Part shown: positions 1 to 64,000 of the stretch, piece after piece
Position numbering within the stretch: position 1 is the first letter of the stretch
How the letters are laid out: every line of letters starts with the position of its first letter
Source of the DNA: Fibrobacter succinogenes
Lineage (GTDB): Bacteria; Fibrobacterota; Fibrobacteria; Fibrobacterales; Fibrobacteraceae
Assembly: GCA_902800815.1 (NCBI GenBank)
Contig: CADCGB010000005.1
Location: forward strand, 1 to 64,000
DNA length: 64,000 nt
Reading direction: 5' to 3'
The notes under the pieces: generated by a model
What the model was told of the DNA's origin: nothing
What the model saw: only the letters and a program-made list of their open reading frames with translations
Databases searched by the model: none
Program-made: the position numbers and the translations under genes

Positions 1-1353
1 AAGCGTATCAAGGGCGGTGTGGTTGTCGACCTGTTCGGCATCGACGCCTTCCTCCCGGGTTCCCAGATCGACCTCCGTCAGATCCCGGACATCAACGCTC
101 TCATCGGCCAGGAATTCGACCTCAAGGTCATCAAGGTCAACAAGGCCCGTCGCAACATCGTCGTGTCCCGCCGCGTCGTTCTCGAAGAAGAACGCAACAA
201 GCAGCGTGGCGACGTTCTCGAAACTCTCGAGAAGGGCCAGGTCCGCAAGGGCCTCGTCAAGAACATCACCGACTTCGGTGCGTTCATTGACCTCGGCGGC
301 GTAGACGGCCTCCTCCACATCACCGACATGAGCTACAAGCGCATCAACCACCCGACCGAAATGGTCCAGCTCGGCCAGGAAGTCGAAGTCATGGTGCTCG
401 ACTTCAACGACAAGAAGGAACGCATTTCTCTCGGCATGAAGCAGCTCAAGCCGCATCCGTGGAAGGACATCGCCGAACGCTACCCCGAAGGCGCTATCGT
501 CAAGGGCAAGGTCGTTTCCATCACCGATTACGGTGCATTCGTCGAACTGGATTCTGGCGTCGAAGGCCTCATCCACGTTTCCGAAATGTCCTGGACCCAG
601 CACGGCAAGCACCCCTCCAAGATCCTCTCTGTGGGTCAGGAAGTGGAAGCTGTCGTTCTCAAGGTTGAAGAAGATGCAGAACGCATCTCTCTCGGCATGA
701 AGCAGCTCGAAAGCGATCCGTGGGATTCCATCGAAACCGAACTTCCCCCGGGTGCCCGCGTGGTTGGCGAAATCCGCAACATTGCTTCCTTCGGCGCATT
801 CGTCGAAATCAAGGAAGGTGTGGATGGCCTCATTCACGTGTCCGACATGTCCTGGACCAAGAAGATCACTCACCCGAACGAAATGGTCAAGAAGGGCGAC
901 AAGGTCGAATGCGTCGTGCTCGCTGTCGATAAGGAAAAGCGCCGCATTTCTCTGTCCATGAAGCACCTCACCGAAGACCCGTGGGATTCTATCGAAACCA
1001 CGTTCCCGGTGGATTCCGAAGTGAAGGGCAAGATTGTCCGTATGCTCGACCGCGGCGTCGTGGTTGAACTGAACGACGGTATCGAAGGCTTCATCCCGGT
1101 CTCCAAGCTCACCGCTGAATACATCAAGGTTCCGGCCGATGCATTCAAGGTTGGCGACGAAGTCCCGGCTGTCGTGACCGAGATCGACCAGAACAACCGC
1201 AAGATCTACCTCTCCGTGGTGGACTACTTCAAGAACCGCGAATCCGCAGAACTCAAGGCTTGGATGGATTCCCACAAGCCGGGTGAATCGGGCGAAGAAG
1301 AAGGCAACCAAGAAGAAGGCAGAAAAGCCGGCCGAAGACGCCGCTCCTGCTGA
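1..1353 (+). CDS. rpsA: 30S ribosomal protein S1, 5'-truncated by the window; apparent 3' frameshift
   Basis: Protein S1 helps the 30S subunit bind and unfold mRNA. The visible part starts inside one S1 domain and is followed by four more S1 (OB-fold) repeats. They are recognised by the recurring pattern ITDFGAFIDL / ITDYGAFVEL / IASFGAFVEI and by the GLLHITDMS / GLIHVSEMSW ends. The last repeat is divergent (LDRGVVVELNDGIEGFIPVS), as is usual for S1. The open frame runs to TGA at 1351-1353 and ends in an odd Glu/Arg-rich tail (residues about 430-450 of the visible part). One frame over, from about 1292 to TAA at 1364-1366, the DNA encodes a Lys/Ala/Glu-rich tail ending AEDAAPAEEAK, which looks like a natural C-terminus. 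A one-base indel near 1285-1300 is therefore suspected. Two hairpin terminators follow. Confidence 0.97.
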   Translation, partial: KRIKGGVVVDLFGIDAFLPGSQIDLRQIPDINALIGQEFDLKVIKVNKARRNIVVSRRVVLEEERNKQRGDVLETLEKGQVRKGLVKNITDFGAFIDLGGVDGLLHITDMSYKRINHPTEMVQLGQEVEVMVLDFNDKKERISLGMKQLKPHPWKDIAERYPEGAIVKGKVVSITDYGAFVELDSGVEGLIHVSEMSWTQHGKHPSKILSVGQEVEAVVLKVEEDAERISLGMKQLESDPWDSIETELPPGARVVGEIRNIASFGAFVEIKEGVDGLIHVSDMSWTKKITHPNEMVKKGDKVECVVLAVDKEKRRISLSMKHLTEDPWDSIETTFPVDSEVKGKIVRMLDRGVVVELNDGIEGFIPVSKLTAEYIKVPADAFKVGDEVPAVVTEIDQNNRKIYLSVVDYFKNRESAELKAWMDSHKPGESGEEEGNQEEGRKAGRRRRSC

Positions 1354-1386
1354 AGAAGCCAAGTAAGGTTACTTACCGGTTTAAGA

Positions 1387-1420
1387 AAATCCCGCGGGCA
1401 TTAGCCTGCGGGATTTTTTT
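1387..1420 (+). terminator. Rho-independent terminator after rpsA
   Basis: AATCCCGCGGGC and GCCTGCGGGATT form a 12-bp stem with one mismatch around an ATTA loop, followed by a T run. Confidence 0.9.
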
Positions 1421-1453
1421 TATGACCGCTCGTTCGTCGTCTCGGGTGCAACC

Positions 1454-1480
1454 GCGACCGATTAATATCGGTCGCTTTTT
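1454..1480 (+). terminator. Second hairpin terminator between rpsA and coaBC
   Basis: A perfect 9-bp stem (GCGACCGAT / ATCGGTCGC) with a TAAT loop is followed by TTTTT. It probably backs up the first terminator. Confidence 0.75.
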
Positions 1481-1512
1481 GCTCACGGAATGAAATTTCT
1501 ATCTTAGGGGGC

Positions 1513-2880
1513 ATGAACCTTACTGGAAAGAAAATCCTTCTGGGTGTCTCGGGTGGCATCGCGGTGTACAAGAGCTGCGAGCTTTTGCGCCTGTTGCAGA
1601 AGAAGGGTGCCGAGGTGCGCGTGTGCATGACGGAGGCCGCGACGGAGTTCGTGGCGCCGCTCACGTTTGCAAGCCTCAGCAAGTGCCCCGTGTACCTGAA
1701 GAACGGTGCCGTGGAGGCGCGGCCTTTCCAGCATATAGACTTTCCGCGGTGGGCGGACCTTTACCTGGTGGTGCCCGCGACCGCGAACGTTATCGGGAAA
1801 TTCGCCTGCGGTATCGCCGACGACCCGGTGAGCCTCTGCTTTATGAGTTGCACGTGCCCGCGCGTAATCGCCCCCGCGATGAACGTCGCGATGTACAATA
1901 GCCCGGCGGTCAAGCGCAACCTTGAGGTGCTGCGCGGGTTCGAATGTACGACCGTGCTCGAATCGCCCGCGGGTGAACTTGCCTGCGGTGAGGTGGGGCA
2001 GGGAAGGCTTATGGAACCGGAAGAGATTGTAAAGTGGCTAGATGGTTCGACAAGCTCACCAACCTTACCAAGGTCCCTGAGCCTGTCGAAGGGCAAAGCC
2101 TCCGAACCGCCCGCGTTCCCTGTCGCGAAGGATATCGACCCGACTCTGGATGATACACTCCCTGGCTACGGCAAGAAAGTCCTGCTGACGGCGGGCCGTA
2201 CCGAGGAGGCGATTGACCCGGTGCGCTACATCAGCAACCGCAGTAGCGGGAAGACTGCAGTGGCGCTTGCTTCCGTATTCTACGCGAATGGCTTCCAGGT
2301 TGAAGTCGTTGCGGGCCCGATGGAGGCGGCGTTCCCGGGCGGAGTGAAGGTGACCCGAGTTAGAAGCGCCCGGGACATGCACGACGCCGTGATGTCGCGG
2401 CTTGAATGTGCGGACGCCGTCGTGCATTGCGCGGCGGTAGCGGACTACCGCCCCGCCCACGCCGCCGACGCGAAGATTAAGGACAGCCGGAGCCAGCTCA
2501 CGATAGAGCTCGTGCCGAACCCGAATATTTTGCGCGACTGCACTGCGGCCCGCGCATCCCGTACCGGCAAGGAAGCATCCCGTAGCCAGAATGCCGGCGC
2601 ATCTCGAAACCAGAATGCGGCCCCCAAGCAGCAGGTCATCGTCGGTTTCGCGCTCGAGACCGATCACTTCAAGGAGCACGCCGCAGAAAAGCTCGCGAAG
2701 AGCGGTGCCGACGCCCTCCTGCTGAACGCCCCGGTCGCAAGCGATTCCGGATTCGGGCACGATTGCGTGCGCTACACGCTGGTGCGCCCCGGCATGGAAG
2801 TACCCGAGATGAAGATGGGCGGCAAGGTCGACCTGGCCCAGGAAATTGTCGGATTTGTTATTGACAAACTAAGAGTATAG
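1513..2880 (+). CDS. coaBC: Bifunctional phosphopantothenoylcysteine decarboxylase / phosphopantothenate-cysteine ligase
   Basis: It makes 4'-phosphopantetheine from phosphopantothenate, cysteine and CTP in coenzyme A synthesis. The N-terminal CoaC flavoprotein half (residues 1-180) shows the FMN-binding LGVSGGIAVYKS, the catalytic His in HIDFPRWAD, PAMNVAMY, and ACGEVGQGRL carrying the active-site Cys. The C-terminal CoaB half starts at about residue 220 with LLTAGRTEEAIDPVRYISN. It continues with the AAVADYRP loop, the KIKDS lysines and VGFALETD. Two unusual low-complexity inserts are present. The first, between the halves, comes from a palindromic DNA repeat (2044-2093). The second (residues about 343-370, Ala/Ser/Arg/Asn-rich) lies inside CoaB just after the NPNIL segment. 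The length, 455 aa, is about 50 longer than usual because of them. ATG 1513 follows a G-rich stretch and a TATCTTAG motif. Confidence 0.95.
   Translation: MNLTGKKILLGVSGGIAVYKSCELLRLLQKKGAEVRVCMTEAATEFVAPLTFASLSKCPVYLKNGAVEARPFQHIDFPRWADLYLVVPATANVIGKFACGIADDPVSLCFMSCTCPRVIAPAMNVAMYNSPAVKRNLEVLRGFECTTVLESPAGELACGEVGQGRLMEPEEIVKWLDGSTSSPTLPRSLSLSKGKASEPPAFPVAKDIDPTLDDTLPGYGKKVLLTAGRTEEAIDPVRYISNRSSGKTAVALASVFYANGFQVEVVAGPMEAAFPGGVKVTRVRSARDMHDAVMSRLECADAVVHCAAVADYRPAHAADAKIKDSRSQLTIELVPNPNILRDCTAARASRTGKEASRSQNAGASRNQNAAPKQQVIVGFALETDHFKEHAAEKLAKSGADALLLNAPVASDSGFGHDCVRYTLVRPGMEVPEMKMGGKVDLAQEIVGFVIDKLRV
2044..2093. repeat. Palindromic repeat inserted in frame in coaBC
   Basis: GGTTCGACAAGCTCACC (2044-2060) and GGTCCCTGAGCCTGTCGAAGG (2072-2092) are imperfect reverse complements sharing the core TTCGACA[A/G]GCTCA. 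Short palindromes with this core are dispersed in many bacterial genomes. Here the element is translated as a Ser/Thr/Pro/Leu-rich linker between the CoaC and CoaB domains. Confidence 0.7.
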
Positions 2881-2892
2881 TGGTGAGGGAAC

Positions 2893-3759
2893 ATGCCGGA
2901 AGAATTTGACTTTGCAGAACTTCGCAAGTATCTCCGTGGCCAGATCGACATGGGGGATTCCGAGGTGTTTCTCGACGAGCCGTGGACCCTTCAGAAGCGT
3001 GCTGCGGCACCATCCAGGCCTGCACCTGCAAGCCCGGCGCCGTTTACCCCTGCGATAAACAATCCCGCGATAAACGCCGCGCCCTCCAAACCCGCAACAA
3101 ACGTGACGACAAACATGGCGGCAAACGCGCCTGCGATAAACGAGGCTCCCGCAGCCCCGCTGTTCGAATCTCCGGTGGGTGCTGTCCCTGCGGCCCGCCC
3201 GGCTGTCAAGAAGGTTGCCGCCGCGTTCGAGTCCGCGGAAAGTCTCGAAGCCTTCTATGCGGCTATCAAGTCCGACGTCGTCTACGCGAACGTCGCCGAC
3301 CTCGTCTTGTACGAGGGCCCCGCAAACCCGAAGGTTTTGCTCCTGCTGCCCGCCCCTCCGGCACAGCCCGGCTCGTTCTTCGCTACCCCCGCGGGCGAAA
3401 TGCTCGTGCGCCTTTTCGGTAGCCTCTCCATCCCGGCCGATTCCATCGGGGTCACGTTCTTCTACAAGGGCAGAACCGCGCGTAACATCCCGGCCCTGCT
3501 CGAGGCGTCGCTCCGGAAGATGCTCGCGAAGGAACTTTCGTTCATCGCCCCCTCGGTGATGGTGACCTTCGGCGAACCGCTCTTTCACCAGGTATTCGGC
3601 AAGGGAAAGAATTTCGAGGAGCACGCCGGTACCGATATGGAATTTTCGGGCGTCAAGACGTGCTCGCTGGTCGATGCCTACGCCATGGCGCAGGATAAGC
3701 AGCTCAAGTGGGTTACCTGGAAGGTCCATATCCCGAAGAGCAGTTACTTCAAGGCGTAG
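2893..3759 (+). CDS. Uracil-DNA-glycosylase-superfamily-like protein lacking the catalytic motifs
   Basis: The product has 288 residues. Residues 1-25 form a short N-terminal segment. Residues 35-100 are an Ala/Pro/Asn-rich disordered linker. Residues 115-288 resemble the family 4/5 uracil-DNA glycosylase fold. The similarity lies in the order of elements: NPKVLLLLPAP in place of motif A, then AGEMLVRLFGSLSIPADSI, VTFFYKGR, a helix ending LAKELSFIAP, and VMVTFGEPLFHQVFG. The usual GEAPG motif, the iron-sulfur cysteines and the HPS loop are not visible, so enzymatic activity is doubtful. The gene starts 12 bp after coaBC with GGTGAGGGA upstream and is probably co-transcribed with it. The fold assignment is an inference from motif order; the function is unknown. 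Confidence 0.6.
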   Translation: MPEEFDFAELRKYLRGQIDMGDSEVFLDEPWTLQKRAAAPSRPAPASPAPFTPAINNPAINAAPSKPATNVTTNMAANAPAINEAPAAPLFESPVGAVPAARPAVKKVAAAFESAESLEAFYAAIKSDVVYANVADLVLYEGPANPKVLLLLPAPPAQPGSFFATPAGEMLVRLFGSLSIPADSIGVTFFYKGRTARNIPALLEASLRKMLAKELSFIAPSVMVTFGEPLFHQVFGKGKNFEEHAGTDMEFSGVKTCSLVDAYAMAQDKQLKWVTWKVHIPKSSYFKA

Positions 3760-3806
3760 CCCGCGTACCGTAAGCCCGATATAAATTATATTTCCTGTTA
3801 ATCGTT

Positions 3807-5231
3807 ATGCCTGAATTTGCAACGGAAAATAAGAATTTTGAAGGTCGTCAGGTCCCGATGGATACCGATGCCGAGCGCTACCTGCTCGGCGGCATTCTCC
3901 GCGACCCGAACACGATGGCGCGTGCCATCGAGATGGTTTCGGATGACGACTTCTTTTACCTGGAGCGCCACCAGTTGATTTGGCGTGCCATGAAGAGCCT
4001 GTACAGTGCGGGCACTCCTATCGACATGCTCACGCTGCCTGCCGAACTCGAGAAGATGGGCAAACTGCGCGAGGCGGGTAACCGCGAGTACATTTTCGAG
4101 ATGATGGAGAGTGTCGCCTCCTCGGCGAACGTGGAATGGAACTTGGAACACCTGCGCAACAAGTATGTGCTGCGCAAGCTCATCAAGATGTCTTCGGAAA
4201 CCATCAAGCAGGCGATGGATTCCACGTCTGCACCCGACGAAGTGCTACAGTCTGCCGAACGTGCCGTGTTCGCCATTGCCGAAAAGCAGGTGAAGAACAC
4301 GCTCCGCCCGATCGAGAAGTTCATGAGCCCGCTCCTGGAGCGCCTCACGACCCGCAGGGACGGCATGACCGGTGTGCCTACGGGCCTCAAGGATTTGGAC
4401 GAGCTTACGAACGGCCTGCAGAATTCCGACTTGATTATCTTGGCGGCGCGCCCTGGCGTCGGCAAAACTTCTTTTGCCCTCACGATTGCCGCGAATGCCG
4501 CTATTGACTACGGCAAGCATGTGGCATTCTTCAGCCTGGAAATGGATGGCGTGCAGCTGGCCCAGCGCTTGCTGTGCTCCCGTTCCGGGGTGGACCAGTC
4601 CAAGCTCCGCAACAACAAGCTGAACTCCGACGAGATGAACCAGCTGGTGGCTCACGTTGGGCCTATCAACCAGGCGCCCCTGTTTGTGGACGATAACGCC
4701 GACCTCGGCATCATGGAACTCATGAGCAAGGCCCGCGACCTCAAGCGCAAGGGCGAGCTCGACATGCTGGTGATTGACTACCTGCAGCTGATGAAGACGG
4801 GCAACGAGGAAAACCGCGCCGTCGCTATCGGTGCCATTTCGCGTGGCCTCAAGATTCTGGCGAAGGAACTTCAGATTCCGGTTATCGCGCTCGCACAGCT
4901 CAGCCGTAAGGTCGAGGAGAAGGGCCGCGAAAGGCCCCAGCTCAGTGACCTGCGTGAATCGGGCTCTATCGAACAGGATGCCGACATGGTGTGGTTCGTG
5001 GAACGCCCCTTCGTGCGTACGCACAAGGAAGAGGACAAGTACAAGGCAGAACTTATCGTGGCCAAGCACCGTAACGGTTCGGTGAGGGATATCCCGCTCA
5101 CGTTCATTCCGGAATGTACCCTGTTCAAGGATGGCTTCGACGATTCCGAGATGGGTGGCGGTGATGACCAGGATTACAGCTACGGCGATGATTCGTCGTT
5201 CTCGGGCGGCACCGACTTTGGAGGTTACTAG
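3807..5231 (+). CDS. dnaB: Replicative DNA helicase DnaB
   Basis: This is the hexameric 5'-3' helicase of the replication fork. The N-terminal helical domain (residues 15-120) begins with the typical DTDAERYLLGGILRDP. The RecA-like C-terminal domain has GVPTGLKDLDELTNGL, Walker A ARPGVGKTSFA, the FFSLEM strand, Walker B MLVIDYLQLM, and SRGLKILAKEL...ALAQLSRKVE. The last 30 residues are an acidic Gly/Ser/Tyr/Asp tail, reminiscent of disordered protein-binding tips. At 474 aa the length is normal. No clear Shine-Dalgarno precedes ATG 3807. TATATTTC lies 12 nt upstream. Confidence 0.97.
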   Translation: MPEFATENKNFEGRQVPMDTDAERYLLGGILRDPNTMARAIEMVSDDDFFYLERHQLIWRAMKSLYSAGTPIDMLTLPAELEKMGKLREAGNREYIFEMMESVASSANVEWNLEHLRNKYVLRKLIKMSSETIKQAMDSTSAPDEVLQSAERAVFAIAEKQVKNTLRPIEKFMSPLLERLTTRRDGMTGVPTGLKDLDELTNGLQNSDLIILAARPGVGKTSFALTIAANAAIDYGKHVAFFSLEMDGVQLAQRLLCSRSGVDQSKLRNNKLNSDEMNQLVAHVGPINQAPLFVDDNADLGIMELMSKARDLKRKGELDMLVIDYLQLMKTGNEENRAVAIGAISRGLKILAKELQIPVIALAQLSRKVEEKGRERPQLSDLRESGSIEQDADMVWFVERPFVRTHKEEDKYKAELIVAKHRNGSVRDIPLTFIPECTLFKDGFDDSEMGGGDDQDYSYGDDSSFSGGTDFGGY

Positions 5232-5233
5232 CG

Positions 5234-6016
5234 ATGCCCCTGTTGCTTAGGCCCATAGCGTGGATCGGTCGCGTCATCGTGGATGGCATCTCGAGCATTG
5301 GCGAGGTGCTCTGCATATTGCTATTGACGCTCAAGCAGTTGCCGCACGTGTTCAAGAATCCTGACCTCATCGTGAAGCAGATGGTTTCTATCGGCGTGTC
5401 TAGCCTTCCGCTGTTGTTCGTGACTTCCATCTTTACCGGCATGGTGGCGACCGTGTGTGCCGAGTTCGAGTTCCAGAACCTGGTGGCCGACAAGTTCGTA
5501 GGTACTGCCGCCTGTAAGATGGTGCTTATCGAGCTTGGACCCCTGCTTACCGCTATCGTGCTTTCGGGCCGCGTGGGCAGTGCCGTTGCCGCGGAGCTCG
5601 GTAGCATGAAGGAGAAGGAGGAACTTGCCGCCTACACGGTGCTCGGTCTCGAACCCTACCGCTACCTCGCTCTCCCGCGCTTTGTCGCCTTCATGACGAT
5701 GATTCCTTGCCTTACCGCCATCTCGAATGCCCTCGCGCTTATCGGTGGCTGGATCGTGTGCGTGCTCGGCCTCGACATCACTACGTACACTTACACTACC
5801 GGCATGCAGTACCTGTTCGATTCCATGGACCTCTGGTCGGGCATGATCAAGTCACTCGTGTTCGGTGTGCTTATTTTTGTGCTGGGCTACTACCACGGGA
5901 TTAATGCCCAGGCCGGTGCCCGCGGTGTGGGGCTTGCGACCATGAACGTGGTGGTCTCGAGCTGCCTTATGATTTTGATTTCCGACTTTATTCTTGATGC
6001 AATCATGTTCTTCTAG
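5234..6016 (+). CDS. mlaE: MlaE-family ABC transporter permease
   Basis: This is the inner-membrane permease of a phospholipid (Mla/MCE-type) ABC transporter. Its 260 residues hold five or six hydrophobic helices. It carries family landmarks: FTGMVATVCAEFEFQNL, ELGPLLTAIVLSGRVGSAVAAELGSM with the coupling-helix Glu, and EQ-loop-like MKEKEELAAYTVLGL. It starts 2 nt after the dnaB stop codon and is followed 16 nt later by the matching ATPase. No MCE-domain (MlaD) or MlaB/C gene is nearby, so the substrate-binding partner must be encoded elsewhere. Confidence 0.92.
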   Translation: MPLLLRPIAWIGRVIVDGISSIGEVLCILLLTLKQLPHVFKNPDLIVKQMVSIGVSSLPLLFVTSIFTGMVATVCAEFEFQNLVADKFVGTAACKMVLIELGPLLTAIVLSGRVGSAVAAELGSMKEKEELAAYTVLGLEPYRYLALPRFVAFMTMIPCLTAISNALALIGGWIVCVLGLDITTYTYTTGMQYLFDSMDLWSGMIKSLVFGVLIFVLGYYHGINAQAGARGVGLATMNVVVSSCLMILISDFILDAIMFF

Positions 6017-6032
6017 TTTTTGCAGGTGATAT

Positions 6033-6821
6033 ATGCCAAACGTAAAGATTGACCCGAACGACATTGCCATCCGGCTCAAGGGACTCAAGAAATCCTTCGG
6101 CCCGCAGACCGTGCTCGAGGACGTGAACCTCGATATTCGCCGCGGCGAGACGATGGTCATCATCGGAAAGTCCGGTGGCGGCAAGTCCGTGATCCTGAAG
6201 CACATGATTGGCCTGCTGCAGCCCGATGGAGGCGAGGTGTCCGTCGATGGCGTGACCATCAGTACCCCGAAGTTTTTTGACACGCATACCATCCGTAAAA
6301 AAATGGGCATGCTCTTCCAGATGGGTGCGCTCTTTGACTCGATGACCACCGGCGAGAACATCGCGTTCGCTTTGCGCGAACACCACCCGGAACTTTCTGA
6401 AAGGCAGATCCAGGATGTGGTGACCGAGAAGCTCCAGATGATTAACCTTGTCCCCGAGTTCAGGACCAAGATGCCCAGCGAACTTTCGGGCGGTATGCGC
6501 AAGCGTGTGGCTCTTGCCCGCGCGATTGCGTTGAACCCGGAAATCCTCCTGTACGACGAACCGACGACCGGCCTTGACCCCATCACGAGTGACGTGATTA
6601 ACGACCTCATCCTCGACATGCAGAGCAAGCTCGGGGTGACCTCCGTGGTGGTGACCCACGACATGGTGAGCGCCTTCAAGGTGGCCGACCGCATCGCGAT
6701 GCTCCTGAACGGGCGCATTATCGAGGTGGGCACGGTGGACGAAATCAAGAACACCAGCAACCCCTATGTGCACCAGTTTATCACTGGCCAGCGCAAGATT
6801 TCGGTGGACGAGGAGCAGTAA
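6033..6821 (+). CDS. mlaF: MlaF-family ABC transporter ATP-binding protein
   Basis: This is the ATPase partner of the preceding MlaE-like permease. Its 262 residues show Walker A GKSGGGKSVILKHM, Q-loop MLFQMGALFDSMTTGENIAF, signature LSGGMRKRVALARA, Walker B ILLYDEPTTGLDP and the H-loop VVVTHDM. The FQMGALFDS wording is typical of the Mla/Ttg2A subfamily. The pair is probably translated from one mRNA with dnaB, an uncommon neighbour. The next gene downstream is an unrelated lipoprotein. Confidence 0.93.
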   Translation: MPNVKIDPNDIAIRLKGLKKSFGPQTVLEDVNLDIRRGETMVIIGKSGGGKSVILKHMIGLLQPDGGEVSVDGVTISTPKFFDTHTIRKKMGMLFQMGALFDSMTTGENIAFALREHHPELSERQIQDVVTEKLQMINLVPEFRTKMPSELSGGMRKRVALARAIALNPEILLYDEPTTGLDPITSDVINDLILDMQSKLGVTSVVVTHDMVSAFKVADRIAMLLNGRIIEVGTVDEIKNTSNPYVHQFITGQRKISVDEEQ

Positions 6822-6939
6822 GGCGTATTTTTCGGGCAAAAAGGGGCTTTTTTGCGTGTTTTCGTTCACAAAAAAGGGTTTCCCGTTACCCCTTTTGCAA
6901 ATAATAATGTAATTTTCTAGGTAGAAAAAGAGGTTTTTT

Positions 6940-8262
6940 ATGAAGAAGAAACTTTTGATAGGTCTATCATCGGTCGGCTTGGCCGCCGGTTTTTGGGCCT
7001 GTGGTGATGGTACCGTGGAGCCCCTGAACGAGGCTACGGATGGCTATGTCAAGGCTATGCTCGAAACGCAGTCTATCGACTTCGCAAGCCAGGTCGCTGA
7101 TGCCAAGAAGCAGTGCAGTGAAGATATCGTCTGCATGAACGAGATGGCGAAGGCCAATAACGGTGTGATTCAGATCGAGTCGTCCGAGACGATTATTGAG
7201 TCCTCGAGCAGTGGTCCTGCTACCCAGATGACGTCGTCTTCTAGGGATATCTTCGGTGGCAGGTCCTCGATGGGCCCCATCGGTCAGCAGAGCTCTTCTT
7301 CTGTGGCTCCGATTACGACTCCCTCTTCCTCTTCTGCGGCCCCTGTTGCTGCGGGTGTTTTCGGTACGTGTGCCCCGGCGTCGGCTACCGTTGAACTGAA
7401 TGCGACTGCAAAGTGGGAATTTACCTGGAGCCAGAATTCCGGGCTTACTATGGCAGATGTTGGTAAGGCCTCGTATGCTTGGACTCTGCCGGGTGCGGCT
7501 ACTGCTACGGCTACGGGAAGAACTCCGACTACGACCTATGCTACTTCCGGTGCGAAGACGGCGACTGTTTCCGTTACGGGTGGTGGAATCACGCAAGACA
7601 TTACTTGCTCACCTTTGAATGTGAATGGTGCTCCGATTACGGGTTGCGAATGCGTTGGTACAAACCTCAGGCCCGATGTTGCTGCGGGTGAAGCTGCTAC
7701 ATGGACCATTGCCAATTGCAAGACGGGTACTGGCCTGACGCTCTCCTACACCTGGACGGGTGCTACCGCCGATGCGACTGGCCTTACTGCGACCGCTCCG
7801 GTGGCAGCAAAGAACGATGTCGTGTCCGGTGTTTCTGTCTTGGTCGAGAACGACGACAACACCAAGGTGCCGATAACTTGTGACGCGGCGACCGCGGTGG
7901 ACTCCAGAATCCCGGATTACGAACTGAAGTTCGAGGGCTCGAACATTCCTTCCAATACTGTTAACCAGGAAGTTCCGTTCAACAAGGAAGCCTGTATCCA
8001 GGTGGCCTTTGAATGGCAGAACAGCTGGACTCCGGAAAATATTTCCGTTCTTTGCGACGTGCAGGCTGCAAATGGTTCTCCCGGTCTGACGTTGGACCTT
8101 GTCTACAATGGAAAGACGACGTCCTATACGGGCAGCTATAACATAAGCAACAGTGGCGTGAAGCTGGGCGCGGTTAAGCAAGGAACGAACACCTTCAAGG
8201 ATATCTGCGTTACAGTGACGGGTACCGAAGGCGGTACTGCAAAGTGCTTCTTCGGAAACTAG
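6940..8262 (+). CDS. Ser-linker surface lipoprotein with PKD-like domain
   Basis: The product has 440 residues with an N-terminal lipoprotein signal: MKKK, a hydrophobic stretch, and FWAC with Cys at about residue 21. Residues 22-70 are acidic and helical. Residues 75-130 are a Ser-rich linker with several SSSS runs, the usual Fibrobacter spacer between the lipid anchor and folded domains. Residues 140-230 contain TWSQNSG, ASYAWTLPGA and KTATVSVTGGG, which resemble a PKD/Ig-like beta-sandwich. A second similar unit follows (TLSYTWTGATADATG). The C-terminal 120 residues have paired Cys. It is probably exported to the outer membrane; no enzymatic motif is visible. The start is set by AGAGGT upstream of ATG 6940. 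Confidence 0.85.
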   Translation: MKKKLLIGLSSVGLAAGFWACGDGTVEPLNEATDGYVKAMLETQSIDFASQVADAKKQCSEDIVCMNEMAKANNGVIQIESSETIIESSSSGPATQMTSSSRDIFGGRSSMGPIGQQSSSSVAPITTPSSSSAAPVAAGVFGTCAPASATVELNATAKWEFTWSQNSGLTMADVGKASYAWTLPGAATATATGRTPTTTYATSGAKTATVSVTGGGITQDITCSPLNVNGAPITGCECVGTNLRPDVAAGEAATWTIANCKTGTGLTLSYTWTGATADATGLTATAPVAAKNDVVSGVSVLVENDDNTKVPITCDAATAVDSRIPDYELKFEGSNIPSNTVNQEVPFNKEACIQVAFEWQNSWTPENISVLCDVQAANGSPGLTLDLVYNGKTTSYTGSYNISNSGVKLGAVKQGTNTFKDICVTVTGTEGGTAKCFFGN

Positions 8263-8293
8263 TCCGGCACGCAATCTGCTGAAAGTATAAAAG

Positions 8294-8320
8294 AAAACCC
8301 GCTCGTCCGAGCGGGTTTTT
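8294..8320 (+). terminator. Rho-independent terminator
   Basis: AAAACCCGCTCG and CGAGCGGGTTTTT form a near-perfect hairpin with a short TC loop and T tail, 30 nt after the lipoprotein stop. Confidence 0.92.
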
Positions 8321-8378
8321 CTGTACCTGAATCTTGGTTTGAACTGCTTTAGCCAGGTGCCGGTGTTGAACCGTATGG

Positions 8379-8403
8379 ATCCTAGTTACGATGTAACTAG
8401 GAT
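8379..8403. repeat. Intergenic palindrome, copy A (11-bp arms, GAT loop)
   Basis: ATCCTAGTTAC and GTAACTAGGAT are perfect 11-nt inverted arms around GAT, flanked by GTATGG on the left and GACTGA on the right. It lies 13 bp beyond the 3' end of the leftward barrel gene. Copy B at 12001 shares the flanks, loop and arm length but has different arms. Confidence 0.75.
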
Positions 8404-8415
8404 GACTGATGACTA

Positions 8416-9357
8416 TTACATGAACCAGAAGCCGAGACCGGCCTTGAAGGTCATCTGCTTGCCGCCATCCATCTTCACAAGGATTCTGCTTTCGTCTTCT
8501 TCCTTGTTCTCGTAGACGTCGGTCAGGCCGAGGACGAGTGCTGCATCGATGGAGAGTCGTTCCATAATGAAGAAGCCCGCGCCGAAGACGATTCCGAAGC
8601 CGAAGCCCTTCTGTTCGATTTCTTCTTCGTAGCTGAAATTGATGGTGCCGAGGCCGCCGCCGATTTCAACATCCGCTTCATCGAGCTTGACGTCGGAACT
8701 GAGGTTCAGCGTGAGCTGCACGCCGGCCGTTATGTAGAGCATGTCCAGGACGGTTGCGCGCATCATGAGCGGAATTTCGAGGTCCATCTGCGTGAACTTG
8801 CGTTCTGCGGTTTCGTCTTCCTGGATGAGCAGGGCGTAATGGAAGTTGATTTCGGGCACGAACTGGAGGTAGTCTACCAGGGGGAGGCGTCCGCGGAGAC
8901 CCACGTCGAAGCCGATGCCTGCCGGGGCGTCCGTCTCGTCACCCATGTTCCAGTCCTGGGCGAGGCCGGTCAGGGCGCTGTAGTTGAAGTCGCCGTGGAT
9001 ACCGAAGCCAGCCTTGCCGTTGAGGGAAGACTTGGGTTGCTCGTTATAATTGTTTTGGATTGCAACCTGATTGGTTTCCTGGTTGTTGCTGTTGTTATTA
9101 ATCTGAATGTTGATGCTGTTATTGTTGTTGTTGGTCACTTGGTTGTTGACCTGAACATTAACATTGTTGTTTGTTACCTTTTCTTGCGGTTCCGCTGCCT
9201 CGCTGGACTGCTCGGCTTCCTCAGCGGGGGCGGCCTGTTCCTCAGCCTGCTCAGTAGTTTGTTCCTCGGTCTGTTCGTCTGTCGGCCAGGCGTCTTCCTG
9301 TGCGACCGCGAGCGAGGTGGCGAGGGCGCCTGCTGCGATAATCTTGGATATATTCAT
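8416..9357 (-). CDS. Outer-membrane beta-barrel protein with Asn-rich segment
   Basis: The start is placed at 9357, where ATCGGAGGAATCC precedes ATG and a normal signal peptide follows (MNISKIIAAGALATSLAVAQ). The product has 313 aa. Residues 20-55 are Glu/Ala/Gln-rich. Residues 56-100 are extremely Asn/Gln-rich, with alternating VNVQVNNQV and INIQINNN patterns. From residue 105 on there is a typical small barrel: alternating hydrophobic strands such as GFGIHGDFNYSALTG, PEINFHYALLI, MDLEIPLMMRATV and FGFGIVFGAGFFI, ending in an aromatic-hydrophobic strand (KAGLGFWFM). The barrel resembles PorT/OmpA-like eight- to ten-strand proteins. The role of the Asn-rich linker is unknown. Confidence 0.82.
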   Translation of the reverse strand: MNISKIIAAGALATSLAVAQEDAWPTDEQTEEQTTEQAEEQAAPAEEAEQSSEAAEPQEKVTNNNVNVQVNNQVTNNNNNSINIQINNNSNNQETNQVAIQNNYNEQPKSSLNGKAGFGIHGDFNYSALTGLAQDWNMGDETDAPAGIGFDVGLRGRLPLVDYLQFVPEINFHYALLIQEDETAERKFTQMDLEIPLMMRATVLDMLYITAGVQLTLNLSSDVKLDEADVEIGGGLGTINFSYEEEIEQKGFGFGIVFGAGFFIMERLSIDAALVLGLTDVYENKEEDESRILVKMDGGKQMTFKAGLGFWFM

Positions 9358-9437
9358 GGATTCCTCCGATATTTTGCGGTAAATGTAACAATTTCGGCAG
9401 AAAGTGGGAGGGTATTTGAAAAAAGTCGTTGTATCTC

Positions 9438-9466
9438 TTGACAAAACGGGTGCTGATTTCTATATA
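9438..9466 (+). promoter_or_regulatory. Sigma-70-type promoter of the metal-sensor operon
   Basis: TTGACA (9438-9443), a 17-nt spacer and TATATA (9461-9466) match the housekeeping consensus closely. The expected start of transcription, near 9473, falls in the operator and next to the start codon. Confidence 0.8.
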
Positions 9467-9471
9467 TGAAA

Positions 9472-9491
9472 ATATGAATACTTGTTCATAT
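9472..9491. promoter_or_regulatory. ArsR/SmtB-type operator
   Basis: ATATGAA-N6-TTCATAT is a perfect 7-nt inverted repeat, close to the imperfect palindromes bound by ArsR/SmtB-family repressors. It overlaps the predicted transcription start and the ATG of the sensor, as expected for autoregulation. Confidence 0.8.
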
Positions 9492-9806
9492 ATCAAAAAT
9501 GCGAGAAACGATATTCCGGTGGATGTTCTCTTCGAACTTTCTGAATTCTTCAAGTTCTTTGGCGATACCACGCGCATCCGTATTATCCATCTGATGCTCT
9601 CGGGGGAGCTCTCGGTGAACGAGATTGCCGAGAAGCTGAACCTGGAACAGTCGGTGGTGAGCCACCAGCTGCGCATCCTCCGTACGGCGAACCTGGTGAA
9701 GCCGCGCCGCGAGGGCCGCAAGATGTTCTACTCGCTCGACGACGAACATATCGGGCTCATCTTCAATACGGGCCTCACGCATATTCTGCACAAGAAGGGT
9801 AAGTAA
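9474..9806 (+). CDS. ArsR/SmtB-family metal-responsive repressor
   Basis: The product is a 110-residue winged-helix protein. FFGDTTRIRIIHLML, LSVNEIAEKLNLEQSVVSHQLRILR and EGRKMFYSLDDEH are the standard ArsR landmarks. The last helix has D-x-H-x10-H-x2-H (DEH...THILH). This matches the alpha-5 zinc site of SmtB/CzrA-type sensors, and an N-terminal Cys at residue 4 could add an N-terminal metal site. The partner gene is a metal permease 2 nt downstream. I place the start at ATG 9474, because earlier in-frame TTG codons would lie inside the promoter. The mRNA would then be nearly leaderless. A GTG at 9519 is the alternative but would lose the Cys. The inducer is probably Zn(II), Cd(II) or Co(II). 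Confidence 0.9.
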   Translation: MNTCSYIKNARNDIPVDVLFELSEFFKFFGDTTRIRIIHLMLSGELSVNEIAEKLNLEQSVVSHQLRILRTANLVKPRREGRKMFYSLDDEHIGLIFNTGLTHILHKKGK

Positions 9807-9807
9807 A

Positions 9808-11244
9808 ATGCCTGCTGTTTTAGAGATTCTAGAAAAGTTCGTTCTGCAGTTCATTACGCTGTTCTCCGAGATGGCGCCGTTCCTGTTGCTCGGTTTTTTG
9901 CTTGCGGGCATTTTGCATGTGTGGGTGCCGAACCACCTGTACGTGCCGAAGATTTCAAAACCGAATTTCAAGTCGGTGCTGTGGTCTGCGCTCTTTGGCG
10001 TTCCGCTCCCGATTTGCAGCTGCGGTGTGATTCCCACGTCGATTGCGCTCCGTAAGGAAGGTGCGAGCAAGGGCGCGAGCGTAAGCTTCCTCATCTCGAC
10101 ACCTGCGACGGGTGTGGATTCCATACTGGCGACGTATTCCCTGCTGGGCGGACCGTTTGCGGTGTTGCGCCCGATTGCCGCGTTTGTTACCGCGATGTTT
10201 GGCGGCGTGTTTACGAACGTGCTGACGCGCGGCGAGGAGCAGGTGCATGACCATCCGGACACAATCGACTTTGATGACTGCGATACTGAACACCACTGCG
10301 GTTGCGGGCATTGCGAATGCGAATCCCATGACGCGAAGGCGGAAAAGAAGTCCTTTGCGCAGAAGGTTCGCGAGACTTTTGAGTACGGCTTTGTGAACAT
10401 GGTGGGCGACGTGAGCAAGTGGCTCACGATAGGGCTCCTGCTCGGTGCGCTGATTGCGGCCTTTGTGCCGGATGACTTCTTCTTGTTCCTGCACGAGTAT
10501 CCGCTGCTTTGTATGCTGGTGGTGCTTGTGCTTGCGATGCCGATGTACACGTGTGCTACGGGTTCCATTCCGCTTGCGCTTGCGCTTGTGGCGAAGGGCA
10601 TTACGCCGGGTGCGGCCCTTGTGCTGCTGATGGCAGGGCCTGCGACGAGTATCGCGAGCATGCTTGTGGTGGGGAAGGCCTTTGGCAAGCGTACCTTGAT
10701 TGCCTACCTGACGTCCATTGCATTAGGCGCACTCTTCTTCGGCTATATCGTGGACACGTTCTTTATGGACACGTTCCTTGCGGCGATGCTCCCGCATGGT
10801 TCTGCGGAATGTCACGGGCATGGTGCGCTTGGCGTGTTTGACTATGTATGTGCGGGCCTGCTAGCGGTGTTCATGATTTATGCGAAGTTTGCACACAAGG
10901 GGTGCGGTTGCGGACACGACCATTGCGGCTGCGGGCACGATCACGAACATGGCGAGCATCATCATGACGGCGAATGCCACTGCCATGAGCATGAGGACCA
11001 TGAGCACGAAGAGGAATGCGATGAATGCGTTCTCGTGACTTACCGCGTGAACGGCATGAGCTGCAGCCACTGCAAGGCTTGCGTCGAGAAGGCGGTGCGC
11101 GTGCTGGATGGAGTGGAATCAGCCGAGGCCGATGTCTCGAAGAAGGAACTTCGCGTGGAATGGCACGATGAGGACGATGTCGATGAGGCTGCGCTCAAGA
11201 AGGCCGTTGAAGAAGCGGGCTTCGAGTTCGGTGGAAAGGTTTGA
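9808..11244 (+). CDS. YraQ/SO_0444-type metal efflux permease fused to an HMA domain
   Basis: The product has 478 residues. Two blocks of transmembrane helices (residues 10-140 and 205-360) carry the two family motifs, VPLPICSCGVIPTSIALRKEG and MPMYTCATGSIPLALALVAKG. They are separated by a cytosolic His/Cys loop (HHCGCGHCECESHD). After the last helix comes a second His/Cys/Glu-rich segment (residues 365-405). A C-terminal heavy-metal-associated domain with GMSCSHCKACVEKAV follows. The SO_0444 family exports Cu/Zn-type metals; the HMA domain could deliver metal to the permease. It is coupled to the SmtB-like sensor and overlaps nothing. Its stop codon abuts the ispD stop codon on the other strand. 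Confidence 0.9.
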   Translation: MPAVLEILEKFVLQFITLFSEMAPFLLLGFLLAGILHVWVPNHLYVPKISKPNFKSVLWSALFGVPLPICSCGVIPTSIALRKEGASKGASVSFLISTPATGVDSILATYSLLGGPFAVLRPIAAFVTAMFGGVFTNVLTRGEEQVHDHPDTIDFDDCDTEHHCGCGHCECESHDAKAEKKSFAQKVRETFEYGFVNMVGDVSKWLTIGLLLGALIAAFVPDDFFLFLHEYPLLCMLVVLVLAMPMYTCATGSIPLALALVAKGITPGAALVLLMAGPATSIASMLVVGKAFGKRTLIAYLTSIALGALFFGYIVDTFFMDTFLAAMLPHGSAECHGHGALGVFDYVCAGLLAVFMIYAKFAHKGCGCGHDHCGCGHDHEHGEHHHDGECHCHEHEDHEHEEECDECVLVTYRVNGMSCSHCKACVEKAVRVLDGVESAEADVSKKELRVEWHDEDDVDEAALKKAVEEAGFEFGGKV

Positions 11245-11928
11245 TTAGCGCGCGCGGCTCGCGAAAATCTCGAAATCTTCGGGAGTCGTGAGTTTGTCGT
11301 TCGCGACGTTGCCCTTCACGATGTAGACGTTCTCGCCAAAGTATTCGAGAATGCTCGCCTCGTCGGTGGGCGTAAAGTTCAGGGGCTCTGCGGCTATGCG
11401 TCCGTAGAGCTTTTTCAGTAGCGCGATGGAGGCTGCCTGCGGGGTCTGCGCCATCCATACGGTGTTGCGGTCGATGGTCTTTTGCACCTTGCCGTCGGCT
11501 GCTACCTTGATGGTATCGACGGCGGGCTTGGCCACAAGGCAACTTCCCTTGGTGACGAGCGTCTCGCATACATCGCGGATGATTTCCTTGCTCACGAAGG
11601 GACGTGCCACGTCGTGGACCAGCACGTATTCCGCACTGCTTGTAAGGGCGTTCACGCCATTTTCGACGGACTGCCAGCGCTCCGCACCGCCAATGACGAT
11701 TTTCAGTTTGGGGTGCGAGAATTCCTTTTCGAAATGGTCCTTCCAGTCGGCGGGTACGGCCATCACGACTTCGGCGATTTCTTCCATCTCGAGGAATGTC
11801 TCGAGGGAGTAGCGGTATACAGGCTTGCCGCCCAGGAGCATCAGCTGTTTGGGGATGTTGCCACCCATGCGCTTGCCGAGCCCACCTGCGGGGAGCACTG
11901 CCGCGAATCTGCCGTTTAAGTTCTGCAT
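11245..11928 (-). CDS. ispD: 2-C-methyl-D-erythritol 4-phosphate cytidylyltransferase
   Basis: This enzyme transfers CMP to methylerythritol phosphate in the non-mevalonate isoprenoid pathway. Its 227 residues contain the signature nucleotide loop PAGGLGKRMGGNIPKQ, the VHDVARPFVS metal and substrate segment, KPAVDTIKVA, RNTVWMAQTPQ and the final NDKLTTPEDFE. The length is normal. It converges with the metal permease with no gap and no terminator between them, so read-through transcripts would be antisense to each other. IspF is not encoded in the window. Confidence 0.95.
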   Translation of the reverse strand: MQNLNGRFAAVLPAGGLGKRMGGNIPKQLMLLGGKPVYRYSLETFLEMEEIAEVVMAVPADWKDHFEKEFSHPKLKIVIGGAERWQSVENGVNALTSSAEYVLVHDVARPFVSKEIIRDVCETLVTKGSCLVAKPAVDTIKVAADGKVQKTIDRNTVWMAQTPQAASIALLKKLYGRIAAEPLNFTPTDEASILEYFGENVYIVKGNVANDKLTTPEDFEIFASRAR

Positions 11929-12000
11929 GGTGATAAAGATATAAAAGAATTCATTCGAGAATTCTTAATTCTTGTTTGATAAGTGCGTTTCCAAGATGTA

Positions 12001-12025
12001 TGGATTCCGGACACGATGTGTCCAG
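12001..12025. repeat. Intergenic palindrome, copy B
   Basis: ATTCCGGACAC and GTGTCCAGAAT form an 11-bp stem with one mismatch around a GAT loop. It is flanked by GTATGG and GAC exactly as in copy A (8379-8403). It lies 15 bp beyond the 3' end of the leftward helicase gene. Confidence 0.75.
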
Positions 12026-12039
12026 AATGACATAAGGTG

Positions 12040-14643
12040 TTACGCTTCGCCGATGCGTAGCATTTTCAGGAGCGGGATTCCGGCCTCGCGGCTGTCGGCG
12101 AGGTTTATCTCGAAGTCGATGCTCCAGTCGTTGAATTCTTCCTCGTCCTGCAGCATCTGCTGTATGTGCATCACGTCGCCCTCGTAGGTGACGATGGTGT
12201 GGGCGAGCGCGCGACCTTCCACGTCGAGGCGGAACTTGTGGTGTTCTGCCGTGTAGGCGGCCATGATTTCTGTGAGCATATTCTCGGTCCACGGCTTGCC
12301 TTCGCCGTCCACGAGCAGCTGGCCTTCTTTCAGGTCGTCTGCAAGGCTGTCGAGGACTGCGGCAAAGTCCTGCTTGGCGAGGTTGCCCATGATCTGGAAT
12401 ATGCGCTGGCGTACCATGCCGAGGAACCGCTTCTTGTCGTAGGTGATATCGGCTGCGGCCTTGTCGGCCCCGAACGCCTTCTCCGCCTCGTCTTCGGTGA
12501 GGCCCGCTTCCAGGCGCTTCTGGTAGTCCTCGGGGTGGGCCATCTTTTCCCATTCTTCCAGCAGGCTCGAGTCGGTGCGGCGGATCATGTCGCCGAGGTA
12601 GTCTTCCATCTCGCGGAGTTCATCATTCTTGTATCCATCGGGCACTGTCTGGCTCAAGACTTTATATACGTAGTTCAGGTGCCGGAGCAGAATCGCTTCC
12701 ATGCGCTGCAAGCCGTACTGCTTTACGTATCCGCTGAACGTGCTGAAGTTCTCGAACATCTCGCGCACGATGGATTTGGGTTCCACGTTCACGTCGACCC
12801 ACGGGTGAACTTCCGCAAATTCGTTGTATGTGCCGTAGATAAATTCACGCAGCGGCTTGGGGTACTCGACCTTCTCGATTTCTTCCATGCGCTGGTTGTA
12901 TTCCATGCCCTGCGCCTTGAGTTCATCGAGCCTTGCGGTGCGCGCCTTGTTCTGCTGGATGCGGAGTATTGCCTCGGGGTTTTCCACGATGCTTTCGCAC
13001 AGGGTAATCACGTCGAGCGCGTACTCCGGGGAATCCGCGTTCAGTTTCGGGAGCGTATCCACCAGGTACAGCGAGAGTGGTTGGTTCATCGCGAAGTCAT
13101 CCTGCAGGTCCATGTTCACGCGCAGGTGACTGTAACCGGGGGCGACGGGCTTCACGAATTCTACGATGTTCTTTTCTACCAGGCTGCGGAAAAGCTGGAA
13201 GGAACGGTGCTGCAACTGCTTCTTGCTCGCCGCGCTCTCGTGGCAGTCTTTCAGGAGCGTGCGCATGGCTCGGCATCCGTCGGTTTCGCGGCTCAGTATG
13301 TTCAGGAGCATTCCATGGTCCACATGGAAACTCGAGGTAAGCGGTTCGGGCTGCGCGTCGATCAGGCGTTTGTACGTGCTCTCGTCGAAGGGAACGTAGC
13401 CGTGTTCGGGCGGTTTGCGCTTCTGGAACTTTTTTCCGGTTTGGCGGCTCTTGGCCTCGAGTTTCAGGTTCTCGATTATGTGTTCGGGAGCCTGCGCCAC
13501 CACGTATCCGATGTTGTCGAATCCCTTGCGCCCTGCGCGGCCTGCAATCTGGTGGAAGTCGCGTGCGGTGAGGATTGCTGTCTTGTCGCCGCTGTATTTG
13601 CAGAGTTGCGTGAAGAGTACCGTGCGTATGGGAACGTTCACGCCCACGCCGAGCGTGTCGGTGCCGCAGATGACTTTCAATAAGCCTTTTTGTGCGAGTT
13701 TTTCGCAGAGGATGCGGTACTTGGGCAATAGTCCTGCGTGGTGAAGGCCGATTCCCTGTTTGAGCCAGCGCTTGACATCGGGACCGTACGGACTTGAGAA
13801 TCGCACTTCCTTGATGGCCTCGTTTATCTTGACCTTCTCTTCCTTGGTGCAGAGGTCGAGGCTCATGAAGTTCTGTGCGTTGCTTGCGGCTGCAGCCTGC
13901 GTAAAATGAACGACATATACGGGTGCCTTGCCCTCGTTCACGAGCTTCTGAACTTCGGTCGAAAGTTCCGTGGTGCTGTAGGTAAAATCGAGTGGCACAG
14001 GCCTCTGCGTGGAACGCACCGTGATGGACTCACGCCCGGTGTGCTTCGTCATCTCGCGTTCAAAGAATTCCGTTGCGCCGACGGTCGCGCTCATCAGCAG
14101 GAATCGAGACTGCGGAAGCGTGAGGAGCGGAATCTGCCAGGCGACACCGCGTTCACGGTCGGTATAGTAGTGGAACTCGTCCATCACGATGTCGGTAATC
14201 GCGAGTTTTTCGCCTTCGCAGAGCGCCATGTTGCTTAAAATTTCTGCGGTGCAGCACAGGATGGGCGCGTCGCGGTTTACGGTCGCGTCGCCGGTAGAGA
14301 GCCCGACGTTCTCGGGCCCGAATTCCTTGCAGAGTGCCATCCATTTCTCGTTCACGAGCGCCTTGATGGGGCAGGTGTAAACGCTCTTGCGGCCATGCGC
14401 GATGCTGTCGAAGTGGAGCGCGAGTGCGACCATCGACTTGCCCGAGCCCGTGGGCGTATTCAGGATGACGTTCTTGCCGTCCAGAAGTTCGAGGATAGCC
14501 TCTTCCTGTGCGGGGTAGAGCGTGGTTCCGCGTGATTCCGCCCATTCCATAAAGGACATCAGCAGTTCCTCGGCGCCCTCCCCGTTCTTGAACGGGGAAC
14601 TAGGCAGGTATTCCTTGAGGCTTTTGCGGACGTTTTCGCTCAT
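12040..14643 (-). CDS. Ski2-like DEAD/DEAH-box RNA helicase (DUF3516 type)
   Basis: This is an 867-residue superfamily-2 helicase. Motif I is [15 protein letters not shown]. Motif II is MDEFHYY (a DEVH-type variant). Motif III is LMSATVG. Motif VI is [13 protein letters not shown]. Domain 2 has [14 protein letters not shown] and [14 protein letters not shown], which are characteristic of Ski2/Mtr4/HelY-like helicases. The C-terminal 400 residues form the helical DUF3516 region seen in bacterial members. Such proteins probably remodel structured RNA in decay or ribosome maturation. ATG 14643 is chosen because upstream in-frame residues look non-coding and a TATCTTTG motif ends 5 nt before it. 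No Shine-Dalgarno is present. Confidence 0.9.
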
Positions 14644-14648
14644 GAGGC

Positions 14649-14656
14649 CAAAGATA
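14649..14656 (-). promoter_or_regulatory. TAnnTTTG element just upstream of the Ski2-like helicase
   Basis: TATCTTTG on the minus strand ends 5 nt before the ATG. It resembles the -7 element of Bacteroidota promoters and would give an almost leaderless mRNA. Confidence 0.4.
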
Positions 14657-14677
14657 GTTTTTGCAAGGCGGGCTATT

Positions 14678-14706
14678 TTGTTAAATTTCGTCAGTAAGCA
14701 TATAAA
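14678..14706 (+). promoter_or_regulatory. Sigma-70-type promoter of rmlA
   Basis: TTGTTA (14678-14683), 17 nt and TATAAA (14701-14706) lie 14 nt before the rmlA ATG. AGGA at 14711-14714 can serve as ribosome binding site. Confidence 0.6.
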
Positions 14707-14720
14707 AACAGGATGACACC

Positions 14721-15608
14721 ATGAAAGGAATCGTTCTCGCCGGAGGCTCCGGCACAAGGCTCTACCCGCTGACCATGGTCACCAGCAAGCAACTCTTGCC
14801 GGTCTACGACAAGCCCATGATCTACTACCCGCTTTCGACCCTGATGCTTGCGGGCATCCGCGAAATCCTCATCATCTCGACGCCGACGGACTTGCCGAAC
14901 TTTGAACGCCTTCTGGGCGACGGTTCCGCAATGGGCCTCAAGCTCAGTTACAAGGTGCAGCCGAGCCCCGATGGCCTGGCGCAGGCGTTTATCTTGGGCG
15001 AGGAATTTATCGGTAACGACTGCTGCGCGATGGTGCTCGGCGACAACATCTTCTATGGCAACGGCTTTAGCCCGCTCCTGAAGGCTGCGGTGAAGAACGC
15101 CGAACAGAACGGCCGTGCGAGCGTGTTCGGCTACTACGTAGAAGATCCGGAACGTTTTGGCGTGGTGGAGTTCGACGACAATGGCAAGGTCATCTCTGTG
15201 GAAGAAAAGCCTAAGGAACCCAAGAGCAACTATGCGATTACGGGCCTCTACTTCTACGACAACCGCGTGAGTGGATTTGCGAAGGCACAGAAGCCGAGTG
15301 CACGCGGCGAACTCGAGATTACCGACTTGAACAAGACGTACCTCGACAAGGGCGAACTCGACGTGAAACTCCTGGGCCGTGGGTTTGCATGGCTCGATAC
15401 CGGCACGATGGACAGCTTGATTGAAGCGGGCGAGTTCGTGAAGATGGTTGAGAACCGTCAGGGCATCCAGATTAGCGCTGTGGAAGAGATTGCCTACGTG
15501 AACGGCTGGATCAGCAAGGAAAAGTTGCTCGAGTCTGCCGCCAAGTACGGGAAGTCCCCCTACGGTCAGCACCTGCGCAAGGTCGCCGAAGGTAAGATCA
15601 GGTACTAG
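14721..15608 (+). CDS. rmlA: Glucose-1-phosphate thymidylyltransferase
   Basis: It forms dTDP-glucose from glucose 1-phosphate and dTTP, the first step toward dTDP-rhamnose and other deoxysugars of surface polysaccharides. The 295 residues show [33 protein letters not shown], the substrate loop [65 protein letters not shown] and EIAYVNGWI. All match the standard short RmlA class. Other rml genes are absent here. The next gene follows within 8 nt. Confidence 0.96.
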
Positions 15609-15616
15609 GAGTAAAT

Positions 15617-16504
15617 ATGAAAAAGAAATTTGGCTTGATTCTTGTTGCGGCTGCAATGTGCGCGTTGACCGCCTGCAACCAGGAAAATGCACAGTCTAAG
15701 GCGGGCGAGAAGGCCGCGCAGCCCGAGGCTGCGGCCCCGCAGGCGTCGAAGTCGCTTGTCGTTTATTACTCGCAGAACGGTGCGACAAAGAAGCTCGCGG
15801 AAATTTTCCAGAAGGCAAAGAATGCCGACATGTTCGAGATTGCGACGGTGACTCCGTACCCCTCGACATACGACAGCACGATTGCCGCAGTGGGCGCCCA
15901 GCGCGAAAGCAAGCAGTGGCCCGCACTTGTGAACCCGAAGGCCGACCTCGCGAAATACGACACGGTGTATCTCGGATACCCAATCATGTTCGGGAGCTTC
16001 GCCCCTCCGGTCTATACCTTCCTTGACTCGAACGACCTTTCGGGCAAGGTGGTGGTGCCGTTCTGTACCTACGGGAGCGGCGGTCGCAAGGCTTCTGCCG
16101 CAGAACTCAAGACGCTCGAGCCGAATGCAAACGTGACGCTTGCCTACGGGATTTCGAACAAGCGAATTACCGCGGAAAATGGTGCGGAAGTTGCAACGAA
16201 GGAAGTCGAAGGCTTCTTTGCCGACCTTGCGACCGGCAAGACGGACGAGATGCTCATGGGTGGCTTTACGGAACAGCGCCCGCTTACTGCGGAAGATTCC
16301 GCGGTATTTGCGACCGCGACGAAGGATTACGCCTACTTGAAGCTCGCTCCGCTGAGTGTCGCTACGCAGGTGGTGGCCGGTACCAACTACCTCTTTGTGT
16401 GCACGACAAGCGGGTTCAACCGCCCGCCCACCGAGACGATGGTGAAAATCTTCAAGCCGCTCCCGGGCAGGGGCGAACCTGAACTTATCGTCATGGAAAA
16501 GTAG
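15617..16504 (+). CDS. Lipoprotein with flavodoxin domain and C-terminal stefin/cystatin-like domain
   Basis: The product has 295 residues. The signal peptide ends at ALTAC (Cys 20), so it is probably a lipoprotein. After an Ala/Glu linker, residues 45-205 form a flavodoxin-like domain. It has the phosphate loop YYSQNGATKKLAEIF, then YDTVYLGYPIMFGSFAPPVYTFL, and VVPFCTYGSGG. The last 65 residues read as a type-1 cystatin (stefin): TQVVAGTNYLFVC, then MVKIFKPLPGRGEPEL. From memory, human stefin A has TQVVAGTNYYIKV and LKVFKSLPGQNEDL, in the same order and spacing. The Q-V-V-A-G loop is the papain-binding hairpin of cystatins. AGGAG overlaps the rmlA stop and sets the start. The combination suggests an envelope redox protein with a possible cysteine-protease-inhibiting module. 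Confidence 0.85.
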   Translation: MKKKFGLILVAAAMCALTACNQENAQSKAGEKAAQPEAAAPQASKSLVVYYSQNGATKKLAEIFQKAKNADMFEIATVTPYPSTYDSTIAAVGAQRESKQWPALVNPKADLAKYDTVYLGYPIMFGSFAPPVYTFLDSNDLSGKVVVPFCTYGSGGRKASAAELKTLEPNANVTLAYGISNKRITAENGAEVATKEVEGFFADLATGKTDEMLMGGFTEQRPLTAEDSAVFATATKDYAYLKLAPLSVATQVVAGTNYLFVCTTSGFNRPPTETMVKIFKPLPGRGEPELIVMEK

Positions 16505-16537
16505 CCGACGCCATCGCTTGACGAAACTTTAAAAAAT

Positions 16538-16567
16538 AAGAGCCAGGATTTTTCCTGACTCTTTTTT
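16538..16567. terminator. Terminator between convergent genes
   Basis: AAGAGCCAGGA and TCCTGACTCTT pair over 11 bp with one mismatch. A T run follows and an A run precedes, so it may work in both directions. Confidence 0.85.
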
Positions 16568-16591
16568 ATCAAATTAAATAGGTCGGCCGGC

Positions 16592-18370
16592 TTATTGACG
16601 CGCGGCCATCTCTTCCGGAGTTCTAGAAAGAATATCCCAGTCGCCGCGCTTGATAATCTTATACGCATATCCCTGTTCGGTGAGGAACAGCTGGCGGTTC
16701 ATGGCGAATTCCTGTTCCTTGGAATCCTGCGTCACGATGCTGTAGAAGTGCGCTGCACCGCCGTCGCTCTTGGGGCGCAGCACGCGGCCCAGTCGCTGGG
16801 CTTCTTCCTGGCGGCTTCCGAACGTTCCCGAAACCTGGATAAGCACGTTTGCATCGGGCAGGTCGATCGCGAAGTTGCCCACCTTCGAGACCATCAGGTT
16901 TTTCTGGCTTCCGTCGCGGAAGGCGGCGTACAGGCGCTCGCGCTCCTTGTTCGGAGTCTTGCCCGTGATGAGCGGAATCTGCAGGTCCTCGGAGAGGGCT
17001 TCGAGCTGGTCGATGTACTGTCCGATAATCAGAACGCGGTCGTCGGGCTTGTCGAAGTGCTTGAGCAGGCGCTCCACGATGTCCGTCTTTTCGGGGTTCG
17101 TGCTCGCGAGCGTAATCTTCTCGCGGATAGGCGCGAGGGCGTACTTCATCTTGAGTTCCGCTTCCATCGGGATGCGGATCTCGTTGCAGTCGGCAGTGGC
17201 GATCCAGCCCTGCGCTTCGAGGATGCGCCACGGGATATCGTACTTCTTGGGGCCGATAAGGCTGAAGACTTCCGTTTCCTTGTGGTCTTCGCGCACGAGC
17301 GTTGCCGTAAGGCCAAGGCGGCGGGTCGCCTGCATTTCGGTACTCAGGCGGAACACGGGTGCCGGGAGCAGGTGCACCTCGTCGTAAATCATGAGGCCCC
17401 ACTTTTCCTGGCTGAACAGCGGGAAGTTCGCGAGTTCCTTCTTGACTTCCTCGTCGCTCAGTTCGAGTTCCTCGGTCTCGTTCGCGTTTTCGTCTTTCTT
17501 GACGCGCTTGCGCTGGGTCAAAATCTGGTAGGTCGCGACCGTCACCGGGCCGATTTCCTTGACTTCGCCGGAGTATTCCTTCACCTGGTCGATGGTGAGG
17601 TCGGTCTTGTCGCAGATTTCGCGGATCCACTGGCGGCTGGCCGAAATGTTCGGGGTCAGGATGAGCGTCTTGGTCTGGATGAGGGCCATCGTGGCAAGGC
17701 CAATCACTGTCTTGCCCGAACCGCAGGGGAGCACAATCACGCCCGAACCGCCCTTCTCGGAACCGCTCGCGTAGAAAATCTGTGCGGCTTCCTTCTGGTA
17801 GTCGCGTAGTTCGAACGCCTTGCCAGAGAGGGTCGTCTTCCTCAGGTTGATGGGGAGCGGGTCGCCCACGGTATAGCCCGCGAGGTCCTCGACCGGGAAT
17901 CCGGCGTTCGTGAGGGCCATCTTGATGTGGCCACGGCGTTCGCCGTCCATTATTGCGTGCGTGTCGTCGATAAATTCCTTCACGTACTCGGCGACTTCGG
18001 GCAACTTGCAGATTTCGACGAACATGATCTTGTCGTCGGATTCCATGATGAGGTTGCCGCAGTCGTCCTTCTTGAGGCGCAGCAGGCCGTAGCGGGCCAT
18101 GTAGTCCTCGATCTCGGTAATGACGCTCTGCGGGATGGGGTAGCGGCTCTGGGATTCCAGGCGTTCCAGCACGTCGGGTGCGCGGAGCCCGGTCGCCGCG
18201 GCATTCCACAGGCTCAGGTGCGAAATCTTGTAGGTGTGCAGGTGCTCGGGGCTCTTGACCAGCTCGGTGAAGGGTGCAATCGCGTCGCGTGCCGCTTCGT
18301 AGGAGGGGGAATCGACCTCGACCATGATTTCGAGGTTGCTCTGAACAATAATGGCGCCATTCGGATTCAT
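16592..18370 (-). CDS. XPB/Rad25-like DNA helicase
   Basis: The product is a 592-residue superfamily-2 DNA translocase of the XPB (ERCC3) family. Residues 1-190 form the XPB-type N-terminal damage-recognition region. The helicase core has VLPCGSGKTVIGLA (motif I), LTPNISASRQWIREI (Ia), MIYDEVHLLPAP (II, DEVH) and LTATLVRED (III). Its second RecA lobe has LIIGQYIDQLEAL, LMVSKVGNFAIDLPDANVLIQ and QEEAQRLGRVLRPKSDG (VI). Bacterial XPB homologues are thought to act in DNA repair or transcription; no Bax1-like nuclease is adjacent. ATG 18370 is chosen; it lies 7 nt after TATATTTG without a Shine-Dalgarno. Confidence 0.92.
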   Translation of the reverse strand: MNPNGAIIVQSNLEIMVEVDSPSYEAARDAIAPFTELVKSPEHLHTYKISHLSLWNAAATGLRAPDVLERLESQSRYPIPQSVITEIEDYMARYGLLRLKKDDCGNLIMESDDKIMFVEICKLPEVAEYVKEFIDDTHAIMDGERRGHIKMALTNAGFPVEDLAGYTVGDPLPINLRKTTLSGKAFELRDYQKEAAQIFYASGSEKGGSGVIVLPCGSGKTVIGLATMALIQTKTLILTPNISASRQWIREICDKTDLTIDQVKEYSGEVKEIGPVTVATYQILTQRKRVKKDENANETEELELSDEEVKKELANFPLFSQEKWGLMIYDEVHLLPAPVFRLSTEMQATRRLGLTATLVREDHKETEVFSLIGPKKYDIPWRILEAQGWIATADCNEIRIPMEAELKMKYALAPIREKITLASTNPEKTDIVERLLKHFDKPDDRVLIIGQYIDQLEALSEDLQIPLITGKTPNKERERLYAAFRDGSQKNLMVSKVGNFAIDLPDANVLIQVSGTFGSRQEEAQRLGRVLRPKSDGGAAHFYSIVTQDSKEQEFAMNRQLFLTEQGYAYKIIKRGDWDILSRTPEEMAARQ

Positions 18371-18377
18371 AGGGCGC

Positions 18378-18385
18378 CAAATATA
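18378..18385 (-). promoter_or_regulatory. TAnnTTTG element upstream of the XPB-like gene
   Basis: TATATTTG on the minus strand is followed by GCGCCCT and then the ATG, leaving 7 nt. It looks like a Bacteroidota-type -7 box of a leaderless message. Confidence 0.4.
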
Positions 18386-18440
18386 GTAAAAAAAGCGATT
18401 TTTGGTTAGGGAGCGCGTTGCGCGGGGTCCCGTCACGGAC

Positions 18441-18475
18441 AAAAGAAAAACCCCGGTTCCTCAAGGGAATCGGGG
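18441..18475 (-). terminator. Terminator downstream of tRNA-Thr
   Basis: On the minus strand a 10-bp hairpin (18451-18475, one G-T pair) is followed by TTTTTCTTTT, about 6 nt after the tRNA end. Confidence 0.85.
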
Positions 18476-18481
18476 CTTTCG

Positions 18482-18554
18482 AGCCACCCAGCAGATTTGA
18501 ACTGCCGACCTGCTGATTACGAATCAGCTGCTCTACCAGCTGAGCTAGAGTGGC
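18482..18554 (-). tRNA. tRNA-Thr (anticodon CGT)
   Basis: The minus strand folds into a complete cloverleaf. The acceptor stem is GCCACTC / GGGTGGC (one G-U). The D arm has AGCTCAGCTGGTAGAGC. The anticodon stem GCTGA/TCAGC encloses TTCGTAA, which reads ACG. The T loop is TTCAAAT. CCA is not encoded and the discriminator is T. Confidence 0.97.
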
Positions 18555-18611
18555 ATAGCGGGGTCAAAAATAGCAAAAGGGCGTTTTTTTGTCAAGATGG
18601 GGTGCCCCTAG

Positions 18612-18640
18612 TTGGCAAAGTCCCCTAGTTTTTCTATGTT
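18612..18640 (+). promoter_or_regulatory. Sigma-70-type promoter of the TPR gene
   Basis: TTGGCA, a 17-nt spacer and TATGTT lie 32 nt upstream of the ATG at 18673. Confidence 0.5.
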
Positions 18641-18672
18641 TGGCTTACGAAATTTTAAAATGGAAGTCTAAA

Positions 18673-19359
18673 ATGGCTAACGAATCTAACCAGAATAATT
18701 CTGAAATCAAGGAATTTTTTGTCCAGCACGGTACCAAGGTGCTCGTTGGGCTTGTCATTTTGCTCGTGGTTGTCGCGGGTATCGTCCAGTTCAGGGACAG
18801 CCGCAAGGCTGCCGCCATCGAACAGACCGAACTCCTGGGCAAGGGCTACACGCTCCTCTACACGAACCAGAAGGATGCCGCCCTCGCCGAATTCGAGGCC
18901 CGTATCCAGGCCGGCGACGTGAAGGGTCTCTCCCTTGCGAAGGCCGCCCTCTTTGCTGGCAACATCAAGTACGAAAAGTCTGATTTTGACGGTGCTATCG
19001 CTCTGTACCAGAAGTCCATCGATAACGCTGGCGATGTCGCGCTCGTGCGTTCGGCCGCCATCCACGGTCTGGCCGCCGCCAAGATGGAAAAGGGTGACCT
19101 CTCCGCTGCCGCCAAGTTGCTCGAGGACTTCGTGAAGGAATTCGGCAAGCGTACCGGCGACAAGGAAGACCGCTTCCAGAAGGAAGAACCGATCGACGAG
19201 ACCCCGCTTGTTCCGGATGCCATGTGGAAGCTGGTACTCCTGCACAACGAACTCGGTTCCAAGAACAAGGCGAAGAGCGTTGCCGAACGTATCATCGAGG
19301 TCTACGGCGACAATACGCTGTACGCCGACAGGGCCAAGAAGTTCCTCGCTACGTTCTAG
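18673..19359 (+). CDS. Single-pass membrane TPR protein (YfgM-like)
   Basis: The product has 228 residues from ATG 18673. An earlier in-frame start would add an atypical segment inside the promoter region. A short polar N-terminus is followed by one transmembrane helix (residues 20-38, VLVGLVILLVVVAGIV). A periplasmic array of tetratricopeptide-like helices follows, with pairs such as AALFAGNIKYEKSDFDGAIALYQKSI and AAIHGLAAAKMEKGDLSAAAKLLEDF quoted only in part here (their cores are GNIKYEKSDFDGAIALYQ and LAAAKMEKGDLSAAAKLL). This architecture matches YfgM, the ancillary SecYEG/BAM-linked chaperone, although short TPR anchors are common and the exact role is not proven. Confidence 0.8.
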   Translation: MANESNQNNSEIKEFFVQHGTKVLVGLVILLVVVAGIVQFRDSRKAAAIEQTELLGKGYTLLYTNQKDAALAEFEARIQAGDVKGLSLAKAALFAGNIKYEKSDFDGAIALYQKSIDNAGDVALVRSAAIHGLAAAKMEKGDLSAAAKLLEDFVKEFGKRTGDKEDRFQKEEPIDETPLVPDAMWKLVLLHNELGSKNKAKSVAERIIEVYGDNTLYADRAKKFLATF

Positions 19360-19374
19360 GCTTTAGGTCGCGGG

Positions 19375-20343
19375 TTAGGCAAGCGCGAACTTCCAGCCCG
19401 CGATGAATATGGCGAAATAGATTGCGACCCAGATGAGGTCGGTAAGTGTGGTAGGCGTTCCCCAGCGGAGCGCCTTCTTCTTTGGGATGAACCCGCAGAA
19501 TATGCCCGCGATAAACCCGTAGGCGTGGCCCAGGATATCGGCGTTCTCGCCTGTCCCGAGGAATACGGCGAGCGAGGCGGCGCCGCACAGCGGTGCGAAG
19601 CGACGGAGCTGGCCGTGAGTCTCCCTGGGCATGAGCCTGAACTCGATTACGGCAAGGGCCCCGATAGCGGCGAACACGAACGTCGAGAACCCGAGGGCGC
19701 GGAAGTCCGTCTGCACGGTGAGGACGGTGCAGAAGTTTGCGAGTGCACTTGCGATGGCGAGGAAGGGTGCCATGCGGGCGAGCGGCGTCCGGTACGACAT
19801 GAGGGTGAGGACGATGTAGCCGGTGAGGAGGTTAGAGGCAAGGTGCCGTGCGTCGGCATGGAGCGTGAGGGCGGTGATGGTGCGCCACCACTGCCCGTGC
19901 ATCACCTTGTCGGCATCGGAAAGCCCGAGGCTGTGCATGCGGGCGACCTTGCCCGAAAAGTCGAGGAGTGTGCAGACGACCGGTACTAGTAGCACCCACA
20001 CGGGCTGCGCGCTCACGGAGAGCGGGAGTGGCGGGTTTGCCTCGCGCGGAGGGTTCTCCTTGCGGTAGAGTTCCAGCTGGAGTTTTGCCCGCGGCTCGTG
20101 CTCGGGCTTGACGAAAATCTCGAATGGCCCCTCGGGCGAGCGTTCCAGCCGGTGGACAATGCCCTGCGATAGCAGCACCAGACTGTAGTCGCGAATTTGT
20201 CTGTAAGTGCCCTCTGCGATGCGGGCCGATTCCTCGGGGAGTTCCTCTGCAGGGATGTCGCCTGCGGGTTCGCTAACTGGGTTGGGCGGTGGCGGAGCGG
20301 GAGGCCTGCGCCTAATCATAGGGGACAAGGGACCCGTAGCCAT
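19375..20343 (-). CDS. Rhomboid-family intramembrane serine protease
   Basis: The product has 322 residues from ATG 20343, which has GGAG upstream. The N-terminal 110 residues are cytosolic and Pro-rich (RRRPPAPPPPNPVSEP), followed by a small folded segment. The membrane part has HGQWWRTITALTLHADARHL and ASNLLTGYI, the latter with the conserved Asn of the HxxxN motif. It also has LGFSTFVFAAIGALAV, where GFS holds the candidate catalytic Ser, and ILGHAYGFIAGIFCG with the catalytic His. It cleaves transmembrane substrates within the bilayer; none can be named here. It is the last gene of a four-gene leftward operon and starts 2 nt after the preceding stop. Confidence 0.88.
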   Translation of the reverse strand: MATGPLSPMIRRRPPAPPPPNPVSEPAGDIPAEELPEESARIAEGTYRQIRDYSLVLLSQGIVHRLERSPEGPFEIFVKPEHEPRAKLQLELYRKENPPREANPPLPLSVSAQPVWVLLVPVVCTLLDFSGKVARMHSLGLSDADKVMHGQWWRTITALTLHADARHLASNLLTGYIVLTLMSYRTPLARMAPFLAIASALANFCTVLTVQTDFRALGFSTFVFAAIGALAVIEFRLMPRETHGQLRRFAPLCGAASLAVFLGTGENADILGHAYGFIAGIFCGFIPKKKALRWGTPTTLTDLIWVAIYFAIFIAGWKFALA

Positions 20344-20345
20344 GT

Positions 20346-21986
20346 TTACTCCTGCACGGAACGTGCTGCCGACGTGAGCGCGAACTTGCCTGTCGCGGAT
20401 TCGCATTCGGCGCGCAGGTAGGCGAAGTTGTCGAAGTGGATTTCGATGTCGCTACTTGCGGGTGCGGCGACGAGGCTTTCTATGCAGAGTTCCTCTTGCT
20501 TCGCGAGCTTGCCGCTTGCGGTGTAGCGCCGCCCGAATATGCGGATGTAGCGGAACGCTCCGCCAAAATCATTCGTATTGCGGGCATGGAATATGATTCC
20601 CTTGCTCCCGTGGATGTCGGCGCGTTCCCACCAGAGGGCGGGACCGTCAGTCACGTAGCAGTTGTCGCCTGCGAAAGCGGCGTTGAGTGCCTCGTGCGTA
20701 AGTTGCGTTGCAGGAACAACCGTCCGTACCTTCCCGAAAATGTGGTGGCGGGAATGGCGGAGCGTGCAGAGCGGTGTCGCGACGGAGGTGGTGTCGTTCA
20801 GGTCGCCGTGCGCGTCGTTACCGCCAATCGGCAGCAGGTAGTTTCCCTTGCCGAGTTCCTCGATCCAGAATTCGCGCCCGAGCTTGAAACCCTCGTCGCG
20901 GGTGCCGTTCCAGAACTGCAGGCCACGAATCTTGTGGGCTGCGTCCAGGTTCAAGTCCTTGTGGCTCCAGTACCCGCGCCGGAAGATAAATTTCTCGAGC
21001 ATTCCTATGGGTTGGAAGGGGTGCGCTGCAAAGCAGTGCGCGCCTGTCGCCTGCAGCAGTTGCGGAATTTTCATCGTGGGCTTGTTGTCGAGCCAGTAGC
21101 GCCCGCAGTCACCAAGTCCGGGCAGGTAGCCGTCCGGTGCAAGGACCGTCATGTGGACGTTCTCGCCTTTGCTGTTGCCGGCAGAGACCTCCTCGCCTGC
21201 GAGCAGGAGGGGCATGCCCTCGCCGGAAGGGAGCGATGCAATCTCGTCGCGGAGCGCCTGGAAGCGCGGCGCGGGGGAGGGCGCTTCCTTCGTGTAGTCT
21301 TCTTCGGTGAACGCGAAATCGTAGGCGTGGTCAGTACAGCTCACGAAATCGAGCCCGATGGCCTTTGCCGCCTGCTGCAGTACCGCGGGAGAGGCCCCGT
21401 GTTCCACGTGGTCGCAGGAGTAGTGCGTGTGGCAGTGTGTTTCGCCGGCAATGTAACCGGGGGCCTTCGGCGGGTCCTGCGCGAGCACCTGGATTTTTAG
21501 CGGGGCAGGCTTTAGCCCGGGCAGATTCCAGCGGTTAAATGTTCTTACTTTGTCTGTAACATCGTTTGTCGAAGTGTCAATGCGGCGAGCGGTCACCTTG
21601 CAACGAATCTCATATTTGCCTGCAGGGAGCGTTCCCGGTTTTACGGGGTAGAAACCGAACTGTCCCGTCGCGCGGATATTTAAATCAATTGTCCTGGCTG
21701 GCACGAAATTTGCACCCGCACAACTAGTCGCACCCGCCAAGTTTGCCTGGTTTGCATCACCCGCTAATTCTTTAGAACAAATCTCAACATCCATCTTCTC
21801 GATGAGTGTCGGGAACCGGTGCGCGTCACGCACGACAATCCATAGGGTAGGTTCCGCTCCGGGTATAAACTGGAAGGGTGCGTCCACGATGATTTCGGGC
21901 CACGGCCTGTACAGTAGCGACCAAGGCAGCCGGAACTTGAAGTGCGTTTCCGCGTACTGCGGCTTTTCCCCCGGGAGCAGGCTCAT
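20346..21986 (-). CDS. PHP-domain metal-dependent phosphoesterase
   Basis: The product has 546 residues. Residues 1-175 form a beta-rich N-terminal domain; it includes an Ala/Asn-rich insert at about 75-95 with atypical codons. From residue 185 comes the PHP metal site: GETHCHTHYSCD, SCTDHAYDF, LLLAGEEVS, AHCFAAHPFQPIG and IGGNDAHGD. They supply the His, Asp and Glu ligands for a trinuclear centre. The substrate is unknown; PHP domains hydrolyse phosphoesters, for example nucleotides or histidinol phosphate. Its start codon overlaps the preceding stop (TAATG), so it is translationally coupled to the outer-membrane protein gene. Confidence 0.85.
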   Translation of the reverse strand: MSLLPGEKPQYAETHFKFRLPWSLLYRPWPEIIVDAPFQFIPGAEPTLWIVVRDAHRFPTLIEKMDVEICSKELAGDANQANLAGATSCAGANFVPARTIDLNIRATGQFGFYPVKPGTLPAGKYEIRCKVTARRIDTSTNDVTDKVRTFNRWNLPGLKPAPLKIQVLAQDPPKAPGYIAGETHCHTHYSCDHVEHGASPAVLQQAAKAIGLDFVSCTDHAYDFAFTEEDYTKEAPSPAPRFQALRDEIASLPSGEGMPLLLAGEEVSAGNSKGENVHMTVLAPDGYLPGLGDCGRYWLDNKPTMKIPQLLQATGAHCFAAHPFQPIGMLEKFIFRRGYWSHKDLNLDAAHKIRGLQFWNGTRDEGFKLGREFWIEELGKGNYLLPIGGNDAHGDLNDTTSVATPLCTLRHSRHHIFGKVRTVVPATQLTHEALNAAFAGDNCYVTDGPALWWERADIHGSKGIIFHARNTNDFGGAFRYIRIFGRRYTASGKLAKQEELCIESLVAAPASSDIEIHFDNFAYLRAECESATGKFALTSAARSVQE

Positions 21987-23059
21987 TATTCCGCCTTCGG
22001 CTGAGCCTCTTTTGCGGCCGGCGCAGTTTTATTATCCGCAGCTTCAGCTGCCGGCGTATCACTAACCGGAACCTCGTTAGTCGGCGCATTACCCTTTGCG
22101 GCCGGTGCGTCACTAGTCGGTGCGTCACTGGCCGGTGCAACCTTTTCATCCGGTGAAACATTCTCGACGGGTTTTTCTACCGGCTTGGGCGCTGCTGTCG
22201 TGTCGGTTGGCGCAGTGCCTTCCACCTTCTTCGCGTCCTTGGACTTCACTACGTCCTCAAGTTTTGCTACGGGCATCTTGATAAGCCCGAAACTCATGCG
22301 GATTTGCAACTGCAGGCCACCGATATCCCACTTGGCCTTCTCGGTCGGGCCGTCCGGAACGATGTCCGCGAATGATTCCTTCGATTCCACCTTGATGGTG
22401 CTGAACCCGATGTCGCCGAACACGTTGAGCCCGTTCCAGCTGGCAATCAGGTACCCGAGGCTCACGCCAAAGCCTGCGCCCCAGGGCTTATTGTCGGCTT
22501 CGAGCTTGCCCCAGGTGGTGTAGATTTCCGTTCCGGGGAGTGTCCAGTACCAGCGTACGGCGACGCTGAACAACCCGCCGTTCGAAAGCGTGATGAGGTT
22601 ACCGGGTATGGCAATCCTGTATTCCAGGAATGCGGGGACGCCCTGGATGGTGTAACTGTAGTTGTGCGCCTTGTTCTTGCGGTCCGAGAGCACCACCGAT
22701 TCGTTGTCGTAGATGAACCCTACGCCCGCACTCAAAAAGTGCCCGTCCATCACCTGGTACTGTAGGCCTGCCGTGACCGGGAAGCAGAAGTTCACCTTCT
22801 GGAAGTTCTGCTTTGCCACGTACAGCGATTCCTCGGCGTCGACTGCCTGCGACTTGAACTCGGTGTAGATGGTGTCGATGGCGTTCTGGAAGTACTTGCG
22901 CTGGTCAAAGCTCAGGAACGAGATGGAAGGCTGCGCGAAGATGGAAAGTCTCGACAGGTCGCGTGTGGGCTTGGATTCCTCGTCATCGGCGATTGCGCCC
23001 GTCGCAAGCAGCAGCGTAGCGAATAGCACGAGGATAGACTTGAAACCCGCTTGACGCAT
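21986..23059 (-). CDS. Outer-membrane beta-barrel protein with Pro/Ala-rich tail
   Basis: The product has 357 residues. The signal peptide (FKSILVLFATLLLATGAIA) is followed by a barrel of alternating amphipathic strands between about residues 35 and 265 (for example FPVTAGLQYQVMDGHFLSAG and LFSVAVRWYWTLPG). Residues 280-357 form an extended Ala/Pro/Lys/Thr/Asp tail with repeating APTSDAPA / TNEVPVSDTP units. The tail could span the periplasm or reach peptidoglycan. It follows bamD by 7 nt in the same operon. The family could not be named. Confidence 0.75.
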   Translation of the reverse strand: MRQAGFKSILVLFATLLLATGAIADDEESKPTRDLSRLSIFAQPSISFLSFDQRKYFQNAIDTIYTEFKSQAVDAEESLYVAKQNFQKVNFCFPVTAGLQYQVMDGHFLSAGVGFIYDNESVVLSDRKNKAHNYSYTIQGVPAFLEYRIAIPGNLITLSNGGLFSVAVRWYWTLPGTEIYTTWGKLEADNKPWGAGFGVSLGYLIASWNGLNVFGDIGFSTIKVESKESFADIVPDGPTEKAKWDIGGLQLQIRMSFGLIKMPVAKLEDVVKSKDAKKVEGTAPTDTTAAPKPVEKPVENVSPDEKVAPASDAPTSDAPAAKGNAPTNEVPVSDTPAAEAADNKTAPAAKEAQPKAE

Positions 23060-23066
23060 AAGAGAC

Positions 23067-23921
23067 CTAGTTCAGCATTTCGCGTTCTTCTTTCAGGATG
23101 CGCTTCTTTTCGGAATCCTTCTTCATGCGCTTCTCGAACTTCTCTTCGGCCTTCGCGATCTTCTTCTCGGTCTTCTCGAGCAGTTTGTGGCCGTCCTTGT
23201 CGTCATCCTTGAGTTCAAGTTTTGCGATGTTCAGGTATTCGCGAGCCGCCTCGAACTGGTCGAGGTCAGTGTAAGCCTGCGAGATAAGGAACAGGGATTC
23301 CTTGCGGCGCTTGGAATTCTGGTAGGTCTCGAGGAACTCCTTGAAGTAGATGACCGCCGCCTGCGGCTTGTCCATGCGCAGGTAGAGCCTTGCCGTCTGG
23401 AACTCCTTCTCGGCGATGCGTTCCACGAGCAGCCCGTAGTAGTAGTTGATGGAGTCGCGGAGCGGGGTGTCGGGGTGGTTCGAGAGGTAGCGTTCGAAAT
23501 CCTTCATGGCGACGGTGGTATTCGCCTCGTCGCGGCTCACGCGGAATTCCATGTTGAACGAGCAGATGGCCTTCTTGAACTCGGCGGATTCTGCGAACGG
23601 GGAACCGGGGAAGTTTGCAATGAAGCTGCCGTATTCGCCGCGCGCCTCGATCCAGTTTTCTAGGTTGAAGTGGCTTTCGGCGAGCAGGAAGGATGTCTGT
23701 TCCAGGTAGCCCGTACCGGCACAGTAGCTCATGATTTCTTCGGCCTTGTCGATGACGCGCCCGTACTTTTCTTTCTTGAAGAGCTCTTCTGCCTTGTCAT
23801 ACTTGTTCTTGCAGAACTGCGTGTGCGTTACTCGGTTCGACGAGTCGGAGGAGCAACCGCTAAAAAGGGCTACGCTAAGAAAAATGCTTGAGAACAGTGC
23901 TGTCTTTAGGGTCAGTTTCAT
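23067..23921 (-). CDS. bamD: BamD-like outer-membrane assembly lipoprotein
   Basis: The product has 284 residues. The lipobox LFSGC (Cys 23) is followed by YDKAEELFKKEKYGRVIDKAEEIM and a series of TPR motifs (SFLLAESHFNLENWIEA, FPGSPFAESAEFKKAICSF, DFERYLSNHPDTP, AVIYFKEFLETYQNS). This matches BamD/YfiO, the essential lipoprotein of the beta-barrel assembly machine. The C-terminal 50 residues are a highly charged Lys/Glu coiled coil. It heads the leftward operon and is divergent from lptF. The quoted TPR segments are partial. Confidence 0.85.
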   Translation of the reverse strand: MKLTLKTALFSSIFLSVALFSGCSSDSSNRVTHTQFCKNKYDKAEELFKKEKYGRVIDKAEEIMSYCAGTGYLEQTSFLLAESHFNLENWIEARGEYGSFIANFPGSPFAESAEFKKAICSFNMEFRVSRDEANTTVAMKDFERYLSNHPDTPLRDSINYYYGLLVERIAEKEFQTARLYLRMDKPQAAVIYFKEFLETYQNSKRRKESLFLISQAYTDLDQFEAAREYLNIAKLELKDDDKDGHKLLEKTEKKIAKAEEKFEKRMKKDSEKKRILKEEREMLN

Positions 23922-23985
23922 TTTTTTTCTTCGGTTAATTCTAACTTTTCACTGTTAAAGTAGAAAAAATCGCTCGTAAGGAAAA

Positions 23986-25386
23986 ATGATTCTAGTCCGT
24001 TATGTGTTGAAAGAGCTTATTGGTCCGTTCCTGGCGGCGCTTTTTGGCATAACGTTTTTGTTCGTTGTCGATTTTCTTGTAAAAATTCTTGATAACGTGC
24101 TGTCGAAGGGCCTGCCTGCATCGACGGTGCTCGAGATATTCGCACTGAACCTCGCATGGATGCTTTCTCTCTCGATTCCGATGGCGGTGCTGGTCGCATG
24201 CCTCATGGCTTTCGGGCGCCTTTCGGGTGACCACGAGATTACCGCGGTCAAGGCGGCGGGTGTTTCTCCCTTGTCGCTCATGCGCCCCGTGATGCTGGTG
24301 GCATCGCTCCTCGTGGTGCTCATGGTGCTCTTCAATAACTGGGTGCTGCCCGAGGCGAACCACCGTTCCGTGGAACTCATGAACGCCGTCTCGCGCAAAA
24401 AGCCGCACGTGTTTATCGACGCGGGGCGCCTGATTACGCAGTTCCCGGACGTACACCTGTGGGTGAACCGCATCGACCCGGTATCGGGCGTGCTTTACGG
24501 CATCCAGGTCTACGAGATGGAAAAGAAGGGTGCGCCGAGGATTGTGTATGCCGATAGTGCTACGCTCGACTACGTGGATAACGGTGCGACCCTCATGTTC
24601 AGGCTCCGCAGTGGCGAGACGCATACGGTGGACCCGGACAAGCCCGAGAACTATTTCCGTATCCGGTTCTTCTCGCAGGACCTTGCCCTGCAGAACGTGG
24701 ATGACCGCCTGGAACGCAGGAGCCGCAGTTACCGCAGCGACCGCGAGATGCCTGTCGAGATGATGATGGACGTGGTGAACGAGGCGCGCGCGAAGTACGA
24801 TACCGTATCGCAGGTTGCCTTCGAAAAACGCCTGTCGACCCTCGTTGCGACCCGCAACTACGTGATGGGCGATAGCATTGTGCCCAAGGATGCGAAGGGC
24901 GCGGAGTTCCCCGATTCTGTCCAGAGGCGCAAGTCGCTGCAGCGCCTCCGCATGCAGGAGATTTCCGCGCTGCGCAATACGGAGCGTTTATGGGGCCGCA
25001 TGGAGGCAGAACAGAAGCGTGCCGCGCAGTACATGGTGGAAATCCACAAGAAGTTCAGTACCTCGTTTGCCTGCCTTATTTTCGTGCTTATCGGTGCCCC
25101 CCTTGGTATCATGGCCCGCAAGGGCGGTATCGGTACGGGCATCATCTACAGCCTTGCGTTTTTCGTGATTTACTGGATTTGCCTTATCGGCGGCGAGAAC
25201 CTGGCTGACCGCCTTATCATTTCGCCGGAACTTGCCATGTGGGCATCGAACATCATCATCGGCGTGTTCGGCATATTCATTACGGTGGCGATGGTGCGTG
25301 ACCGCTTTACCGGCGATTCCAAGTTCTTCAGGTTCATGCGGGCTGCGGGCCGCAAGTTCCGTTCCATAGGGAAGGGCCGCGCATGA
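23986..25386 (+). CDS. lptF: LptF-like lipopolysaccharide export permease
   Basis: The product is a 466-residue member of the YjgP/YjgQ family. Three N-terminal helices come first (residues 10-125, containing LKELIGPFLAALFGITFLFV and SIPMAVLVACLMAFGRLS). A large periplasmic beta-jellyroll domain follows (about 130-345). Three more helices close the protein (CLIFVLIGAPLGIMARKG is the family hallmark). It works with LptG, LptB and LptC to extract LPS from the inner membrane. The periplasmic domain is longer than in E. coli and includes a charged helix region. It overlaps the next gene by ATGA. Confidence 0.92.
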   Translation: MILVRYVLKELIGPFLAALFGITFLFVVDFLVKILDNVLSKGLPASTVLEIFALNLAWMLSLSIPMAVLVACLMAFGRLSGDHEITAVKAAGVSPLSLMRPVMLVASLLVVLMVLFNNWVLPEANHRSVELMNAVSRKKPHVFIDAGRLITQFPDVHLWVNRIDPVSGVLYGIQVYEMEKKGAPRIVYADSATLDYVDNGATLMFRLRSGETHTVDPDKPENYFRIRFFSQDLALQNVDDRLERRSRSYRSDREMPVEMMMDVVNEARAKYDTVSQVAFEKRLSTLVATRNYVMGDSIVPKDAKGAEFPDSVQRRKSLQRLRMQEISALRNTERLWGRMEAEQKRAAQYMVEIHKKFSTSFACLIFVLIGAPLGIMARKGGIGTGIIYSLAFFVIYWICLIGGENLADRLIISPELAMWASNIIIGVFGIFITVAMVRDRFTGDSKFFRFMRAAGRKFRSIGKGRA

Positions 25387-26498
25387 AGTTCTCAAGGTAC
25401 CTAGTCTGGAATTTCCTCAAGATGTTCCTCATCGTGACCATCGGCGCCATCTTCATGTTCGCCGTGATTGACTTTGTGGGCAACATCAAGACTTGGCTTG
25501 CCCGCGACACGAAGGACGCTATCGACTACTACTTGTGCTACCTGCCGTACATGCTGTACCTCATCACGCCGGTATCCTTGTTTATTGCTGTGCTCGCCTC
25601 GGTGGGTAACATGTCCCGCCATCTGGAAATGAGCGCCATGCAGAGTTCGGGCCAGAGCCCGCTCAAGACGCTGTTCCCGATATTCTTCCTGGGCGTGCTT
25701 GCCTCGATTGGCTCGTACGAGATGAGCGAGCACTGGCTGCCCGATGCGAACCACAAGCGCCTCGAAATCATGGAGACGAACGCGCAAAAGAAGAAGAACC
25801 CACGCATTAAGGAAAAGAACGACTTCACGTTTATCGACAGCGAGAAGGCGAGCTGGTTCTTCAAGTTCTATTCGGGCAAGGCGAAGATGGGCCGCGATGT
25901 TGTGCTGCTCCTGCGCGAGCAGGGGAGGCTGGTGGAACGCTACGACGCGAAGACGGTGCGCTGGCTGGAGCCCGATACCACGAAGCCCGATTCCCTGCGC
26001 GAGGAACCGTGCTGGGTGTTCGAACGCGGCATGAAGCGCGTGTTCAACAAGGACGGCTCGGTGACGGTGCTGACGCTTAACAGGGAAAAGATGCTCGGGA
26101 AGGTGTTCACCCGGCCCGAGGACCTCATCAACGAGCGCCAGGTTTCCGACGAGATGGACTCGAAGATGGTGATGGAACGCATCGAGGTGCTCAAGCGCTC
26201 CGGCGAAGATACGCGTGCCATGGAGACCTCGCTACACTTCAAGCGCTCCGCTCACTGGATGAATTTGATCGTGCTCCTTATCGGGGCGGCCCTTTGCCAC
26301 CGATATAGCCGTTCTGGAGGGCTATCACAGAAGTTCGGTGTTGGCCTGTTGCTCGTTTTTAGTTATTATATTCTAGAAAGAATCGGATTGAAGATGGGTG
26401 AAAATGGGGCCCTGTCGCCTTTCCTGGCGGCTTGGATTAGCCATTTCCTGTATGCGGGTGTCGCCTGCTCCATGCTCTACCGTTCATTCCGGCTGTAA
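25383..26498 (+). CDS. lptG: LptG-like lipopolysaccharide export permease
   Basis: The product is a 371-residue YjgP/YjgQ family protein. It starts with YLVWNFLKMFLIVTIGAIFM, has the amphipathic EMSAMQSSGQSPLKTLFPI coupling segment and the conserved HWLPDANHKRLEI. It ends with C-terminal helices containing GAALCHRYSRSGG. With the preceding gene it forms the heterodimeric permease of the Lpt bridge. The ATGA overlap indicates coupled translation and equimolar synthesis. The ATPase LptB is not encoded in this window. Confidence 0.9.
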   Translation: MKFSRYLVWNFLKMFLIVTIGAIFMFAVIDFVGNIKTWLARDTKDAIDYYLCYLPYMLYLITPVSLFIAVLASVGNMSRHLEMSAMQSSGQSPLKTLFPIFFLGVLASIGSYEMSEHWLPDANHKRLEIMETNAQKKKNPRIKEKNDFTFIDSEKASWFFKFYSGKAKMGRDVVLLLREQGRLVERYDAKTVRWLEPDTTKPDSLREEPCWVFERGMKRVFNKDGSVTVLTLNREKMLGKVFTRPEDLINERQVSDEMDSKMVMERIEVLKRSGEDTRAMETSLHFKRSAHWMNLIVLLIGAALCHRYSRSGGLSQKFGVGLLLVFSYYILERIGLKMGENGALSPFLAAWISHFLYAGVACSMLYRSFRL

Positions 26499-26513
26499 GT
26501 TTCAGAGGACGCA

Positions 26514-28364
26514 ATGCAGATGTCGATAATCTTGTTCGTTGTTGCAGGCTTCCTCCTGGGTCTTTCGCTCCAGGGGGGGATGTTCCTGTTCCTTATCCCC
26601 TTTGCGGGTGTCGCCGCGGCTCTCGGTTACATGAACTTGCCGCGCGTTCCTGGCGGAAAGACCGCGACGCTCCCTGTGGTGGGCAGTGCGGTGCGCGCTA
26701 CGGGAATTACCCCTGCCGTCACGCCCGAGCTCAAGAATTCCTTCGGCGATTCCGATGCGGACTATAACGAACCCGGTTCGACCCTCCGTGTAAACCAGGT
26801 GTGGGCGCGCGCCGATGCCGACGTGAAGAAGGCTTTTGGCGATATGCTCGAGGGCCTCAAGCGCATTGTCCCGAACGTGCATTCCCTCGTGGTGTTCTCG
26901 CCCCTCAATTCTATGAAGGAGTGGGGGATCCGCGCGTATGCCTGCTCGAATCCCGAGGCGAAGATTGCGACCGACGTGAAGATTACCGAGAACACGGGCC
27001 TCATCAGCCAACTTTTCCGCCCCGACGTGAACCGCCTCCTGGAAGGGGACCTGCCGGGCGGCAAGCCGCTGCTCTACTACATCGATAACCCGATGATCAA
27101 GTCCGTAGTCGCGGTCCCGATGCTTGACCGCGGCAAGAACCGCGTGGGTGCTGTCGTGATGGATTCTCTCTATCCGTCCGCATTCAACCAGCATACGGCC
27201 CAGGCACTTACCTACATTGCGAGCACGCTCTATACGCTGTACTTCAAGAGCTTTGTCTCGGCGAAGAACTACATCGAGCAGCAGCAGTTCAGCGTGCTGT
27301 ACCACTACCAGCACCAGTTCTTCAAGAATATGTCGGTGAAGGAGATCTACCGCCAGATTTCCGAGTACGTGAAGGGCAACATTCCCTTCGACCGCATGAT
27401 GATCCTTGCTCTCGACCGCCAGAACGACTACAACCTGCATCAGGAACGTACGGGCCGCGTGGTGAGCTGCTACGGTATCGATGCCGACCAGTTCGAGAAC
27501 AAGACGTTTACGCTTTCCGACAAGGGCCTTGCAATCCTCGCGCTGTACCACAACCGTCCGGTGGAACGCACGTTCAACCAGTCGGCGTTCAATGCGTATA
27601 TCCCGCGTATCGATAGCCAGGAAAAGAAGAACATGGATATCCGCCAACTGTTCGTGATGCCGGTGCCTTCCGACGCGACCGCGGAACAGGCTGAACTCGC
27701 CATCTGCCTCGAAAGCCGCCGGAGCGACCGTTATTCCGAGCACGAGATGAACCTGCTCAAGGCGTTCGCGGGTGTTGCGGGTTTCGCATATGCGCGTGCC
27801 TGCCAGGTGGAACGCGACAAGGACTTGGCGACGCGCGATGGCCTTACCGGGCTTATCAACCACCGTACGCTCCACGAGAATTTGCGCACCGAGAAAATCC
27901 GTGCCGACCGCCAGAAATACAATATTGGCGTGCTCATGATGGATATCGACCACTTCAAGAACGTGAACGATACTTACGGCCACCCCATCGGCGACGTGGT
28001 CATCAAGGGAATTGCGGGCGCCATCAGTGGCGAAATCCGCAAGGAAATCGACGTGGTCGCCCGTTATGGTGGCGAGGAGTTTGTCGTTGGGCTCGTCGAT
28101 ACGACTCCCGAGGGGATGATCGAGACAGCCGAACGTATCCGCCAAGCGGTAATGAAGCTCGTGTTCGACGTGCACCAGCAGGATCCTCTCCGCGTGACGG
28201 TGAGTATCGGTGCCTTCCTCGTGACGCCAGACTTCCACGACATGAAGAAGGCGGTGAACTACGCTGACCAGGCGCTCTACAAGGCGAAGGAAGGTGGCCG
28301 TAACCAGGTCATCCAGTACACCGACCGTACTGCCGAGCACGTTGCCGTTGAACAAGGAGTTTAA
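26514..28364 (+). CDS. Membrane-anchored GAF-GGDEF diguanylate cyclase
   Basis: The product has 616 residues. There are two N-terminal helices (residues 4-40). GAF-like domains follow at about 100-250 (VVAVPMLDRGKNRVGAVVMD) and 265-430. The GGDEF domain (about 440-605) begins with DLATRDGLTGLINHRTL and has MDIDHFKNVNDTYGHPIGD and the active-site RYGGEEF. Nine residues before GGEEF a Lys replaces the Arg of the RxxD inhibitory site, so product inhibition may be absent. It should make cyclic di-GMP in response to a cytosolic signal. It sits in the lptF-lptG operon, 15 nt after lptG, and its stop overlaps the next start (TAATG). Confidence 0.93.
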   Translation: MQMSIILFVVAGFLLGLSLQGGMFLFLIPFAGVAAALGYMNLPRVPGGKTATLPVVGSAVRATGITPAVTPELKNSFGDSDADYNEPGSTLRVNQVWARADADVKKAFGDMLEGLKRIVPNVHSLVVFSPLNSMKEWGIRAYACSNPEAKIATDVKITENTGLISQLFRPDVNRLLEGDLPGGKPLLYYIDNPMIKSVVAVPMLDRGKNRVGAVVMDSLYPSAFNQHTAQALTYIASTLYTLYFKSFVSAKNYIEQQQFSVLYHYQHQFFKNMSVKEIYRQISEYVKGNIPFDRMMILALDRQNDYNLHQERTGRVVSCYGIDADQFENKTFTLSDKGLAILALYHNRPVERTFNQSAFNAYIPRIDSQEKKNMDIRQLFVMPVPSDATAEQAELAICLESRRSDRYSEHEMNLLKAFAGVAGFAYARACQVERDKDLATRDGLTGLINHRTLHENLRTEKIRADRQKYNIGVLMMDIDHFKNVNDTYGHPIGDVVIKGIAGAISGEIRKEIDVVARYGGEEFVVGLVDTTPEGMIETAERIRQAVMKLVFDVHQQDPLRVTVSIGAFLVTPDFHDMKKAVNYADQALYKAKEGGRNQVIQYTDRTAEHVAVEQGV

Positions 28365-29836
28365 TGGTGTTTACCATTCTTGACTGGATTGTCCTCGCGG
28401 CATACCTGCTGCTTTCCCTGTTTATCGGCCTCTGGGTTTCCCGCGGCAACAAGAACCTCAAGGAATACATGTTCGGTGGCGGTTCCATCCCGTGGGTCGC
28501 CGTGGGCATCAGCCTTATCGCCACATCCGTGAGCGCGACGACATTCCTCGGCGCGCCTGCCGACGTGTACGGCGACAACATGACCTTCCTCATGTTCCAG
28601 ATTGGTGCGCTCCTGAGTATCGTTGTTGTGGGATTTGTGTTTATCCCGAAGTTCCGCAGTTCGGGCATTAACAGCGCGTATGAACTTTTCGAGGTGCGTT
28701 TCGGTTCCAAGACGGTGCGCAGGCTTGCCGCCGTTTTCTACAGCTTGCATTTGCTGCTGCGTACGGGCATATTGCTCTATGCGCCCTCGCTCGTGCTCGC
28801 ACAGATTCTGCACGTAGACCTGAAGGTGGCTATCGTCGTGTCTGCCGCGGTTGCGATTTTCTACACGTGGTTCGGCGGCATCAAGGCGGTCATCTGGACC
28901 GACGTGATGCAGTTCTGCGTGTTCTTTGGCGGTGGCGTTCTGGTGCTAGTGCTTATCTCGAATGCCGTGGGCGGTTTCGGCGAGATGGCGGCCATGGCGA
29001 GCGAGGCCGGCAAGACCAAGTGGTGGGATGCCTCGATGGATGTTTCCAATGCGCGCACGCTTATCTCTGCGGGCTTCGCGTATGCTATTCTCGAGATTGC
29101 AATTCGCGGTTGTGACCAGCAGTTTGTACAACGTTATCTGAGTTGCAAGGACGTGAAGGCGGCGAACCGTTCGAGCGTGCTCTCGATGGTGCTTGGTTGT
29201 GCGGTTTCCATCCTCTTCTATTGGGTGGGCGCGGCTCTTTACGTTTATTACCAGAAGGCGCACGTTGCTGCGCTCCCCGAGGGTATTGGCCAGAATGACG
29301 TGTTCCCTTACTTTATTGTAAACGGCCTGCCCGTAGGTGTGACCGGCCTGATTGTCGCCGCCATCTGTGCGGCTGCCATGAGTAGCCTCTCGGGTGCCAT
29401 CAATTCCCTCAGCAACACCTCGGAACGCGATTTCCTCGGCTGGGATGAATCTGCAGGAATGGGCGGCCTCAAGCGTGCCAAGATCTGGACAGCCGTGTGG
29501 GGCGTACTTGGCGTGTTCTTCGCGCTGTTCGCCGCAACGCAGCAGGGGAGCCTCCTCAAGAATGCGCTCTTCTTTACCGGCCTCTTCACGGGCCCGCTGC
29601 TCGGCATGTTCCTGCTCGCCTTCTTCGTGAAGGGCCTCAGGAGTTGGCAGGTGATTGCCTCCGTGGTTTGCGGCATGGGGAGCCTCGTGCTTATCCAGGG
29701 AATCCCCGCTTTTGGTGTGCCCGCGGTCCTCGGCGACATCTTCAGCTGGCCTTGGATGCCGTTCATCAGCATGACGACCACCGTGCTTGTCGCTGTCGTG
29801 CTGAAGTTTGCGGCAATGCCGTTTGCGAAGAAATAG
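28364..29836 (+). CDS. Sodium:solute symporter (SSS/SLC5 family)
   Basis: The product has 490 residues and about 13 transmembrane helices. Family features are LKEYMFGGGSIPWVAVGISLIATSVSATTFLGAPADVYG (central part ISLIATSVSATTFLGAPAD), TWFGGIKAVIWTDVMQF, and FIVNGLPVGVTGLIVAAICAAAMSSLSGAINSLS (core AAICAAAMSSLSGAINS), which holds the Na2-site serines. The substrate cannot be read from the sequence; relatives carry sugars, sialic acid, proline or pantothenate. Its start overlaps the GGDEF stop, an unusual coupling of a transporter to a c-di-GMP enzyme. Confidence 0.92.
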   Translation: MVFTILDWIVLAAYLLLSLFIGLWVSRGNKNLKEYMFGGGSIPWVAVGISLIATSVSATTFLGAPADVYGDNMTFLMFQIGALLSIVVVGFVFIPKFRSSGINSAYELFEVRFGSKTVRRLAAVFYSLHLLLRTGILLYAPSLVLAQILHVDLKVAIVVSAAVAIFYTWFGGIKAVIWTDVMQFCVFFGGGVLVLVLISNAVGGFGEMAAMASEAGKTKWWDASMDVSNARTLISAGFAYAILEIAIRGCDQQFVQRYLSCKDVKAANRSSVLSMVLGCAVSILFYWVGAALYVYYQKAHVAALPEGIGQNDVFPYFIVNGLPVGVTGLIVAAICAAAMSSLSGAINSLSNTSERDFLGWDESAGMGGLKRAKIWTAVWGVLGVFFALFAATQQGSLLKNALFFTGLFTGPLLGMFLLAFFVKGLRSWQVIASVVCGMGSLVLIQGIPAFGVPAVLGDIFSWPWMPFISMTTTVLVAVVLKFAAMPFAKK

Positions 29837-29867
29837 GGTGATTTCCAAAAAAAAGGAGGTCGGAACG

Positions 29868-30650
29868 ATGATTGCAAAACTGCTTAACATCATCTGTCTC
29901 GTGTTGCTGATTGCCTGCGCGTGCGTCCTTATCCGCACGGTGAAGGCCGAACCCGCGGTTGTGCCTGCGGTTTCTTCTGACGGTACGACGGTGTACGACG
30001 TCCCGAAAATCGAGGTTTCGGTTTCGGAGTCCAAGAAGTTTGCCGCCGACAAGTTCGAGATGGGCTTCAGCCTCGAAATCCGCGGCAGGGACAAGGAAAC
30101 TGTAACTAGGCGTCTGGCGGAACGCCGCTCTGTGATTTTCGAAAACGTGAAGTCGCTTGAAATTCCGCAGTCCAACGTGGAGCAGAACAGCGTGGATGTC
30201 CGCAAGGATTGGTCGTACCGTAGTGGAAAGCGCGAACTTGTCGGTTACGTGGCCACGCAGAATTTTGTCGTTACGGTAAATCGCAAAATTGATGCCGCCG
30301 CTCTCGTGCAGGCGCTTGCGGCCGAGCCGGATGTCGAAATCCATAGGACGGCGGCCCAGCTTAAGGATGTCGATGGCGTCCAGTCGCAGGTTATCAAGGC
30401 TGCGGGCAAGAAGGCGCTGGCGAAGGCCCGCGACTATGCCGAAAGTGTTGACGCCAAGCTCGGTCGCGTTCTCCAGATTAACGGGGAAGGCGGCGGAATT
30501 ACCTACAATCGCAGGTACCGCACGAATGGCCTCATGATGGCGAAAGCGGCGATGTTGGACGGCGCTGCCGAAATGGCCCCCGACGAAAATGCCATCGCCG
30601 ATTCCGTCGAAGTCAGCGCTTCTGTCCGTATTGTCGTGGAACTGAAGTAA
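29868..30650 (+). CDS. SIMPL (DUF541) domain periplasmic protein
   Basis: The product has 260 residues. The start is fixed by a perfect AAGGAGGT eight nt before ATG 29868. One N-terminal helix (IICLVLLIACACVLI) acts as signal or anchor. The SIMPL domain follows: IEVSVSESKKFAADKFEMGF, SLEIPQSNVEQNSVDVRKDW, GYVATQNFVVTVNRKIDAA and a long helix AGKKALAKARDYAESVDAKLG, ending in VEVSASVRIVVELK. SIMPL proteins form oligomeric periplasmic assemblies of poorly known function. It is the last gene of the rightward operon. Confidence 0.85.
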   Translation: MIAKLLNIICLVLLIACACVLIRTVKAEPAVVPAVSSDGTTVYDVPKIEVSVSESKKFAADKFEMGFSLEIRGRDKETVTRRLAERRSVIFENVKSLEIPQSNVEQNSVDVRKDWSYRSGKRELVGYVATQNFVVTVNRKIDAAALVQALAAEPDVEIHRTAAQLKDVDGVQSQVIKAAGKKALAKARDYAESVDAKLGRVLQINGEGGGITYNRRYRTNGLMMAKAAMLDGAAEMAPDENAIADSVEVSASVRIVVELK

Positions 30651-30675
30651 GCCCCCAAAACTACTGCTCAACTGC

Positions 30676-30717
30676 GGCATTTTGTCAACCCGTTTTGGCG
30701 AAAAATGCCCCTTTTTT
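30676..30717 (+). terminator. Probable terminator after the SIMPL gene
   Basis: GGCATTTT (30676-30683) pairs with AAAATGCC (30702-30709) and is followed by CCTTTTTT. Confidence 0.6.
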
Positions 30718-30993
30718 GGGGTGTGAATATCTTCCCGGGAACCCCGAAACGGCTAAATGTTTGTGCCATAGGGAGTTGGATTTTCGGAAACCCGACTGGC
30801 GGTCGAGGTCCGGCGACAAGTATTTCACAAGTTGTTGATAAGTTTTTCGTATTATTACAAAAAAATTACTGCAAAATCAAAAAAAATCTCCCTTTTCCCA
30901 AAATCTTTTATTATCTTATTACCTACATCTTGTGGTGGTGGTCCGACCTCTTGCACAAGATGTAGTGTGTTGAACTTCTTTTTGGATTGGTAG
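30718..30993. other. AT-rich regulatory region before nrdD
   Basis: No gene is seen here. The first 100 nt are mixed. About 30820-30920 is strongly AT-rich with A and T runs and could contain the nrdD promoter, though no clear -35/-10 pair was found. The last 75 nt hold the two NrdR-like sites. No coherent reading frame with a ribosome binding site exists. Confidence 0.5.
30920..30968. promoter_or_regulatory. Pair of NrdR-box-like sites
   Basis: Two sites share the inverted 12-mer CTACATCTTGTG (30923-30934) / CACAAGATGTAG (30954-30965). The second, extended to GCACAAGATGTAGTGT (30953-30968), agrees with the NrdR box acaCwAtATaTwGtgt at about 13 of 16 positions. The first (30920-30935) is weaker. 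The centres are 31-33 bp apart, about three helical turns, as in known tandem NrdR boxes. The pair lies 26 nt upstream of nrdD. Confidence 0.7.
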
Positions 30994-33324
30994 ATGATTT
31001 TCACAGTAAGGAAGCGTGACGGCCGCGAAATGCCGTTCAACATCGAGAAGATTTCTGACGCCATTATCAAGGCCTTCCGCGCCTCTGGCGAACTCAACGA
31101 ACAGATTAAGGCATCCCAGGAACAGATTGACCTGCTTGGCCACGAAGACGTTTTGAGCAGTACTGCTCTAAAGGTAGCCGCCTACGCGGTGGGCCGCCTC
31201 GAGGCCGAAGGCAAGACCAAGCCGGACATCGAAGAGATCCAGGACGCCGTCGAAAAGGCGCTTACCGACAACAACTACGCCGATACCGCCAAGAGCTACA
31301 TCCTTTACCGTGCCGAGCGTACCCGCATCCGCGAGGTGAACACCCGCCTCATGCACACGCTCCGCGACATCACGTTCAGCTCCGCGAAGGAATCCGACCT
31401 CAAGCGCGAGAACGCGAACATAGATGGCGATACCGCCATGGGCACCATGCTCAAGTACGGTAGCGAATCTGCAAAGCACTTCTACACGATGATGATGCTC
31501 AAGCCCGAGCACAGCCGTGCACACCTGGATGGCGATATCCATATCCATGATTTGGATTTCTACTCGCTCACCATGACGTGCTGCCAGATCGACCTTATTA
31601 AGTTGTTCAAAAACGGCTTCAACACGGGTCACGGCCACCTCCGCGAACCGAAGGATATCCGCAGCTACGCTGCCCTCGCGGCGATTGCCATACAAAGTAA
31701 CCAGAACGACCAGCACGGCGGCCAGTCGGTGCCGAACTTCGACTACGCGATGGCAAACGGCGTGCGCATCACTTACCGCAAGGCCTACCTCTCCAACATG
31801 GTGAAGGCCCTCATCCTCTTTACCGGCAAGGAAGAAGAGGAACTCATGCCTATCGTCAAGAAGCTCCACTCCGAGATGGAGCAGATGGGCATGGTCGCAA
31901 CGCTCGTGCCGAACGAGAAGTTCGTGGAGACTGAAGCCCGCGAACTTTCCAAGACCTTCGATGCCGAGATGGTGATGAAGGCCCAGAAGTTCGCCGAGAA
32001 GCAGGCCTACGAAGAGACTGACAAGGCTACCTTCCAGGCGATGGAAGCGTTTGTCCACAACCTGAACTCCATGCACAGCCGCGCCGGTGCGCAGACTCCG
32101 TTCAGCAGCATCAACTACGGTATGTGCACCGATCCGGAAGCCCGCATGGTCATGCGTAACCTCCTTCTCACTACGGACGAGGGCCTGGGCGGTGGCGAGA
32201 CGGCTATCTTCCCGATTCAGATTTTCCGCGTGAAGAAGGGTATCAACCTCAACGAGGGCGACCCGAACTACGACCTGTTCAAGCTTGCCTGCCGCGTGAG
32301 TGCAAAGCGCCTGTTCCCGAACTTCAGCTTCCAGGATGCACCGTACAACCTGCAGTACTACAAGCCGGGCCATCCCGAAACCGAAATTTCGTACATGGGC
32401 TGCCGTACCCGCGTTATCGGTAACAACTACGACCCGAGCCGCGAAATCTCCTATGGTCGTGGCAACCTGAGCTTCACCTCTATCAACCTCCCGCGTATCG
32501 CCATCAAGATGCGCTCGGTGGACCTGTTCTTCAAGGAACTCGACCGCATGCTGCAGCTCGTGAGCGACCAGCTCATGGAACGCTTCGCCGTCCAGAGCCG
32601 CCGCAAGGTCAAGAACTTCCCGTTCCTCATGGGTCAGGGCGTGTGGATTGATTCCGACAAGCTTGGCTGGGAAGACACTGTGGGCGAGGTTATCAAGCAC
32701 GGCACGCTCTCCATCGGCTTTATCGGCCTTGCCGAAACCCTGGTGATGCTTACGGGCAAGCACCACGGTGAATCCGAAGCTAGCCAGGAACTCGGTCTCA
32801 AGATTATCGGCCACATGCGCGAATTTTGCGACAACGAGTCCAAGCGCCTCGGCCTCAACTTCAGCTTGCTCGCCACGCCTGCCGAAGGCCTTTCTGGCCG
32901 CTTCGTGCGTATGGACAAGAAGAAGTTCGGCGAGATCAAGGGCGTTACCGACCGCGACTACTACACCAACTCGTTCCACGTGCCGGTGTACTACAAGATT
33001 TCGGCCTTCAAGAAGCTTGCTCTCGAAGCCCCGTACCACGCGCTCACCAACGCGGGCCACATCAGCTACATCGAGCTCGATGGCGACCCGACGCAGAACC
33101 TCGACGCGTTCGAGAAGATCGTGCGCTACATGGCCGAGGTGGGTATCGGTTACGGTTCCATCAACCACCCGGTTGACCGTGACCCGGTCTGCGGATTCGT
33201 GGGCGTCATCGGCGACACCTGCCCCCGCTGCGGACGTAGCGATGGCCATTACATTTCTGAAGAAAAACTGAATGAACTCCGGAAGAAGTTCCCGGGAATG
33301 CCTGCTTTCCGAGGCATTAGATAA
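30994..33324 (+). CDS. nrdD: Anaerobic (class III) ribonucleoside-triphosphate reductase, catalytic part without glycyl-radical domain
   Basis: The product is a 776-residue class III reductase making dNTPs from NTPs without oxygen. Residues 1-95 form an ATP-cone (FTVRKRDGREMPFNIEKI). The catalytic barrel has GDIHIHDLDFYSLTMTCCQI, IQSNQNDQHGGQSVPNFDYA, MHSRAGAQTPFSSINYGM, GHPETEISYMGCRTRV and YGRGNLSFTSINLPRIA. Near the end a zinc-site half is visible (DTCPRCGRSDG). The expected C-terminal glycyl-radical segment is missing: the protein stops at TAA 33322-33324, 29 residues after CPRCG. The missing segment is encoded by the next small gene. The start is ATG 30994, preceded by weak ribosome binding. 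Confidence 0.95.
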   Translation: MIFTVRKRDGREMPFNIEKISDAIIKAFRASGELNEQIKASQEQIDLLGHEDVLSSTALKVAAYAVGRLEAEGKTKPDIEEIQDAVEKALTDNNYADTAKSYILYRAERTRIREVNTRLMHTLRDITFSSAKESDLKRENANIDGDTAMGTMLKYGSESAKHFYTMMMLKPEHSRAHLDGDIHIHDLDFYSLTMTCCQIDLIKLFKNGFNTGHGHLREPKDIRSYAALAAIAIQSNQNDQHGGQSVPNFDYAMANGVRITYRKAYLSNMVKALILFTGKEEEELMPIVKKLHSEMEQMGMVATLVPNEKFVETEARELSKTFDAEMVMKAQKFAEKQAYEETDKATFQAMEAFVHNLNSMHSRAGAQTPFSSINYGMCTDPEARMVMRNLLLTTDEGLGGGETAIFPIQIFRVKKGINLNEGDPNYDLFKLACRVSAKRLFPNFSFQDAPYNLQYYKPGHPETEISYMGCRTRVIGNNYDPSREISYGRGNLSFTSINLPRIAIKMRSVDLFFKELDRMLQLVSDQLMERFAVQSRRKVKNFPFLMGQGVWIDSDKLGWEDTVGEVIKHGTLSIGFIGLAETLVMLTGKHHGESEASQELGLKIIGHMREFCDNESKRLGLNFSLLATPAEGLSGRFVRMDKKKFGEIKGVTDRDYYTNSFHVPVYYKISAFKKLALEAPYHALTNAGHISYIELDGDPTQNLDAFEKIVRYMAEVGIGYGSINHPVDRDPVCGFVGVIGDTCPRCGRSDGHYISEEKLNELRKKFPGMPAFRGIR

Positions 33325-33348
33325 ACATTTAAACAAGGAGTAAAAACA

Positions 33349-33495
33349 ATGTCTGAAAAAGAAAAATCTCTCTATGGCGAAGGCGTGTGCTTCGAACGCA
33401 TCCGCCGCATCACGGGTTACCTCGTGGGTACGGTCGACCGTTTCAACAACGCAAAGCGTGCCGAAGTGAACGACCGCGTGAAGCACGGCGTATAA
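33349..33495 (+). CDS. Separate glycyl-radical domain of the class III ribonucleotide reductase
   Basis: This 48-residue gene has its own strong ribosome binding site (AAGGAG seven nt before the ATG). Residues 16-48 read ERIRRITGYLVGTVDRFNNA followed by KRAEVNDRVKHGV. This is the C-terminal finger loop of class III reductases, and the Gly in RRITGY carries the radical. Residues 1-15 (MSEKEKSLYGEGVCF) are an extra leader. The gene lies in the same reading frame as nrdD, separated by one TAA and eight codons. A small amount of read-through would make a normal-length fused enzyme. nrdG starts 1 nt after its stop. The peptide presumably docks on NrdD, is activated by NrdG and supplies the radical in trans, like the YfiD spare part of pyruvate formate-lyase. 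Confidence 0.9.
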   Translation: MSEKEKSLYGEGVCFERIRRITGYLVGTVDRFNNAKRAEVNDRVKHGV

Positions 33496-33496
33496 C

Positions 33497-34054
33497 ATGG
33501 ACGAATACCCGCGTTTGCGGATTGCCGGTATCGAGCCCGAATCATTCGTGGACGGTCCCGGAATCCGTATGACAGTCTTTACCCAGGGGTGCCATCACAA
33601 TTGCCCCGGGTGCCAGAATCCTCAGACCCACGATTTCAACGGGGGTCATTTTATTGATATTGAGGAAATCCTCTCGATGCTCGACGAGAACCCGCTGCTT
33701 GACGGCGTCACCTTCAGCGGTGGCGACCCGATGGACCAGGCGGCGGCGCTTATCCCGCTGGCTCGCGAGATCAAGGAACGTGGCAAGAACCTCGTGATTT
33801 TCACGGGTTACACGTACGAATACCTGCAGCAGCACTGGGAAGAAAAGCCGGAATTTCTGGAACTGCTTTCCTTTGCGGATATCCTGGTCGACGGCCCGTT
33901 CATCATGGCGAAGAAGTCGCTCGAGCTCAAGTTCCGCGGCTCCAGCAACCAGCGACTCATCGACGTGCAGCAGACCCTTACCGAGGGCCGCGTGGTGCTG
34001 CACAAGATACAGCTCAGGGAGATGGAAGAACATCCCGACTGGCATTTCGGGTAA
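33497..34054 (+). CDS. nrdG: Anaerobic ribonucleotide reductase activase (radical SAM)
   Basis: The product is a 185-residue radical SAM enzyme that installs the glycyl radical. It shows SFVDGPGIRMTVFTQGC, the cluster motif C-x3-C-x2-C in GCHHNCPGCQNPQTHDF, the SAM-binding VTFSGGDPMDQ and IFTGYTYE. The length is typical. It begins 1 nt after the small glycyl-radical gene. It completes the operon nrdD - radical peptide - nrdG. Confidence 0.96.
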   Translation: MDEYPRLRIAGIEPESFVDGPGIRMTVFTQGCHHNCPGCQNPQTHDFNGGHFIDIEEILSMLDENPLLDGVTFSGGDPMDQAAALIPLAREIKERGKNLVIFTGYTYEYLQQHWEEKPEFLELLSFADILVDGPFIMAKKSLELKFRGSSNQRLIDVQQTLTEGRVVLHKIQLREMEEHPDWHFG

Positions 34055-34101
34055 AAAACGCCTTTTTGTGGGTGTGATTACCCTGAAGCGAAAAAATAAG
34101 G

Positions 34102-34129
34102 TTCTCGCCTGGTGCAGGCGGGAATTTTT
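34102..34129 (+). terminator. Rho-independent terminator after nrdG
   Basis: TTCTCGCCTG and CAGGCGGGAA pair over 10 bp (one G-U) around GTG and are followed by TTTTT. Confidence 0.85.
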
Positions 34130-34179
34130 AATTTATATTAAGAAAACAAAATGTTTAGGGCCTTAAAGGGAGGAAATCC

Positions 34180-35106
34180 ATGAAAAGATTGTTTGTCGGC
34201 TGTATTGCCTTATCCTTTGCCGCGATGCTTGCGGCCTGCGGGGACGATTCTTCGTCCACTTCCCCTGAAACATCTGGGAACGAAAGTTCATCCTCGGTGG
34301 AGGAAGTTTCCTCGTCCAGCGAACTCCCGCCCGACACGGCGTGTTGCAAGGTAAAGGAGTCCTCCTCGTCTGTTGTCCTGGTCTCTTCTTCATCCGCTGT
34401 TGTGCTGGAATCTTCTTCGTCCGCTGTTGCGCCGAAGTCTTCTTCGTCTAGCGTTGTGGAATCGTCTTCTAGTGCCAAGCTCATTATCGGGAACATGCTC
34501 TGGGATGGCTTTAGTAATCGAAGTGAAAAAGTCCTTACGGGTGGTGATGAGACTTCGGGTTACTGGTATGAATTTAATGACAATAGCGAAGGGGGATCTT
34601 CTACAATTGAGTTCCCGTCCGACGTCGATACACACATTGATGGTTCTCCATTTTCGGACCTCATTGAAAAATATCGCGGAATTCAGCTAGGAGTCGCTTT
34701 CGGAAGTGGCTTTGAAAAGCCGTATGCAGGGGTGGCTTTCAATGTCTGGAGCGAGGAACAGGAAGGGGTGAATGTCTATCCGTGGGGCGGACTTTGCCTT
34801 GAGTACAAGTCGTCTATTGATTTTGAGATAGAGCTTGGCCTTGAAAATGGAGCAATCCCTACAATGGGCTCCTGCAGTTTTGTGGCGAGCGTTCCGGCTT
34901 CTACAAGTGAAAAAGTCAGCGATTTTGTCTGGGAAAAGTTCAAGAACAACTGTGGCGCGGGGGTGAGCCCCGATATAATGGATGTCTTGAAGAAGGTTGC
35001 TACGGTCAAACTGAAATTTAAGGGCGATGCCGGGACTACGGGAGATTTCTTTATTGAGCGAATCGGGGCAGTAGGAATGTGCCACGACATGATGCCTGCG
35101 CTGTAG
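34180..35106 (+). CDS. Ser-linker surface lipoprotein
   Basis: The product has 308 residues. The signal ends at LAAC (Cys 20), followed by GDDSSS. Residues 20-100 are a Ser/Val-rich linker with eight runs of four or more serines. The globular part (100-308) starts IIGNMLWDGFSNRSEKVLTG and contains SGYWYEFNDNSEGGSSTIEF, GIQLGVAFG and LCLEYKSSIDFEIELGL. It has the beta-sandwich look of a galactose-binding or CBM11-like domain, but this is only a resemblance. It has a strong GGGAGGAAA site before the ATG. Its first 20 residues are nearly identical to those of the next gene. Confidence 0.8.
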   Translation: MKRLFVGCIALSFAAMLAACGDDSSSTSPETSGNESSSSVEEVSSSSELPPDTACCKVKESSSSVVLVSSSSAVVLESSSSAVAPKSSSSSVVESSSSAKLIIGNMLWDGFSNRSEKVLTGGDETSGYWYEFNDNSEGGSSTIEFPSDVDTHIDGSPFSDLIEKYRGIQLGVAFGSGFEKPYAGVAFNVWSEEQEGVNVYPWGGLCLEYKSSIDFEIELGLENGAIPTMGSCSFVASVPASTSEKVSDFVWEKFKNNCGAGVSPDIMDVLKKVATVKLKFKGDAGTTGDFFIERIGAVGMCHDMMPAL

Positions 35107-35129
35107 TTTTTGGAAAATAGGAGGACGTG

Positions 35130-35882
35130 ATGAAAAAACTTTTTGCTGGCTGTATTGCCGTATCCTTTGCCGCGATGCTTGCTGCTTGTGGTGATGACGA
35201 CAGCGACTTTGCTTCACGTCCGGACGGGAAGGAATCGTCTAGTACCACGCCGTCTTCAAAGGTCATTGAGCCTGCCGAAGTGACGACTGGAACTATGACC
35301 GACTCCCGCGATGACCAGACATACAATACGGTCACAATCGGTACGCAGACCTGGATGGCGGAGAACCTCAACTACGAAACGGCGAATAGCTACTGCTTCA
35401 ATGATTACGCTACCTACTGCACCAAGTACGGCCGGTTTTATGCATGGGCTGCCGCTATGGACAGCGCGGGTACATGGAGCACAAACGGCAAGGGTTGCGG
35501 TCATGGCTCGAAATGCTCACCAACCGGTACTATACGAGGCATTTGTCCTGAGGGCTGGCACTTGCCTTCGCAAACGGAATGGGAAGTGCTTTTCACTGCA
35601 GTAGGCGGAATCGGCACGGCGGGCAAGATGCTCAAGTCTGCGACTGGCTGGAACGATAGTGGCAACGGCACGGATGCCTTCGCCTTCACTGCGCTCCCTG
35701 GCGGCAGCAGGTCCATGCTTGGGTTTTACTACATCGAGGGCATCTACGCGTACTTCTGGAGTTCCACTGAGTACGATAGCGAATACGCGTACTACATGCA
35801 CTTGAAAGAGGTCAACGACAATGCGATCCTGGACTACGACGACAAACGCTACGGGCTTACTGTCCGTTGCCTTAAGGACTAG
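35130..35882 (+). CDS. FISUMP-domain lipoprotein
   Basis: The product has 250 residues from ATG 35130 (TAGGAGGACGTG upstream). The lipoprotein signal ends LAAC (Cys 19-20). A short Ser/Thr linker leads into one FISUMP domain (about residues 55-250), with the hallmarks DQTYNTVTIGTQTWMAENLN, CTKYGRFYAWAAAMDS, ICPEGWHLPSQTEWEVL, ATGWNDSGNGTDAFAFTALP, FWSSTEYDSEYAYYMHL and the end LTVRCLKD. The domain is abundant in Fibrobacter surface proteins; its function is not established. The 3' end is part of a DNA repeat shared with the gene ending at 40134. Confidence 0.93.
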   Translation: MKKLFAGCIAVSFAAMLAACGDDDSDFASRPDGKESSSTTPSSKVIEPAEVTTGTMTDSRDDQTYNTVTIGTQTWMAENLNYETANSYCFNDYATYCTKYGRFYAWAAAMDSAGTWSTNGKGCGHGSKCSPTGTIRGICPEGWHLPSQTEWEVLFTAVGGIGTAGKMLKSATGWNDSGNGTDAFAFTALPGGSRSMLGFYYIEGIYAYFWSSTEYDSEYAYYMHLKEVNDNAILDYDDKRYGLTVRCLKD

Positions 35883-35947
35883 TCCCAAACTGATTAAAGT
35901 AGATATCGTTAGTGATTTAAGCGATTAATCATCGAATAAAAATTTTT

Positions 35948-35984
35948 AAGTGCCATTTCTCGTTTGGAAACGGCACTCTTTTTT
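35948..35984 (+). terminator. Terminator in repeat copy 1
   Basis: AGTGCCATTT and AAACGGCACT pair over 10 bp with one mismatch and are followed by CTTTTTT. Confidence 0.8.
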
Positions 35985-35998
35985 GGCACGGTTCTTGC
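35984..35998 (+). promoter_or_regulatory. Sigma-54-type (-24/-12) promoter, copy 1
   Basis: TGGCACG-N4-TTGC is an exact match to the sigma-54 core consensus. Transcription would start near 36010, but no intact gene follows directly, so it seems orphaned. Confidence 0.65.
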
Positions 35999-36118
35999 AA
36001 ATATAAGGGCATGAGGCAAATGATAAACCAAGCCTTCAAGGAGACTTATATTAAGCATCAATGTTGATGGGGCCTTTTTTATTATAAAACGCAAAGAGCG
36101 CAGAGCTATTCAGTAACG

Positions 36119-36310
36119 CTATAATGCCTTTATTTCTTCGATGGACAATCCGGATACCAAAGCGATTTTTTCGATGGGGTCGCCCATGTTCTTTGCCTCG
36201 CTTACAAGAAATTCCTCTGTAAAGATACTCAATTTTGTTGGTTCGAGGAGGAAATGTGCTTTTTTGATGCCTTTTTTGCGGGATAAGGGCCTAAAAGGGA
36301 AAAAATCATT
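36119..36310 (-). pseudogene. C-terminal remnant of an Rpn-like nuclease/transposase gene
   Basis: On the minus strand an open frame of 63 codons without a start ends with EFLVSEAKNMGDPIEKIALV and SGLSIEEIKAL. This resembles the C-terminal helices of Rpn/PD-(D/E)XK family transposase-like proteins, which often end in a GLSxEEIxxL motif. The N-terminal nuclease part is absent. It is probably a decayed fragment; the family is an inference from the tail only. Confidence 0.35.
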
Positions 36311-36366
36311 TTATAGCAAGTCACTTATTAAATTTTTGATTACATTTGTTTTCGGGTAGTTGTATT

Positions 36367-37332
36367 ATGAGACTCTTTTTCCTGCTAATTACGTTCTTGG
36401 CTAGTTTGGTGATGGCGACGCATGTTGCCGTCCTTGAGACTGTTGCGGAAGAAAATGCGAAAGACTGTGTTTCGTTGACTGACCGCCGGTATTTGACGAA
36501 CGTGCTCCGTGAGCAGGCTGTCCAGCTGCTCCCTGTGGAGCAGAATTTTGTCATCATGACGCGCGACAACATCAGCGTGATGCTCCCGCCGGGCATGGCC
36601 CTCGAAGATTGCGAGGGTAGTTGCCTTGCGGAGACCGGCCGAAATATTTCCGCGGACTTTATATGCCAGGCGCGTGTCGGAAAATTCGGCGGCATGCTTA
36701 CATTGTCGGCGGAACTCTACGAGACGGCGGGGAACAAACTTATTGCGAGTTTCAACGGGCGAGGGGCCGATGTGAACGAACTTCTTGCGCTCATTGAGCA
36801 GAAATCGCCAGACTTTTTCCGTAGAATTAAGGACTTGGCAGTACCTGCTGTTGTGGCAGAAAATGAGACGGAAACGGACAATGCGGGCGTTGTGGATTCA
36901 ACAAGTACGGATGCAGAAAAACCTGCTACGGAAGAGGTAAAATCCGCCTCGGCAGAACCGGAGGAAGTTAAACCTGAAGAAACGAATGCGGCAAGTTCCC
37001 GTGCGGAAATTGCTTACAATGAATTGGATGGCAAGGAAAGTGATGCAAAGGTGGGCGAGAGTGTGCCCACGAATATAGATGATGAATCGGCAAAGAAGGG
37101 CGGGATTCATTGGATTCCGTTAAGCATTAGCGCTGTTGTGACGGCGGTAGGTGTGACGGCTGCTATTGTTGGGAACCAGAAGGCGAAAGAAGAATCCGAA
37201 AAGACGTATACGACCGTAGAAGAATACGAGAAGAACCTTCAGGATGTGAAGGATTATCAGACTACGCGTACGGTGGGGACAATTATTGCCATTGTCGGTG
37301 CGATCGGCATTGGCTTGAGTATTGCTTTTTAG
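36367..37332 (+). CDS. Exported protein with TolB/CsgG-like N-domain and two C-terminal membrane segments
   Basis: The product has 321 residues from ATG 36367. The signal peptide is RLFFLLITFLASLVMA. Residues 17-145 contain VAVLETVAEENAKDCVSLTD, RRYLTNVLREQAVQLLPVE, VIMTRDNISVML, CEGSCLAETGRNISADFICQ and MLTLSAELYETAGNKLIASF. This matches the alpha/beta pattern of TolB-N/CsgG/LpoB-like outer-membrane regulators, which sense or count envelope components. Residues 160-240 are a disordered Glu/Ala/Ser segment. Two hydrophobic helices follow (WIPLSISAVVTAVGVTAAIV and TIIAIVGAIGIGLSIAF). The function is unknown. The next lipoprotein gene starts within 10 nt, so the two are probably co-expressed. 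Confidence 0.7.
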   Translation: MRLFFLLITFLASLVMATHVAVLETVAEENAKDCVSLTDRRYLTNVLREQAVQLLPVEQNFVIMTRDNISVMLPPGMALEDCEGSCLAETGRNISADFICQARVGKFGGMLTLSAELYETAGNKLIASFNGRGADVNELLALIEQKSPDFFRRIKDLAVPAVVAENETETDNAGVVDSTSTDAEKPATEEVKSASAEPEEVKPEETNAASSRAEIAYNELDGKESDAKVGESVPTNIDDESAKKGGIHWIPLSISAVVTAVGVTAAIVGNQKAKEESEKTYTTVEEYEKNLQDVKDYQTTRTVGTIIAIVGAIGIGLSIAF

Positions 37333-37341
37333 GAGGAGGTG

Positions 37342-40134
37342 ATGATGAAGATTTTGAATGCAAATTGTCGTCTCCTTGCGGTATTGTTGTTGCTTGTTCT
37401 CGAGGCCTGTACGGATTATGCCTCTAAAATGGAAGATGATTTCGAAGAATGGAAAGCTGCGCAAGCGCAGTCGAGTGAAGGTGAAGTAGTTGTGTCTTCC
37501 TCCAGTATCACACCGAAGTCGCGTTCTAACGAGACAGATGTGTCTAGTAGCAGTGTCCCCGAAGGGTATGTAGACCCGTCGACTGTAGTTACGGGATCTG
37601 TAACTGACGAGCGTGACGGTCAGACTTATAAGACCGTTACCATAGGCACGCAGACTTGGATGGCTCAGAACCTTAATTACGAAACGGCAAACAGCGCTTG
37701 CTATAATGACGAGGCCTCTAACTGTACCAAGTACGGCCGCCTTTACACCTGGGCCGCTGCGATGGACAGCTCGGGAACATGGTCTACAAACGGCAAGGGC
37801 TGTGGCTACGAAAAAGAGTGTTCGCCGACTTATCCGGTGCGCGGAGTCTGTCCCGATGGGTGGCATCTGCCTACAAGTACAGAATTTAGTGTGTTGGAAC
37901 AAGCCGTCGGGGGACAATCGACCGCGGGCAAGATGCTTAAGTCCACTAGCGGCTGGTACAACAGCGGATATGGAACGGATGCCTATTCCTTTGCAGCATT
38001 ACCCGGTTTCGATGCCTATATTGCGACCTTCTGGAGTTCTACTGAGCGCGATAGCAGAGACGCAATCCGCATGGACTTGCTTGCCCAATCCGACGAAACA
38101 ATCCTGACCCAATACCACAGGAACTCCTTCTACTCTGTCCGTTGCGTTAAGGACGAAAACAGTTCTAGTATCACTCCGCAATCGAGCTCCAGCGCGACAA
38201 GTGTGTCTAGTAGTAGTGTAAAATCAAGTAGTTCGGCGCCTTCGTCGAGTTCAGAAATCAAACTTGAAACTTTGACCGATGAACGAGATGGTCAAACGTA
38301 CAAGATTGTTACCATAGGCTCTCAAACTTGGATGGCGGAAAATTTAAACTATGAAACAGACAATAGCTACTGTTACAACGACAGTCCATCCAACTGCACC
38401 AAGTATGGTCGCCTTTACACATGGAATGCGGCGAAAATGGCTTGTCCTTCCGGTTGGCATTTGCCGGCTCTGGCTGAATTTGACACTTTGTATGTCGCAG
38501 TCGGAGGAAAATCGTCGGCAGGAGCGGCACTCAAGTCAGTTAGTGGTTGGATTGTAGATGATGAATGTAAAGGCAGTGAAAAGTGTGTAAGCGATTATGA
38601 GGATGCATACTTGTTTACGGTGTTGCCTGCTGGAGTTAGGCGCAACGGGACTTATGGTGGCGAGGGTGGCGATGCACGCTTTTGGACATCTTCTGAGTAC
38701 AGTAGCGACGATGCTTTCCTCACGTATATGGAATCCTATTATAACGAAGCGAATGATTATTACGATAGTAAGGATGCCGGGTACTCTCTCCGTTGTATCA
38801 AGGGTGAGGTCGCAATAGCTAAATCGTCTTCCTCTGTCTCTCCGCAGTCAAATTTGAGTTCTAGTAGTAAGGAAGTTTCCTCTAGTAGTGAAATTGTCAA
38901 GTCATCTTCTTCGGGGAAAGCTTCGTGGGCGTATCTAAACCCTGCTATATCTTATGGAGAAATGACAGATGACCGCGATGGACAAGTTTATAAGACTGTT
39001 GTAATTGGCGAACAGACTTGGATGGCAGAGAATCTGAATCTTGAAACGGCGAATAGTTACTGCTACAATGACTCTACAAAATATTGCGATAAGTATGGGA
39101 GACTATATACGTGGGCTGATGCGTTGGAGGCTTGCCCAGCAGATTGGCATTTGCCAGATTCTACAGAAAGTGAAAAACTTTTATCTACAGTTGGTGGAGA
39201 ATATGTTGCAGGAACAAATCTCAAGTCCATAAGCGATTGGGTGGAAAATGGAAACGGAGGTGTTGATACTTATGGTTTCTCGGCAATTCCTGCTGGTTAC
39301 AAAAGTAAGGAAGGAGAATATGGAGGATTGAGTGAATATGCAAATTTCTGGCTTTCCGCTGAATATAGTAGTGAAAAGGGACGTCTAATGTTTTTTTATT
39401 ACGGAGGCCGTGGCGGGATGATTGGTTATAATTACAAGAATGAGTTGTATTCTATTCGTTGTTTGAAAAATGAAACTCCTAAGTCTTCTTCTAGCATTTC
39501 CTCGTCTTCCAGCAAGGCTTCATGGGCGTATTTAAATCCTTCGTATTCTTATGGAGAAATGACGGATGATCGTGATGGACAGGTTTATAAGACCGTTGAA
39601 ATTGGTGAACAAACTTGGATGGCGGAAAATCTCAATTATGCCTATTTATCGTTAGAATCAGACTCAGATTCGTTGAGTTTTTGCTATGATAATGATCCTC
39701 TAAATTGCTCGAAATATGGTCGATTATATCGATGGAGTGCTGCAATGGATAGCGCAGGAATGTTCAGTACTACAGGAAAGGGGTGTGGATATTCGGTTTG
39801 CTTGCCAACAGGAAATGTTCGCGGAGTTTGTCCAGAGGGGTGGCATTTGCCTAGTAAAAATGAGATTTTTAACTCTGATTATTCCAATCCTATTTATTGG
39901 CAAGATTCTATTTCTAGTTGGTATATGAGTGGCTTGACAATACCTGCTTCTGGATATATGGGTCAAATAGGAGGATTTGATTATAAGAATAAATATGCTG
40001 GGCTTTGGACTAGTTCTGAGGTTGCTTCAGATGGTTATGCTTTTTCGCTCTTTTTGCGTTATGATGACTCCTTTACCCGAAAAGATGGTGATAATAAGAA
40101 CAATGGTTATTCCGTCCGTTGCGTTAAGGACTAG
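37342..40134 (+). CDS. Lipoprotein with four tandem FISUMP domains
   Basis: The product has 930 residues. AGGAGGAGG precedes GTG-ATG-ATG; ATG 37342 is used here and 37345 is equally possible. The lipobox is LVLEAC. Four FISUMP domains start near residues 86, 308, 538 and 737. Each begins with D[E/D]RDGQ[T/V]YK and IG[T/S/E]QTWMA[E/Q]NLN and ends with [Y/S][S/V][V/L/I]RC[V/I/L]K. They are separated by linkers rich in SSSS. Domains 3 and 4 share a near-identical lead-in, ASWAYLNPxxSYGEMTDD, pointing to a recent internal duplication. Codons of domains 3 and 4 are much more AT-rich than those of domains 1 and 2. The protein is probably a surface-exposed multivalent display protein; its ligand is unknown. 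Confidence 0.92.
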   Translation: MMKILNANCRLLAVLLLLVLEACTDYASKMEDDFEEWKAAQAQSSEGEVVVSSSSITPKSRSNETDVSSSSVPEGYVDPSTVVTGSVTDERDGQTYKTVTIGTQTWMAQNLNYETANSACYNDEASNCTKYGRLYTWAAAMDSSGTWSTNGKGCGYEKECSPTYPVRGVCPDGWHLPTSTEFSVLEQAVGGQSTAGKMLKSTSGWYNSGYGTDAYSFAALPGFDAYIATFWSSTERDSRDAIRMDLLAQSDETILTQYHRNSFYSVRCVKDENSSSITPQSSSSATSVSSSSVKSSSSAPSSSSEIKLETLTDERDGQTYKIVTIGSQTWMAENLNYETDNSYCYNDSPSNCTKYGRLYTWNAAKMACPSGWHLPALAEFDTLYVAVGGKSSAGAALKSVSGWIVDDECKGSEKCVSDYEDAYLFTVLPAGVRRNGTYGGEGGDARFWTSSEYSSDDAFLTYMESYYNEANDYYDSKDAGYSLRCIKGEVAIAKSSSSVSPQSNLSSSSKEVSSSSEIVKSSSSGKASWAYLNPAISYGEMTDDRDGQVYKTVVIGEQTWMAENLNLETANSYCYNDSTKYCDKYGRLYTWADALEACPADWHLPDSTESEKLLSTVGGEYVAGTNLKSISDWVENGNGGVDTYGFSAIPAGYKSKEGEYGGLSEYANFWLSAEYSSEKGRLMFFYYGGRGGMIGYNYKNELYSIRCLKNETPKSSSSISSSSSKASWAYLNPSYSYGEMTDDRDGQVYKTVEIGEQTWMAENLNYAYLSLESDSDSLSFCYDNDPLNCSKYGRLYRWSAAMDSAGMFSTTGKGCGYSVCLPTGNVRGVCPEGWHLPSKNEIFNSDYSNPIYWQDSISSWYMSGLTIPASGYMGQIGGFDYKNKYAGLWTSSEVASDGYAFSLFLRYDDSFTRKDGDNKNNGYSVRCVKD

Positions 40135-40199
40135 CCCTAAACTGATTAAAGTAGATAAATCAGTGATTTAATCGATTAATCATTGAATAAAAATTTTTT

Positions 40200-40236
40200 A
40201 AGTGCTGTTTTCTTCGCGGAAACGGCTCTTTTCTTT
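40200..40236 (+). terminator. Terminator-like hairpin in repeat copy 2
   Basis: AAGTGCTGTTTT and GAAACGGCTCTT pair at about 9 of 12 positions, followed by TTCTTTT. It is weaker than in copy 1. Confidence 0.5.
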
Positions 40237-40251
40237 TGGCATGGTTCTTGC
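40237..40251 (+). promoter_or_regulatory. Sigma-54-type promoter, copy 2
   Basis: TGGCATG-N4-TTGC differs from the core consensus at one position. It would start transcription near 40263, some 40 nt before the gene at 40302. Confidence 0.65.
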
Positions 40252-40301
40252 AAATATAGGGCATAAGACAAATGATAAACCAAGCCCGCAGGGAATGACC
40301 G

Positions 40302-40625
40302 ATGAATACTAGCCAAACAGCACAAGAAAATGTTATATTGCCTTTTGGCAATATGATGTACCCCTTTATGACACTTGATGATAATGCAGAAATTGTCCAT
40401 TCTGAAATGGGCAAGGACGGTCGTGTCAAGGTGTATATTGAAAAGCCCGATGCAAAGGACGGCTTCCATCGGGCAACATGCTATTTACCCTCCTATACAT
40501 GGGAAGATATATTCGGTTTTTCAGATGAGGAAATCGATCGCTATAAGAAAGTGATTGAGTCTACAGCTCATATGATAATGGAATTCTCTCAGAAAGGCGG
40601 GTTTAGCAATGCCGCAAATCTTTAA
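40302..40625 (+). CDS. Small hypothetical protein preceding a truncated DUF4160 gene
   Basis: The product has 107 residues, soluble and acidic. It starts MNTSQTAQENVILPFGNMMY, has a beta-rich middle (VKVYIEKPDAKDGFHRATCY) and a helical end (DEEIDRYKKVIESTAHMIME). I do not recognise the family. Its last 17 nt overlap the start of a DUF4160-like gene, an arrangement typical of two-gene toxin-antitoxin-like modules in which DUF4160 is one member. A sigma-54-type promoter lies upstream. A toxin-antitoxin role is inferred only from this overlap. Confidence 0.65.
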   Translation: MNTSQTAQENVILPFGNMMYPFMTLDDNAEIVHSEMGKDGRVKVYIEKPDAKDGFHRATCYLPSYTWEDIFGFSDEEIDRYKKVIESTAHMIMEFSQKGGFSNAANL

Positions 40626-40653
40626 AAGAGGATCCTTCTGTTTTTTCGATGTG

Positions 40654-40668
40654 GAGCGGGAAAAGGGA
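40654..40668. repeat. 15-bp copy of the tRNA-Gly 3' end (possible attachment-site scar)
   Basis: GAGCGGGAAAAGGGA here is identical to 40871-40885, which is the 3' end of tRNA-Gly(GCC) on the minus strand. The two copies are 217 bp apart. The copy lies exactly at the breakpoint of the DUF4160 fragment. Confidence 0.65.
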
Positions 40669-40670
40669 AT

Positions 40671-40830
40671 GTTAGCCCGCAAAACTCCTTGCTGCGCAAG
40701 GTTGCGGTCTAACCCTTCGGGCTCGACACTCGCTTACGCTCGCGTCAAGCTCATAAGGCGCCTATTGTATGGGCTTCGCCCACGGCACCTTATGCCGCAC
40801 CCTCTTCGAGGGTCCGGTCCCGTCCGCGAA
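40671..40830. repeat. Palindrome-rich intergenic block
   Basis: It holds nested inverted repeats. GTTAGCCCGCAA ... TTGCGGTCTAAC (40671-40713) encloses CCTTGCTGCGCAAGG. ATAAGGCGCC ... GGCACCTTAT (about 40752-40792) encloses GGGCTTCGCCC. Between them is a CTCGCTTACGCTCGCG palindromic stretch. Near 40806 GAGGGTCCGGTCCCGTCCGC resembles a degenerate tRNA-Gly T-arm. No gene was seen in it. Confidence 0.6.
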
Positions 40831-40831
40831 T

Positions 40832-40870
40832 AAACGAAAAAAGACACCATAAAGGTGTCTTTTTCGTTTA
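40832..40870 (-). terminator. Strong terminator after tRNA-Gly
   Basis: TAAACGAAAAAAGACACC and GGTGTCTTTTTCGTTTA form a stem of about 17 bp with one bulged A, directly after the tRNA 3' end. It is symmetric and may act in both directions. Confidence 0.88.
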
Positions 40871-40871
40871 G

Positions 40872-40944
<73 letters not shown>

Positions 40945-40967
40945 GAGGTGAGACCAATTATAGAATA

Positions 40968-42053
40968 TTAGTCCAGGTCTGTCAAGGGTCTTTGCAAAGA
41001 AAATATCAAAATTTCGTGCTTTTTTCCCCTTAATTCGAAAAATCCTTCCTTTTTGCTCAGGTATCCGTGGGGGAAAGGCTTTGGGAGCACGTTGTAGAGA
41101 TCCTCGGAGACCAGGAATTCCTGACCGAGCCTTCCACAGAGGGCCTGTATGCGGCTGGTGGTGTTGAGCACGTCGCCGTGGTAGGCCATCTCGCTGCCGA
41201 AGTTGCCGACCTCGGTGGTCACGACGGTCCCGCAGTGCGCACCGGCCTTGAAGGTGGGGGCAGCGCCGTACTTCTTGATAAATTTCGGGCCGATCTTCTG
41301 CAGGCATTCGTTAAAGTCAAAGAAGCAGTCGATGGGTCGGGCCTTGGTCCTGCAGGCGGAAATGGGCCAGGTGAGGAACGCGCCGTCGCCTGCAATCTGG
41401 TAGATTTCGCCCTGGTTCTCCTCGCAGCAGTTCGAGAGCAGCTTGTAGTAGTCCTTCATGAAGGTGCTGTACTTCACGTGCCCGAGTTCCTCGGCGAGTT
41501 CGGTGGAATGCCGCAGGTCGATGAACATGAATATCAGGTCTTCCTCGAGCGGTTCCTGCGACTTGCCGAGTAGTGTATTCCAGAACACACGCGTACCGAA
41601 CTTCTTGTGCACGCTCCTCACGAAGGTGATGAGGTAGGCGACCAGGAAGAAGGTGATAACCTGGGCCTGTTCCGAAGGGTCGTGTATTGCATCTATCAAG
41701 GCGTAGAGGCCGTCCTCGTTCACGATTCCCTCTCCGCTCTTGAGGCGCAACAGCAGGATGCAGAGGATCTTGCTTGTGCTGATGGCGGCAAAGAAGTACA
41801 GCGAGCGTATGAGCAGCGACTGCCACACCGCACGGCAGTCCATCTCGTCCTTTAGGATGAGGATGTCGTAGACCCCGTGCGAAAAGCCCATGAATAGCGC
41901 GAACTGCAACATCTGGAGCATTATGCCCAGGTCGAACCGTCCCTGTTGGGCATAGGTGACGAGCGTCGAGATACCGACTGCCGCTAGAATCCAGCAGAGC
42001 ACGTAGTAGCAGACGGCGTTGAACTTTCTTTCGGTTTGACGGGTGAGGGCCAT
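40968..42053 (-). CDS. Membrane class III adenylate/guanylate cyclase
   Basis: The product has 361 residues. Residues 15-165 contain four or five transmembrane helices. The catalytic domain (about 175-345) has the first metal Asp in MFIDLRHSTELAEELGHVKY, the second in YQIAGDGAFLTWP, and the substrate/transition-state segment GSEMAYHGDVLNTTSRIQAL with Asp, Asn and Arg. The Asp in GDVLN favours ATP as substrate, but specificity cannot be fixed. The last 35 residues form a KKEGFFELRGKKHEILIFSL beta end typical of the group. It follows a small membrane-protein gene by 7 nt. Confidence 0.88.
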   Translation of the reverse strand: MALTRQTERKFNAVCYYVLCWILAAVGISTLVTYAQQGRFDLGIMLQMLQFALFMGFSHGVYDILILKDEMDCRAVWQSLLIRSLYFFAAISTSKILCILLLRLKSGEGIVNEDGLYALIDAIHDPSEQAQVITFFLVAYLITFVRSVHKKFGTRVFWNTLLGKSQEPLEEDLIFMFIDLRHSTELAEELGHVKYSTFMKDYYKLLSNCCEENQGEIYQIAGDGAFLTWPISACRTKARPIDCFFDFNECLQKIGPKFIKKYGAAPTFKAGAHCGTVVTTEVGNFGSEMAYHGDVLNTTSRIQALCGRLGQEFLVSEDLYNVLPKPFPHGYLSKKEGFFELRGKKHEILIFSLQRPLTDLD

Positions 42054-42060
42054 GGTGCGG

Positions 42061-42240
42061 TCAGTGGATGAATAGGGGGAGAGACCACACCATCGCGATT
42101 AGGATAATGTCCTTGTACGAATCGTCCAGGAGAAGGCTCGATGCGAGGAAAAACGCTATCGTGCAGATAGCGAGGAAGACGAACAGCGGGATTCGCTTTT
42201 TCATGGTGTTGCGGAAATTTTTGTTCTTCATGTCTTCCAT
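42061..42240 (-). CDS. Small two-helix membrane protein upstream of the cyclase
   Basis: The product has 59 residues: a basic N-terminus (MEDMKNKNFRNTMKKR), a first hydrophobic helix (IPLFVFLAICTIAFFLASSL), a short LLDDSYKD turn and a second helix (IILIAMVWSLPLFI). A downstream in-frame ATG at 42231 is an alternative start. It ends 7 nt before the cyclase ATG, so the two are probably one operon. Possible roles are an accessory or sensor subunit of the cyclase; no family is recognised. Confidence 0.65.
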   Translation of the reverse strand: MEDMKNKNFRNTMKKRIPLFVFLAICTIAFFLASSLLLDDSYKDIILIAMVWSLPLFIH

Positions 42241-42306
42241 GTTTAAGGATATAATTTAAATTTTTACAAAACGGATGCCCAAAATTATCAAAAATTCGGA
42301 ATAACG

Positions 42307-43443
42307 ATGCTCGGCCTATATATTCATGTCCCTTTTTGCAAGAAAATCTGCGATTATTGCGATTTTCACGCATTTCCGGCACCCGAATGGTTGAAGTTGG
42401 AATATTTGGACCTGGTATTGAGGGAGGTTTCCGCCTTTGCGGAGAGTCATCCGGGGGCACTTTCGGCGGTCGAGACGCTCTATGTGGGCGGGGGTACCCC
42501 CTCGATGCTCACGCCGGAGCAAATGTCGCGATTTTTCGCAATTTTCGCGGATGCGGGCGTCGATTTTAGCCGCCTGAAGGAGGCGACTTTCGAGTTCAAT
42601 CCGGAATCCTGCGATGCAGAAAGGCTCGCCGTGGCCCAGGAATGCGGCATCACGCGGGCGAGCCTCGGGCTCCAGAGCCTGCACCAGAACCTGCTCGACC
42701 GGGTGGGGCGCCATCACGATGTCCAGACGGGCATGCGCGCGCTGGACCTGCTCCTTTCGAGGGGGAACCTGCGGGTGAATGCCGACCTCATGTTCGACCT
42801 GCCGGGGCAGTCGCTGGGCGACCTCCTCGAGGACGTGCAGTGGCTTGCGGGTAGCGGAGTCGGGCACATCAGCCTCTACGGGCTCAAGGTCGACCCGGCG
42901 CGGCGCCTGGGAATCCGCGTCTCCAAGGGTCTCGAGACCGTAGACGAGGACCTTTATGCGGAAATGTACCTGAAAAGCGTCGAAACGCTCGAAAAATGCG
43001 GTTTTTCGCGGTACGAGACGTCGAATTTCGCCCGCGGGGGCGAGGAAAGCCTGCACAACCTGAACTACTGGAACCGGGGGGAGTACCTGGCCTTCGGGCC
43101 GAGCGCCCACGGGTTCTACGAGGGGGTGCGTTTCTATGCCCCCGAAAGGTATGCGGGGTGGCGCGATTACGTCAAAAAGGGCTGCCCGAGGGAGGGGCTC
43201 ACGCTCGATACGCTCACTCCCGAGGACGTTGCCGCCGAATATGTGCAACTCTCGTTACGTACAAAGTATGGAATGCGCGTGCAAACCCTTGAAAATCTTG
43301 GATTTACGGTCCCTGAAAGCGCCTTCCTGAGGTGGGTTTCGGAGGGCTACGCCGAGCTTTCCGGGGGCGTTTTCCGCCTGGTCGGGAAGGGGTGGATCTT
43401 TATGGATACAGTCGTGCTCGATATTTATTCCAAGATGGAATAG
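42307..43443 (+). CDS. hemW: HemW-like radical SAM protein
   Basis: The product has 378 residues. The cluster motif is in HVPFCKKICDYCDFHAFPAP (C-x3-C-x2-C). It is followed by TLYVGGGTPSMLTPEQMSRF, TFEFNPESCDAERL, GITRASLGLQSLHQNLLDRV, VNADLMFDLPGQSLGDLLED and NYWNRGEYLAFGPSAHGFY. This matches HemW, a heme chaperone once annotated as oxygen-independent coproporphyrinogen oxidase; the family also includes true HemN. The CxxxCxxC motif has only three cysteines before F rather than CxxxCxxCxC, which favours HemW. It is divergent from the cyclase operon. Confidence 0.9.
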   Translation: MLGLYIHVPFCKKICDYCDFHAFPAPEWLKLEYLDLVLREVSAFAESHPGALSAVETLYVGGGTPSMLTPEQMSRFFAIFADAGVDFSRLKEATFEFNPESCDAERLAVAQECGITRASLGLQSLHQNLLDRVGRHHDVQTGMRALDLLLSRGNLRVNADLMFDLPGQSLGDLLEDVQWLAGSGVGHISLYGLKVDPARRLGIRVSKGLETVDEDLYAEMYLKSVETLEKCGFSRYETSNFARGGEESLHNLNYWNRGEYLAFGPSAHGFYEGVRFYAPERYAGWRDYVKKGCPREGLTLDTLTPEDVAAEYVQLSLRTKYGMRVQTLENLGFTVPESAFLRWVSEGYAELSGGVFRLVGKGWIFMDTVVLDIYSKME

Positions 43444-43541
43444 AAGTACCCCTCCAGCGGCCCCATTTTTCCAAAAAAAAAGATACATTTAATAATGTAA
43501 TAGGTCTATACGTGTCGTATTGTCCGTTTTTGAGGTTTTTT

Positions 43542-46262
43542 ATGCAGTTCATGAATCGAAATATCGTGTGCCTGGTCCTGTGGTTGCTGATGCTCCCTGC
43601 AGGGCTTTTGGCGCAGGAGACGGTGGACTGCATCGACTATTCGGGCAGTGAACCGGACTCCCGTTGCGTGTACCAGCGGCTCGAGGCTGGCGCTAAGGGC
43701 GTGGGCCTGTTCGTCGTCCCTGCCGACATGGACGCCATCCCGGCGAACGCAATTCCGAACAAGGACTTCTATGTCTATGCGCCCAAGGCGAATTCCGATT
43801 CCGTCAGCCTCACCCTCCAGAACGGCGGCGACAAGATTTCGCACATGAAGGTCGTGAACTCCGGCGAGACCGGCGTGCAGGGCGTCATCTTCGATGCGCT
43901 TTACCCCATCTACAACGTCGCGGTGGGTACCGCCCTCGAGAACGATGGCACGTACTCTATCGCCCGCGTGTACAACTACTACGTGCCCGGAGTGCAGTTT
44001 TGCGAGGATAGCAAGTGCGAAAAACCCATAAGCGACGTGACAAAAATTCAGCTTGAGGTGGGCGACTCGCTCGTGGTGTATGCCCGCGCCTTTATCCCGG
44101 TCGGCCCCGGCAAGGACCTGACCGATTCCACCCTCGAAAAGACCTTCTACATCAAGCCGCTCGAGTCGGCGCTCCGCTACTACAGCCTTTCCGGCGTGGA
44201 ACTGCCCCTGCGCCCGTTCGGCTACCAGATTGATTTCCGCAACGGCCGTGCGGTGTTCGTCATCCACGCGACGAAGGCGGTGGTTGGCGACGATTCCCCG
44301 TTCACCATCAATTCCTATATCGACCTCACGGCGGAAGGCGACACGAACTTCATCGTGACGCAGGAATTCCCCGGCAACCTGCAGTTCGTGAATCCCGACA
44401 TGCCTATCTTGGATAGCGCATTCATCTTCGATACGAACGGCGACGGTGCGGGCGACAGCATCGCGGCGTACTTCTCGGGCCGCAAGGATTCCGTGGACAT
44501 GGAAAAGTTCTTCTACGACTGGCCGAATGGCGGCAAGTTCGTGGAGCACGAGGGCGAGTGGGAATGGTCCAGGAAGGACGGCATCCTTGAGCTCACCAAC
44601 GTGAAGTCCAAGGTTCCGGAAGATTCTGGTAACGGTACGCTTAAGGTCGACATGAAGTCGGTGAACACCGGGGCTTCCGCCAGCGCCGAAGGCACCATGA
44701 TCGATAGGATTGGCCCTGTCATCCTGAAGGCGAGTCTCATTCCGGGCGATGGCGCCACCGATACGCTTGAACTCTTCTTCAACAAGCCAATCGACGAATC
44801 GTGGAATGAGGGCAAGGGCTACATTTTGAACGGCACCCCGATTAACCTCGAGGCCATCAAGAAGGATGGCAAGCACTGGGTGTTCGTGCTTGATACGGGA
44901 ATTGTGGACTTCGGCGATTCCATCAAGATTGCGACGACTTGCGCCGACAAGGCTTGCCCCGATGGCCTCGTGAAGGCTGCCGACGGCAACAAGACGGGCA
45001 AGAACAATCCTGCGGTAATCGAGAATTCGGGCCGCATCTACGTGGACGACGAACGCAACGGGTTCTACGACCGCGATGGCGACGGCCGCATGGATAGCGC
45101 CTCGGTCGCTTTCGACATGCCGATTACGCGCGAGGACCTGGAGAAGATGACTTTCCGTTACTACTGGCTCGATACGAACGGGCAGGTGGTGGAAATCGTG
45201 CCTGATGCGGACAAGCTTACGCTTTCTGATGACGGAACCCTCGTAGGGTTTGCGCTGAACCTCAAGAAGGATGAGTACGGCATCAAGGAAAAGCTGACCT
45301 CGATAGACGAGGGTTACTCCAAGTCGGGCGAGGAATACGGCTACGTTACGGTGACCTACTTCGAAATGGTTGAGGGCGAGAAGAAAGAGAAAACGGATAC
45401 CCTCGGGATGCACGACCGCATGGCGCCTGTAATCTCGGGTACGTTCCTCAAGCCGGAATCTTACCAGAAGATGGCGTCGGACGTGTTCTTCATCGAGTTC
45501 TCCGAGGCGATTGACTACAAGAACGTGGAAGGTGCCGCTGATGCGTTCAAGTTCCACGTGGATGGCGAGTGGGTGAGTATCCCGTTCACTGCTGTCGTGT
45601 GGGCGCCCGATGGCAAGTCTGCCGAAATCCGCATGGAAAGCGGCACCCGCCTTGTGGAGCGCATGAACCCCGCAGATTCCGTGAGGTTCGATGCGTCGTG
45701 CCTGAGCTTCAAGGATAGCGAGGGCAACGGGCTTTCGGGACTTGCTCCCGCGGTGATGGTCGAGGGTGACCCGCGCGTGATTACGCAGAACTACTCGTTT
45801 GCATCTAGGCAGAATATCGACGAGTCCGTGGACGAGGCGATTACCTTCGAGGTGGCCGACGGGCTTACCTCGGAAGAGGCCCACAAGGCGCTCGGCGTGC
45901 TCATGGACGTGAGCTTCTCGACCATTCTCAAGGAAGAAACCGACGAGGTCGAGATGGACCTCTCGAAGATTGGCATGGACTGGGAACTTTACGTGTACAC
46001 GAACTTGGGCGTGTTTGTCGCGAAGGCGTCGGAAAAAATCAAGTGCGACGACCGCGATATCTTTGACGGCAACTGTTTTGAAAACCCGCACCAGCTGTAC
46101 CTGCGTTGGAACATGCGTGACAACAACGGAAGGCGCGTTGGCGTGGGTGCGTATGTCGCGCACATCAAGGTGCGCGTGTATGGTGCGAAGGAAAGTTTTA
46201 AAGTGGAAAGGTTCTATAATTGGGGCATTACCGGATCCCGCAAGATTCGGTCCAAGGACTAG
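43542..46262 (+). CDS. Large secreted surface protein with DxDxDG repeats and FlgD-like Ig end
   Basis: The product has 906 residues. The start is ATG 43542 (43551 is possible) with the signal peptide IVCLVLWLLMLPAGLLAQ. Beta-rich units each contain a calcium-loop-like DTNGDGAGDS, GDGATDT or DRDGDGRMDS, followed by a strand of the type SIAAYFSG / LELFFNKPI / ASVAFDMPI; these resemble SbsA/Ig-like adhesion modules. The C-terminal 80 residues have HQLYLRWNMRDNNGRRVGVG and AYVAHIKVRVYGA, a FlgD/T9SS-type Ig-like ending. It is paralogous to the next gene, which starts 21 nt later. It is probably a surface or adhesion protein. Confidence 0.8.
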   Translation: MQFMNRNIVCLVLWLLMLPAGLLAQETVDCIDYSGSEPDSRCVYQRLEAGAKGVGLFVVPADMDAIPANAIPNKDFYVYAPKANSDSVSLTLQNGGDKISHMKVVNSGETGVQGVIFDALYPIYNVAVGTALENDGTYSIARVYNYYVPGVQFCEDSKCEKPISDVTKIQLEVGDSLVVYARAFIPVGPGKDLTDSTLEKTFYIKPLESALRYYSLSGVELPLRPFGYQIDFRNGRAVFVIHATKAVVGDDSPFTINSYIDLTAEGDTNFIVTQEFPGNLQFVNPDMPILDSAFIFDTNGDGAGDSIAAYFSGRKDSVDMEKFFYDWPNGGKFVEHEGEWEWSRKDGILELTNVKSKVPEDSGNGTLKVDMKSVNTGASASAEGTMIDRIGPVILKASLIPGDGATDTLELFFNKPIDESWNEGKGYILNGTPINLEAIKKDGKHWVFVLDTGIVDFGDSIKIATTCADKACPDGLVKAADGNKTGKNNPAVIENSGRIYVDDERNGFYDRDGDGRMDSASVAFDMPITREDLEKMTFRYYWLDTNGQVVEIVPDADKLTLSDDGTLVGFALNLKKDEYGIKEKLTSIDEGYSKSGEEYGYVTVTYFEMVEGEKKEKTDTLGMHDRMAPVISGTFLKPESYQKMASDVFFIEFSEAIDYKNVEGAADAFKFHVDGEWVSIPFTAVVWAPDGKSAEIRMESGTRLVERMNPADSVRFDASCLSFKDSEGNGLSGLAPAVMVEGDPRVITQNYSFASRQNIDESVDEAITFEVADGLTSEEAHKALGVLMDVSFSTILKEETDEVEMDLSKIGMDWELYVYTNLGVFVAKASEKIKCDDRDIFDGNCFENPHQLYLRWNMRDNNGRRVGVGAYVAHIKVRVYGAKESFKVERFYNWGITGSRKIRSKD

Positions 46263-46283
46263 CGCCTTTCGGAGGTTAACACT

Positions 46284-49200
46284 ATGAAAACGATAGTGAA
46301 GACATTATTAGCATTAGCGTTCGGCTGTGGCTTTGCCATGGCTCAAGGCACTATGGCGGCACCGGAAAACCCGGCGACCGGTATCTGGATTCAGCAGGTT
46401 GGCGATATTGTTCCTCATGCCTCCACTAAGGCAACCCTGTATTACACGAAGTATAGCCAGAACGACCGCGTTAAGGACCTGAACTACTACTATGACGGCG
46501 CGGGCTACTTGCAGTTGCTCAACAAGGAGATTTTGTGTACTTCGAATGATGGAATGGCGGGTGCCGACGGTATCGTGCACCATCCGGACGGAGACCTCCT
46601 TGTGGCGGCTCAGGGTATCAATATCCACAAGGTGAGTAAGGTCGCGAAGAAGGATGGAACGACAAATGGCGGAAAATGTGTTGTGAAGACGGCGCAGCCT
46701 GCGGTTCCTAATAGCACTAATGGTTTTTGGCATTTGATGATGGACCCGAACCAGGAATGGCTCTGGGCGGCAGGTATTCCTGGCTACCTCTTCAGGTTCT
46801 CGACCAAGGTGGACTCCCTGAACCCCGCAAACAAGAATTTTGCGGATAAGGGCTACAAGGTGGAACTCGCTCCCAATGATACCGATAGGGTGAAAAAAGA
46901 CAAACTTGCCACGCTCATCTGGGACAAGGACGGCAATGCGTTCTTCACGTATTCCGACTACTTTGGCGGTGGCTGCGAGACAAATGCCAACACGGGAAAT
47001 CCTTGTAGCGAAAGTGACAAGAAAAAACGCAGGGCGGGCGCCTATTTCGGCTACGTCACCGACACGACGAAGGTACTCGTGACGGCAGAAAACAAGAACA
47101 CTGTCGGTGGTGAAATCGGTGATTCCGTGATTACCCGGCTCGGTACGACGATCCTGATTGACTCCCTTGAAGGTGCGCATGGCGGTACGTATGACCCGTA
47201 TTCCGAAACCATTTTCGTGTTCGGCGGTTCTCGCATTGTGCAGATCAGGCCGTACAAGTCCAACGGCAGGATGAGGGCCGAGGTGGTCGCCTTCATTGAC
47301 CTGCGCCAGTATTTCTTCCAGGAAGATCTTGAGCACCTGACCTTGCCGAGAACCTATGATGGCGGCTATGTGGGCTGGCGCTTGGACCAGGGTACGGTTG
47401 ACGGCATGGGCCACCTGTTTGTGGCGAGCAACACTGGTCACCTTGTGTTTGTGGACTATGCGGCGAATCCGAGCAAGTATATCAACGACAACGTGCTTGT
47501 GCATGTGCAGTGGATCGATAACTTCCTTGATGACCTTGCTCCCCTTTCGGGTGCGGGCGTTATCCGTACCGGTGCGAATACCGGTTCCGATGTTGAAATC
47601 TCTAGTAGCAGTATCGGGTTCAGTTCTTCGCGCGTGGTGTACGAGGAATCCTCGTCCAGCGTGAATTCCAGCAGCTCTAGGCCCGGTTCCAGCTCTTCGG
47701 GCAACAATCCGGGTACGAGTTCTTCGGGTAACAATCCTGGCACGAGCTCTTCGGGCAACAACCCGGGTACGAGTTCCTCCGGCAATAATCCTGGCTCTTC
47801 GGGTAACAACCCTGGTACGAGTTCCTCCGGCGACAATCCTGGCTCTTCGGGCAACAACCCCGGCACGAGTTCTTCCGGCAATAATCCTGGCTCTTCGGGC
47901 AACAACCCGGGTACGAGTTCTTCCGGCAACAATCCTGGTTCTTCGGGCAACAATCCGGGCACGAGTTCCTCCGGCAATAACCCCGGTTCTTCGGGTGGCA
48001 ACTCCGGCAGCAGTTCCTCCAACAAGGGCGGCTCCGAGGATATCAACTTCGGGTCTAGTTCTTCCCGCGTCTACGTCGGGTTCGAGGACTTCGATGTTTC
48101 CAGCAGTGGCGGCGGTATAGACTTCTACCCGTCCGATGACAAGTTCGAGAAGGGCGACTCCATCGTTACCTCCGCAACGATTCTCTTGCCGGTGGATTCC
48201 GCGGGCGGTGCGGGCGTCATCAAGATTGGCGAAAACTACTACATGGAACAGAACAACCCGGCGGCGCTCAATCTCGACCTGCGCGTGAATTCCGGCCTCG
48301 ATTCTGCCCAGGTGGGTCAGGTTGTCGCTATCACGCTCGATCCGGATAAGGTAAAGGAATACTTTGGCGACGTGGATAGCCTCACGTTTGCCTCCGGTTC
48401 GGGCCTTACCCTGATCGACCCCACGAACCCGGCTATGAGCGACACTATTCGCGTGAACGCCGACGGTTCTATCACCATCTGGGTGACGGCCGACAGCGTG
48501 GTCAATGGCGGTTCCATCATCGTGCATGACCCCGGTAGCGGAACGACTGTCATTATAGATAACATCAACTTCTACGACCCGATTCCGGATGCCGAACTCG
48601 GTTACATCAAGGATTCCGATGGCGACCATGCTCTCGACTATGTGGAAATCGTCCTGAAGGATTCCGTGATTTCCGATCTCGAGGTCACATCGGTGGTGCT
48701 CGTGGTGAAGGGCGATACGCTTAGGCCCAAGAATAAACCGTCGTTGAACACGACGCGTGACCGCATTGCTATCGATGTCTCCGATCTGGAGTTCCCGGAG
48801 AAGTTCCCGGATGATGCGTATGCGGTGATTACGTACACCAACGTTCACGACGACATTGCCTACACGCGTGATGCCTATATCGTGGAAGTGGGTAGCCGCG
48901 TTATCAAGGATGCGTTTGCCATCCGCGACGTGCACGGCAAGGATTCTCTCTTCATCGAGTTCAACATCGACCTTATCCCGAAGGACCTTTCTACGCCCGA
49001 GATGCTCGTGCTCCTGAAACAGGAAGGGGAACGTTACGGGTTTAACCTGGACCAGATCAGCAATATCTACATGCCGACCAGGAACATGGTGATTCTCGTG
49101 GGCGAGAACATGGGCCTGAAGGGCGAAAACCGTGACAGCGTGTCGCTGCATCCGGGTGTGCAGTTCAACAACCTCAAGTACTTGACTTCCGATGAGTACG

Positions 49201-50447
49201 ACCGCGAGGTTGTTATATCGGTTGTGGACCGCCTGCCCTCCGTGGTGGATGTGGAATACCGCGATACCGATGGCGACGGCACGCTCGACCAGATTGTGAC
49301 GAACTTCAGCGGTCCGCTGACCGAGAAGGAAAAGAACATGCTGTACGCGACATTCCCGTGGTATAGCGAGCGCGGCATGATGATTCAGCTGCAGGCGAAC
49401 CCGGCCGACCTGAAGTTCGACGGGACGGATTCCAGCCGTGTGGTATGGAACGTGGTCTCGACGACTCCGCTGGCGAAGGGTGTCACGAGTATCAGCGAAT
49501 CGCTCCCGCAGGCGACTATCTATAGTTACTACGATGTGCTTGGCCAGACGTTCGTGAGCGAGGAATCTGCTCCGCTGGTCGACAAGATGTCGCCGATTGT
49601 CTCTGCTGTTACCCTCAGTTACGGCCAGAAGGCGGATACCCTCATCGTGTACTTCTCCGAAGTTATCAAGTACAAGGACTTGAAGGGTGACGACTTCTTC
49701 AGCTACATCCACGGCAAGGATACCATCGATATCATCCCGAAGGGAATCGACTGGGCATCCGATGGCATGAGCGCGAAGTTGATTATCGATGGAAGCGTCT
49801 CGACAATCCTCCCGGGCGACTCGCTCATGGTGGTGCGTGGCGAGAAGGGCGTCATCCAGGATAACTTCGGGAACGTCGCAGGCGATGACCCGAGCCCTGT
49901 CGTGATTGCTGGCCTCCTGAACCACCTGGTGGAAGCGACCAACATGGGTACCTTCGACGGCGAGGATGAAGTGCTACAGACGCTGAGTTCCGTGAACCTG
50001 CGCTACATGCCGAGTTCTACCACGAAGGAAGACATGGAGAAGCAGGGTGCGCTGGGCCAGTTGGTGCAGCTAGGCGAGCGGTTCGTGCCGCAGTTGCTTG
50101 ACCGTGCGCAGATTTCTGCCGACGGTACGGTGGACCCGTCCGTGCTCGATTCCCTCGACCCGGAAAAGGTGTTCATCACCTTCGTCGTGAACTACTACGA
50201 TCATCTGGGACAGTACGTGAACGACACGACCATCCTGGTGCCCTGTAACAGCCCGAAGTTCGGCGGCAACTGCCTTGTCTCTGACCAGAAACTCTTCGTG
50301 AACTGGAACTTCAAGGATCACCGCGGGCGCTTCGTGGGAACGGGCGTTTACACGGTGCAGTTCAAGATGGTTGTCCGTTACGAGAAGAAGAAGATCGAGG
50401 AAGAAATCAAGGACAAGTGGGGCGTCCGCCGCAAGAAGAGGAAATAG
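46284..50447 (+). CDS. Giant secreted protein: beta-propeller-like N-domain, Ser/Gly/Asn repeat linker, Ig-like C-part
   Basis: The product has 1387 residues with a signal peptide (KTLLALAFGCGFAMA). Residues 20-425 look like a beta-propeller with repeating strands (GADGIVHHPDGDLLVAAQGI, FWHLMMDPNQEWLWAAGIPG, GGTYDPYSETIFVFGGSRI, VDGMGHLFVASNTGHLVFVD). Residues 432-612 are a linker with SSSS runs and a tandem GTSSSGNNP/GSSGNNP array. The C-terminal 770 residues contain DxDGDxxxD strands (DSDGDHALDYVEIVLKDSVI, DTDGDGTLDQIVTNFSGPL). The protein ends with LFVNWNFKDHRGRFVGTGVY and a very basic tail (RRKKRK). GGAGGT sets the start. The paralogue lies directly upstream. Confidence 0.82.
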   Translation: MKTIVKTLLALAFGCGFAMAQGTMAAPENPATGIWIQQVGDIVPHASTKATLYYTKYSQNDRVKDLNYYYDGAGYLQLLNKEILCTSNDGMAGADGIVHHPDGDLLVAAQGINIHKVSKVAKKDGTTNGGKCVVKTAQPAVPNSTNGFWHLMMDPNQEWLWAAGIPGYLFRFSTKVDSLNPANKNFADKGYKVELAPNDTDRVKKDKLATLIWDKDGNAFFTYSDYFGGGCETNANTGNPCSESDKKKRRAGAYFGYVTDTTKVLVTAENKNTVGGEIGDSVITRLGTTILIDSLEGAHGGTYDPYSETIFVFGGSRIVQIRPYKSNGRMRAEVVAFIDLRQYFFQEDLEHLTLPRTYDGGYVGWRLDQGTVDGMGHLFVASNTGHLVFVDYAANPSKYINDNVLVHVQWIDNFLDDLAPLSGAGVIRTGANTGSDVEISSSSIGFSSSRVVYEESSSSVNSSSSRPGSSSSGNNPGTSSSGNNPGTSSSGNNPGTSSSGNNPGSSGNNPGTSSSGDNPGSSGNNPGTSSSGNNPGSSGNNPGTSSSGNNPGSSGNNPGTSSSGNNPGSSGGNSGSSSSNKGGSEDINFGSSSSRVYVGFEDFDVSSSGGGIDFYPSDDKFEKGDSIVTSATILLPVDSAGGAGVIKIGENYYMEQNNPAALNLDLRVNSGLDSAQVGQVVAITLDPDKVKEYFGDVDSLTFASGSGLTLIDPTNPAMSDTIRVNADGSITIWVTADSVVNGGSIIVHDPGSGTTVIIDNINFYDPIPDAELGYIKDSDGDHALDYVEIVLKDSVISDLEVTSVVLVVKGDTLRPKNKPSLNTTRDRIAIDVSDLEFPEKFPDDAYAVITYTNVHDDIAYTRDAYIVEVGSRVIKDAFAIRDVHGKDSLFIEFNIDLIPKDLSTPEMLVLLKQEGERYGFNLDQISNIYMPTRNMVILVGENMGLKGENRDSVSLHPGVQFNNLKYLTSDEYDREVVISVVDRLPSVVDVEYRDTDGDGTLDQIVTNFSGPLTEKEKNMLYATFPWYSERGMMIQLQANPADLKFDGTDSSRVVWNVVSTTPLAKGVTSISESLPQATIYSYYDVLGQTFVSEESAPLVDKMSPIVSAVTLSYGQKADTLIVYFSEVIKYKDLKGDDFFSYIHGKDTIDIIPKGIDWASDGMSAKLIIDGSVSTILPGDSLMVVRGEKGVIQDNFGNVAGDDPSPVVIAGLLNHLVEATNMGTFDGEDEVLQTLSSVNLRYMPSSTTKEDMEKQGALGQLVQLGERFVPQLLDRAQISADGTVDPSVLDSLDPEKVFITFVVNYYDHLGQYVNDTTILVPCNSPKFGGNCLVSDQKLFVNWNFKDHRGRFVGTGVYTVQFKMVVRYEKKKIEEEIKDKWGVRRKKRK
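47691..48015 (+). repeat. In-frame tandem repeat encoding GTSSSGNNP and GSSGNNP units
   Basis: Alternating 27-bp and 21-bp units recur about a dozen times. Synonymous differences between units (GGTACGAGTTCTTC, GGCACGAGCTCTTC and similar) show they have not been homogenised very recently. Length is likely to vary between strains. Confidence 0.9.
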
Positions 50448-50464
50448 CCCTGAATGGATATGAG

Positions 50465-50490
50465 AAATGCCCCGCTTTTGCGGGGCATTT
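50465..50490. terminator. Bidirectional terminator between convergent genes
   Basis: AAATGCCCCGC and GCGGGGCATTT form a perfect 11-bp stem with a TTTT loop between the giant surface gene and thrC. Confidence 0.9.
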
Positions 50491-50511
50491 TCTGTAATTG
50501 TTTGGTTGGGA

Positions 50512-51852
50512 TTAGCGACGTCTTTCAGCCATCTCTTTTTTCAAGATGTCCATGACGGCGCCGAGGTCTGCCGGAGCCTTGAACACGGGGTTCGCGAACT
50601 TGGAGGCTATGTTCTCGAGCTTCTTTTCGTGGTAGCCGACCTTGAATTCGGTGAACTTGAGGCCGTGTGCTGTGCTGATGACGACCACGTTTTCTTCCTT
50701 GTCAATCTTGCCTGCGGCCACGAGTTTTTCGAGGGCGCCGAGGGCGACACCCGTATGCGGGCAGCAGTAGAGACCGATGCGGTCGCCGCGGTGGGCTGCA
50801 TTCGCAAGTTCTTCTTCGGTGACGCTCACGACCATGCCGTTCGTCTTCTGGATGGCGCGTACGGCCTTCGGGTAGCTGACCGGGTTACCGATCTGGATGG
50901 CGCTGGCGAGAGTCTTCTTCGCCTGCATGGGAACGAGCTTGTCGAAGCCGCGTTCGTAAGCCTGGAAGAACGGGTTGGCGTTTTCGGCCTGGGCGACGAT
51001 GATGCGAGGAATGCGGTCGATGAGGCCCATGGCCTTGCAGTCTTCGAAACCCTTGGCCAAAGCACTGACGTTACCGAGGTTGCCGCCCGGGATAATCACG
51101 GTGTCGGGAACCTTCCAGCCCATTTCCTGGCAGATTTCCGGAGAAATCGTCTTCTGGCCTTCCACGCGGAGGCTGTTCATGGAGTTGGCGAGGTAGATGC
51201 GGTTGTCGGCAGTGACCTGCTGCACGATCTTCATGCAACCGTCAAAGTCGGTGTCGAGGGCGAGCACGATGCTGCCGTTGCTAATCGGCTGGATCAGCTG
51301 GGCAACGCTCGTCTTGCCGGCGGGCAGGAACACGATGCTCGGGATGCCGGCCTTGGCGCAGTAGGCGCTCAAAGCGGCAGAGGTGTCGCCGGTTGAGGCG
51401 CAAGCCACGGCGTCGATTTCGTGAATCTTCTTCTTGATAATGTGGTTCACCTGGCTCACGAGAACCGTCATGCCGAGGTCCTTGAAGCTACCGGTGTGAG
51501 AGTTACCGCAGAGCTTGACCTTGAGGCTCTTGATGCCCAGTTCCTTGGCGAGCGGAGCCGCGTCAAAGAGCGGGCTCCAGCCTTCGCGCATCGTGACGAT
51601 ATCTTCGATGGGCATGTCGGGGAGCACCATTTCACGCTTGCTCCAGATGCCGCTCATGTCGGCCGGTTCAAAGCTCATGCGGCGTTCGGCAAAGAGCTTC
51701 TTCCATTCGTCGGGGCTCTTGCTGGCAAGTGCTGCACGGTCGTGTTCGACTTCGAGCAGGCTGCCGTCCACCTTGCTGCGGTAAATGACGTCGGTCAGCG
51801 GGTAGGTATCGTCCCCGTTGATGTTCCTAAAATGGGCGTTGAATTGGGCCAT
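50512..51852 (-). CDS. thrC: Threonine synthase
   Basis: It converts O-phosphohomoserine to threonine with pyridoxal phosphate. The product has 446 residues from ATG 51852 (AGAGGA upstream). PLP-binding Lys is in GNSHTGSFKDLGM. Other landmarks are AVACASTGDTSAALSAYCAK, VFLPAGKTSVAQLIQ, NSLRVEGQKTISPEICQEMG, the phosphate loop IIPGGNLGNVSALAKGF and IGNPVSYPKAVRAI. It stands alone, convergent to the surface-protein operon and divergent from a lipoprotein gene. Confidence 0.95.
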   Translation of the reverse strand: MAQFNAHFRNINGDDTYPLTDVIYRSKVDGSLLEVEHDRAALASKSPDEWKKLFAERRMSFEPADMSGIWSKREMVLPDMPIEDIVTMREGWSPLFDAAPLAKELGIKSLKVKLCGNSHTGSFKDLGMTVLVSQVNHIIKKKIHEIDAVACASTGDTSAALSAYCAKAGIPSIVFLPAGKTSVAQLIQPISNGSIVLALDTDFDGCMKIVQQVTADNRIYLANSMNSLRVEGQKTISPEICQEMGWKVPDTVIIPGGNLGNVSALAKGFEDCKAMGLIDRIPRIIVAQAENANPFFQAYERGFDKLVPMQAKKTLASAIQIGNPVSYPKAVRAIQKTNGMVVSVTEEELANAAHRGDRIGLYCCPHTGVALGALEKLVAAGKIDKEENVVVISTAHGLKFTEFKVGYHEKKLENIASKFANPVFKAPADLGAVMDILKKEMAERRR

Positions 51853-51875
51853 AATGTCCTCTTGTTTTTCGGGGA

Positions 51876-51883
51876 CAAATATA
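51876..51883 (-). promoter_or_regulatory. TAnnTTTG element upstream of thrC
   Basis: TATATTTG on the minus strand lies 23 nt before the thrC ATG and is preceded by ACTA and a T run, as in the XPB-like gene. Here a Shine-Dalgarno sequence is present between it and the start. Confidence 0.4.
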
Positions 51884-51944
51884 GTAAAAAGGGGCAAATT
51901 TTCTATATTATAGGGCGAATTTTAGACTAGATTCGGAGAACCGA

Positions 51945-53372
51945 GTGAAAAAGAGAAAACTTGTTTTATTGTCCTTTTTGGCTGTATTGGCGCTATCGCT
52001 TTCGGCATGCCTTTTCGATTCCGACGATACGGCGCTTAGCAGCTGGCTTTCTGACCAGGGCTTGCCCGACAGCTACAAGGTCCAGACTATCACCATAGAA
52101 GACCTTACTCCGGTGTCTGCGGAGGCGTATGCCGGCAAGACTGTCTTTTCTGCGTATGACAGGGCGCTTCTGGGTGCCCAGGCGGGCGTGAACCACGACC
52201 TCGTTCTCGATATCGCGTTCAGGGATTCGGCGTTCATCGACTCGCTGTCCAAATCGGATTCCGCTGCTGCGTTCGTTACCCTGTTCGTGCTCAATCCATT
52301 CTATTCCGCGAAATACTTCCCGGCCGATTCGCTCCCGTATGAGGAGACTCTCGACCTGAAGGTGGAATGGAAACTCGATGTGGGTAAGGGCAAGCCCAAG
52401 GCGTTTGTCGACAGTATCAAGGATATCAAGGATTCCGCCTGGCGTGAAGACCTCCAGGAATGGGAGGCGGACAATTCCGCCGATACCACGTACGAACTTT
52501 CCATTGGCGCGAAGGATTCCCTCGTGAAGATTAACATGCCTTCTGCGCTGGTCGAGGACTTGAAGAAAGCGGGTTCCGCGACGCACCTGCAGTTGCGCCT
52601 TTCCGCTCCGGATTCCAAGCGTGCCTACCGTATCTACGGTACGGGGACGGGCCTTGCCCCTTTCATGCGAGTGAAGACTTTCTCCGATACCACCTACAAG
52701 AACTTTACGGCCTTCCGCATGAGCGAGGTGATTACCTACACGGATACCTGCGATGGCTGCCTCTTGCTCCATGGCGGCGTGCTCGATTCCATCGTGGTGG
52801 AGTACCCCATCGACAAGGTTCTCGAGGCGCTTTCCGATTTCTATGGCGATGCGTTCCCCTTCGACGAGGGTGACGGCAACGATGTGCGCCAGGCGGTGGT
52901 GCTTGCGCAGATTACGTTCCCGCGTGACGATTCCGAGGGCATAAACGAACTGGGACTGCCCATCCAGGTTGTGGTCGGTACGTATATCGATAGCCTGGGT
53001 ACGGAAATCCGCAAGATGGAAGAATACAGGCTGAACCGCAAGATGATTGTTGAAAAGGGGCACCCGAACCTGGTGTTCTTCGATGGCGACTCGCTTTCGC
53101 TGCAGGTCACCTACGGTATGCGCGACGTTATTAACCAGGCAAAGAGCGGGCGCAACCTCAAGATGATGGTGCGTCTGGGCTACCCGATGTTGCAGTCGAT
53201 GGATTCCGCCTATGTGGACTATGCGTTCCAGGATACGACGACGGGCAAGACTGATACGTCGTACGTGTTCTTTAGCCATTTTGATTACGCCCGATACGAC
53301 TTCGGTACATCGTTCAGCAAGCCGGCAACCTTAAAACTCTGGCTTGCCACCAAGCGCGGGGGTGAAGAATGA
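51945..53372 (+). CDS. Envelope lipoprotein of unknown function
   Basis: The product has 475 residues with a GTG start (GGAG eight nt upstream). The lipobox is LSLSAC (Cys about 22). The rest is beta-rich, with many DS and DT pairs: FSAYDRALLGAQAGVNHDLV, LDIAFRDSAFIDSLSKSDSA, THLQLRLSAPDSKRAYRIYG and MVRLGYPMLQSMDSAYVDYA. No catalytic motif was recognised. The gene overlaps the following barrel gene by ATGA, suggesting that the lipoprotein and barrel act together at the outer membrane. Confidence 0.75.
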   Translation: MKKRKLVLLSFLAVLALSLSACLFDSDDTALSSWLSDQGLPDSYKVQTITIEDLTPVSAEAYAGKTVFSAYDRALLGAQAGVNHDLVLDIAFRDSAFIDSLSKSDSAAAFVTLFVLNPFYSAKYFPADSLPYEETLDLKVEWKLDVGKGKPKAFVDSIKDIKDSAWREDLQEWEADNSADTTYELSIGAKDSLVKINMPSALVEDLKKAGSATHLQLRLSAPDSKRAYRIYGTGTGLAPFMRVKTFSDTTYKNFTAFRMSEVITYTDTCDGCLLLHGGVLDSIVVEYPIDKVLEALSDFYGDAFPFDEGDGNDVRQAVVLAQITFPRDDSEGINELGLPIQVVVGTYIDSLGTEIRKMEEYRLNRKMIVEKGHPNLVFFDGDSLSLQVTYGMRDVINQAKSGRNLKMMVRLGYPMLQSMDSAYVDYAFQDTTTGKTDTSYVFFSHFDYARYDFGTSFSKPATLKLWLATKRGGEE

Positions 53373-54610
53373 AAAAGATTCTAGGTCTTATTGTTTGCCT
53401 TGTTGCGTTTACGCAGGCGTCGATGATTGGTCTCGATGCTCTTGGTGAAGAACATGTCGTCGGCGGGTCCGCCGCCGCTGCCGGTCGCGGGTATGCTGGC
53501 GGTGCCAAGACGGGTGAGGCCGAGGGGCTTTCCGTTACGAACCCGGCCCGTATGGCTTTCGATACGAAGGTCGTGTTCAACCTGAACTTCCTTCTGGAAT
53601 TCTATACGGCAGAGCGTCATGGCGACAGCTATTTCACGAAGAACCTTGCCATGCCGTCGTTCAACCTCTCGTTCCCGATGGGCGATTTCGGTGCGTTCGG
53701 TGTTTCTCTCTGGCAGCATTATTCTTCCGTAATCCGCGAGGAGATCTCGGATTCTGCCAGTGCTGCCGAGGCGAAGATTGAATACAACGGTAGCGTGTAC
53801 GAGATTGTGCCGACGTATGCGGTGCGTCTCCCGTACCTCCGCAATATTTCGCTGGGTGCCGCGATGCATGTCGTGATGGGCAGCATGAAGCGCAGCCTTA
53901 CGCTTGGCCCGAACAAGGATGCCGTTGCCGAAGAGGATGTGTGGGCGACCAACAACAAGGACATTACGGACTACGTGGATGGCTCCTGGGAGATTGAACA
54001 CCACCCCGGCTACTACACGGGCTCTATCCAGTATCGCGGACGCCAGTCCTCGTTCTACTTCTCGTACACGACGGGCTATACGCTGTTGAACGAGTTGGAA
54101 TACAATTTCCGCTTCTCTGAACTCGATACGCTTGTCCCGAGCAAGATCGACCGCCGTATTGAAGTCCCGGCCATGTTTGCAACTGGCGTCAACTACCGTC
54201 TGGCCAAGAGACACAACGTGATGATGGACTTGCAGTGGCGCGTCTGGGACGAAGATGTCGAGAATGTGGGCCACAGTTACGATATGCGCAGCGTGACCAA
54301 GACGCAGGATGACTTTGTCGCCTCTATCGGTTACCAGCGCGATGGCAGCGGACTTTACTACGACCCGTTCTGGGACAGGATTACGTACCGTGCAGGCGCA
54401 TGGTACAAGAACTGGTACATCAAGGATGTCTATGAGATTGGCGGTTCTGTCGGTGCGAACTTCCCGCTGGGCAGGAAGGGGATTGCCGTGGATCTCGCCC
54501 TCCAGGGCGGCAAGCGTATTTCTGAATCCAGGGACAACTGGGAAGAGGTATTCCTGGGCATGCGTCTCGGGTTGATGGGTATCGGGAGCTGGGGACAGTC
54601 CCGCAGGTAA
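53369..54610 (+). CDS. FadL-like outer-membrane barrel protein
   Basis: The product has 413 residues. The signal peptide is KKILGLIVCLVAFTQAS. The segment GRGYAGGAKTGEAEGLSVTN followed by PARMAF matches the N-terminal hatch region of FadL/PorV-like barrels (usually GNAGVA...ALSxNPAGLA). About fourteen amphipathic strands follow, such as SFNLSFPMGDFGAFGVSLWQ, FYFSYTTGYTLLNELEYNF and VSVGANFPLG-like ends. It is probably a channel for a hydrophobic compound or a surface-protein shuttle. It is translationally coupled to the preceding lipoprotein. Confidence 0.78.
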   Translation: MKKILGLIVCLVAFTQASMIGLDALGEEHVVGGSAAAAGRGYAGGAKTGEAEGLSVTNPARMAFDTKVVFNLNFLLEFYTAERHGDSYFTKNLAMPSFNLSFPMGDFGAFGVSLWQHYSSVIREEISDSASAAEAKIEYNGSVYEIVPTYAVRLPYLRNISLGAAMHVVMGSMKRSLTLGPNKDAVAEEDVWATNNKDITDYVDGSWEIEHHPGYYTGSIQYRGRQSSFYFSYTTGYTLLNELEYNFRFSELDTLVPSKIDRRIEVPAMFATGVNYRLAKRHNVMMDLQWRVWDEDVENVGHSYDMRSVTKTQDDFVASIGYQRDGSGLYYDPFWDRITYRAGAWYKNWYIKDVYEIGGSVGANFPLGRKGIAVDLALQGGKRISESRDNWEEVFLGMRLGLMGIGSWGQSRR

Positions 54611-54630
54611 TTTTTCGAAGGAGGCTAGTA

Positions 54631-55797
54631 ATGGCTACGAAAAAAACAGCAAAGACGAAGGCCACCAAGAAGGTGGTAGAAAAGGCCGTCAAGGAAACGA
54701 CCTCCAAGATCAAGAAGACCGTGAAGTCTGTCGCGAAGGAAGCCGAGAAGGTGGCAACCAAGGTCGCGTCGAAGACCGCTACGGCGAAGGCCGCTGTCAA
54801 GACGGCCGCGAAGACTGCTACGAAGTCGGCTGCAAAGCCCGTTGCAAAGATTGCCGCGAAGGTGACGGCTAAGGCTTCGGCAAAGTCCGCCCCGAAGGCA
54901 TCGGAACAGACCGATGTCGTGCTCAAGTCTACCGAAAGGAAGCCTGCGAAGACGGTGAAGGTTGCCGCCCCGAAGGCTGCCGCAAAGCCTGTTACGAAGA
55001 CCGCCAGCATGGCGCAGAACTTCGACCCCGAATACCTCGTACTCATGCAGAAGGATCCGAACTGGATGCAGGCCTTCTGGGAAGTTTCCGAGGACCGTAT
55101 CAAGCGTGCCAAGAAGGGCAAGGGCAAGCTGGTGCTCCGCCTGTTCGACGTCTCGGGTGACCTTACCGTGAAGCGCGCCAAGAAGCGCAAGTTCCGCGAT
55201 GTGGTGGTGCCTGCCGATGCCCGCAGCTGGTATGTGGAAAACAAGGCTACCGACTCTACGGTTGCCGTGCTCGGCTTTGCCCAGGGCAAGAACTTTATGC
55301 CGCTCGTGGAATCCGTTCCGGTGCAGGCCTACTCTCCGGAAGGTTCCGAAGTGAACGTGGACGACGTGTTTGTGAAGGCTTCCCTCGGCGGTGCCGCCAT
55401 GGGCGGTTTTGGCAGTTCGGGACTTTCGAGCATGTCCGCAAAGAACTGGCTCGAGAATGCGCTCGGCAGCCTCTCCAGTTCGTCGGGTTCCATGTTCTCC
55501 GGCGCACTTTCCAGTGCCGCCCTCAAGAGCAACAAGCTGGAACTCCCGAAGGATTCCGTGAACTACGGCAAGGACTTTTTCCTGTGGGTCAAGACCCGCC
55601 TGATCGTTTACGGCGGAACTCGCCCGGATGCACACCTCCAGGTGCGTGGCGAACCGTTCCCGCTGAACCCGGATGGTACCTTCAGTTTCGAGGAAGACCT
55701 GCCGGATTCTACGAAGATTATCCCGGTGTTCGCTACCGACAAGGATGGCGACTTCCCGACAACGATCGTGCCTATCGTCGTTAAGCGTACGGAGTAG
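54631..55797 (+). CDS. Histone-H1-like Lys/Ala-rich domain fused to DUF4912
   Basis: The product has 388 residues. Residues 1-125 are almost only Lys, Ala, Thr and Val in repeats such as AAVKTAAKTATKSAAKPVAK, like bacterial histone-H1-type nucleic-acid binders. Residues 130-388 form DUF4912: YLVLMQKDPNWMQAFWEVSE, KLVLRLFDVSGDLT, DVVVPADARSWYVEN and GKDFFLWVKTRLIVYGGTRP. A Ser/Gly loop (about 255-295) interrupts the domain. DUF4912 genes are often found next to GH57 genes, as here. The product may bind nucleic acid or polyanions through its N-terminus; its role is unknown. GGAGG lies upstream of the ATG. Confidence 0.85.
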   Translation: MATKKTAKTKATKKVVEKAVKETTSKIKKTVKSVAKEAEKVATKVASKTATAKAAVKTAAKTATKSAAKPVAKIAAKVTAKASAKSAPKASEQTDVVLKSTERKPAKTVKVAAPKAAAKPVTKTASMAQNFDPEYLVLMQKDPNWMQAFWEVSEDRIKRAKKGKGKLVLRLFDVSGDLTVKRAKKRKFRDVVVPADARSWYVENKATDSTVAVLGFAQGKNFMPLVESVPVQAYSPEGSEVNVDDVFVKASLGGAAMGGFGSSGLSSMSAKNWLENALGSLSSSSGSMFSGALSSAALKSNKLELPKDSVNYGKDFFLWVKTRLIVYGGTRPDAHLQVRGEPFPLNPDGTFSFEEDLPDSTKIIPVFATDKDGDFPTTIVPIVVKRTE

Positions 55798-55827
55798 GCT
55801 AGCCTGCTCGAAACCCACGAGGACTCA

Positions 55828-57444
55828 TTGTCCGCGCCCGGTAAAATACACCTGCTGCTGCACGCGCACCTGCCTTTTGTGCGCGAGCCCGAATATGACC
55901 GGTTCCTGGAAGAGAACTGGTTCTTCGAGGCTATGGCGGAGACGTACCTGCCGCTTATCCAGATGCTCCGCCGCCTGCAGGAGAAGGGCGTGCCGGGGAC
56001 GCTCAACCTGAGTGTTTCCTCTGCGCTCCTCGCGATGCTTACCGACAGTTTGTTGCTCGAAAAGTTCACGCGTCATCTGCACCGGCAGATGGAACTCATC
56101 GAGAAGGAACGTGAACGTGCCCGCGGGAACGACGAACTTTCTCCCGTAGTGGATTTCTATTACCGGCGACAGGTCGCGCTTATTGACACGTGGGAACGCG
56201 ATTGCAAGTGCGAAATTGTGCCTGCGCTAAGGCAACTTGAGGATTGCGGAAAACTGAATCTCCTTACCTGTGTGGGTACGCACCCGTTCTTGCCGGCATA
56301 CCAGTCCGACGTGCAGGCGATTCGCTTGCAGTTGGGCGTTACGGTGCGTGCATTCGAAGAAGCCTTCGGGCGGAGGCCCAGCGGGCTTTGGCTCCCCGAG
56401 TGCGGGTATTTCGAGGGGCTGGACACGCTCCTTGCCGAATTCGGGTTCAAGTACTTCTTCCTCGAGACCCACGGCGTGCTTTTGGCAAAGCCCGCGCCCA
56501 AATACGGAGTATTTGCGCCAATAAAGACCCCTGCGGGGCTTTATTGCATGGGCCGCGAACAGGCGAGTTCCATGGAGGTTTGGAGCCGCAAGACGGGCTA
56601 CCCGGGGCATCCCGAGTACCGCGAGTTCTTCAAGGATATCGCAAGCGAACGCGACCGCAACTACCTGGGCGATTACTTTATGGCGGGCGATACTCCTATC
56701 GAGACCGGCCTCAAGTACTACCGTATTACCGGGAGCGAGGACAAGCAGATTTATCGCCCGTGGAACGCGATGCGCCTGGTGGAAGACCACGCGCGACTCT
56801 TTGTGGCGAACCGCGAGGCGACCGTCACCGAGCTCCTCCCGAACATGGAAGGCAACAAGGTTTCCATCCTGTGCCCCTACGATGCGGAACTCTTTGGACA
56901 CTGGTGGTTCGAGGGCCCGCTGTTTATCGAGAAGATGTTTGAGCGTGCTGCTGCATCCAACACGGTAGAGATGGCCTCACTCGAAACCACGATGTATTCT
57001 TCCTGCGATGGGGCGGTACATAGCCCAATATTCTCCTCATGGGGCGAGGGCGGTTTCGGTGAAGTCTGGATGAATGACGAGGTGAGTCACGCGTACCCGC
57101 TATTCTTCCGCATGCGCGGCATGATGGAGGAGTTCCGCCGCGCGCTCGTTGCCCGCGAGAAGAAGGGCAAGACTGCGCAGACAAAACTGTTCCGCAGGTT
57201 CTACGCGCAGATGGCCCGCGAACTATTACTGTTCCAGGCCTCCGACTGGGCGTTCATGATTCACAACAAGTCTGCTGCAGACTACGCGCGGTTCCGCGAG
57301 AATACGCACTACAGGAATGTGTGCGCCCTCTACGCCGCCGCGATGACCGGACTCGCGATGGGTCGCAAAAAGCCCGATACTTCGCTCTTGAATAAGCTCG
57401 AAAATCAAGACAATCTTTTCCCGTGGATCGGGGAGTTGCTTTAA
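55828..57444 (+). CDS. GH57 (DUF1957-type) 1,4-alpha-glucan branching enzyme-like protein
   Basis: The product has 538 residues with a TTG start (CGAGGA upstream). The family-57 (beta/alpha)7 barrel starts KIHLLLHAHLPFVREPEYDR. It has the nucleophile Glu in SGLWLPECGYFEGLD and the acid/base Asp in LCPYDAELFGHWWFEGPLF. The C-terminal helical domain contains LLLFQASDWAFMIHNKSAAD and YARFR, typical of DUF1957 branching enzymes. It probably forms alpha-1,6 branches in glycogen, which Fibrobacter stores. It follows the DUF4912 gene by 30 nt. Confidence 0.9.
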   Translation: MSAPGKIHLLLHAHLPFVREPEYDRFLEENWFFEAMAETYLPLIQMLRRLQEKGVPGTLNLSVSSALLAMLTDSLLLEKFTRHLHRQMELIEKERERARGNDELSPVVDFYYRRQVALIDTWERDCKCEIVPALRQLEDCGKLNLLTCVGTHPFLPAYQSDVQAIRLQLGVTVRAFEEAFGRRPSGLWLPECGYFEGLDTLLAEFGFKYFFLETHGVLLAKPAPKYGVFAPIKTPAGLYCMGREQASSMEVWSRKTGYPGHPEYREFFKDIASERDRNYLGDYFMAGDTPIETGLKYYRITGSEDKQIYRPWNAMRLVEDHARLFVANREATVTELLPNMEGNKVSILCPYDAELFGHWWFEGPLFIEKMFERAAASNTVEMASLETTMYSSCDGAVHSPIFSSWGEGGFGEVWMNDEVSHAYPLFFRMRGMMEEFRRALVAREKKGKTAQTKLFRRFYAQMARELLLFQASDWAFMIHNKSAADYARFRENTHYRNVCALYAAAMTGLAMGRKKPDTSLLNKLENQDNLFPWIGELL

Positions 57445-57765
57445 CCTGCGCTATTAAATAATGTTTTGCTTCGAGGGCGCTTTATACGCTCGCACATTCA
57501 CTTTGTTCGAGTGTTCGCTTTATAAAGTGCCACTCTACGCAAAAAAAATAATGGTGGCTCCGGTTGAAAATGGTTTATTTCTCTTTTTGCGGGAAAGAGA
57601 TGAGCGGCGGGAGGAAACCCTCGCGGCTGTTAGTCGCTTCGGGTTTCCTAAGCGTTCGGAAATTTTATTAAACGGCTTTTTTTGTAATGTTGGCTTCATC
57701 GTGTGCTCCGCACGTTCGCACGATCACTTCGTTCAAGTGTTCGCTTTATATTTTTGCGCGCAATC
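57445..57765. other. 321-bp palindrome-rich intergenic region
   Basis: No gene was accepted here. It contains AGGAAACCC ... GGGTTTCCT (stem around 57616-57653) with inner CGCGGC/GTCGC pairing. It also contains two copies of CACTT[T/C]GTTC[G/A]AGTG followed by TTCGCTTTATA, at about 57499 and 57724. A further CCTAGT ... ACTAGG hairpin spans the stop codon of the leftward gene. It looks like a cluster of short dispersed repeats. Confidence 0.6.
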
Positions 57766-59421
57766 CTAGTACACGACTAGGAACTTCTGCGTCTTGCCGC
57801 TGGAGCCGGCGCGGAAGCGGTACACGCCGGGTTTCATCGAGTCCTTTACCTTGTCTGCTTCGATGCAGTGCGTGGTCCTTTCGTAGGGCTCGCGCAGCAC
57901 CAGGTCCCCGCGGGCGTTCCTTATCTCGATAAACTTCTTGGATTCGGGTAGCGGCGTAAAGCAGAGCGAGCCGTTGCCGCGCCAGGGCATGGGGTAGGCG
58001 CGTAGCGTAGAATCCTTGACAATCTCGGGGATGAGTTTCGGGTCGTCGAAACTGCTGAACACCCACATGATGGAATCGGCGAAGAAGGAATCCTTCAGTA
58101 TGGAATCGAGCGCCGACGTGTTCGAGATTCCGCGGATGTCTATTTTGTCGCCGTTGAACACGAGTGCCGAGGCCTTGCCCCTGTAGGATTCAATGTTCGG
58201 GACTCCGCCTAGGTAGTAATTGAATGCGTATATCGGCGCCTCGGGAACAAAACGGTTGTGGTCCGTGCTGTCCTCGACTGTTTCTGCGTGTATGGCAGAT
58301 ACAGTGTTCCATTCGGGCTGGTCATCGTAAATCCAGCGGGACTTACTTACGGATTTTGCATTTTTCCCGGAGAGCGCGACGGATGTCGCGAAATCGTGGA
58401 ACAGCGAATCGCCTTCCAGTTTACGCTTGTCAAGGATTTTCTTGAGGTGTTCCTTGAAGGGCGAGTCTGGCCCGGTTTCGAAAAGTTCCCAGATTTCCTT
58501 GTCAAAGTGCTTGTCTACGTGGGTGTAGAGGTACAGGTAGAGAATCGCAAGGCAGTAGTCGTCCTTTAGTCTATCCAGAGGGGTTCCCGTGAAGCCGAAG
58601 ATCCTGTTGAGGTACAGAATGTAGTCGTTTATCTCGGGTGCGCCGAGTTCCTCGTTTGCCGCCGCGGATGCCTCTATCCAGTAAGTCCAGTGGTTGTACA
58701 GGTCCATGTAGCGCAACTGTACGGCATGGAACATTTCGTGGAATATGGTTACGCGGATTCCCTTGGCGAAGTTCTCGTTGTAGGAGTACTGGTATGTCGT
58801 GTTGTATAGGGTGACTGTCGAGGCGGGGTAGTGGCATTCCTTGCCATCGCTTTCGACGGAGGCTGTGACGGTTGAGCCTTCCTGCACGTACTTGAAGTCG
58901 TTGTCGATGATGATTTCGGACTTGTGGTAATCCTTGGGGCTTGAGTATGTCACGCCGTAGCATCCGTTGCAGGCGTCTGCCTTGAGCACGCTTCTCGGGT
59001 CATGGAGAAAGTCGAGTTCTGCGACTTCGACCGGGTAGAATCCTTCCTTGACAGGCTTCTGGAAGTGGCTTGTGGTATCGAGCCCGAGGGGTGCGCGCAT
59101 TCCCATGGTCTTCGTGTGGAACGTGAGTGCCTTCTCGAGCGTTACGGCAAGCGAGTCGATGAACTCGGGCGAGGTGGCGTGCGGGCCTTTACCGAGCGTG
59201 TAGAATATCTGGAAGTGTTCCGTTTCTCGTGTGTAGACGCTGTCGTAGTATTCGCGAGCATCGCAGTCCTTGATTCGGGTCGCGGCGGCAGGGTGCAATA
59301 CGCTTTTGGGCTGCTTGCTGTTCTGGATTGCAAAATGCATGCCGCACTTGCCCCCGTGTGCGAAGGCGGTGCCGGTGAGCGTGAGTGCAAGGGCGAGGTG
59401 GGGCAGGGAGAACTTACGCAT
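57766..59421 (-). CDS. Secreted HExxH zinc metallopeptidase-like protein
   Basis: The product has 551 residues from ATG 59421 (GGAGGGAAC upstream). The signal peptide is LPHLALALTLTGTAFA. Central motif: FHEMFHAVQLRYMDLYNHWT, then YWIEASAAANEELG, an HExxH plus downstream Glu pattern of gluzincin-type metalloproteases. Cys pairs (CDAREY..., CNGCYG) suggest disulfides. The C-terminal 80 residues (PESKKFIEIRNARGDLVLRE and MKPGVYRFRAGSSGKTQKFL) form a small beta domain that resembles type IX secretion or surface-sorting ends. The substrate is unknown. It overlaps the ubiD stop by 8 nt (ATGCGTAA), so it is translationally coupled. Confidence 0.78.
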   Translation of the reverse strand: MRKFSLPHLALALTLTGTAFAHGGKCGMHFAIQNSKQPKSVLHPAAATRIKDCDAREYYDSVYTRETEHFQIFYTLGKGPHATSPEFIDSLAVTLEKALTFHTKTMGMRAPLGLDTTSHFQKPVKEGFYPVEVAELDFLHDPRSVLKADACNGCYGVTYSSPKDYHKSEIIIDNDFKYVQEGSTVTASVESDGKECHYPASTVTLYNTTYQYSYNENFAKGIRVTIFHEMFHAVQLRYMDLYNHWTYWIEASAAANEELGAPEINDYILYLNRIFGFTGTPLDRLKDDYCLAILYLYLYTHVDKHFDKEIWELFETGPDSPFKEHLKKILDKRKLEGDSLFHDFATSVALSGKNAKSVSKSRWIYDDQPEWNTVSAIHAETVEDSTDHNRFVPEAPIYAFNYYLGGVPNIESYRGKASALVFNGDKIDIRGISNTSALDSILKDSFFADSIMWVFSSFDDPKLIPEIVKDSTLRAYPMPWRGNGSLCFTPLPESKKFIEIRNARGDLVLREPYERTTHCIEADKVKDSMKPGVYRFRAGSSGKTQKFLVVY

Positions 59422-61342
59422 GTTCCCTCCCGGCATTTGCAAGTATTTCTGTGGCGCGTTGCTTGACCGAGCCGCTTACGGTAAGCATCTTTTGGTGCCT
59501 GGGCTTTGCGGTGGCGTCGACGATAAGCGGCGCGTCTATCGCCCAGTGCTTTTGCGCAAAGCGCTCGTTCAGCCCGTAGATATCTTGTGCGGGGTCGGAG
59601 CGCGTGAACGTTGTCCACAGGAAATCATCGAGGCTCTGCTGCGAGCCGTCGCCGATAGTGGAGGTATCGTCCATGACGCTCACCCACGGGTAGTTCTCGC
59701 GGTATTCCCAGCTTGCGAGGGCGTCGCGGAGCGCCTGCATGTAGGCACTGTTTAGTTCGCCGCCGTTCCATTGTATGGCGAGTACGCCCTTCATCGCGAT
59801 TCTTGCATTGCTGAAGCCTGCGGGCAGTACAAGCCCGTCAAGGTCATTGCGATTCTCGTGCAGTTCGCGGCGCTTGACGCCTGCCGCGGCAATCACGAGC
59901 TTGGAACCGTGATTGAGGCGCGTTCCCGTGTAGTCGAGCGTGTCGATAAACGTGGAGGTCTGGAAGTGTAGATCCCGCGCAAAGTCTACTCGCTCCAGCA
60001 TGTGCGCGAAGAAAGCCGGAACGTCGCGGACATCCAGTTGCCCGGTGGCATTCTTTGCCCCGTGAACATCCTGATTTTTGTCGGCGGGCTGTTTAACACC
60101 CGTTGGCTGTTTAATGCCCGCTTCATCGGCGATGGCATCTTCCTTCGCGGCCACCATCAGGTACTTCGCGAGTGAAACCTGGTTGAACCCGAGCAGCGCA
60201 TTCGCTGTCTTCAAAAGTTCAAGCGGTTCGCGTTCCTCGGGCTTTATGTAGGGTATAAAGTTTTCCTTCGCGACGGCGAGGCAGAGCGGGTGTACGCCCG
60301 ATGCGTCGACCGCGTGGACAGCCTCTACGCCCGGGAGCGACGAGGGTACCATCGGCTTGGTAATGTCGTGTATGAACTCCCCGAAAATCGTGTCTTCCTT
60401 TGGGGGCCTGCCTACGGAGGTGAACGGGTAAATCGCGTTCTTCTTGCAGAGCACCTTCCTTACCTTCAGGTAGGGGAAGAGGTGCTTGCCGGAATAGTAG
60501 CCCACGTGGTCGCCGAATGGCCCCTCGGGCTTGAGTTCGGGTGCAATCTCTCCCAGGATGCAGAAATCCGCATCGCTCGAGACGATGTAGCCCTCGTGCA
60601 TAAAGTAGCGGAAGCGCCTCCCGCCGAGCATTCCGGCGAAGGTAAGCTCCGAGAGGTCCTCGGGCATGGGCATCACCGCGGCGACGGTATGTGCAGGGGG
60701 CCCGCCCAGGAAAACGCTCACCTTGAGGGGGCGGCCTTCCTCGATGGCCTTCCTGTGGTGCCGCGCGATGTCGCGGTTTATCTGGTAGTGGATGCCGCAT
60801 TCATCGGGTGTGAAATCGTTCCCTGCAATCTGCACGCGGTACATGCCGAGGTTTGCGGCGAGTATCTTCGCGTCGCTACCCGGGAGTGTCGCTACCTGCG
60901 GGAGCGTGAGGAATGGCCCGCCGTCTTCGGGCCAGCCGACGATTTGCGGGAGGTCTGCGAGGGTGCATTCCTCGAAGTCGCGGATGCTGCCCGAACGCTT
61001 GGGGAGCGAGCGGATGCCTGCCCTTGCTGCACGCAATAAAGTGGCGGGGCCTGCATGCCTGAAAAATTCTGCGGGGTTGGACTTGAACTGGACTGCGGTC
61101 CTGGTGCTTTCGAGGGTATCCCGGAACAGGAAATCCATGCGTTCGCGGGTCCCGAAGATGTTGCAAGCCGCCTGGAACCTGCTCCCTTTCACCTTCTCGA
61201 ACAGGAGCGTCGGCCCCTTGCTGTCGAATGCCTGCCGTGCGATTTCCGCCATTTCCAGGTACGGGTCCACTTCCTCGTGGACACGCTTGAGCATCCCCGC
61301 CTTTTCCAAGTCGAGCAGGGCCTGTTTCAGTGAAGTGTACAT
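59414..61342 (-). CDS. UbiD-family decarboxylase
   Basis: The product is a 642-residue prenylated-FMN-dependent decarboxylase. Landmarks are AACNIFGTRERM, LGMYRVQIAGND, GIHYQINRDIARHHRKAIE, KVSVFLGGPPAHTVAAVMPM, DFCILGEIAPELKPEGPFGD with HVGYYSGKH, VGRPPKEDTIFG and the C-terminal WNGGELNSAYMQALRDALAS. The Glu-Arg-Glu catalytic set is plausibly conserved. An atypical insert (about 400-435, KQPTGVKQPADKNQDVHGAK) carries a short DNA repeat. Known roles are ubiquinone/menaquinone-like biosynthesis or aromatic acid decarboxylation; UbiX is not in the window. It is followed by the metallopeptidase gene. Confidence 0.9.
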   Translation of the reverse strand: MYTSLKQALLDLEKAGMLKRVHEEVDPYLEMAEIARQAFDSKGPTLLFEKVKGSRFQAACNIFGTRERMDFLFRDTLESTRTAVQFKSNPAEFFRHAGPATLLRAARAGIRSLPKRSGSIRDFEECTLADLPQIVGWPEDGGPFLTLPQVATLPGSDAKILAANLGMYRVQIAGNDFTPDECGIHYQINRDIARHHRKAIEEGRPLKVSVFLGGPPAHTVAAVMPMPEDLSELTFAGMLGGRRFRYFMHEGYIVSSDADFCILGEIAPELKPEGPFGDHVGYYSGKHLFPYLKVRKVLCKKNAIYPFTSVGRPPKEDTIFGEFIHDITKPMVPSSLPGVEAVHAVDASGVHPLCLAVAKENFIPYIKPEEREPLELLKTANALLGFNQVSLAKYLMVAAKEDAIADEAGIKQPTGVKQPADKNQDVHGAKNATGQLDVRDVPAFFAHMLERVDFARDLHFQTSTFIDTLDYTGTRLNHGSKLVIAAAGVKRRELHENRNDLDGLVLPAGFSNARIAMKGVLAIQWNGGELNSAYMQALRDALASWEYRENYPWVSVMDDTSTIGDGSQQSLDDFLWTTFTRSDPAQDIYGLNERFAQKHWAIDAPLIVDATAKPRHQKMLTVSGSVKQRATEILANAGREHA

Positions 61343-61366
61343 GGTGGCGGACCCCCCGGTGCGGGA

Positions 61367-61861
61367 CTAACCCGCCGTGGCGCCCAGGTCGAGCGATTCG
61401 AACGCCTGCGTCTTCTTCTGGGATTCAACGGCGAGGACTATGTCGCGGGTATCCTTGCGGGCGAAAATCCCGTAGACCAGGCTTGCGCCTGCGATAATGC
61501 CCGCAAATACGTCTTCGGGAATGCCAATCAGCCCCTGGAAAGAGAGCTCGTCGTAGCAGGCGGTCATGTGCCCTTCGGCCACGAATTTGTGGCTTGCGGT
61601 GAATCCGCGGAAGGGACCCTGGCCAAGGCGGACTGTAATCTGGTTATCCTTTACCGAACTGATGATGCCGGTCCAGCGGATGACCCTGAAGCCGTACTGC
61701 AGCTGGTACTTGACGGTTGCCCCTGCGTTGAGTTCTTTTGGGAAAATGTAGTGGAGCTTGGGCTCTTTGCCGACAGTCAGGTTCAGGGGAGCGTATTGAA
61801 GCGTTTCCAAGACATTCGGAAGCGAAAACTCTTGCCATGAAGTTTGACTGAACTGCACCAT
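61367..61861 (-). CDS. SRPBCC-fold ligand-binding protein
   Basis: The product has 164 residues: beta strands LNAGATVKYQLQYGFRVIRW, the WTGIISSVKDNQITVRLGQG strand pair, then GPFRGFTASHKFVAEGHMTA and CYDELSFQGLIGIPEDVFAG, and a C-terminal helix. The GPF...xHxF...G.T...D pattern is typical of the SRPBCC (START/polyketide-cyclase-like) group that also includes the N-terminal part of YfcH-type proteins. The ligand is unknown. It lies 24 nt upstream of ubiD on the same strand, so it may be in the same operon. Confidence 0.75.
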   Translation of the reverse strand: MVQFSQTSWQEFSLPNVLETLQYAPLNLTVGKEPKLHYIFPKELNAGATVKYQLQYGFRVIRWTGIISSVKDNQITVRLGQGPFRGFTASHKFVAEGHMTACYDELSFQGLIGIPEDVFAGIIAGASLVYGIFARKDTRDIVLAVESQKKTQAFESLDLGATAG

Positions 61862-61943
61862 ACGTTAATTAATTTAGCAAAAAAAGCACGAAAGTGAACG
61901 AAATTTCTGCAATTTCCTCAGATTTTAGAAAATGCGCCTAAAA

Positions 61944-62381
61944 CTAGGCCTGTTCGAACATGTCGATGCGCTTCTTGTGCTTGCCGCCCATGAATTCCGT
62001 CTCGAGGAACTTCGTGGCGAACACTTCGCACTGTGCGTAGGCGATAATGCGTGCGCCCATGCAGAGCACGTTCGCGTCGTTGTGGAGGCGGGTGAATTCG
62101 CAGGAGGTGAGGTCGCCACAGACGGCAGCGCGGATGCCCTTGTGCTTGTTTGCCGCCATGCTCATGCCGATCCCGGTACCGCAGATGAGGATACCGCAGT
62201 CCGCTTCCTTGCTGGTAATCTTGTTGCAGACCTTGTCGGCGAAAATCGGGTAGTCGCAGGATTCCGTGGAGTCGGTACCCATGTCGAGGACCTTGTAGCC
62301 CTTGTCTTCCAGAAACTTGACGAGTTTTTCCTTGTATTCGAACGCGGCGTGGTCACAGCCGATGGCGATGGTCTTGAACAT
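61944..62381 (-). CDS. rpiB: Ribose-5-phosphate isomerase B
   Basis: The product has 145 residues and interconverts ribose 5-phosphate and ribulose 5-phosphate. Motifs are AIGCDHAAFEYKEKLVKFLE, DMGTDSTESCDYPIFADKV, the active-site Cys loop GILICGTGIGMSMAANKHKG, and IRAAVCGDLTSCEFTRLHND with ANVLCMGARI. ATG 62381 starts the protein; earlier in-frame codons do not match the family. It is a stand-alone leftward gene. Confidence 0.95.
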   Translation of the reverse strand: MFKTIAIGCDHAAFEYKEKLVKFLEDKGYKVLDMGTDSTESCDYPIFADKVCNKITSKEADCGILICGTGIGMSMAANKHKGIRAAVCGDLTSCEFTRLHNDANVLCMGARIIAYAQCEVFATKFLETEFMGGKHKKRIDMFEQA

Positions 62382-62496
62382 GATTAAAATCCCGGTTTTC
62401 GAGTTGAAAAGTCCATAACCTTGAACTTTATCGGGCAATATAGATAATTCATCGGGTTATGGCTTTTGGGGGCTCGGGACCGGTGCAAAATAAATC

Positions 62497-62504
62497 TATT
62501 TTTG
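62497..62504 (+). promoter_or_regulatory. TAnnTTTG element upstream of the flippase gene
   Basis: TATTTTTG is followed by GCCTGTT and the ATG at 62512, the same 7-nt distance as in the XPB-like gene. No Shine-Dalgarno is present. Confidence 0.4.
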
Positions 62505-62511
62505 GCCTGTT

Positions 62512-63954
62512 ATGGGCAATCTAGAGACCGACAGCAAGTTCCTGAAAAAGGCGATGATCGTGAACGTGGTGGGGACAATCCTCAAGGTTTGCGGGCCTCT
62601 CCTGACGTTCGTGATGGCGCGCATTTTCGGTGCCGCCGAATTCGGTATATTCGTCTCGTCGCAGACGCTCCTCCTCACGATTGCGCACTCGGCGACTCTC
62701 GGGCTCGATAAGGGCCTCTACTGGTACCTGCCGCAGAACAAGTTGAACAACCGTACCGCGCACGACGGTATCATGGAATCGTTCTGGGTTTCGGCGGGTA
62801 TTTCGCTCCTGTGTATGGCAGTCATTTTCGTGGGTTCCTTCACGCCCTACATTTCGAAGGAGCTGCCCTGGTATGCCATTTCGCTCTTGTTCTATGTGGG
62901 CACCTACGTGTTCAGTACGGCATCCGAAGGGAACCGCCGCCCGCAGAATGCCGTGTTCGTCAATTCGTTCCTGACGGTGACGCTCGCCCCTGCGGTGTCC
63001 ATCGCGCTCTACTTCCTGAATATTCCGCATGCGCTTCCGCTAGGCCTTTTTGTGGGCCAGGTGGTGGGCTTCTGCGTGCACTTTGTGCTGGTGCGTCGCC
63101 AGTTCCCCGATATGCCCCTGGTGCCGGGCAAGCTGCCACCCAAGAGTTTGGTGCTTTATTCGTTGCCGCTCGGGCTTGACGAGGTTGTCGCGTCGTTCCT
63201 GCTGCGTTCGAGCCTCTGGATGGTGATGCTTTTCCTCGGGCCCGAAAAGGCCGGTGCCTACGGTATCATGGTCACCATCTCGAATGCCCTCCAGACTATC
63301 CGCGTGGGCTTTACGCCTATCCTTACGCCGGTCGTTGCGGGCATGGACAAGGAACGCCTCAAGACGGACCTCAAGCCGGTCTACAGTTACTGCGTTTTCA
63401 TGGTCACGTTCATCCAGCTGCTTATCGGGTTCTTCATCGTGCTGTTCCCGGACTTGATTCTGGGCATTGCGGGTAAGGACTTTATTGTTCAGCCCGAAGC
63501 GCTGGGCATATTGCTGTTCGTGCACCTGCTGGGCGGGTTTGGCGGAATGTCGAACTTGGTCATCAACGGGCTCGGCAAGACGCTTTATTCGCTGAAGATG
63601 GACTTTACGTCCCTCGTGGTCACCTTGGTGACGGGCTATTTCCTGATTCCCGCATTCGGACTCGTGGGCGCCGCGCTCGCCATGCTTTGCCAGCAGGGCG
63701 TAGCGATTATCTGCAATAACATCTACCTGATTATGATGGGCTACAGGCCGTATTCCATAAAGCTCGTGTCGCAGGCGCTTTGGATTGTGGGGCTCATCGC
63801 CTTCTACATTGTGGTGAACATGGGCGTGTTCTCCATGGTGATGTGGCAGAAGATAGTCGTGTACCTGGTGATTGTTGCCCTGTTGCTCCTTTACTGGAAG
63901 ATTGTCAAGAAGCATTTCTCCGCGAACGCCAACATCCCTAAAAAGCAGGCGTGA
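62512..63954 (+). CDS. Polysaccharide (O-antigen type) flippase
   Basis: The product has 480 residues and about 14 transmembrane helices. LKKAMIVNVVGTILKVCGPL and the conserved FGAAEFGIFVSSQTLLLTIA start, and GLDKGLYWYLPQ, are characteristic of Wzx-like members of the MOP superfamily. The C-terminal helices contain VINGLGKTLYSLKMDFTSLV and GLVGAALAMLCQQGVAI. It moves lipid-linked glycans across the inner membrane. The next gene, a sugar transferase, begins 2 nt after its stop, so a polysaccharide locus probably continues beyond the window. Confidence 0.9.
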   Translation: MGNLETDSKFLKKAMIVNVVGTILKVCGPLLTFVMARIFGAAEFGIFVSSQTLLLTIAHSATLGLDKGLYWYLPQNKLNNRTAHDGIMESFWVSAGISLLCMAVIFVGSFTPYISKELPWYAISLLFYVGTYVFSTASEGNRRPQNAVFVNSFLTVTLAPAVSIALYFLNIPHALPLGLFVGQVVGFCVHFVLVRRQFPDMPLVPGKLPPKSLVLYSLPLGLDEVVASFLLRSSLWMVMLFLGPEKAGAYGIMVTISNALQTIRVGFTPILTPVVAGMDKERLKTDLKPVYSYCVFMVTFIQLLIGFFIVLFPDLILGIAGKDFIVQPEALGILLFVHLLGGFGGMSNLVINGLGKTLYSLKMDFTSLVVTLVTGYFLIPAFGLVGAALAMLCQQGVAIICNNIYLIMMGYRPYSIKLVSQALWIVGLIAFYIVVNMGVFSMVMWQKIVVYLVIVALLLLYWKIVKKHFSANANIPKKQA

Positions 63955-63956
63955 TT

Positions 63957-64000
63957 ATGATTCCCAAGAAAATCCATTACATCTGGCTGTCCAACGACCC
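63957..64000 (+). CDS. Glycosyltransferase start (cut by window end)
   Basis: Only 14 codons are visible: MIPKKIHYIWLSND. The IPKxIHYIWL opening is typical of DXD-containing sugar transferases (GT32-like) used for capsule and lipo-oligosaccharide synthesis. It starts 2 nt after the flippase gene. Confidence 0.75.
   Translation, partial: MIPKKIHYIWLSND

Follow-up and report, generated by a model that had tools for sequence, protein, structure and literature searches.

What purpose might a stretch of intergenic DNA serve when it lies twice behind FISUMP genes? This question is raised by the window, that is, the whole 64,000-nucleotide stretch of Fibrobacter succinogenes DNA that was analysed. 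A sequence-only reading had noticed sigma-54-type promoters in the repeat, and had suggested that it could be a mobile or recombining cassette boundary. The analysis described here points to the promoters: the repeat is a predicted control element of ~125 bp, composed of an enhancer and a sigma-54 promoter. With a probability of about 0.8, the copies are sigma-54 promoters with their own enhancers, and the element unites spoVG and toxin/anti-phage-type genes in one regulon.

The duplication is confirmed, as positions 35,864–36,042 and 40,116–40,294 are 85% identical over 179 bp, keep their parts in the same order, as had been claimed, and both end in ATGATAAACCAAGCC. Identity between the copies starts inside each upstream FISUMP gene, ~20 bp before its stop codon, and stops ~30 bp past the predicted transcription start, and for this reason they resemble a local duplication in which the FISUMP gene end was included; no FISUMP link was seen in the other units inspected beyond the window. 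In copy 1, a FISUMP (Fib_succ_major) gene (35,127–35,882, plus strand; an ORF with PF09603 at E 8e-30), whose last ~20 bp align inside the repeat, is followed by the enhancer or UAS (35,891–35,931, plus strand), with one half-site damaged from TAAATCA to TATCGTTA. Then come a middle GC dyad (35,948–35,978), which also has a terminator score on the minus strand, and the sigma-54 core TGGCACGGTTCTTGC (35,984–35,998, plus strand), with a predicted start at ~36,010. An 18-codon truncated ORF (36,011–36,067, plus strand; MRQMINQAFKETYIKHQC and a stop) keeps an ATG at the predicted +2 as the remnant of a lost gene, and a second remnant on the minus strand (36,119–36,271) resembles the C-terminal part of Rpn/PDDEXK_2 proteins (68% over 25 aa to L266). 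The earlier statement that copy 1 has lost its gene is supported.

In copy 2, a 931-aa FISUMP gene (37,339–40,134, plus strand), whose end aligns inside the repeat, precedes an intact enhancer, TGATTAAAGTAGATAAATCAGTGATTTAATCGATTAATCA (40,143–40,182, plus strand), found by pattern match and alignment, the aligned middle GC dyad (40,204–40,226) and, 54 bp past the UAS, the sigma-54 core TGGCATGGTTCTTGC (40,237–40,251, plus strand), with a predicted start at ~40,263. A degenerate 5' coding segment (40,263–40,298, plus strand), which is coding in genome G036 (locus L101), has ATA as start codon and a stop after 11 codons; therefore, translation must begin at 40,302, where a 107-aa module gene without a Pfam family starts (40,302–40,625, plus strand; 96% identical to L101/L108). 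Of the two-gene module read earlier at this place, this gene is intact, and the second one, a DUF4160 gene in L101, is broken after its first ~10 codons (40,609–40,640, plus strand), no Pfam family being found in the partner ORF of the window whereas L101 has PF13711. Near the point where the match to this partner gene ends, the 3' end of tRNA-Gly is repeated. As for ATGATAAACCAAGCC, which the earlier reading had counted among the parts of the unit, it is the 5' end of the coding sequence in the relative L101 (MKQMINQARREQ...), and a role as regulatory box is thereby ruled out. Copy 2 is thus an intact unit before one intact gene (model score of 93 bits), and copy 1 a decaying duplicate (79 bits).

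A third, partial copy (78%) is located at G000:C15:23238-23364, directly 5' of an intact Rpn/PDDEXK_2 gene, and a model of the sequence only recognised the unit in 108 of 111 Fibrobacteraceae genomes. It combines TGATTAATCA-type dyads in tandem, an AT-rich region that contains a GC dyad, and TGGCAYG-N4-TTGC, which in the aligned units appear as three blocks (the dyads, a TGCCG-TTTT...AAAA-CGGCA dyad and TTGGCAYG-N4-TTGCA). The UAS, in the upstream 40 bp, consists of a pair of adjacent dyads with TGATTWA/TAAATCA half-sites; the 40-bp pattern has 26 matches in the 111 family genomes versus 0 for a reversed control, and 25 of the 26 are followed downstream by a sigma-54 core. A TGGCAYR-N4-TTGCW core with GG/GC at -24/-12 is present in both window copies and 84 relatives, TGGCAYG-N4-TTGC occurring 18 times in the 3.15-Mb genome versus 2 for its reversed control pattern. 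In an independent set of named spoVG loci, 44 of 47 have a sigma-54 site upstream, versus 0.4 expected from shuffles; these three counts rule out a chance origin.

The geometry of the element is also constrained. Among 84 units from relatives (many of the 84/85 units counted are orthologs and hence not independent), the last dyad lies 52–57 bp from the TGG in 73 and 63–66 bp in 11, and a spacing of 58–62 bp was found in none. The two spacing classes are one helical turn apart, as would be required if an activator is to face the polymerase. The values of 42–44 bp obtained in a few spoVG loci (L361, L395, L397) are unusable, since the pattern took a secondary half-site there. The middle GC dyad had been described as a hairpin terminator, and it may still terminate, but it belongs to the element family-wide: it scores terminator-like, yet it is conserved where no gene runs in (the gene upstream of the third copy is divergent), and perfect 5-bp arms are found in 33 of the 84 units versus about 2 in shuffles.

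The machinery for such a promoter was also looked for. The absence of rpoN had been named beforehand as refuting, and the gene is present (TIGR02395 at 324 bits, with a cut-off of 277, and a PF04552 match), together with eight strong enhancer-binding proteins (EBPs) with a sigma-54 interaction domain in genome G000; no GATTAATC suggestive of autoregulation lies near these eight EBP genes. The sigma-54 promoter claim is supported by rpoN, the eight EBPs, the core enrichment, the helical-phase spacing to the enhancer and the conservation before spoVG. Mechanistically, tandem TGATTAATCA-type dyads about 80–120 bp 5' of the start would be bound by an AAA+ enhancer-binding protein, which would contact and remodel the sigma-54 (RpoN) polymerase on TGGCAYG-N4-TTGC. 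The element, its geometry, its conservation and its downstream genes are read from sequence, and from these we infer binding and activation.

Regarding the downstream genes, whose families were assigned by Pfam and defence calls by PADLOC (which detected AbiD and AbiQ/ToxN and missed Rpn), spoVG follows 33 of the 85 units read. The 52 others, tallied by hand, include ~15 before Rpn-type genes (PDDEXK_2 or YhgA-like, three assigned by similarity only) and ~25 before toxin–antitoxin type genes, 14 of these HigB/Gp49 and the rest targets such as YafQ-RelB, ToxN, PIN, BrnA/CopG and HTH antitoxin-like. Four more precede DUF3800 genes, three the DUF4160 module of the window, and one each AbiD (Abi_2), GIY-YIG and DUF6169, with two lacking a clear gene; among single-gene targets, PDDEXK_2/YhgA-like genes are the most frequent. 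The same element would thus drive spoVG and scattered toxin–antitoxin, Rpn-nuclease and abortive-infection genes across the Fibrobacteraceae, and its presence before all of them suggests that they form one regulon, in which a single shared control protein appears to govern the mobile toxin genes. Several observations count against so simple a scheme. Neither UAS type is found at about six spoVG promoters, most of which carry GGACAC repeats instead, and many toxin–antitoxin targets also have a sigma-70-like promoter between unit and gene. The targets in genus g4 include Rpn-like, ORF6N, Bro-N and DUF7718 proteins and a shikimate-kinase-like protein, so that the target class is not pure.

The element occurs in both rumen and termite-gut relatives of Fibrobacter. 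Genus g1 corresponds to Fibrobacter by named records, and g4/g2 to termite-gut Fibrimonas, the record of Candidatus Fibrimonas termitidis having the same spoVG unit as one g4 genome. Outside the family, only weak matches were obtained, in 8 of 49 genomes (E 1e-2 to 2e-4), and several outgroup genomes have, by reading, sigma-54-like cores without this UAS before spoVG. Consequently, spoVG may have come under sigma-54 control before the enhancer of the family arose.

Two other readings of the conserved stretch have to be considered. It might be a recombination or cassette boundary that allows FISUMP or toxin cassettes to be duplicated and moved, with the sigma-54 match as a secondary matter, given that the element is found beside mobile-type genes at unrelated loci and that a FISUMP gene end and a 5' coding start are common to both window copies. 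However, nearly all genomes of the family have the element before the core gene spoVG, the flanks of the element differ among genomes, the spacing from enhancer to core is strictly helical, and the UAS changes throughout the units sampled from one genus, as expected of a protein-binding site. Since what is conserved are the blocks of an activator-dependent promoter, the boundary that had been proposed as main function is not needed and is very improbable, although the element could act as a putative homology patch for recombination. SpoVG proteins bind nucleic acids, spoVG heads the regulon, and tandem dyads can be repressor sites; the dyads might therefore be an operator for a repressor such as SpoVG or an antitoxin, with the EBP binding elsewhere. 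This is hardly more credible, because the distance of the dyads is typical of EBP sites and their spacing is in whole turns, and only the middle dyad would be left conserved for the EBP.

If the dyads are an enhancer, as preferred here, the activator is likely, albeit not proven, to be a sensor-less EBP termed D (G000:C10, about 300 aa). In eight family genomes, the only universal EBP orthogroups are B, C and D, and these are the only three EBPs of G103 and G110, where the unit is still present. In twelve further genomes, D was found in every genus, the draft G013 alone lacking a detected D, and it occurs in each of the family's 11 genera as a protein of about 290–345 aa with an N-terminal AAA+ domain and no sensor domain. 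Its recognition helix reads SRG[SC]L[CN]Y[QH] in genera with TGATTAATCA and SR[GS].LYY[KRY] in g4 and g2, where, throughout the regulon sampled, GATT in the enhancer half-sites has become GTTT/GTCT; changes in the helix fall only where the UAS changed. In g4, spoVG and non-spoVG units sampled alike carry a GTTTAAAC/GTCTAGAC-type UAS (GTGTTTAAACAC or GTGTCTAGACAC), and in g2 the helix was read first and the enhancer, read afterwards, contains GTCTAAAC. Under this proposal, D of Fibrobacter would prefer TGATTAATCA dyads and D of Fibrimonas TGTTTAAACA dyads. The mixed UAS of G109 (g11) counts against it, and, g2 and g4 being sisters, the co-change of helix and UAS is a single event; together with a slight change in the helix of group B on the same branch, this makes D a likely activator instead of a proven one.

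The same branch could also speak for a different candidate. The sigma-54 promoter may be real and the activator be group B (an AtoC/NtrC-like response regulator, L049), which is present in nearly all family genomes sampled, including G013, and changes A to T in its helix in g2/g4. Nevertheless, B orthologs exist in families f2 and f3, both without this UAS, the changed position is variously A, S or T in genera that retain GATTAATC, and a missing D says little in a draft genome such as G013; B is thus an unlikely activator. Group C was rejected because it is undetected in g4, where the regulon exists, and the CARF-EBP L054, found in G000 and G102, is missing in the majority of genomes that carry the unit and was discarded as general activator.

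With D as the favoured activator, a broader scheme can be put forward tentatively, at a little less than even chances: one family-specific sensor-less EBP and sigma-54 would be a common on-switch for the mobile toxin–antitoxin, Rpn and abortive-infection arsenal and SpoVG, arriving modules would be captured once they gained the 125-bp element, and the enhancer would have been re-specified together with its activator in termite-gut Fibrimonas. The distribution of D and its helix change are direct readings, whereas the identity of the activator, the physiological role, the signal and the benefit are inferred. Toxin–antitoxin modules are normally viewed as self-regulated selfish units behind ordinary promoters. 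If the scheme is true, dozens of unrelated toxin/anti-phage-type modules and a core regulator stand behind one enhancer, the host lineage takes collective control of a mobile toxin repertoire through one all-or-none sigma-54 switch, and the signal arming such genes in major fibre-degrading gut bacteria becomes testable. No sigma-54 regulon in Fibrobacter and no sigma-54 toxin–antitoxin regulon was described in the open-licence papers searched.

Several known systems resemble this one in part. As in sigma-54 systems of the NtrC/PspF class, there are a -24/-12 core, RpoN, tandem dyads in helical phase and AAA+ activators with a Fis HTH; unlike in that class, which controls metabolism, motility and stress operons, the enhancer–promoter distance in Fibrobacteraceae is nearly fixed with a conserved GC dyad in between, and the targets are spoVG and scattered toxin/anti-phage-type genes. 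D itself is similar to the phage shock activator PspF in being a sensor-less AAA+ and Fis HTH protein of about 300 aa, but it matched no NCBIfam equivalog at cut-off (204 bits for PspF, with a cut-off of 444), adjoins lysC in several genomes and would serve a different gene set; no pspA was recognised in the D flanks inspected. Another example is RtcR, the CARF-EBP of the RNA-repair operon (PMC7790460, PMC9650030), which likewise links sigma-54 control to a response to toxin or RNA damage, although D has no CARF domain. Finally, Rpn proteins have been reported as toxin–antitoxin and anti-phage proteins (PMC10327210; Rpn family, PMC5350276), and a text search of PMC10327210 found no mention of sigma factors. 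In contrast to those, the Rpn genes of Fibrobacteraceae lie behind a dedicated sigma-54 element, and in several of these units the ATG is located 12 nt past the TTGC, at the predicted +2, so that their mRNAs would be nearly leaderless.

GGACAC repeats take the place of TGATTAATCA in the spoVG promoters of the Fibrobacter loci L368, L374, L375, L376, and L388, and are a predicted third enhancer type of these promoters. Other good sigma-54 cores of the window's genome, lacking the unit's enhancer, precede genes resembling gltB, glnB, dapF, and htpG (loci L018, L009, L008, and L017). The same genome encodes an RtcR-like enhancer-binding protein (EBP) with a CARF domain (L054, 2254-3741, contig C7), accompanied by a divergent predicted sigma-54 promoter. 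This promoter shares the middle GC dyad with the unit, although its palindromes differ (TACGAAAAATTTTTCGTA in L054), and small genes are its putative targets. In the sister genera g4 and g2, the EBPs L272, L274, L275, L277, L278, and L279 stop after the AAA+ lid, apparently without an HTH.

L145, L176, L187, L194, L197, and L198 have in common a stretch that separates the unit from DUF3800 or toxin-antitoxin genes; the hypothetical translation of this stretch is GSRVLPLCGAS... In the window, the 3' end of a tRNA-Gly gene (40871-40944, minus strand) occurs twice, about 215 bp apart (40653-40669 and 40870-40885), the copy at 40653-40669 lying at the point where the DUF4160 gene breaks off; the arrangement resembles a scar left by an integration or a deletion.
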